Below, piece by piece: positions 1 through 32,631 of a stretch of DNA of 32,631 nucleotides (its first letter is position 1; each line of letters starts with the position of its first letter). This DNA is from Pseudomonadota bacterium (GTDB lineage: Bacteria; Desulfobacterota; Desulfobulbia; Desulfobulbales; Desulfurivibrionaceae), in assembly GCA_018829945.1 (NCBI GenBank), contig JAHJTI010000063.1, forward strand, positions 1 to 32,631, read 5' to 3'. A program made the position numbers and the translations under genes. A model generated the notes under the pieces. It had not been told where the DNA came from. It saw only the letters and a program-made list of their open reading frames with translations, and made no database searches.

Positions 1-1
1 A

Positions 2-1600
2 CTTGCCCATGCCACGGAAAATCTGCTGGATGATGTGCGTAACGGCAAACGGGCTATGGATTCAGCGGTTATTGATATCGTCCTGACCGTTGGCGATGCG
101 CTGAAGTCCATGGTTGAAAACATCAAAGATGTTTTACAGAATGGGCCCGAACATTACAAAGATACCGATATCAGTGGCTTTCTTGCGGATATCACTCAGC
201 TGCAAGAGTCTGAGAGTGGAGCGGCGCCAGCCGAGCCTGTTTCTATATCTGAACCGGAGCCGGACTTCCAGCCGGAAATTGCTGAAATCGAAGAGCCGGA
301 ACCATCGGCAATTGAGGAAGTTGAAGCTGTTGCATCGCCCAGTCCTGTCGTTGCCAGGGCTGCGAAGGCCGTTGTTCCCCCGAGAGCCGAAGCCCCGGCA
401 AGTCCTCCATCCCGTGCGGGGGCCGATACTGCTCCCAAGAAAATCGGTGCCTCCATCAAGGTTGATGTGGAAAAACTTGACGCTCTTGTGAACGCTGTGG
501 GCGAGCTGGTGATTATGCAATCGCTGGTTCGCCAGAACAAGCTTGTTTCCCGGATAGCCGATCCCAAACTTACCAAGGATTTTTCCCAGCTGACCAGAAT
601 CACCTCCGAGTTGCAACGCACGGCCATGTCCATGCGTATGGTTCCCATCAAGCAGACCTTTGATAAAATGATTCGGCTGGTTCGGGATCTTTCTAAGAAA
701 TCAGGGAAAAAGGTTGACCTGATTATGGAAGGTGCCGACACCGAGATTGATCGCAACATGGTGGAGTCTATTTATGATCCGCTTGTTCACATGATGCGAA
801 ACTCGGTGGACCATGGCATTTCTCCCCCGGCCGACCGGGAGAAATGCGGTAAAACGGAAACAGGCACCGTGTATCTCCGCGCCTATCAAAAAGGCGGGAG
901 CATGATGATTGAGATCGAGGACGATGGCGAAGGGCTGAACACCCAGAAAATCAGAAAAAAAGCCATTGAGCGCGGTCTGATCAGCGAATCCGACAATCTG
1001 TCTGATTTTGAATTGAACAATCTTATTTTTCTCCCGGGATTTTCCACGGCGGATAAGATTACCGATGTTTCCGGCCGTGGTGTGGGCATGGATGTAGTGA
1101 AAAAAGCGGTGGAAAAACTACGGGGCAAAGTAGAGGTCCAAAGCCAGTCGGGCAAAGGGTCTCTGTTTATGATCCGTCTGCCCCTTACGCTGGCGATTAT
1201 CGATGGAATTATTGTTCGGGTCGGCAGCGAACGCTATATAATCCCGACCATTGCTATCCAGGAGTCCATGCATCCCGAGTTGAAAAACTACAGCACGGTG
1301 CATGGACGAGGCGAGAATCTCATGGTTCGCGGCGATCTGGTGCCGATTATCAGGTTGTATGAAATTTTCGGCGTGGAATCGACCTATAAAGACCCCTGTG
1401 ACGCCATTGTCGTTGTAGTGGAAAACGAGGGCAGACGTCGGGCTTTGATGGTTGATGAACTCCTGGGCAAGGAGGAGGTCGTTATCAAAAATCTTGGCGG
1501 TCTTGATGTTCCCGGCGTTGCCGGAGGTACTATTCTCGGTGATGGCCGGGTTGGTCTTATTCTTGATCTGGCAGGGGTTATTGCCAATAAAGCGGATTGA
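2..1600 (+). CDS. cheA: Chemotaxis histidine kinase CheA, 5'-truncated by the window edge
   Basis: The open frame runs from base 2 (LAHATENLLDDVRNGKRAM, Hpt/P1 tail). It has the dimerisation domain (KLDALVNAVGELVIMQSLV), the HATPase N-box (MMRNSVDHGI), G-boxes (DDGEGL, VSGRGVGMDVV) and a C-terminal CheW-like domain. The ORF track starts at 35 only because the true start is upstream. Confidence 0.97.
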   Translation, partial: LAHATENLLDDVRNGKRAMDSAVIDIVLTVGDALKSMVENIKDVLQNGPEHYKDTDISGFLADITQLQESESGAAPAEPVSISEPEPDFQPEIAEIEEPEPSAIEEVEAVASPSPVVARAAKAVVPPRAEAPASPPSRAGADTAPKKIGASIKVDVEKLDALVNAVGELVIMQSLVRQNKLVSRIADPKLTKDFSQLTRITSELQRTAMSMRMVPIKQTFDKMIRLVRDLSKKSGKKVDLIMEGADTEIDRNMVESIYDPLVHMMRNSVDHGISPPADREKCGKTETGTVYLRAYQKGGSMMIEIEDDGEGLNTQKIRKKAIERGLISESDNLSDFELNNLIFLPGFSTADKITDVSGRGVGMDVVKKAVEKLRGKVEVQSQSGKGSLFMIRLPLTLAIIDGIIVRVGSERYIIPTIAIQESMHPELKNYSTVHGRGENLMVRGDLVPIIRLYEIFGVESTYKDPCDAIVVVVENEGRRRALMVDELLGKEEVVIKNLGGLDVPGVAGGTILGDGRVGLILDLAGVIANKAD

Positions 1601-1692
1601 GTTTTCACAACCAGGCGGAAATTTGGGAATGTTTTCATCCCCAGGGGTTGAGGGATCGCCCTGTGGGTCTTTCATGAAAAAGGAGGATGTTG

Positions 1693-2196
1693 ATGGAAGC
1701 AGCAAACGTAGCGCAGAATTTAGGTCCAGGATCGGAACTGGCAGGGAAATATCTTACATTTTCCTTGGGAAATGAGGATTATGGCGTTGGGATTCTCAGC
1801 GTCAGGGAGATTATCGGGGTTATGGAGATTACGGCTGTGCCTCACACCCCGCCCTATATCAAAGGGGTAATCAACCTGCGGGGAAAAGTTATACCAGTGC
1901 TGGATCTGCGGCTTAAGTTCAACATGAAGCATAAGGAATATGACGAAAGAACCTGTATTATCGTTGTTGAGGTTCAGGGGCAAACAGCTCCGGTACAGGT
2001 CGGCATGGTCGTGGATTCGGTTTCGGAAGTGTTGAATATCGCTCCCGGTGAAATCGAGCCACCGCCTTCGCTTGGTTCCTCGTCTGAAACCGAAAACATT
2101 CTGGGGATGGCGAAAGTTAAAAGCGAGGTGAAAATCCTGCTTGATGTGGACAGGGTTGTTGGCGAAGGGCTTTTGCAGCAGTTTGCTTCACAGTAA
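1693..2196 (+). CDS. cheW: Chemotaxis coupling protein CheW
   Basis: CheW fold motifs (YLTFSLGNEDYGVGILSVREIIG, GVINLRGKVIPVLDLRLKF). AGGAGG at 1681-1686 abuts the 1687 ATG, so the ATG at 1693 is the better start. Confidence 0.95.
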   Translation: MEAANVAQNLGPGSELAGKYLTFSLGNEDYGVGILSVREIIGVMEITAVPHTPPYIKGVINLRGKVIPVLDLRLKFNMKHKEYDERTCIIVVEVQGQTAPVQVGMVVDSVSEVLNIAPGEIEPPPSLGSSSETENILGMAKVKSEVKILLDVDRVVGEGLLQQFASQ

Positions 2197-2355
2197 TACA
2201 GTTCAGGGGCTGTTTGTCTTGCCGTTGGGTGCGAACCCCGTCGGCTTGGGTGTATTTTTGTTGCAAACAACCCCGGAAAAGCAAGCCGAATAAGAAAGGG
2301 TATCCATCTGCGGACGGGAGCAGTTTTTCTGCCAGGATAATAAGGGAGTGGCTTT

Positions 2356-3216
2356 GTGGCATTGAACAGTGACGGTCCAGTCGGTACTCGCTATCAGCAA
2401 CTCACGGATGGGTTGTTTCAGAAATTCAGCGATTTGGTGTATGAAAAAACCGGGATATTTCTGAAACCGGAAAAAAAGGAGCTGTTGAACGCCCGCCTGG
2501 GCAAGAGATTGCGTGCAACCGGGATAGACTCGTTTAAGGAGTATTACGAGTATGTCATGCACGACAAATCCGGTGACGAACTTGTTCATCTCATAGACTC
2601 CGTTTCCACAAATTTCACTTCTTTTTTCAGAGAAAATTCCCATTTCGAGATATTGACATCTACTGTTTTGCCCGCCTTTGTCAAGGAGGGACGGGGAAAA
2701 AACAAGGATATCCTTTTCTGGTCTTCCGCCAGTTCCTCCGGTGAAGAACCGTACACCATGGCCATGGTGGTTGAGGAATTCGTCAGCCACCATCCGGGGA
2801 CGCGGTATCGGATCATGGCCACGGACATTTCCACCAAGGTTCTGGCACAAGCGAAGAGGGGAGTGTACACTGACGACAGGATTGCGAAAGTGCCAAAGCC
2901 TTTCTTGAAAAAATATTTTCAGAAAGGGGTTGGTGACTCCGATGGCTTTGTGAAAGTGAAAGAAGACCTTCGGCGGATGGTGCATTTTGACCGATTTAAT
3001 CTTATGGGGGACTTTCCCTGGCGTGAGGCCATTGACGTCATCTTCTGCCGAAACGTCATGATTTATTTCAACAGAGAAACCCAACAGGAGCTTGTGAACA
3101 AGTTTTATCAGGCTCTTACGCCGGGCGGATATCTTTTTATCGGTCATTCCGAAAGCATCAGCGGGTTGAAGCATAATTTTACCCAGATTGATGCGACCGC
3201 ATATCTGAAACGATGA
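2356..3216 (+). CDS. cheR: Chemotaxis protein methyltransferase CheR
   Basis: CheR motifs: TNFTSFFREN, FWSSASSSGEEPYTMAM, DVIFCRNVMIYF, YLFIGHSES. GTG start. Confidence 0.96.
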   Translation: MALNSDGPVGTRYQQLTDGLFQKFSDLVYEKTGIFLKPEKKELLNARLGKRLRATGIDSFKEYYEYVMHDKSGDELVHLIDSVSTNFTSFFRENSHFEILTSTVLPAFVKEGRGKNKDILFWSSASSSGEEPYTMAMVVEEFVSHHPGTRYRIMATDISTKVLAQAKRGVYTDDRIAKVPKPFLKKYFQKGVGDSDGFVKVKEDLRRMVHFDRFNLMGDFPWREAIDVIFCRNVMIYFNRETQQELVNKFYQALTPGGYLFIGHSESISGLKHNFTQIDATAYLKR

Positions 3217-3273
3217 AGGCCGTTGCCTTGGGTGAAGGCCCTGAGGCAATGACGGATACAGGACAGGGAGCGC

Positions 3274-3753
3274 ATGAAGATAATCGTTGGCATTTCAGAC
3301 ATGAAGGTCAGCAATAAGCCGGACGATGTCCTGATTACCTACTCGCTTGGCTCGTGTATCGGAGTGGTGATCTGGGATCCCGTGGCCAAGGTCGGGGGGA
3401 TGCTGCATTATATGCTGCCGGATTCTTCCCTTGACAAGGATAAGGCCGAAGCCAAGCCTTTTATGTTTGCCGATACCGGTATTCCCCGGCTGTTCAAGGA
3501 AACATATAAGTTCGGAGCCATTAAAAGCCGTTTGATCGTCAAGGCGGTTGGCGGGTCTCAAATCATGGACAGCGCCGGGATCTTTAATATCGGGAAGCGC
3601 AACCAGGCTGTTCTGCGGAAAATGTTCTGGAAAAATCAGATCATGCTGGCTAAGGAAGATGTGGGCGGCACCGGTAATCGCACAGTGAGTTTGGAAATAG
3701 GGACAGGGATTACCCATTTGAAGGTTTCTGGCAGAGGGGAGTTTGAGTTATGA
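3274..3753 (+). CDS. cheD: Chemoreceptor glutamine deamidase CheD
   Basis: CheD motifs: TYSLGSCIGVVIWDP, GGMLHYMLPDS, KAVGGSQI. Confidence 0.95.
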   Translation: MKIIVGISDMKVSNKPDDVLITYSLGSCIGVVIWDPVAKVGGMLHYMLPDSSLDKDKAEAKPFMFADTGIPRLFKETYKFGAIKSRLIVKAVGGSQIMDSAGIFNIGKRNQAVLRKMFWKNQIMLAKEDVGGTGNRTVSLEIGTGITHLKVSGRGEFEL

Positions 3754-4595
3754 GTCGTCTGGATGAGATACTTTCCCTTGTAAAGCATGTCCCACCTTTT
3801 CCCAAGGTGGCCCAACGGGTTTCGGAGATGCTGAACGACTCTGAAGTAAGCGCCACTGCTCTGGCCGAAGTTATTCAATACGATCAGGTGATTACGGCGA
3901 ATGTGTTGAAGATATGCAACGCCGCTTATTTTGGCCTGCCCCGTAAAGTGTCCTCTTTGGATGAAGCCCTGGTTATTGTCGGAAATGACACACTCAAGGA
4001 CATTATTATAACCAGCAGCAGTGCCCGTTTTTATAAGGGCGCTGCCGGAGATGGATATAAGCTTGATCAGGGAGAGCTGTGGAAGCATTCCATTGCCGTC
4101 GGCATAATGGCCAAGGAACTTGTCAAGTATGTCAAGGGTGTGGAGCCGGGAAGCGCCTATACTGCGGGATTGTTGCATGATATCGGCAAAAGGTTCCTGA
4201 GCAGCTTTGTGGCCGACGACTTTAAAAAGATCATGATGAAAGTGGTTCAGGACGACTGCTCTTTCGTCGAGGCGGAGAAGGAACTTGTGGGCGCGTCCCA
4301 TGCCGAACTTGGCGGAATGATTATGAGTCAGTGGGGTTTCCCCAAGGAGATTGAGCTGGCGGTCTTGCAGCACCATGACCCGGATGCCCTGGAAAAAGAT
4401 CCTCTTACCGCGGTTGTGGCCCTGGCCAATACTTTGGTTATCAGCATGGGGATCGGGGTTGGAGCTGACGGTTTGTCAGTGAAAATGCAGGGCAGTGGTC
4501 TGAAAAGATTTGGCATTGCTCCAATGCATCTTGAGTTGTGCATGGCCAATCTTCTCACAGAACTTGATCGGGCTCAGGAGCTTTTTCATATTTAG
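3750..4595 (+). CDS. HDOD-domain protein
   Basis: HDOD-type motifs (PPFPKVAQRVSEMLND, GLLHDIGKRFL, HAELGGMIMSQWGFP). ATGA overlap with the cheD stop. Confidence 0.9.
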   Translation: MSRLDEILSLVKHVPPFPKVAQRVSEMLNDSEVSATALAEVIQYDQVITANVLKICNAAYFGLPRKVSSLDEALVIVGNDTLKDIIITSSSARFYKGAAGDGYKLDQGELWKHSIAVGIMAKELVKYVKGVEPGSAYTAGLLHDIGKRFLSSFVADDFKKIMMKVVQDDCSFVEAEKELVGASHAELGGMIMSQWGFPKEIELAVLQHHDPDALEKDPLTAVVALANTLVISMGIGVGADGLSVKMQGSGLKRFGIAPMHLELCMANLLTELDRAQELFHI

Positions 4596-4834
4596 GACCA
4601 TGGGAATCTTTCGGCCAGGTTTGTCCAAGGGGTGGGAGTGATATGGGAATTACGGTTCGACCAGATTGCCTGGAACGGTAACGATTTTAGTGAAACGATG
4701 TATTGACTGGATTATGTACATCTCCGGGTTCTGCGACAGTCTACTGGACTGGGCAGAGCAGCAAGGGAGCAGGGCAGCGCGAAAAGTGGCGAATGTCCAA
4801 GATGGAATAATTTAAGGAAGCGGGAGAGAGGGCG

Positions 4835-5272
4835 ATGGCTTTCAATATTTTGGTGACAGATGACTCTGAAACCATGCGGGCCGTGATCAAAAAAACCGTG
4901 AGCATGTCCGGTGTGCCTGTTGGAGAGTTTCATGAGGCGGGCAATGGCATTGAAGCTCTGGCTATTTTGGAGAATACTTGGATTGATGTCATTTTGTCAG
5001 ATATCAATATGCCGGAAATGGGCGGGATGGAACTCTTGAAAAAGATCAGTGAAGATGAGGATCTTAGAAAAATCCCCCTGATCTTCATCACCACCGAGGC
5101 CAGTGATGCCCGTCAGGAAGAGGCAAAAAAACTTGGGGTGGCGGGCTATGTGAGAAAACCGTTTCAACCCGAGACCATCAAGACGATTCTTTACGAGGTG
5201 CTGGAGAAGGCATACGAACACAGGATGGCAGAAAAGCCTGACGAAGGGGTTGATGGGGACAGCGACTTTTAG
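4835..5272 (+). CDS. cheY: CheY-like response regulator
   Basis: Receiver domain: LVTDDSETMR, DVILSDINMPEMGGMELL, PLIFITTEA, GYVRKPF. Confidence 0.93.
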   Translation: MAFNILVTDDSETMRAVIKKTVSMSGVPVGEFHEAGNGIEALAILENTWIDVILSDINMPEMGGMELLKKISEDEDLRKIPLIFITTEASDARQEEAKKLGVAGYVRKPFQPETIKTILYEVLEKAYEHRMAEKPDEGVDGDSDF

Positions 5273-5404
5273 AGGCATGGCTTCAGCTGGCAAAGCACAA
5301 GTTAAAGTAGGGCATCAGTGCAGTGTCCTGATAAATGCGGTATTGAAGCGGTGATGCAGATTGCCGATGATTGAATTTTGAGAAAGAGCTGGGAGGGCAG
5401 TTGA

Positions 5405-5863
5405 ATGGATCAGGACTTGCGGCGGCTCATATTTGAAACTTTTTCAGAGGTTTTCGAGACCATGTTTTTCACTTTTCTCGAGCCGCTTGAAGAGACTCCC
5501 GGGAAAGAAGAGCTTGGTTGCGGCAAGTTCATTGAGGCCACGATCGGTTATTCCGGTGGTTACAATGGCAACTTTCTCTTTTATTTTCCATGGGGACTCG
5601 GCAAGAACATCACCGTGAATTTTCTCGGAGTTGATGAGCACGAAGTGCAAGACCGGCAGATCGCGGATACCGCAGCTGAAACGGCGAATATGGCAATCGG
5701 CAGTTTGCTGGGCAAGTTGGATCCTGGCGGCACAGCCTCGCTGGCCATTCCGCAAACCCGTGTGCTTGACAATTTTTCTCCGGAGGCACTGCTCGGAGCA
5801 TCCGGCATTTGTATGTTTAACACTGAGTTCGGGATTCTCTGGGTTTCAGGAACACACGCGTAA
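5405..5863 (+). CDS. CheX-like chemotaxis phosphatase family protein
   Basis: 152 aa CheX/CheC-like pattern (ETFSEVFETMFF, ETANMAIGSLLGKL) between cheY and cheB. Confidence 0.7.
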   Translation: MDQDLRRLIFETFSEVFETMFFTFLEPLEETPGKEELGCGKFIEATIGYSGGYNGNFLFYFPWGLGKNITVNFLGVDEHEVQDRQIADTAAETANMAIGSLLGKLDPGGTASLAIPQTRVLDNFSPEALLGASGICMFNTEFGILWVSGTHA

Positions 5864-6961
<1,098 letters not shown>

Positions 6962-6968
6962 CGCCGGC

Positions 6969-7511
6969 CTACAGTCGGGTTTTCGTTTTTTGTCTCACAC
7001 TCTGTTGTTCCAGATGCAACAGGTATCTCTTTACGGCGCATCCTCCGGCAAACCCTCCTAGTCCGGCAGCGCCGGTCACTCGATGGCAGGGCACGATAAG
7101 GGCCAGAGGATTGGCGTTGCAAGCTTGTCCTACTGCCCGGGCAGCGCCGGGTTTGCCCAGGGCCTGAGCTATCTCTCCGTATGTCTTTGTCTCTCCATAG
7201 GGTATCTCCGCAATTCTCTCCCAGACGTGATTTTGGAACAAGGTGGCTTTTTCTACAAACGGCGATCCGAACTGCTGCGGAAATTTCCGGAGGTGACCTT
7301 CAAAAAAATCCGCGAGAAGATCGGCAAACCCGAGGCTGTCACTGTTGTATATTATGCATGCAGGGCCGAGCTGTTTCCTGAGCCTCTGTTGCGCCATTTC
7401 ATGTCTTTCTGGTGAAAAGGTGAGATGGACAGGTGAATCACCGAGGTAAATGATCCAGCAGGTTATTTCGCCGAAGGTGAACGTGGAGTATAGCAGTGTG
7501 GGGGATGGCAT
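6969..7511 (-). CDS. ogt: Methylated-DNA--protein-cysteine S-methyltransferase
   Basis: Active-site motif PCHRV with upstream IPYGETKTYGEIAQALGKPGAARAVGQACNANP. Confidence 0.95.
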   Translation of the reverse strand: MPSPTLLYSTFTFGEITCWIIYLGDSPVHLTFSPERHEMAQQRLRKQLGPACIIYNSDSLGFADLLADFFEGHLRKFPQQFGSPFVEKATLFQNHVWERIAEIPYGETKTYGEIAQALGKPGAARAVGQACNANPLALIVPCHRVTGAAGLGGFAGGCAVKRYLLHLEQQSVRQKTKTRL

Positions 7512-7902
7512 TATCGTTCTCGCAGGAATTTGATCTCAGGGCACAACGTGCAGCTGTTTGTGGCAAGTATTGCCGATAGGTTGTATGTTATGTCTGTAGC
7601 TGGGTTTTTTACGTGACCTTTTTTAAAGTAAAGCTGGTAACACTCGATAAGCAAGGTAGCACAAATTTTTTGCCGGTGGATTTGGTGTTTTTTGGGATAT
7701 GCGCCGGGGCCAGTTGTTATGAAACGGGAAGCCTGTAATTATTTTGCAGATGGAAAAACAGTAAATCAACAATATAGGGCAATAACCTCAAAAAAAACTT
7801 GATTTTGCAGTCAAGTATAAATTATAGCTAAATATAGATCTAGGAATTTGAAATTATAAGCCTTTTTCTGAATAAACTTTTCATCCGGAATGTGGACACA
7901 CT

Positions 7903-9006
7903 ATGGGTTCTTTTTCTTACCGCCGATTTTTCTCTGTTTCCCTGCTTTTTTTCATGCTTGCATCTCCGGCAAGTGCGCAAAATTATGTAAAAAATCCCAA
8001 GGTTGTGTCTTTGAACTCCTTGCATAAATTTGCGCCGGAGCAGGGCAATATAGCTGGAAAACAGGAAAGCCGCGCAGAGATTCCTGTTTCTTCGGAAGAG
8101 TTGAAGCGAAAAGTAGCGGAACCGCACCATGTTGCAAGCGACTTTTCTTCGGAGTTGCAGGGGAAACTTACTTGCCGCAGCGCATATATCATGGATGCCA
8201 AGACCGGCAAGGTTTTGTATGACCGCAGCGCCGATCGGCCTGGACAGCCTGCCAGCACCATTAAAATCATCACCGGACTCATCGCGGTTGAGAGTCTTAA
8301 CGGCGGGGAGATGGTGCGGACCAGCGCCTATGCGGCGAACATGCCGGCTTCGAAGATATACTTAAAAAAAGGTGCGTCTTATAAGGCCAGCGATTTAATA
8401 AACGCCGTATTACTGGCTTCGGCAAATGATGCCAGTGTTGCTTTGGCTGAAAAAGTTGCCGGTACCGAGAAAGCATTTGCACGATTGATGACCAAAAAAG
8501 CCGAGGCTCTCGGCGCGCAGAACACCATATGTAAAAGCGCTAATGGCTTGACCCGACCAGGACAACAGACAACTGCCCGTGATTTGGCCACGGTTTTTAA
8601 TCGGGCCATGCGTAACCCCGAGTTTGCCGAGCGTATGTCCACGAGCCAGGTGCGCACCAGCGACGGAAAAGTGCTGAAAAGCCACAACAAGGCTTTGTGG
8701 ACACTGGATGGCGCGATTGCCGGGAAAACCGGCTATACCGCGGCTGCCGGGAAAACCTATGTCGGCAAATTCCAGCGCGATGGCCAGGCCATTATTGTTT
8801 CGCTGCTGGGCAGCGCTTCCATGTGGGATGATATCGCGACTTTGGTCGAGCACGGCTTCGCCAAACAGGAACTTGCATCACGGTTGCCGGAGGATGGTTC
8901 CGATGCTGTGCGGGTTTCACAGGTCAGCCAGCAGGGCATGGCAAGTGAACATGTTGATTTCGTCATGTTGTCCGTGGATGTGAACAAGAAGGAAACTAAG
9001 TTGTAA
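7903..9006 (+). CDS. D-alanyl-D-alanine carboxypeptidase (PBP5/DacA-type peptidase S11)
   Basis: Signal peptide, SxxK (STIKI), SxN (SAND) and KTG (GKTGYT) motifs. Confidence 0.93.
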   Translation: MGSFSYRRFFSVSLLFFMLASPASAQNYVKNPKVVSLNSLHKFAPEQGNIAGKQESRAEIPVSSEELKRKVAEPHHVASDFSSELQGKLTCRSAYIMDAKTGKVLYDRSADRPGQPASTIKIITGLIAVESLNGGEMVRTSAYAANMPASKIYLKKGASYKASDLINAVLLASANDASVALAEKVAGTEKAFARLMTKKAEALGAQNTICKSANGLTRPGQQTTARDLATVFNRAMRNPEFAERMSTSQVRTSDGKVLKSHNKALWTLDGAIAGKTGYTAAAGKTYVGKFQRDGQAIIVSLLGSASMWDDIATLVEHGFAKQELASRLPEDGSDAVRVSQVSQQGMASEHVDFVMLSVDVNKKETKL

Positions 9007-9030
9007 GTGAGTATTTTCATAACAAGATCA

Positions 9031-9065
9031 AAGCCGACAGGAATCAGCCTGTCGGCTTTTTTTTG
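9031..9065 (+). terminator. Rho-independent terminator after the carboxypeptidase
   Basis: AAGCCGACAGG-AATCAG-CCTGTCGGCTT followed by a T run. Confidence 0.93.
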
Positions 9066-9086
9066 TTGAAAGCAGCGCGTGAGGCC

Positions 9087-9791
9087 ATGATTAGCAAGGA
9101 AGAGGTGCGAGCGGAGTTCCTGGACGCGCCGGAGGGGAAAGCTTCCGGTAAATCCGCGGAAATCGTGCGGCGTCTTGAAAAGTATCGGGATGCCAAAAGG
9201 ATCTTCGTCGGTCCTACGGCAAGATTACAGCAGATCAGGATCAACGCCCTGACGGATGGCAAGGAGTTGTTGGTGCCTGCGCCCGGCTTGAAGGATGGAT
9301 TCTATCTTTTGACGCCGTATGAGATACCTTTCAAAAGCCTGAGTTATGCCGTGGGGTACAAGGGCTTGTCCCAATATGGTCAACGGGTTGCGGCGGAGGA
9401 GTTGTGCCGTGTGCCTGTGGGTCTGTTGCTCACCGATTGCATGGCCGTGGATCCTGCCGGATATTTTGTCGGCGAGGGTAAGGGTTTTTTTGACCTTGTG
9501 GTCGCCATCCTTGCGGAATTGAAGGGGCTCTCTTCAGACGTTGAAGCCTATGGCCTCGGGGAACACGAACAGCTTCTTGGTCAGGAGCTTGAGCATGATG
9601 CATGGGATGTGCGTCTTAATGGCTTTATTACTCAGGAGGGGATTTTCCTGAATAATGCCGGGAGCCATGCCGAGCGGAAGATATTGTGGGATATGCTCCC
9701 TCCGAAAAGGATTCGAAAGATTACCCCCCTGTGGAAATTGAGCATGCAGATCAAGGATGCCTTGAACGAGACAACTAAGGATGCCGTATGA
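9087..9791 (+). CDS. 5-formyltetrahydrofolate cyclo-ligase-family protein
   Basis: RINALTDGKELLVPAPGLKDGFYLL and GEGKGFFDLVVAIL resemble the 5-FCL/MTHFSD family. The track start (TTG at 9063) lies in the terminator T-run; ATG 9087, preceded by GTGAGG, is more plausible. Confidence 0.72.
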   Translation: MISKEEVRAEFLDAPEGKASGKSAEIVRRLEKYRDAKRIFVGPTARLQQIRINALTDGKELLVPAPGLKDGFYLLTPYEIPFKSLSYAVGYKGLSQYGQRVAAEELCRVPVGLLLTDCMAVDPAGYFVGEGKGFFDLVVAILAELKGLSSDVEAYGLGEHEQLLGQELEHDAWDVRLNGFITQEGIFLNNAGSHAERKILWDMLPPKRIRKITPLWKLSMQIKDALNETTKDAV

Positions 9792-9885
9792 GGGATGGAT
9801 CTCTTTCTTGACCGTATAGGGGGAGAAGGGGTAATATGTCGTGGCGTATTTTTTGACAGTCATGTTAGCTTTTTTTCAAGCAGGT

Positions 9886-9987
9886 GCTTTGACAGGGCTC
9901 TCCCGAGCTTGCCGAAGGGCTTAGATGAACGAAAGAAACTCTGACGATTTCAAGATGACTACCGTTCGCCCTGAGCCTGTCGAAGGG
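9886..9987. repeat. REP-like dispersed palindrome, locus A
   Basis: GTGCTTTGACAGGGCTCTCCCGAGCTTGCCGAAGGGCTTAGATGAACG, with CCGTTCGCCCTGAGCCTGTCGAAGGG inverted downstream. Confidence 0.85.
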
Positions 9988-10038
9988 TGTATTTCTGTTT
10001 TCGCAAGAAGCTCTAACGAAACACTCCGGATTCTTGGT

Positions 10039-10808
10039 ATGGATGATTTTCAAAAACAGGCTCTCACGGAACACCTGACCGAGTTGCGCAAATGTCTGAT
10101 CTACTCCGTGCTCGCCACGGTGGCAGGATTTGCTGTGGCGTATTCTTATAGCAAAGAACTCGGCCAGTGGCTCTTCAAGCCCCTGTGCGACGTCATGCCC
10201 CAAGGTTCCAGCCTGATCTTCACCTCGTACCAGGAAGGGTTTTTTTTTATCTGAAGCTTTCCCTGGTTGCGGGAATTTTTCTTGCCAGCCCGGTCATTTT
10301 TTATCAGCTTTGGCGGTTTATCGCCCCCGGCCTCTATCAGCATGAAAAACGGGTGGTACTGCCATTCAGTATGCTCTCTTCCCTGTTCTTTTTTGGTGGA
10401 GCCGCTTTCGGTTATTTCGTGGTTTTCCCTCCGGCCTTCAAGTTCCTGCTCGGCTATTCCAACGATTTCTTAAGCCCGATGCCCACGGTAAAGGAGTATT
10501 TTTCCCTCTGCCTGCGGCTTCTCATCGCCTTTGGGGTTATCTTTGAGCTTCCCATCTTCATGGTGCTGCTGGCAAAAATGGGTGTGGTGAGCGCAGCGTT
10601 CCTAAGCAAACATCGCAAATACGCCATTCTACTTTCCTTTGTAATCGCCGCCATCCTCACCCCCACCCCGGACGTGATCAATCAATGCCTCATGGCTGTT
10701 CCCCTTATTGTGCTGTATGAGGTGAGTATTGTTGCGGTCTGGTTGCTTGGGAGGAAACGGCTGGCTGGGTTTGCTGAAACCAAGAACGTTGATGGGACGA
10801 CGGAGTAA
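10039..10808 (+). CDS. tatC: Sec-independent translocase TatC, disrupted or frameshifted at T9 (10240-10248)
   Basis: Frame 1 encodes LTEHLTELRKCLIYSV...IFTSYQEGFFF then ATC TGA. Frame 3 continues YLKLSLVAGIFLASPVIFYQLWRFIAPGLYQHEK...ILTPTPDVINQ. Both halves are TatC. The longer track start (9925) translates a REP-like repeat (RPEPVEG). Confidence 0.9.
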
Positions 10809-11075
10809 CCGTTACGTGTCTTAACCGGAACTGACGAATTTATTGGTTGATCAACGAGGGCGGTGGTTTTCTGTCCGTTTGTCTATGGCGATGTCGAGTG
10901 AAGAGTACTCCCGGCGCTCAGTTTGGGCCAAAATCAAGCCTCTTTTTCCCTGCTGTCAAAGTATATTTTGTCTTTGACTACCGCATGTTTTCTTATGATG
11001 TTGTCAAGTATTTCTAGACAATGCCGACATGTATAACAAGATTCTAGTTGGCCCAATACATGAGGTGATCTTGAA

Positions 11076-11708
11076 ATGACAGATAATATTGTTTGGCACA
11101 TGTCCTCGGTAACCAGGCGGCGGCGTGTAAGCCGAAACAACCACAGGAGTGTTGCCCTTTGGTTTACAGGCCTTTCCGGCGCTGGAAAATCAACTCTTGC
11201 CAATGCGGTTGAAGAGCAACTCCATGGTTTTGATTGCAGAACATTTGTTCTCGATGGCGACAATGTTCGGCATGGTCTGTGCGGTGATTTGGGATTTACC
11301 GTAGCAGACAGGGCTGAAAACATCAGGCGCATTGCCGAGGTAAGTAAACTTTTTGTGGATGCGGGGATGATCGTGATGGCTGCGTTTATCTCACCGTTTC
11401 GTAAGGACCGTGAGATCGCCCGTAAGATATTGGGTCTGGATTTTATCGAAATTTACTGCAAATGCTCTTTGAGCATGTGTGAGAAGCGTGATGTCAAAGG
11501 GATGTATGCTAAGGCACGGCATGGGGAAATCCACAATTTCACAGGAATATCCTCCCCGTATGAGGTGCCGGAACAGCCTGACCTGGTCATCAATACTGGG
11601 GAAATGAGTATCGCGTCTTGCGCAGCCGAGATTATATCTCTGTTGATGGAGAGGCAAGTGATTGGCGGGGTTGATTTTTCTGCAAGGGCTCATGGAGCCA
11701 ATTTCTAG
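11076..11708 (+). CDS. cysC: Adenylylsulfate (APS) kinase
   Basis: P-loop WFTGLSGAGKSTLA, LDGDNVRHGLCGDLGF, RAENIRRIAEV, FISPFRKDRE, NFTGISSPYEVPE. Confidence 0.95.
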   Translation: MTDNIVWHMSSVTRRRRVSRNNHRSVALWFTGLSGAGKSTLANAVEEQLHGFDCRTFVLDGDNVRHGLCGDLGFTVADRAENIRRIAEVSKLFVDAGMIVMAAFISPFRKDREIARKILGLDFIEIYCKCSLSMCEKRDVKGMYAKARHGEIHNFTGISSPYEVPEQPDLVINTGEMSIASCAAEIISLLMERQVIGGVDFSARAHGANF

Positions 11709-11768
11709 CAAGATTTTTTTAGTACGTTGAGGATATTATTCGTTGGTTAATTTTTTAGGTGGTTCTGA

Positions 11769-12764
11769 ATGAAAACCGCACTATTTCACGTAGGTCTGGC
11801 GAAGTGCGCTTCTACTTTTTTTGGTGATCAGATACATAAAGCGTCCACGAGCGGCAATATAATTTCTGCTTATTGGTACCCTTGGGACACCTTGATAAAT
11901 AGTTGCTTCGCGGAAATTATCGGTAAGGATATCATCGCGTTTCCACAGGCCGGGAATGGCAACCTCAACATAGATCACACGAAAGATCTTATTGCGTCGA
12001 ATGAGTGCCTGACGGGTCATTTCCCTCAACCTCTTCGTTTGATATCTTTCCCTGTTTATACAGATAAGCATCTCAGGGAAATACAAGCCCTTGTAGCGGA
12101 AAAATTGAAAGCGTTGGCTGAGCGTGAATTTTCTGGTTATAAAAATAAAATTCTTATTATTACTCGTGAGCCTGAATCTTGGTTGCTCAGCGTTTATAAA
12201 AATCTGGTATTGATGGGCGTATCACAGCTTCCAGAACAATTTTTTGATGTTTTCGGCAAAGTCCTCACGCAATGGGCTAATGTTGATTTTCTTAGTCAGA
12301 CATACAAGCAACTTTTCGGAGACGAAAACGTTTTGGTGTTGCCTTTTGAGATGCTTCGCGAAGATTTTAAAACTTTCGCTGAAAAAATTAATGTGTTTGC
12401 TACTACGGAAATAATTTTGGATAACACGCCACGAAATTCTGGCCTGTCAGATAGTGCGACTGAGTATTTTCGACGGTTTTGGGAGAATATTGACAAAATA
12501 GCCCCGCCACTCCCAAGCTGGAATAATCCCACTGTCTGTTACAAACAACAAACGTGGGAATATATCCATAACGTAATATTGAATGATAGCAAAATGGTTA
12601 CTAGTGCAAATGCTTCATTAAGTGAGATTCCATTTACGTACAAAATATCACAAAAAATCATTCAAGGTGTTCGAGCGAATATGCAAACGCTGAAAAACGA
12701 ACAAAATTTTTCTGCCTATCTCAAGCATTATTTTCCTTTGTCCACGTCAGGAAATTCTTTATAG
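11769..12764 (+). CDS. Sulfotransferase-family protein
   Basis: 5'-phosphosulfate-binding-like loop (FHVGLAKCASTFF) and 3'-phosphate-binding-like motif (ITREPESWLLSVYKN). Adjacent to cysC. Confidence 0.75.
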   Translation: MKTALFHVGLAKCASTFFGDQIHKASTSGNIISAYWYPWDTLINSCFAEIIGKDIIAFPQAGNGNLNIDHTKDLIASNECLTGHFPQPLRLISFPVYTDKHLREIQALVAEKLKALAEREFSGYKNKILIITREPESWLLSVYKNLVLMGVSQLPEQFFDVFGKVLTQWANVDFLSQTYKQLFGDENVLVLPFEMLREDFKTFAEKINVFATTEIILDNTPRNSGLSDSATEYFRRFWENIDKIAPPLPSWNNPTVCYKQQTWEYIHNVILNDSKMVTSANASLSEIPFTYKISQKIIQGVRANMQTLKNEQNFSAYLKHYFPLSTSGNSL

Positions 12765-13032
12765 ACCTTGTTGAACAGTGCATGGTCGGAACTCTTTCAC
12801 AATTGAAAAAAATCAATTTTGTACTTTGCCGGTTTGATGTCAAATACCTGCGTGGCATATTGCAGGATGTAGCTCCGCACACTCATTACGAAGACTTTTT
12901 TAATCACTTGGTACTTCACAAATTATTTTTTACTGGCGAATTTGTTGTTTTTTAGCTGAGGGAGGGAGTGAATAATTCGCATGATACCTCGGTTGAGATG
13001 ATCAATTAGTTATATTCAAGCAATAGATTGGG

Positions 13033-13737
13033 TTAAATGCGCTGTGCTACCACCAAATAATCCGAAACTCGTAAGCCGTAATAATTGTTATTTTGGTGGC
13101 CGATGCTCATCACCTGAAACTGAGGAAAAAGCAAAGCCGTAATATCCTCAGCGGTCTTTGCTGCTTCGAACCGGCTACCGTTGCGTAAGTTGTATGGGTC
13201 ACTGGTGATGAGCAAGCTGCCATCTGTCTGGCGAACGGAATTAGCAAAAATAAAATTTTCTTCATCTGGAAAGTTAGCCACCAATAGCCCTCCCGGCTTC
13301 ATGACTCGTGCCAACTCGGCACGCACTCCCGACCATGTCATCTGGCCTTCGAGGTAATAACAGCTGGCACAGCACAGCATATAGTCGAAGTAGTGGTCCT
13401 GATAGGGTAAGCTGGCGTTGAGCCCTACCGCAAAGCGCACTGGCCATTGTAGTTTCTGCGCCAAGGCTTCTAATCCGTCTACTATTGTCGGTGAGATTTC
13501 ACTTGCATGGACCTCGAACCCCAAATCCAGTAATAGGGGCAGGTTCCTGCCGTCTCCGCAACCCATGTCGAGGATGCGCGCTCCTTGGTATCGGGTCTTG
13601 TCTATTTTCAGGTCGGGATAGTTTCCTCCCGCCAAGGTGCGCACCACCCATTCGGTGGGATAGCGCCCTCCGGAAGCACGGTAGTGGTTGCCATAGAAAT
13701 TACTCCAGTTGTTTGCCTGTGGTGCAAGTGAAGTCAT
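13033..13737 (-). CDS. Class I SAM-dependent methyltransferase
   Basis: Motif I ILDMGCGDGRNLPLLLDLGFEV, motif III-like MKPGGLLVANFPDEENF. Start set at ATG 13737 (MTSLAPQ...) because the longer track ORF overlaps the upstream gene. Confidence 0.9.
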   Translation of the reverse strand: MTSLAPQANNWSNFYGNHYRASGGRYPTEWVVRTLAGGNYPDLKIDKTRYQGARILDMGCGDGRNLPLLLDLGFEVHASEISPTIVDGLEALAQKLQWPVRFAVGLNASLPYQDHYFDYMLCCASCYYLEGQMTWSGVRAELARVMKPGGLLVANFPDEENFIFANSVRQTDGSLLITSDPYNLRNGSRFEAAKTAEDITALLFPQFQVMSIGHQNNNYYGLRVSDYLVVAQRI

Positions 13738-13763
13738 TTTGTTGGTCTTCTTAGCTCGATTAA

Positions 13764-14723
13764 TTACGGCAAGGGACAAGTGGCCAAGCCGAAGCCGTCC
13801 TGCCCGAAATGGTTGCCACTGTAGAGCATCCACAATTGGTCGTTGTGGGGAAAAACGTAGGGATAACAGATCATTTCCGAATCCCAGCCAACCGGCGAAG
13901 GTTCCAGCGGACTAATTTCGTCTTGTCGGGTCCAGTGACGAAGGTCTGGTGAAGTTGCATAGCCTATGCGGTAACCTCCTTTTTTATTGCGGAAGTCCTT
14001 GCCTAGCCGGTGACAGAACCAGAGGTGATAGACACCGTCTAATTCAAGCAAAGAAGGGTTGGTCTGGCATTCGTCCGGAGTAAGGGCGGAGATACAGGGG
14101 GTGCCTTCGCGCTCCCAGTGGATGCCATCATCGGATAATGCATGCATCAGCACGTATACCGACTCAGCACGTCCGTTATGCATGAACCATCTGGTGCCCG
14201 AACTGTACCACATATGAAATTTTCCATTGAGGAGGGTAACTGTAGGACTGTTTTGCAGAAATGGTTCAGAGGGTGTTCTGGCAAGTAAGGGACCTTCGGC
14301 ATAACGGTGGAAGGTTATCCCGCCATCGCGGCTGATTGCCAAGCCGATGGCATGCGAATAAGGTGCTCCTTCGCAACGCATCCAGCCGACATAATACAAC
14401 CACACTTCATCGCCGATTGGGATCACCGCACCCGGCATTACCCCGAACTGATCGAACGTTCCCAGGCCACCTAGTTCGAGGACTGGACGGTCATGGATAT
14501 ATAATACCTTCTGTGGGTCATTGCGGTCAATTTCGACAAAGGAAGTAACACTGGCTGAATAACCGCGTTGGTCTGGTTCCGGGCGGCAGGTGAAATAGAC
14601 TCGGATTCGGTCTGCCAAAACCAGCGCGCAGGGATTCTGGTTGTGACTCATCATCCAAAGATGTTGACCGGCAGAGGCGAAAATTCGGCCGCGTTTTTGC
14701 CAGGGGAAGTAATAGGATTTCAT
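13764..14723 (-). CDS. GH43/GH32-like five-bladed beta-propeller protein (putative glycosidase or glycan-binding)
   Basis: Repeated blades with VWLYYVGW, FHMWYSSG, YHLWFCHR, LWMLYSGN and AISRDGGITFHR/ALSDDGIHWERE. Confidence 0.65.
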   Translation of the reverse strand: MKSYYFPWQKRGRIFASAGQHLWMMSHNQNPCALVLADRIRVYFTCRPEPDQRGYSASVTSFVEIDRNDPQKVLYIHDRPVLELGGLGTFDQFGVMPGAVIPIGDEVWLYYVGWMRCEGAPYSHAIGLAISRDGGITFHRYAEGPLLARTPSEPFLQNSPTVTLLNGKFHMWYSSGTRWFMHNGRAESVYVLMHALSDDGIHWEREGTPCISALTPDECQTNPSLLELDGVYHLWFCHRLGKDFRNKKGGYRIGYATSPDLRHWTRQDEISPLEPSPVGWDSEMICYPYVFPHNDQLWMLYSGNHFGQDGFGLATCPLP

Positions 14724-14735
14724 GTCGAGGCCACC

Positions 14736-15758
14736 TCAACTTGGTTTATTGTTCAATTCCTTGTCAGCAGCCTCACGTACCGTCTTTTCCAGCCAGTCGT
14801 GCATCGAAATCCCCGCTTTTGCACGGGCTTCGTGGGCAAGGCGTTTTGCTTCATCGCTTACCCCTTCAAGTTGACCGTAGTATCGTGTCCAATGGCTGCC
14901 GCCCCGAGCACTGGGAATCTGCATGTGGTAGTCGGGTTGTGGCGGAGATGCCGCGACTCGAAACTCGATCACGTAAAACGCTCCCATCATGATGTATTCC
15001 AGCTGCACCTCCGTTGCGGTGGCGGGCAGAGATTGCAGCGGTGGCTCGTACTTCAGCAATGGATTTGAGTTGGTCATGACCCTTCCCATCTCGGTATCCC
15101 GGAGCCAAGGACCCAGTCCTTCATCGCCAATGACCACTTTGCCGCCGGGTTTGACCACGCGCGCCAGCTCACTTAGGCAGCGTGGAATATCCGCAAAAGT
15201 GTTGATGCCGCCGAAATGGTGGGCCGCGTCAAAAAAGTTGTCCTGAAAGGGGAGATAGCTGCCATTGGCCAAGGAAAATTCAGCGGCAATGGAGTGCGCT
15301 TGCAACTTTTGCACGGCAATTGTTAGGAGTCGATGAGAAATTTCTTGGAGGTAGAGTTTGCCGTCCTTGCCCAGGCGCCGAGCTATGTGTACAGCACCGC
15401 GCCCGGTTCCACAGCCTATCTCCAGCACTTTTGAGTCTGTTCGCAACTCTAACTGGTCCACCATGTGCTCGCGCACGTCATCTTCGTTTGCACGGTAAGT
15501 GATGAAAGGTAAAGCGGCATAGCGGTCATATTCTTGAGCCATCTCTTCATAAGATTGACGGGTTTGTGCATCTGACGCCAGCAAGACTGGTGGCCATGTG
15601 AAATCGGGAATACCGTCTGTAATTGGAAAGGAAACATCGGCTGAGTTACTACGCAGGGCACCCTCGATAACCTCATCGACAATGGCCGTAGAGACATCTA
15701 GCTGCAAGGTTGAGCCACTGACTGGACAGATATAGGTTGCTGCTTGTTGACGATTCAC
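14736..15758 (-). CDS. Class I SAM-dependent methyltransferase with a Trm112-like N-terminal segment
   Basis: VLEIGCGTGRGAVHIARRLG, LARVVKPGGKVVIGDEG. The N-terminus ICPVSGSTLQL...FPITDGIPDF resembles Trm112-like segments. Confidence 0.88.
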   Translation of the reverse strand: MNRQQAATYICPVSGSTLQLDVSTAIVDEVIEGALRSNSADVSFPITDGIPDFTWPPVLLASDAQTRQSYEEMAQEYDRYAALPFITYRANEDDVREHMVDQLELRTDSKVLEIGCGTGRGAVHIARRLGKDGKLYLQEISHRLLTIAVQKLQAHSIAAEFSLANGSYLPFQDNFFDAAHHFGGINTFADIPRCLSELARVVKPGGKVVIGDEGLGPWLRDTEMGRVMTNSNPLLKYEPPLQSLPATATEVQLEYIMMGAFYVIEFRVAASPPQPDYHMQIPSARGGSHWTRYYGQLEGVSDEAKRLAHEARAKAGISMHDWLEKTVREAADKELNNKPS

Positions 15759-16375
15759 TTGAGGGGCCTCTCGGTAGGAATGGGGATTCGCGGCAATTCG
15801 GAAACCAGCAGCTCAAAATGGCGTAAATTGTGCCAGATCCTGTTTTTCTGGAAAGCTTCTTTTTCTTCGCCAATGTAACGAAAGCCTAACTTTTCAATCG
15901 TTCGAGCTGACGCGTGGTTGTCAGTTGCGTGGTAGACTCGAATCTTGTGAAGATGTAATTTTTTGAATCCGAATGCAATGATAGCGGCGGCAGCTTCGGT
16001 GGCATAACCATGTCCCTGATAGGGTACGCCTATCCAATAGGCGAGCTCGGCGCGGTTTAACGTCCAGTTGCGGTGTTTTCTGCACACTTCGATGAGTGAA
16101 ACCAGACCGATAATTTGCTTTTCTTGGCGGACTATCCAATGAAATCCTTTCGCCGCTTGCTGTGCTTCTACTAAAGAAACGAGCAGACCTGCGGTTTCCT
16201 CGAGAGAACGGTGCGGTTCCCAGGCCAGAAAGGGAGTGAGTCGATTGTCTGAGACCAGCGGCCAAAGTCCCTGAGCATCGTCCTCTGTCAGCGCAGATAA
16301 CAGCAGGCGTGGAGTTTGCAGTCGGTAACCTTGCGGATAGTCAGGTAGACTGAAGGAGACGGCAACTTCACTCAT
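15755..16375 (-). CDS. GNAT-family N-acetyltransferase (RimJ/RimL type)
   Basis: RLLLSALTEDDAQGLWPLV, ELAYWIGVPYQGHGYATEAAAAIIAFGF, NHASARTIEKLGFRYIGE. ATGA overlaps with neighbouring genes. Confidence 0.92.
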   Translation of the reverse strand: MSEVAVSFSLPDYPQGYRLQTPRLLLSALTEDDAQGLWPLVSDNRLTPFLAWEPHRSLEETAGLLVSLVEAQQAAKGFHWIVRQEKQIIGLVSLIEVCRKHRNWTLNRAELAYWIGVPYQGHGYATEAAAAIIAFGFKKLHLHKIRVYHATDNHASARTIEKLGFRYIGEEKEAFQKNRIWHNLRHFELLVSELPRIPIPTERPLK

Positions 16376-17052
16376 AGTTCGGCGAACCTCGACATGCGCA
16401 AGAACTGGTGGCTGTTTAGTCGGAATGGTTTGGTGTTTTCGGCTAGGTAGGCTTCACTTGGCTGTGTCGTTTTAACAACCAGCGCATTAGCGCCAATGAA
16501 GCAGTTGTCTCCAATTGTGATGCCATGCGCTACCGTGGCATTTACTGCCAGAAAGCAATTTTTTCCCATTGTGACAACGCCTGAGACATTGGCACAAGAA
16601 GTCAGCCAGCAGTTGTCCCCGATAGATGAGTGGTGGCCAATCATGCTGCCGCTCCAGATAAATACATTATTGCCAATCTGTACTCGTGGGTGGATGTGTA
16701 CTTGGTTCATAATGAAGCAGTTGTCACCGTAAATACAGTCGGTTGGCAGGCCCGAGTCAGGGTGGACATAGGATGCCAGGGTATAGCCCAAAGCGCGTGC
16801 TCTGGCGCAAGTATTGGCGCGCAGTGAGTTCATCTCCTGATAGCCCAATGCAACAAACATGTCGTATTCTGTCGGTGGGTATTGTTGTTCCACTTCGTCG
16901 AAAGCGACTAATGGTAGACCGTGCCATTCGCTACTCAGGAGATGGTCGCGATCCACAGTGCATGCGATGATTTTTCGGTCGCTGTGGTTCTGAAAGAAAT
17001 ACAGTAGGACCTCAGCAATTTTTCCGCTACCGAACAAAATTAATGGTTTCAT
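16372..17052 (-). CDS. NeuD/PglD-like sugar O/N-acyltransferase (left-handed beta-helix)
   Basis: N-terminal PILFGSGKIAEVLLYFF and hexapeptide repeats (IGNNVFIWSGSMIGHHSSIGDNCWLTSCANVSG...). Confidence 0.85.
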   Translation of the reverse strand: MKPLILFGSGKIAEVLLYFFQNHSDRKIIACTVDRDHLLSSEWHGLPLVAFDEVEQQYPPTEYDMFVALGYQEMNSLRANTCARARALGYTLASYVHPDSGLPTDCIYGDNCFIMNQVHIHPRVQIGNNVFIWSGSMIGHHSSIGDNCWLTSCANVSGVVTMGKNCFLAVNATVAHGITIGDNCFIGANALVVKTTQPSEAYLAENTKPFRLNSHQFLRMSRFAEL

Positions 17053-18599
17053 AGCGCTGTTTCCTTATTGACGAGTTGCTGCAATGCTGGGCGGTCAATT
17101 TTTCCATTAGCATTTTTGGGGAGAAACTTCAGCAGGTGGATGTGTCGTGGAAGCATATAGGCGGGCAGCAGCGCAGCTACTTTATGTAACAATGATTCTG
17201 TGCTTTCAGGTTGATGCAACGCAGCAAAGGCAAGAATCTGCCCCAGACTATCGTCCAGTTTCTGGTAAATCACCGCGCATTCTGTCACCCCGGAGATTGA
17301 GGCCAAGGCAGCTTCGATCTCCTCCAACTCGATGCGGTAGCCCATGTGCTTGATCTGAAAGTCAATACGTCCCTTAAAGTGTAACTGGCCCACTGCATCA
17401 CGTTGCACCAGATCTCCAGTCCGGTAGCCAATGTCCAGATAATGTGCGTGACGTGGGTTTTGGATGAACGATTGTGCTGTGCGTTGTGGGTCGTTAAAGT
17501 AACCTAACCCCACTTGTGGCCCATGCAGAAACAGCTCTCCGAAATCCGGGTTCGTCTCATCAAGGGGCAATATTTCTCCCCCAAAATTTTGCGCCAGCGA
17601 TCCGAGCGTGGTGAGTTGCTGCATGTTTTTTAAATCTTCGTGGCTAACGGTATGGGCCGAACAAATGCAGGTGCATTCGGTCGGCCCATAAACATTTTCT
17701 AACTCAGCGCGATTGCTGAACATCTCGTAAAGTTGCTTGAGCTTGACCTTGGGGAAGCCTTCGCCACCGAAAATAATCTTGCGTATTGCAGGAAAAACAT
17801 CGGAGGATAAAGCGCGTGTGGTCAACAGGTAAACCAGCAATGTCGGGACAGAGAACCAAATGGTGCAGCGCGCGTCGTTGATGAGCCGCACGAGAAGGCG
17901 CGTATCTCGTACCTGATCCGATGTAAAAGGAACCAGTGTGGCTCCGGAGAAAATAGCTGAGTAAAAGTCAAAGACGGAATTGTCAAAAAAGATTGGATTG
18001 ACGTTTGTCAGTACATCCTTGGACGTAATCGCGAAACGGTCTTGGGTCCAAGCAATAAACCATAAGAGGTTTGCATGGGACATAGTCGCACCCTTGGGTG
18101 CCCCAGTGGAACCGGAGGTGAACATAACATAGGCGGGTGATCCACCATCGACTGGCCTGCAATCTAATAACGGTTCTGACTTGGTTATATCCAGCAAGTC
18201 GTGCAGGTGCAGAATATTTTGGATGCCTTGGTTCGTAATGTTCGCGTCGAAAGGCATCACTCGAAAAGCGTTAATAACTACGGCCGGCTGGCAGGTATCG
18301 AGAATTTTTTGCAGTCGTTCCCAGGGGCTGTCCGGGTCAAGATTCGTGTAGATAATACCAAGTCGTAGACAGGCAAGCATAGCTGCGAAAGCTTCAGGTG
18401 ATTTGTTATGAAACATGGCTGCCACCTGTCCTTGGTGCAGGCCCTTTATCCGTAAATTATTCGCAATACGATCTACGAGTAGATTCAACTCCCAGTAGGT
18501 TATGTGTCTGCCTGTGTCAGGATAAAGCAGCGCAATACTGTCTCTATGTTGTTGTGCTACCTGATCAAAAGCAATGCCAAGATTTGAAACGAAAGTCAT
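17049..18599 (-). CDS. AMP-binding adenylation protein (NRPS A-domain / DltA-like amino-acid activating ligase)
   Basis: YVMFTSGSTGAPKGATMSHANL (A3), NVYGPTECT (A5), YRTGDLVQRDAVGQLHFKGRIDFQIKHMGYRIELEEIE (A7-A8), NGKIDRPAL (A10). Confidence 0.93.
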   Translation of the reverse strand: MTFVSNLGIAFDQVAQQHRDSIALLYPDTGRHITYWELNLLVDRIANNLRIKGLHQGQVAAMFHNKSPEAFAAMLACLRLGIIYTNLDPDSPWERLQKILDTCQPAVVINAFRVMPFDANITNQGIQNILHLHDLLDITKSEPLLDCRPVDGGSPAYVMFTSGSTGAPKGATMSHANLLWFIAWTQDRFAITSKDVLTNVNPIFFDNSVFDFYSAIFSGATLVPFTSDQVRDTRLLVRLINDARCTIWFSVPTLLVYLLTTRALSSDVFPAIRKIIFGGEGFPKVKLKQLYEMFSNRAELENVYGPTECTCICSAHTVSHEDLKNMQQLTTLGSLAQNFGGEILPLDETNPDFGELFLHGPQVGLGYFNDPQRTAQSFIQNPRHAHYLDIGYRTGDLVQRDAVGQLHFKGRIDFQIKHMGYRIELEEIEAALASISGVTECAVIYQKLDDSLGQILAFAALHQPESTESLLHKVAALLPAYMLPRHIHLLKFLPKNANGKIDRPALQQLVNKETAL

Positions 18600-18614
18600 G
18601 CTGGAGCCTGTTGG

Positions 18615-19367
18615 CTAAATTTTCAAACCGCCATCTACCTCCAGCACAGTACCGGTGAGGTAGTCGTTCTCGATGATGTGGCGAGCAGCCAGATAAATGC
18701 TCTCCAAATCACCCAAGCGACGTAAGGGGATTTGTTGTTGCAGGCGTGTAACGGCGGCCTCGCTTAGTGCGGTGTGCGTAGACGGTGTATCTAGAAAACC
18801 TGGGGCGATGGCAGCAAAGCGCAGCCCGAGAGCACCAAGTTCCTTCGCCCAAGTGTGGGTCAGCGCATTCACGCCCGCTTTTGCGGCGGAGTAGGCAGAC
18901 TGACCAGGATTGCCTTTAGCGGAGATAGAACTGATAGAGATCACGACACCTTTACTGCGCTTTGCAAGCATATGGTCCACAACGCGGCTGGTGACAAGAA
19001 AAACCGAATCAAGATTGGCAGCCATCACCTGCCGCCATGATTCGCGCGAATGGACCCGGTCATCCCGGGAAAGCATATTCACAAGAGGTTCGCTATGAAT
19101 AATGCCAGCGTTATTGATAAGGACGTCAGGCTCAAAGCCCGCTTCGAATATACTTTTGAGAGCGGCATCCACAGCTGTTGAGTCCGTCACATCGCAGGGC
19201 AAGGCTTTAATTTGACCATCACTAGTCTTGAGAAGTTCGGCGCAGAGAAGTTCATCTTTTTCCAGCACGCAGACATTCGCGGAATCGGTCGCTAACCGAT
19301 CCACCAGATATCGGCCAATGCCACGTCCTCCCCCCGTTACCAACACATTCGAGCCAGCAATCTTCAT
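18615..19367 (-). CDS. Short-chain dehydrogenase/reductase (FabG-like)
   Basis: VTGGGRGIGRYL, NNAGIIH, SISSISAKGNPGQSAYSAAKAGV. Confidence 0.93.
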   Translation of the reverse strand: MKIAGSNVLVTGGGRGIGRYLVDRLATDSANVCVLEKDELLCAELLKTSDGQIKALPCDVTDSTAVDAALKSIFEAGFEPDVLINNAGIIHSEPLVNMLSRDDRVHSRESWRQVMAANLDSVFLVTSRVVDHMLAKRSKGVVISISSISAKGNPGQSAYSAAKAGVNALTHTWAKELGALGLRFAAIAPGFLDTPSTHTALSEAAVTRLQQQIPLRRLGDLESIYLAARHIIENDYLTGTVLEVDGGLKI

Positions 19368-19591
19368 ATCGAAACTCCGTGTGCCAGCAAGGTAGAGCGT
19401 GCATCACCCACGGATTTCATATCTGCAATTTCATCGCCAGAAAATTGAACATGGTAGCTTTCTTCAAGTCGGAGAATGAGTATCATGTGCGCCAAAGAAT
19501 CCCACGTTGGTATATCACTCAACTTGAGAGAATCCACCACGGTTGATTCAGGAAGCACAAATATTTCAGAGAAAATTTTTTCCAGGGACAT
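19364..19591 (-). CDS. Acyl/peptidyl carrier protein
   Basis: 75 aa with the carrier motif WDSLAHMILILRLEESYHVQFS (Ser phosphopantetheine site). 4-nt overlap with the SDR. Confidence 0.85.
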   Translation of the reverse strand: MSLEKIFSEIFVLPESTVVDSLKLSDIPTWDSLAHMILILRLEESYHVQFSGDEIADMKSVGDARSTLLAHGVSI

Positions 19592-19741
19592 GGTGATTCC
19601 TTGTGGCTTAGAAATGACTTAATGATTCTGCCTGAAGGCAAGGGATTTCAGGACCTCGATAAAGAGTTTAAAGAAAAGCTTGCCGCTATACAAGTCCGCA
19701 GTGCCTTGAACCGGGAAATTCGGGTATAGTGTTTACTGATA

Positions 19742-20887
19742 TCACGTAAAAATGGGGGGTGATTGTCGGCCAAATTTAACAAACAAGGCTTTGCCGCAAA
19801 CAAACGCAATGGCAATATCCTGAGAGTATTGTTCCAAGAGTGCATCCCCTACGCGTTGCGGACCATCGCCGTGCGCCCATAGATAATCATCCAGTATGAG
19901 CCACCCATCCTGTGCCATTAACGGTAACCATAATTCACAATCTTGTTTTACCTGAGCATAATCATGGTTGCCGTCGATGTGGATTATGGCAATCGTGCCT
20001 CGATAAACCACCTGCCCAAACGGTTTGCTCGCCACGGTACGGTGTTCCCGGTATATCTCAAAACCTTTTGCGGATTCCCGGCGCAAATAATTAAAGCTTC
20101 CCAGGCCGACTGGTAACATGTTGATGACGAAGTCTTGTGGCAGAATTTCATATTCCCATTCGCCCACCATGTCCACTCGAACTGTCTGGGGTGAGTCGTG
20201 TTGTGTTGCCGCTTCCGATTGCCAGGGATCGATGGCGAGAACATTCCCAGTCTGATATCGCCTTGCCAGCAAGGCGAGTACCGCCGCCGATTTACCTACC
20301 AGTGAACCAATCTCGATAACATCTCCTTTGGGAGCGCTGGGGAAAATCGCCATCATTGCCGCAATTTTATGCTCATTCGATTCACCGTAAATATTTCCGG
20401 CCATGCGAAAGACGGCCGCAATCTCAAGGTCGCTCAAGTCACTTCTGCCTCCGGCACATTCATCAATAAAATGTCTATATTTTGCCACCTTATTCATCAA
20501 CAGGTTAAAGCGCCCCATTTCCCGCTTGATAGGAGAAGTGCCGACGAGTCGTATTGTCAGGTTGTTTTCTGAAATGAAGCGATCTAGCCAAGAGTAAACG
20601 GCCGCGACCGGTGCGTAGACGCGAGAGATGTTGCGTTTTCTGATGAGATCCAGGAAACATCGGGGAAATGTTGGTTCGTGAACATAAGGCAACACGACCA
20701 ATTCGCCTATTTCCGCGTCCAGTTCTGCGTCCCACACAGATGAAGCGGCAATTACATTTTCATCGCGTTCCCGCGCTGCTTCGAGATATTCCCGTCCGTC
20801 AGGATGGGTGGCAGGGAAGACTAAGACTGCTTGCTCTAATTGATGATCGTTACCGGACTTGCCTGATTGCATTACATCAGTTCTCAT
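19742..20887 (-). CDS. Two-domain protein: N-terminal pre-ATP-grasp-like domain plus C-terminal class I methyltransferase (Methyltransf_24-like)
   Basis: N-term AVLVFPATHPDGREYLEAARERDENVIAAS...RNISRVYAPVAAVYSWL. C-term GDVIEIGSLVGKSAAVLALLARR...VLAIDPW...IAIIHIDGNHDYAQVKQDCELWLPLMAQDGWLILDDY. Confidence 0.75.
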   Translation of the reverse strand: MRTDVMQSGKSGNDHQLEQAVLVFPATHPDGREYLEAARERDENVIAASSVWDAELDAEIGELVVLPYVHEPTFPRCFLDLIRKRNISRVYAPVAAVYSWLDRFISENNLTIRLVGTSPIKREMGRFNLLMNKVAKYRHFIDECAGGRSDLSDLEIAAVFRMAGNIYGESNEHKIAAMMAIFPSAPKGDVIEIGSLVGKSAAVLALLARRYQTGNVLAIDPWQSEAATQHDSPQTVRVDMVGEWEYEILPQDFVINMLPVGLGSFNYLRRESAKGFEIYREHRTVASKPFGQVVYRGTIAIIHIDGNHDYAQVKQDCELWLPLMAQDGWLILDDYLWAHGDGPQRVGDALLEQYSQDIAIAFVCGKALFVKFGRQSPPIFT

Positions 20888-21045
20888 TTTAAAAGTTGTT
20901 TTTTTGGCGAGACTCTTTTTTTCTGTTTTTGTCTGACTACTTGTGGGCTTTCAGGGAAAAAGGTTAGGCAATCGTGTGTGCCAATGGGCAGGGAGTAATC
21001 TTCAATTTCTATGACAGTAAGTTTTTGCAAGTGACAGGTGTACAT
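20884..21045 (-). CDS. Uncharacterised 53-aa small protein, absent from the ORF track
   Basis: ATG follows the WbqC-like stop directly (TAA|ATG). Its TGA overlaps the next gene's ATG (ATGA). Translation: MYTCHLQKLTVIEIEDYSLPIGTHDCLTFFPESPQVVRQKQKKRVSPKKQLLK. No obvious Shine-Dalgarno. Confidence 0.5.
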   Translation of the reverse strand: MYTCHLQKLTVIEIEDYSLPIGTHDCLTFFPESPQVVRQKQKKRVSPKKQLLK

Positions 21046-21747
21046 TTAGACCAAATCTATCTGGGTGAGCAATCGTTGTGCAGCTGTCGGCTCATTGAAC
21101 ATCAGTACATCCATAATTGATAACCACGCGACATGCCCATCCTTTCCTTGTGAGTAACTTATCGGCCGCGAACGCAAAAAATAAAGCGACAAGTTTCGCT
21201 TTGAAAAGCTGACATAGTCATATAACTCGGTCCCGCCAATCGGATTAATGTAGATATCGGCCTCTTCCTGTCGACAGATGTCTAAAATGCGTTCTTGCCC
21301 TTTCAAATGTGCGTTCTTGTAGCAGCGTGAGGTGCTCACGATTTCCACCTCCAAGGAGAGATAGCGCGTGACCTCACGGAGGCTGTTGAGTAAAAAATCA
21401 TCAAGCTGGTTAGAAGGATAATTGATCAAGCTTTCCAGTAAGGTTGAGACCTGAGCGTAATGCGGTGCTTTTCCGTAAGCCTGTTGAATTGTGCGTAATA
21501 ATTTTTTTCGCCAGCCTTGCTCGTCATCCAATTCAATTTCGCAAATCAATTTATTCGGACTGGCGCCACGTAGTGGTATTGTAAAAGTGTGGGCAGTGCC
21601 ATTAAGTAGTAGTCGGTTCCGGTTTATCCATCCCCGGGGAATGAAACTGACGTCATCAAAGACCACAAACTTATCTACTGCGGCCATCAATTGAAAATAA
21701 CCGATGTAGGGCAGGAAGTAGGGTTGCATGATGGCAAGGGTTTTCAT
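21046..21747 (-). CDS. WbqC-like family protein
   Basis: MKTLAIMQPYFLPYIGYFQLMAAVDKFVVFDDVSFIPRGWINRNRLLLNG...FTIPLRGAS is the characteristic WbqC N-terminus. Confidence 0.93.
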   Translation of the reverse strand: MKTLAIMQPYFLPYIGYFQLMAAVDKFVVFDDVSFIPRGWINRNRLLLNGTAHTFTIPLRGASPNKLICEIELDDEQGWRKKLLRTIQQAYGKAPHYAQVSTLLESLINYPSNQLDDFLLNSLREVTRYLSLEVEIVSTSRCYKNAHLKGQERILDICRQEEADIYINPIGGTELYDYVSFSKRNLSLYFLRSRPISYSQGKDGHVAWLSIMDVLMFNEPTAAQRLLTQIDLV

Positions 21748-21753
21748 GCGTTA

Positions 21754-22893
21754 TTATTTGCCAACAATTATTTGAAGAATAAAGTCAACTTGTTCGTTTG
21801 AAAGGGCTGGATAAATCGGTAAACAAATCACTTCATTTGCGGCCTTGTACGCGACCGGCAAATTCGTGTGTGTTGCCGAAAGCATCCCTCGGTACATTGG
21901 GAAATCGCTTATCAGCGGGTAGAAGTAACGGCGTGCATAAATACCGTTGTCCTGCAGCTCTTGATACAAAGCATCACGGCTCAGCCGATAGTCCGGTTGT
22001 ACCAGAATTGGAAAGTAGGGGTAATTGGCCACCTTTTCGCCTGCCGCCGGCAGGCAATTGATCCCCTGAACTTTGGCCAGGGCCTTCCTGTAGCGGTTGT
22101 CAATAGCTTTGCGTTTTTCCCGGGCTTCATCAATGCCTTTCAGTTGCAATAATCCGAAAGCAGCATTGATTTCGCTCATCTTACCGTTAATCCCTGGGGC
22201 GACGACGGTTACTTCGTCTACGAATCCAAAGTTTTTCAAATGATCGATGTGCCGTTTGGTTTTCGCGTCCGGGCAGACGATGGCTCCCCCCTCAAAGGTG
22301 TTGAATACCTTGGTGGCATGAAAGCTTATTATCGACAAATCCCCGTGATTAAGCACGCTGCCGCTATGGCATTGCACGCCAAAGGCATGTGCTGCATCGT
22401 AGATGACTTTCAATCCATAATTGTCGGCAATTTCCTGAATACGGTCTACATCGCAGGGATGTCCGTAACAGTGTACCGGCATAATTGCAGTAGTTTGCGG
22501 GGTGATGGCGGCTTCGATTTTGGCAGGATCGAGGTTAAGCGTGTTTGGGTCGATATCCACAAATACCGGCTTAATTCCATTCCACAGCAAAGCATGTGCT
22601 GTGGCTACGAAGGAATATGGCGTGGTGATGACTTCGTCCCTGATGCGTAAGGCTTGGAGGGCAGTGACAAGTGCGAGGGTCCCGTTGGTGAACAGGGCAA
22701 GATGTTTTACCCCCAGATAGTCGCACAAGGCCTGCTCAAATTGCTGGTGAAACGGCCCGCTATTGGTTAACCGCTTACTGGCCCATATTTGTTCCAAATA
22801 GGGAATGAATTCCTCCAGTGGGGGCAAGAGAGGTTGTGTAACATAAATTGGCGGGTGTTCCTGTGGATCCGTCATTTGTGATTTTTTTTTCAT
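21754..22893 (-). CDS. DegT/DnrJ/EryC1/StrS (VioA-like) PLP-dependent aminotransferase
   Basis: TNGTLALVTALQAL, IMPVHCYGHPCDVDRI, YDAAHAFG, ISFHATKVFNTFEGGAIV. ATG at 22893 overlaps the upstream stop (ATGA), so the track's 22929 start is probably too long. Confidence 0.93.
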   Translation of the reverse strand: MKKKSQMTDPQEHPPIYVTQPLLPPLEEFIPYLEQIWASKRLTNSGPFHQQFEQALCDYLGVKHLALFTNGTLALVTALQALRIRDEVITTPYSFVATAHALLWNGIKPVFVDIDPNTLNLDPAKIEAAITPQTTAIMPVHCYGHPCDVDRIQEIADNYGLKVIYDAAHAFGVQCHSGSVLNHGDLSIISFHATKVFNTFEGGAIVCPDAKTKRHIDHLKNFGFVDEVTVVAPGINGKMSEINAAFGLLQLKGIDEAREKRKAIDNRYRKALAKVQGINCLPAAGEKVANYPYFPILVQPDYRLSRDALYQELQDNGIYARRYFYPLISDFPMYRGMLSATHTNLPVAYKAANEVICLPIYPALSNEQVDFILQIIVGK

Positions 22894-25463
22894 TCTCCTT
22901 GCCTTTCCCCCTTGCACCATCGCCGCCACATATCCCGATAGGCTGCCTCAAGATGGTGGGTAATATTGCCCGGCTTGCAGTTTGTCCCGCTCATCTGTTC
23001 GCGCAGGGATTGCCGGATCCGATTTAAACCGGGCAAGTCCTGCGCCAGTTCTATGGCGCGTTGCAGGTATTCCTCTTCGCTGTGGGTGATGAACTCGTGC
23101 ATGCCGATGCGCGACAGGATTGCCACGCCACAGCGTGATACCATCTGCTCGCCCGCCAGGGTGATGACCGGCACCCCCATCCACAACGAATGGTAGGTCG
23201 TGGTTCCCCCATTGTAGGGAAAGGGGTCGAGTGCCAAATCAATGTGGTGGTGCAGGGCTAAATAATCAACGATGGGCATGCGTGGTTGTAAGATCAGGCG
23301 TTCCGCAGCAATGCCTGCCGCCCCAAACAGTTCAATCAGCCGCTGTTGTATTCCGCCCTCCGCCGCGTTACCAAGCATTAGCCGGGCATGCGGCAGCGCC
23401 GTCAGCAGGCGCGCCCACAGGGCGGTTACCCCGGGATTGATTTTTGTGGGATTGTTCAGGGAGGCAAAGATCAGTTCGTCGGATTTCAGTGCCGGGAGTG
23501 GATTGACCTGTGGACATCCTGGCTCCGGACGATAGGCCGCTACCGTATCCGGTAGACGTATCAATTTCTCGGTGTGGTAGCGCTCGGTAAGTCCGGGAGG
23601 GTCCATGTAGGCATCAGTAATGCGGTAGTCCATTGCAGTCAATCCGGTGGTGCCCGCGTAGCCGATCCAAGTTGCCTGTACGGGCGCAGGTTTTTTGGCA
23701 AATACCGGCAAGCGGTTATGCGCAGTATGTCCGGATAAATCGATCAAGATATCGATCCCGTCGGAGCGGATTTGTCGGGTTAACTCCTCATCGTTCATCC
23801 CCATGCAAACCAACCAGTGATCTGCATTGGCTGTCATTCGCTCAGTATGGCCATCGCGCTTTGTATTATTATAGTAGCAATAAATCTCCACTTGTGACTT
23901 GTCGTGGCTGGCGAGAATCGGTTCGATGAAAAAAGCCACCGCATGATTGCAAAAATCCCCGGAAACATAACCCACCCGCAAGCGTCGTTCTGGGTCAGGA
24001 CTATTTTGGTGCGGCTGCCAATCGCACCGGAGTGGGGCTTCAAAGTGTTCGGCATAGCGTTGATGTTCGTTGAATATCTCCATAGGTGTGAAGGTATTCA
24101 AGTATTGTATGGTCAGCAAGAGATTGCTGTGCGCCGAAGCGTAATCCGGCTTAAGCAAAAGTGCTTGTCGGTAAGATGCGACCGCTTCGTCTAACAGGCC
24201 TTGATCCTTAAGTACATTTCCAATATTGCTGTGCGCTTCGATATAGTCTGGGTTGATCTCCAGCGCTCGGCGCAGGCAGGCTTCGGCTTCTGCGAGTCGT
24301 CCTTGCTTTTGGAGAAGATTTCCGAGGTTATTGTATGCGCTTGCAGAAGTCGGCTTAAGCAATAGCGCTTGTTGGTAACTGGTGATGGCCTCAGCGATAC
24401 GGCCTTGAGCCTTGAGTGTATTCCCAAGATTCCCATATATTTCGGCGCAATTCGGCAGAAGTTCCAGCGCCCGGCGACAACTGGACTCGCTCTCCGTGAG
24501 TTGGCCCTGAGCCAACTGTATAGTCGCGAGATTGTTATGTGCCTCGGGGTAGTCTGGCCTTAGCTCCAGGGCGCGTCGCAGGCAGGCGTCGGCTTCCGTG
24601 AATCGTCCTTGCTCCTGGAAAATGTTTCCGAGGTTATTGTATGCGATTGCGGAAGTCGGCTGCAGTTTGAGCGCTCTTTGATAGCAAACTATTGCTTCAT
24701 CCAGTGACCCTCGTTCCTTAAGCGCTCTGGCCAGATTGAAGTGGCCGTCCGCTGCTGTTGGGTTCAGTTGCAGCGCATGTTGGAAGCAGCCGATCGCGGC
24801 GTCGGGTTTCCCCTGATCACAAAAAATATTTCCTAATTGTGCGTATACCTCAAGAAAATCCTCTTTTATAGCCAATGCTTTTTTGTAAGAGAGGAGGGCC
24901 TCTTGGAGCCGACCTTGAGATTGCAAGGTGTTGGCCAAGTTATACAAGGTGTCGGCATGGTTTGGTTGTAACTGGAGTGCTTTTTGGTAAGTTGAAAGCG
25001 CTTCTTCGTATCGGGCTTGGTGATGAAAAATTACTCCCAGATTGTTTAATGCCTCAAGGTAATCGGGCTGTAGAAGCAGGGCTTTTCTGTAAGATGGTGC
25101 GGCTTCGTCGAAGCGCCCCAAGTCTTTTAGGGCATTGCCCAAATTGTAATGATAAGCTGCTTTTGCAGGGTTTTCATAAATGGCTTTCTGGAAGAGTGAA
25201 ACTGCTACGGCATGCTGCCCGCGTTGGCAGCTCATGATAGCTTTTGCATGCAGGGTTTCTGCATGATTCGGGTGTATGGCCAGTATCTTTTCGTATATCT
25301 CTTCTGCTTGTTGCAGGTTTCCCGCTTGGTGATTCTTGATAGCGTTTGCCAAGGCCTGTCCAAGATCAAAGGAAGCCCTTTGAATGGTAGGAGATTTGCG
25401 GCGCGGCCTTCCGGCGGTATTTTTTTTGTGTTTTTTCTTGAGGCTCATTGGGAGACGCCCCAA
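22890..25463 (-). CDS. TPR-repeat SPINDLY/O-GlcNAc transferase-like protein (GT41)
   Basis: About a dozen 34-aa TPRs, then LRVGYVSGDFCNHAVAFFIEPIL, IDILIDLSGHTAHNRLPVFAKKPAPVQATWIGYAGTTG, DLALDPFPYNGGTTTYHSLWMGVPVITLAG. An alternative start is ATG 25448. Confidence 0.94.
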   Translation of the reverse strand: MGRLPMSLKKKHKKNTAGRPRRKSPTIQRASFDLGQALANAIKNHQAGNLQQAEEIYEKILAIHPNHAETLHAKAIMSCQRGQHAVAVSLFQKAIYENPAKAAYHYNLGNALKDLGRFDEAAPSYRKALLLQPDYLEALNNLGVIFHHQARYEEALSTYQKALQLQPNHADTLYNLANTLQSQGRLQEALLSYKKALAIKEDFLEVYAQLGNIFCDQGKPDAAIGCFQHALQLNPTAADGHFNLARALKERGSLDEAIVCYQRALKLQPTSAIAYNNLGNIFQEQGRFTEADACLRRALELRPDYPEAHNNLATIQLAQGQLTESESSCRRALELLPNCAEIYGNLGNTLKAQGRIAEAITSYQQALLLKPTSASAYNNLGNLLQKQGRLAEAEACLRRALEINPDYIEAHSNIGNVLKDQGLLDEAVASYRQALLLKPDYASAHSNLLLTIQYLNTFTPMEIFNEHQRYAEHFEAPLRCDWQPHQNSPDPERRLRVGYVSGDFCNHAVAFFIEPILASHDKSQVEIYCYYNNTKRDGHTERMTANADHWLVCMGMNDEELTRQIRSDGIDILIDLSGHTAHNRLPVFAKKPAPVQATWIGYAGTTGLTAMDYRITDAYMDPPGLTERYHTEKLIRLPDTVAAYRPEPGCPQVNPLPALKSDELIFASLNNPTKINPGVTALWARLLTALPHARLMLGNAAEGGIQQRLIELFGAAGIAAERLILQPRMPIVDYLALHHHIDLALDPFPYNGGTTTYHSLWMGVPVITLAGEQMVSRCGVAILSRIGMHEFITHSEEEYLQRAIELAQDLPGLNRIRQSLREQMSGTNCKPGNITHHLEAAYRDMWRRWCKGERQGE

Positions 25464-25747
25464 CGAAAAAGCGGGTGGATGTTGTTTCTGGGGTGTCTGC
25501 CTTGTATGTCCTGGTATCGAACAGCAATCACTTTTTTGTCCTTAGAGATTGTTGAAAAATATTTGGGACGCTGGACATCAGAATCAGGCGGCCACGGATT
25601 TCAACATAGTCTAGTTGAGTCCGTTTGAATTTTCAACAAGCATAAAAAAAGCAGTACTATCTGTATTGCTTGACGGAGATTGACGGCAGGGGCGGATTGT
25701 CGATATAGGCATGCAATCCGTTCGGATGAGGGAAGGGAAGCGAGGGG

Positions 25748-26065
25748 TCAGGCCAGGACATTTATGATTTTCCCGGTTGTCTGGGCTTGTTGGGGTTGAC
25801 TGTTCTTGCGGTGTTCCGCTTGGGCCGAGCTGACCTTCTCCGCCGCTTGTCGTTCTTCCGACTGCGCGGTCCGCAGGTTGTTTTGGGATTCTTGGGCCGC
25901 AGCCTGAGCTGCGGATAAATTTTGCGAGGCTCGTTGTTGTTCTGCCTGAGCCTGCCGAACTTTTTGGGTGGCCCCTTGGTTGTCGGTGGTCTTGGGCTTG
26001 GAATAATGAGTGCTAGGCAGGCGAGTTGGTAACGGTTGTGTTGAAGAGCTTATTTCCGGTCCCAT
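25748..26065 (-). CDS. Small Gln/Ala-rich predicted coiled-coil protein, unknown function
   Basis: 105 aa. AAAGGAG-N6-ATG ribosome-binding site on the minus strand. Continuous A/Q/S/E heptad-like sequence and C-terminal TTGKIINVLA. Confidence 0.65.
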   Translation of the reverse strand: MGPEISSSTQPLPTRLPSTHYSKPKTTDNQGATQKVRQAQAEQQRASQNLSAAQAAAQESQNNLRTAQSEERQAAEKVSSAQAEHRKNSQPQQAQTTGKIINVLA

Positions 26066-26255
26066 GGTGGTACTCCTTTCGGCACGGAGAAGACGGGAAA
26101 AGTTGTGAAGTGTAAGTGCGTAACGTCTTTACCATAATAGTATATATTTTTTATACACAGAATACAAGTAAACCTTAAGCATCGTTCTGTCGTGATGCAA
26201 CTACCTCTAAAAAAACGCCTGTCAGCTTTATTGCTTGTCTCCTCATCATATAATC

Positions 26256-26450
26256 CGTCACCCCGGCGGAAGCCGGGGTCCAGCACGCTTGGAATTTTTT
26301 CGTAAGGATATTGAGACTTATAGCTTCCAGCCAAAAAGATCGATATTTTGTTTCGGAGAAAGCCGTAGGAAAAAGTGTGGATTGATATCGCGATCCATTG
26401 TGTTTGGTGCGTTGTTATTTTTTCTGGACCCTGGCTTCCGCCGGGGTGAC
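26256..26450. repeat. Inverted repeat pair (27-28 bp arms, one mismatch)
   Basis: CGTCACCCCGGCGGAAGCCGGGGTCCAG at 26256-26283; reverse complement CTGGACCCTGGCTTCCGCCGGGGTGAC at 26424-26450. Confidence 0.9.
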
Positions 26451-26511
26451 CATCTTGATCGAAGTCGATCAATGCTGAAGAATTCGCAACAATTGGGAAT
26501 TGCACACCAGG

Positions 26512-26562
26512 TGCTTCGCCAATGCTCTCTTGAGCTTGCTGAAGGGCTCAGCACGAACGGAA
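26512..26562. repeat. REP-like dispersed palindrome, locus B
   Basis: GTGCTTCGCCAATGCTCTCTTGAGCTTGCTGAAGGGCTCAGCACGAACGGAAG. Confidence 0.85.
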
Positions 26563-26651
26563 GATCCTTCGCTGTTGCGCAGAAAAGCTCTGGCGGACGA
26601 CCATCGTGACAAGTCCATCAACCCCGCCAACTCACCCCAAATTATTTCTTT

Positions 26652-26678
26652 TAAAGTTTCATCGGGTGGGGTCGATAA
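26652..26678 (+). promoter_or_regulatory. Sigma-28 (FliA) promoter of flagellin
   Basis: TAAAGTTT-N11-GTCGATAA. The -35 matches the enteric consensus exactly, the spacer is exactly 11, and the -10 matches 7/8. Confidence 0.85.
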
Positions 26679-26844
26679 GAAAATCGAGCAATGATTTTAA
26701 TGCGTGTAGGGTTTGGTCGGAAAGGAGGTGACGGGAAAAGCTGCCAGACACACCTACCGGATACTGTAACAAAAACGACAAACGCTTTAAAACGTCGGCA
26801 AGGAAGCCGGCATTCACAAACACACACAACACGGAGGTTTCACC

Positions 26845-28659
26845 ATGGGTTTTAGAATCAATACCAACATCGACGCAATGACTTCTCACCGGAACATGAT
26901 CGGTACCAGCGGTATGCTGAGCAAGTCGTTGGAGCGTCTTTCATCCGGTCTGCGGATCAACCGTGCGGCGGATGATGCTTCGGGCATGACCATTGCCGAC
27001 TCTCTGCGCGCGCAGGCTTCCGGTCTTGGCCAGGCAATGAAAAACGCCGGCGACGCCATCTCTCTGGTACAGGTTGCAGACGGTGCGCTGGAAGAGTCCA
27101 TCAACATCGTAACCACCATCAGAACCAAGGCGATTCAGGCGGCTTCTGACGCTCAGAACAGTGTTTCCCGGGCAGCTATTCAGGCCGACATCAACAAACT
27201 GTTGGAACAGATGAACCTCATCGCCGACACCACCGCCTTCAACGGCCAGACTCTGTTGAAAGGTTCTTTTATCAATAAATCCTTCCAGGTTGGCGCGTAT
27301 GCCAACCAGACGGTTTCCGTTACCATCGACAACGCTGATGCCAGCCATGTCGGTAGTCTGGCCACTCTGCAAACGGCTGCAGACAGCACGGCCAATACGA
27401 ACCAGAACCAAATTGTACTTGCTGACTTGTCGACCACGGCCAACACCGATGGTTTTGCCCAAATCGCGGCTTCGACCAGCGCGACCACAGGTGTAAAAAT
27501 AAACGGTCTTGATATGGCGAGCTATCTTGGTGCGCAAGGCAGCGCACAGTTGTCCGCCAAAGGCATTGCCGCTGCGATTAACGGTACGGCCGGTACCACC
27601 GGTGTTTCGGCTACCGCCACCACAAGCCAAACGGCTACAGCCGCTGTTGTTGCGGCCACCGTTACTACCGGGGACATCTTAATCAATGGCGTCGATCTTG
27701 GCGCGTTTACCATGCTGGCAAGTGATGCCAATGGTGCCTTGGTTACGGCGATCAACGACAAATACGCCCAGACCGGGGTTACGGCTTCGGTTGATTCCTC
27801 CGGCTTCTTGACCCTGACCGCAGTGGATGGCAGAAACATCCAGGTGACTGGCGTAGATGCCGTCAACATGGGCACCGGTTTTACCGCCCAGGCTACCAAT
27901 GTTGTCGTTACTGCCGGCACCACTGCCGCGGAAAGTGCCACCTCCAGCTTCAAGTTGGATGGCGCGACCATCACTTGGGATGCAAGCTCTACCACCGCCG
28001 CAACAGACAGTGCAGCATTGGTTACTGCGCTGAATGCAGCTAAAGCGGCAGGCACTATCGATGCCGACTATACCTTTACGGACAATGGGGACGGAACAGT
28101 CGATATTGATCGGATCGACGGCTTGGATGTCAACATTTCTACCGCCACCAACTTGTCTGCCGCTCAGACCATTGACGGTGTGGCCGGCAACGTTGCCAAT
28201 AATGTGGTGAAGAACTCTGCCTTCCATGGGCGGGTAACCCTTACATCCGCTGCAACCATCAATGTTACCGGTGATGCGACCACCCTGCAGACTCTTGGTT
28301 TTAATACCAACGGTACTGATACCAGTGCGCAGGCCCAACTCGCCGGCGGTATTATTGATGCAGACGTCACCTCTGCCGCTGCCGCGCAGGTTTCTATCCA
28401 GCGTGCTGACTCGGCTCTTGAGGCTCTGGACAAGATCCGTTCCGGTCTTGGTTCTGCTCAGAATCAGGTTGAGGCAACCTTGCGTAACATTTCCGTAACC
28501 AGGGTTAACATCCAGTCAGCCGAATCGGCCATCCGTGACGTTGACTTCGCCGACGAGAGTTCCAACTTCGCCAGAATGAACATCCTGGTGCAGGCTGGTA
28601 GCTATGCGCTTTCGCAGGCAAACGCAGTACAGCAGAACATCATGACGCTGCTTCGTTAA
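26845..28659 (+). CDS. fliC: Flagellin
   Basis: N-term GFRINTNIDAMTSHRNM...LSSGLRINRAADDASGMTIADSLR; C-term ...AESAIRDVDFADESSNFARMNILVQAGSYALSQANAVQQNIMTLLR. Confidence 0.98.
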   Translation: MGFRINTNIDAMTSHRNMIGTSGMLSKSLERLSSGLRINRAADDASGMTIADSLRAQASGLGQAMKNAGDAISLVQVADGALEESINIVTTIRTKAIQAASDAQNSVSRAAIQADINKLLEQMNLIADTTAFNGQTLLKGSFINKSFQVGAYANQTVSVTIDNADASHVGSLATLQTAADSTANTNQNQIVLADLSTTANTDGFAQIAASTSATTGVKINGLDMASYLGAQGSAQLSAKGIAAAINGTAGTTGVSATATTSQTATAAVVAATVTTGDILINGVDLGAFTMLASDANGALVTAINDKYAQTGVTASVDSSGFLTLTAVDGRNIQVTGVDAVNMGTGFTAQATNVVVTAGTTAAESATSSFKLDGATITWDASSTTAATDSAALVTALNAAKAAGTIDADYTFTDNGDGTVDIDRIDGLDVNISTATNLSAAQTIDGVAGNVANNVVKNSAFHGRVTLTSAATINVTGDATTLQTLGFNTNGTDTSAQAQLAGGIIDADVTSAAAAQVSIQRADSALEALDKIRSGLGSAQNQVEATLRNISVTRVNIQSAESAIRDVDFADESSNFARMNILVQAGSYALSQANAVQQNIMTLLR

Positions 28660-28751
28660 TCCATTAGGCTGATGGGCTGAATACGGTGGGTGATTTACCG
28701 GACTTCAGCCCCAAGGCCTGAGGATGGAGTTGTGGTAAAATGTAAGATGTG

Positions 28752-28788
28752 AGGGGGCGGCGATTTTGGTCGCCAGCCCCCTTTTTTC
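28752..28788 (+). terminator. Rho-independent terminator of flagellin
   Basis: GGGGGCGGCGA-loop-TCGCCAGCCCCC followed by TTTTTT. Confidence 0.93.
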
Positions 28789-28824
28789 CTTCACATGGGT
28801 GAAGAGAGTTTTGTCCAGGTTTTT

Positions 28825-28898
28825 GTGCTTCGACAAGCTCAGCACGAACGGAATTTCAATTTATAATGACTTCTCCGTTCGCCCTGAGCCTGTCGAGG
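28825..28898. repeat. REP-like dispersed palindrome, locus C
   Basis: GTGCTTCGACAAGCTCAGCACGAACGG ... CCGTTCGCCCTGAGCCTGTCGAGG in head-to-head orientation. Confidence 0.9.
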
Positions 28899-28982
28899 GG
28901 CAAGTTTGCGCACCTCGATGGCAAAGAAAAACAAAATTGTAGTTGTGTAACAGACGTAACACCTAACAGAGGCGAGGATAGT

Positions 28983-30350
28983 ATGGCTGGTTCGATTTCC
29001 ACCCTTGGGGCAGGATCCAATGTAGATCTGCAGAGCATTATTGAGCAGCTCAAGGCTGTGGATCAGGTGCAGATCACCAATATGCAGGCTAGACAGATTC
29101 AATACAAGGATCAGCTGGCCGAGTTTGAGACCGTTAACACCAAGTTGTTGGCGGTCAAAAACATAGCCTTGGACCTGTCACTGAATACTACTTTTTCGGC
29201 GCGGCAGATTACCTCGTCGCAGTCGAGTGTTTTGACCGCCACGGTCAGCAGCGGAACCAGCACAGGTATATCGTCGGTTACTGTGGGCCGCCTGGCAAAG
29301 CAGAATTCCTGGCAATCCTCCGGAGTGGCCACGGCCGACACCGTGGTTGGTACCAGTACCGGCAGTTTTGCATATACAGTCGATGGCACGGAGTCCAGCG
29401 TGGCGGTTACCGCCACTACTACCTTGCAGCAACTCAGCGACGCTATCAATAACGATCTTAATAATCCCGGAGTCACCGCCAGTGTTATGGATGATGGCAC
29501 CGGAACAGCTACGGCTTTTCATTTGGTGCTGGTTTCCAAGGAAACCGGCGACGCAAAAGCCGTGACCATCGGCACCAACAATACCAGTCTCACCTTTACC
29601 GAGATTCAGACCGCGGGAACTCTTGACGCCCAGGTGGTTATCAATGGCCTCACGTATACTCGGGCGAGCAATACCATCACCGATATTATTTCCGGGGTTA
29701 CTCTGAATCTGGAAGCGCCCGGAGACTCATCGCTCAATATCTCTACGGACACTGCCGGCATCAAGGGCAAGATCGTCGGTATGATCGAAGCCTACAATGC
29801 GGCGAGAAAAGAGATTGCGGATAATTCGTTATATGATCAGGAGACAGGGGTGGCTGGTTCCCTTTCCGGGATTTCCTCTTTCAGGCGATTGACCAGCCAG
29901 TTGAACCAGACTCTGCTGACCTCTATTAACGGGTTGGGTGGCGCGTACGACAATATGGCGGATATCGGTCTCTCCTTTAACCGGGATGGCACTGTTTCTC
30001 TGGATGAGACGGTTCTTGCGACTGCTCTGGAAAACAATCTGGAGGATGTCCAGCTTCTTCTGGTGGGTGATAGCGCCAATGGAATTGACGGGGTCGCTTC
30101 GTTGTTGAGTGATTTGTTGACTGACATCACCAAAACCACCGGTGGGATAATTGCCAATGAGAAAGATCGGGTTGATCAAACCATCCAGCGGCTGGACGAC
30201 CAGATCGAGAGCATGACCGCCAGATTGAACAGTAAATACGATCTGCTTACGAAACAGTTTGTCCAGCTTGATACATTGCTGAGCAGTTTGCAGAAGCAGG
30301 GGGAATTTTTGACCACCCAAATCGCGAGTTTGACCGCGAGCAATGATTGA
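28983..30350 (+). CDS. fliD: Flagellar filament capping protein FliD
   Basis: STLGAGSNVDLQSIIEQLKAVDQVQITNMQARQIQYKDQLAEFETVNTKLLAVK; C-term coiled coil. The track start at 28866 reads through the REP-like repeat (PFALSLSRG); MAGSISTL at 28983 is the plausible start. Confidence 0.95.
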   Translation: MAGSISTLGAGSNVDLQSIIEQLKAVDQVQITNMQARQIQYKDQLAEFETVNTKLLAVKNIALDLSLNTTFSARQITSSQSSVLTATVSSGTSTGISSVTVGRLAKQNSWQSSGVATADTVVGTSTGSFAYTVDGTESSVAVTATTTLQQLSDAINNDLNNPGVTASVMDDGTGTATAFHLVLVSKETGDAKAVTIGTNNTSLTFTEIQTAGTLDAQVVINGLTYTRASNTITDIISGVTLNLEAPGDSSLNISTDTAGIKGKIVGMIEAYNAARKEIADNSLYDQETGVAGSLSGISSFRRLTSQLNQTLLTSINGLGGAYDNMADIGLSFNRDGTVSLDETVLATALENNLEDVQLLLVGDSANGIDGVASLLSDLLTDITKTTGGIIANEKDRVDQTIQRLDDQIESMTARLNSKYDLLTKQFVQLDTLLSSLQKQGEFLTTQIASLTASND

Positions 30351-30384
30351 TGACATCGAGAATGGATGGGCTGGTTTTGTGTGA

Positions 30385-30487
30385 CACTTCGACAGGCTCA
30401 GGGCGAACGGTACCCACTGCGAAATCATAATAGTTTTCCGTTCATGCTGAGCCCTTCGGCAAGCTCAGGAGAGCCTTGTCGAAACAC
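30385..30487. repeat. REP-like dispersed palindrome, locus D
   Basis: CACTTCGACAGGCTCAGGGCGAACGG ... TTTTCCGTTCATGCTGAGCCCTTCGGCAAGCTCAGGAGAGCCTTGTCGAAACAC. Confidence 0.9.
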
Positions 30488-30561
30488 ATACAACATTTGC
30501 AGAGCCTCAACAGGGTGCGTTTGTAATTTCCGCTCATCGTGAAAACAACCTGGGAAAAAAG

Positions 30562-30996
30562 ATGGCAATGGATGTGACAAGGCAATCGGAAGAAGTGGAG
30601 TTGATGGGTCTGATCGTTGCCCTGTATGAGGAGTTGTCCACGGTGACCGCTGCTTTTTTAGAGGCAATTCAGCAAGGTGCGCCTGATGATGCGGCGCAAG
30701 CACGCTTCTGGGCGGCACGGACAGATCTGGTCGAGAGATTGCGGCCGCTTCTTGCTCAGCAAAAGAGTTGGCGCGACCAAGGCGACGGACGTAAGCAGTC
30801 AGAACAGTCCCTTGCAGTGCAGATACAGAAAATGGAGGGGATTAGCGTGCTCGATGCACAAATCCTTTCGCGGCTTGTCGTTTTGCAGGCCCAGGTCGGC
30901 GATGAACTCAAGTCTCTTAGTCAGGGCAAAAAAGCGCTTGTCGGGTATCGGGTCGGGTTGAAAGGGGCGCCGAGATTTTGTCGGAGAACTGCTTGA
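30562..30996 (+). CDS. Putative FliT/FlgN-like flagellar export chaperone
   Basis: Helical 144 aa protein between fliD and fliS with a C-terminal GKKALVGYR pattern. Call is mainly positional. Confidence 0.5.
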   Translation: MAMDVTRQSEEVELMGLIVALYEELSTVTAAFLEAIQQGAPDDAAQARFWAARTDLVERLRPLLAQQKSWRDQGDGRKQSEQSLAVQIQKMEGISVLDAQILSRLVVLQAQVGDELKSLSQGKKALVGYRVGLKGAPRFCRRTA

Positions 30997-31035
30997 TTTG
31001 TCATTCTTTTAGGGGCAAAGGCATGAATATTTTTT

Positions 31036-31062
31036 TCATGTTTTGTCGAGAGTTGCCGATAT
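31036..31062 (+). promoter_or_regulatory. Candidate sigma-28 promoter upstream of fliS
   Basis: TCATGTTT-N11-GCCGATAT (6/8 and 7/8 to TAAAGTTT-N11-GCCGATAA). Confidence 0.5.
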
Positions 31063-31091
31063 ATAAAGATGACGGGCTCGAAACAAATGAT

Positions 31092-31164
31092 CTTCGGCGG
31101 GCTCAGGGTGAACTTGGATGCTACCTTTTTAGCTGTCGTTCGTGCTGAGTCCCTGTTGAAACAC
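31092..31164. repeat. REP-like dispersed palindrome, locus E (degenerate)
   Basis: CTTCGGCGGGCTCAGGGTGAAC ... GTCGTTCGTGCTGAGTCCCTGTTGAAACAC. Confidence 0.75.
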
Positions 31165-31254
31165 TTTTTTTGATGCAAACCCGAACCTGTATAGGTGCAT
31201 CAAATATGGGCGAGATATCCAGAGAAAAATAGTTTCGTAAAAAGGAGCGCGGAT

Positions 31255-31758
31255 ATGGTCTCGAAGCAAGCAAGCAATGCCTATTTTCAGGCGCAGGCAA
31301 GTGCAAAGATTCATCCTGCCAAACTTGTTCATATGATGTACGAGCGGCTTTTGCTCAACCTCGCCTGTGCCTGTGAAGGGCTTGAGGAGCATGACCTGAA
31401 AAAAAGGGGGGAGAATCTTTCCAAGGCCATTGCCATTATTACGGAGTTGAACTGTTCTTTGCGGGCGGAAGATGAATCCGAACCGGCCCAGTTCCTCCGC
31501 GGCATGTATGAAGCAATGCTGATAGAGCTTGGTAAGATTCCGGTGAGCAAGGATGCTGCGGTGATCCGGCAGGCTCATCGCTATGTGACGCGTTTGAAGG
31601 AAATATGGGAAGAAACGGCCATGAAGGAAAATGGCCTCACTGTTGAGGGAAAAACGGAGAGCGCGCCTGTGATTGTGCATGAAGAGGCACCAGCGGCGTA
31701 TTCGCGCTGTCAGGAAAAGAAGAGCACTGTTTCCGCAAACGTCTGTTTTTTGGTGTGA
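31255..31758 (+). CDS. fliS: Flagellar secretion chaperone FliS
   Basis: ASNAYFQAQASAKIHPAKLVHMMYERLLLNLACA, KAIAIITELNCSL. RBS AAAGGAG at 31240 supports the start at 31255 rather than 31195. Confidence 0.92.
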   Translation: MVSKQASNAYFQAQASAKIHPAKLVHMMYERLLLNLACACEGLEEHDLKKRGENLSKAIAIITELNCSLRAEDESEPAQFLRGMYEAMLIELGKIPVSKDAAVIRQAHRYVTRLKEIWEETAMKENGLTVEGKTESAPVIVHEEAPAAYSRCQEKKSTVSANVCFLV

Positions 31759-31896
31759 ATGCCCATTTTGATGGGGAGTAATAAGAAAATAGGGCTTGGC
31801 CTGTGGATGTGTTAGACTGGGCCTGGCATCTGTTTGATAGAGGGATGTTGTTGTGGCAGGCATGGAAGGATAGTGACGTAAGAAAGGGAGGTTGGT

Positions 31897-32292
31897 ATGG
31901 ACGTTAACAATATTGCTGGTGAGAGCAAGAGTTTTGGCAGTATGCCGGTTGCTCCGGCCATTGTGCGTCAGGACAAGCAGAAAGTGGCGGTGACGCCGGT
32001 TGCTTCGAGCACCGGGGCTGAAGGCAGCGCGCTTGACAAAAAGGCTTTGTCGCGGGAAGGAAAACTGTCCCAGGAGCAGGCGGTAAAGTATGTCCAGGAA
32101 GTTCAGGCACGCTTTGACAAAATGGGTACGAATCTTCAGTTTTCCATCGATAATAGCTCGGAAGACGTTGTCGTGAGAATCACCGACAAGAAGAGCGGCG
32201 AGTTGATCAGGCAGTTTCCTTCAGAGGAAATATTGCAGCTGCGCAACAAGCTGAACGATCTCGTTGGAATGCTGTTCGACGGAAAGGCGTAA
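31897..32292 (+). CDS. flaG: FlaG-family flagellar protein
   Basis: LQFSIDNSSEDVVVRITDKKSGELIRQFPSEEILQLRNKL. Confidence 0.93.
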   Translation: MDVNNIAGESKSFGSMPVAPAIVRQDKQKVAVTPVASSTGAEGSALDKKALSREGKLSQEQAVKYVQEVQARFDKMGTNLQFSIDNSSEDVVVRITDKKSGELIRQFPSEEILQLRNKLNDLVGMLFDGKA

Positions 32293-32375
32293 GCTTTCCC
32301 CTCCGTCAGTTCATGTCCTGAATTGCTGTTGGCGTTCTGGAAAAAACCAGGATGTTGATGGTTGTCGCTGTACTT

Positions 32376-32398
32376 GCGCCTTCGGCGCCTCTTTTTTT
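32376..32398 (+). terminator. Rho-independent terminator after flaG
   Basis: GCGCC-TTC-GGCGC hairpin followed by CTCTTTTTTT. Confidence 0.75.
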
Positions 32399-32518
32399 GA
32401 TCTTGCTATTTTCCTCCTTGAAAAATAATTGTGATAAATAGAAAATCCCCCTAACCGGGGATTTCTGTTGTTGCCCGGCCATGGGACGCGGCCTTTTTTT
32501 TCGAGAAAGACTTTTTGC

Positions 32519-32547
32519 TTGACAATTATTTGGGCCTCTCGTATACC
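32519..32547 (+). promoter_or_regulatory. Sigma-70-like promoter for a gene beyond the window
   Basis: TTGACA-N17-TATACC, with AAAGGAG near the window end (about 32620). Confidence 0.5.
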
Positions 32548-32631
32548 TGATCGTCAAACTGAATTTGTGTTCATTGTGCAATTGTGCATTTTTTACAATA
32601 TTTTCTTTATCATTATACAAAGGAGACTTGA

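Follow-up and report, generated by a model that had tools for sequence, protein, structure and literature searches.

The tatC gene of this locus raises the question of whether, and by what route, a full-length TatC protein is made from a coding sequence whose reading frame is interrupted at a run of nine T residues. In the window, by which we mean the whole 32,631-nucleotide stretch of DNA that was analysed, the slip site reads CAG GAA GGG TTT TTT TTT ATC TGA in frame 0. The frame-0 start is the ATG at 10039, and its 71-aa product ends in ...SYQEGFFFI, corresponding by homology to the N-tail, the first transmembrane helix and the first periplasmic loop of TatC. When one T is read a second time (from 10248), translation continues as YLKLSLVAGIFLASP... 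up to the stop codon at 10806-10808. The features of the gene are as follows.

10039..10254, + strand: frame-0 ORF of tatC, the N-terminal 71 residues, matching TIGR00945 positions 1-58
10231..10239, + strand: codons CAG GAA GGG, immediately 5' of the T run, with GGG strongly favoured class-wide
10240..10248, + strand: T9, the putative slippage run, read in frame 0 as three Phe codons TTT; T9 in 159 of 160 homologues
10252..10254, + strand: frame-0 stop TGA, one codon past the run; TAA or TGA there in 159 of 160 homologues
10248..10808, + strand: -1 frame TatC continuation of 186 residues, starting Tyr-Leu-Lys, matching TIGR00945 positions 60-215

The joined two-frame product is a member of the TatC family. 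It matched PF00902 over its full length (1-208 of 208, 257.8 bits, cut-off 25.1) and TIGR00945 likewise (1-215 of 215, 233.7 bits, cut-off 132.7), and its alignment to solved TatC structures, 4b4a and 4htt among them, ran unbroken across the slip point. One inserted nucleotide thus joins both frames at the cost of zero residues. An earlier note on the window, made without database searches, had claimed that tatC is split by a -1 frame change at T9 and that a -1 slip restores TatC with no residue missing; both claims held, with T9 at 10240-10248 and the TGA at 10252-10254.

A DNA search with the 770 bases of the gene gave matches in 55 of 58 relatives, and in the alignment of relatives T9 and the -1 offset were identical across the genus and the family and also in further families of the order. 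The PF00902 profile search covered 258 genomes of the order and the search of the class with the joined protein again 258, indicating that the class sample holds this one order; the class name Desulfobulbia rests partly on the NCBI lineage of Desulfobulbales. Most matches in these 258 genomes started near residue 66, the mark of the split gene. Base-level reading of the DNA at the slip site yielded 160 distinct sequences with the split and, within the class, 11 distinct intact ones, besides intact outgroups, while about one third of the class genomes were either unread at this level or without the gene through incompleteness. The split gene was present in 13 of the 15 families coded in the set, and CAGGAAGGGTTTTTTTTTATCTAAA is present in NZ_CP050700.1, the finished chromosome of Desulfopila sp. 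IMCC35008. In a phylum sample of 297 genomes (12 of them in-class), the split form was absent from the listed matches outside the class, all of which started N-terminally and were unsplit, and a search of a plasmid collection returned no match.

Among the 160 split sequences the T run was nine long in 159 and ten long in one. The frame-0 stop stood one codon past the run in 159 of the 160 (TAA in 90, TGA in 69); the exception, L337, is the sole split tatC with the Leu codon CTC, and its frame-0 stop comes several codons later. Recurrence of T9, the -1 offset and the immediate stop in distinct sequences is far beyond chance.

We examined synonymous variation in a codon alignment of 158 split genes, with 196 columns considered. 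The lowest synonymous entropy of the gene fell on the three Phe columns, which were TTT in all 158, although 67% of all Phe codons in the genes are TTT and three consecutive TTT codons would be expected in about 35%; the site is conserved beyond codon usage. Second in constraint was the Gly codon 5' of the run, which was GGG in 110 of 124 (89%) against a background of 22%. Third was the Leu codon two places past the run, with CTA in 89, CTG in 68 and CTC in 1; over all 160 sequences CTA occupied the site in 90 (56%), compared with backgrounds of 2.2% for CTA and 39% for CTG. CTA and CTG are exactly those Leu codons that produce TAA and TGA in frame 0. Because the sequences are related, the counts are not independent of one another; the comparison with the remaining columns is nevertheless internal to these genes, and the pattern persisted with one sequence per genus (55 sequences: canonical T9 in 53, CTA in 23, CTG in 31, GGG in 27). 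Sequence comparison shows that selection maintains the run, the preceding base and the immediate frame-0 stop throughout the class, and that the stop is itself selected, by way of the rare codon CTA.

Codons GGT or GCT 5' of the run would extend it. Elsewhere they account for 24% of Gly and 17% of Ala codons, respectively, whereas GGT precedes the run once in 160 (L266, the T10 sequence) and GCT once (L031), in a sequence whose run has moved by one base but still counts nine T's. Length nine therefore seems to matter in itself. The motif Phe-Phe-Phe-Tyr together with a frameshift already entails much of the T9 conservation, so that conservation of T9 alone cannot separate mechanisms. Differences by codon position were 0.331/0.224/0.600 for the N-terminal part in frame 0 and 0.285/0.144/0.587 for the C-terminal part in the -1 frame, indicating purifying selection on each half in its own frame; both halves evolve as coding sequence.

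In a maximum-likelihood tree (a quick search, with SH-aLRT support only), split and intact tatC of the class formed a single clade with 100% support, with the intact genes nested at five places (f9; f14/g19 with f11/g43; f3/g65; f11/g41; f12/g17) and the starred branches requiring at least four changes. Read directly, the tree gives a single origin of the split form at the base of the class followed by about five restorations; by itself it cannot distinguish gain from loss, but the outgroup genes are unsplit. Mended genes show free choice of Phe codons (TTC TTC TTC, TTC TTT TTC or TTT TTT TTC) and none has T10, conservation of the T run being lost once the frame is mended, with one exception. 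This is a copy in G130 on contig C205, which keeps an in-frame T9 in a genome that also has a split copy. The two G130 copies are the intact L116 (G130:C205) and the split L327 (G130:C128); L116 clusters with a different family (f14), and could stem from contamination or from transfer. One TatC paralog, L003, was extracted from the wrong strand and appears as a long-branch row outside the class clade in both trees; no conclusion uses it.

We consider it likely (probability about 0.72) that tatC is a programmed frameshift gene, operated most probably by RNA polymerase slippage that adds one U; this is inferred, with no transcript, ribosome or peptide data. In the proposed mechanism RNA polymerase would slip on T9, whose length equals that of the RNA:DNA hybrid of about 9 bp, and a fraction of the transcripts would gain one extra U (U10), bringing the C-terminal part into frame and giving full-length TatC. 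Unslipped U9 mRNA would meet the stop one codon later and yield the 71-residue product containing only the first helix. Slippage may thereby hold the level of TatC, or the amount of full-length relative to truncated product, at a fixed fraction, neither role having been shown. The G tract of GGG might allow the upstream end of the hybrid to re-pair after a one-base backward slip, which is possible but rests on inference only, and the proposed mechanism leaves the GGG preference incompletely explained.

Transcriptional slippage is preferred because the run matches the RNA:DNA hybrid in length (about nine; PMC5574713 uses nine), because errors of transcription in homopolymer runs are predominantly insertions (PMC5574713), because nine A/T is the usual length, and a common threshold, at which selection against slippage acts in bacteria (PMC1088944), because the run appears capped at nine, and because RNA structure was found neither downstream nor upstream. 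The T9 at the junction of the two tatC ORFs also fits the A/T run of about nine or more expected of mxiE-like transcriptional slippage genes. A bolder reading holds that polymerase slippage is the sole route by which the whole class expresses one of its TatC genes, selection having tuned the run length, the preceding base and the immediate stop. Slippage would then serve as a fixed throttle, or would sense the conditions of transcription, and so set translocase stoichiometry or make a functional single-helix fragment; we offer it tentatively, leaning slightly against it.

The main rival is programmed -1 ribosomal frameshifting, by which full-length TatC would come from a homogeneous U9 mRNA. 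GGG TTT TTT TTT contains U_UUU_UUU, an X_XXY_YYZ heptamer in the frame-0 register, on which the P and A sites would lie over the second and third Phe codons. The correct frame of the heptamer and the stop one codon further speak for it, but several observations speak against it. No downstream stimulatory structure was found relative to synonymous-codon shuffles (mean z -0.32 to -0.05 for windows starting at +6 to +60, pseudoknots being outside the test), the intact genes of the class showed no less downstream structure than the split ones, and there was no excess of upstream RNA structure against the same kind of shuffles. Shine-Dalgarno-like stimulators of -1 frameshifting lie about 10-14 nt upstream of the slip site, whereas here the purine-rich CAGGARGG abuts the run; this stretch follows from encoding Gln-Glu-Gly, and no comparison with codon usage was made. 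The heptamer also leaves the avoidance of T10 and the preference for GGG unexplained. We therefore regard ribosomal frameshifting as unlikely, although it is not excluded and may contribute.

A two-part TatC, in which translation of the C-terminal part begins independently, through reinitiation or translational coupling, and the two polypeptides assemble, is favoured by the overlap of the frames and by a frame-0 stop near the junction. However, in 128 of the 160 sequences the -1 frame lacks an ATG close to the junction, and no conserved start codon was found there in the 160. Only two codon columns, +15 (43) and +35 (72), have ATG, GTG or TTG in more than 40 of 160, and both lie well within the protein. 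The -1 frame is moreover conserved right to the junction, making this explanation very improbable.

A class-wide pseudogene kept by chance, with paralogous TatC working in its place, could appeal to the two other intact TatC genes of the genome (on C314 and C121), but it is contradicted by purifying selection on both halves, by synonymous constraint exactly at the slip site and by the split gene in 13 of the 15 coded families, and can be almost wholly set aside. A sequencing or assembly error concealing a true T10 can likewise be all but dismissed: homopolymers are error-prone, but the 160 distinct sequences come from many projects and include some finished chromosomes, and the rare CTA codon would have no reason in an in-frame T10 gene. 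Phase variation was rejected, as the run, nine in 159 sequences and ten in one, does not vary in length like that of a phase-variable homopolymer gene.

The earlier note had named the T10 error as the simplest alternative, which failed on the distinct split sequences, the complete chromosomes and CTA, and its pseudogene alternative failed on the purifying selection acting on both halves. Its proposal that slippage at T9 gives truncated plus full-length TatC is strongly supported by the comparison of tatC in relatives, in which T9, the -1 offset and the immediate stop recur class-wide, in the absence of transcript, ribosome and peptide data. Between transcriptional and ribosomal slippage, which the note left undecided, the comparison now favours the transcriptional form without proving it.

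Transcriptional slippage of this kind has precedents. In Shigella flexneri mxiE the polymerase inserts a nucleotide at a U run with a frequency of 20-30%, and the longer product is the active one (PMC1088944, PMC4256274). Both mxiE and tatC consist of two overlapping ORFs joined by one added nucleotide at a U run, but mxiE is a plasmid-borne virulence regulator with a reported slippage frequency, whereas tatC is a translocase gene that lies on the chromosome and is conserved throughout a bacterial class, with slippage inferred and not measured. Thermus thermophilus dnaX, which shows transcriptional slippage on A9 and makes two products in a set ratio (PMC1088944), shares with tatC a nine-base A/T run in a core cellular gene; there, however, the long product comes from standard decoding and the short one from slippage, while standard decoding of tatC gives the short one. 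Citrobacter rodentium tssM1 (A11) is, like tatC, a frame-disrupted secretion gene; it is rescued by polymerase slippage at about 20%, and both of its products are used (PMC4256274). It differs in that the A11 has been described from a single species, with Yersinia pseudotuberculosis providing a related case, as against a T9 fixed class-wide in tatC. Escherichia coli dnaX, an example of -1 ribosomal frameshifting, resembles tatC in its -1 shift at a heptamer with a nearby stop. Its heptamer is preceded by a Shine-Dalgarno-like element at a set distance and followed by a stem-loop, in contrast to tatC, where structure was not found and the purine-rich stretch abuts the run.

No report of frameshifting or slippage in tatC was found in the open literature searched, subscription papers not being excluded, and there was no mention of it in the consulted text of a survey and a review (the latter available in part). 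The mechanism is of a known kind, and it is likely that the gene and its class-wide conservation are new. Most known bacterial cases of programmed transcriptional slippage come from insertion elements, a few virulence or secretion genes and Thermus dnaX; tatC would add an evolutionarily locked frameshift in a translocase gene throughout a large class with sulfate reducers and sulfur disproportionators among its members. With reannotation, a gene that databases probably record as split or as a pseudogene would become a working one. The approximately five natural reversions are ready-made controls, and cultured members make the purpose of slippage testable.

The two further intact TatC genes of the genome lie at G000:C314:1834-2915 (L360), directly behind tatB and adjoining purA, and on G000:C121 (L361:5845-6549, - strand), adjoining secDF (gene names from translations); the cell is therefore not dependent on slippage for every TatC. 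Genes resembling tatA are located elsewhere in the genome, and three TatC copies appear usual in the class. Inspection of ORFs (not profile-based) at 18 further GNN-T9 sites in the same genome revealed no obvious second frameshifted gene. Upstream of the split tatC in the window stand genes for a D-Ala-D-Ala carboxypeptidase and a 5-formyltetrahydrofolate cyclo-ligase, and relatives belonging to several genera share the order carboxypeptidase, cyclo-ligase, tatC. Between the cyclo-ligase gene and tatC (window 9895-9990) lie, as judged by eye, inverted copies of a CCTGAGCCTGTCGAAGGG-like repeat. In L045 a second, partial copy of the tatC C-terminal part (L045:7973-8320) lies about 1.3 kb downstream of the split gene. 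Further along the window, positions 22890-25463 encode a large TPR protein with a glycosyltransferase family 41 (O-GlcNAc transferase-like) domain, which, lying near flagellin and fliD, is a candidate flagellin glycosyltransferase.
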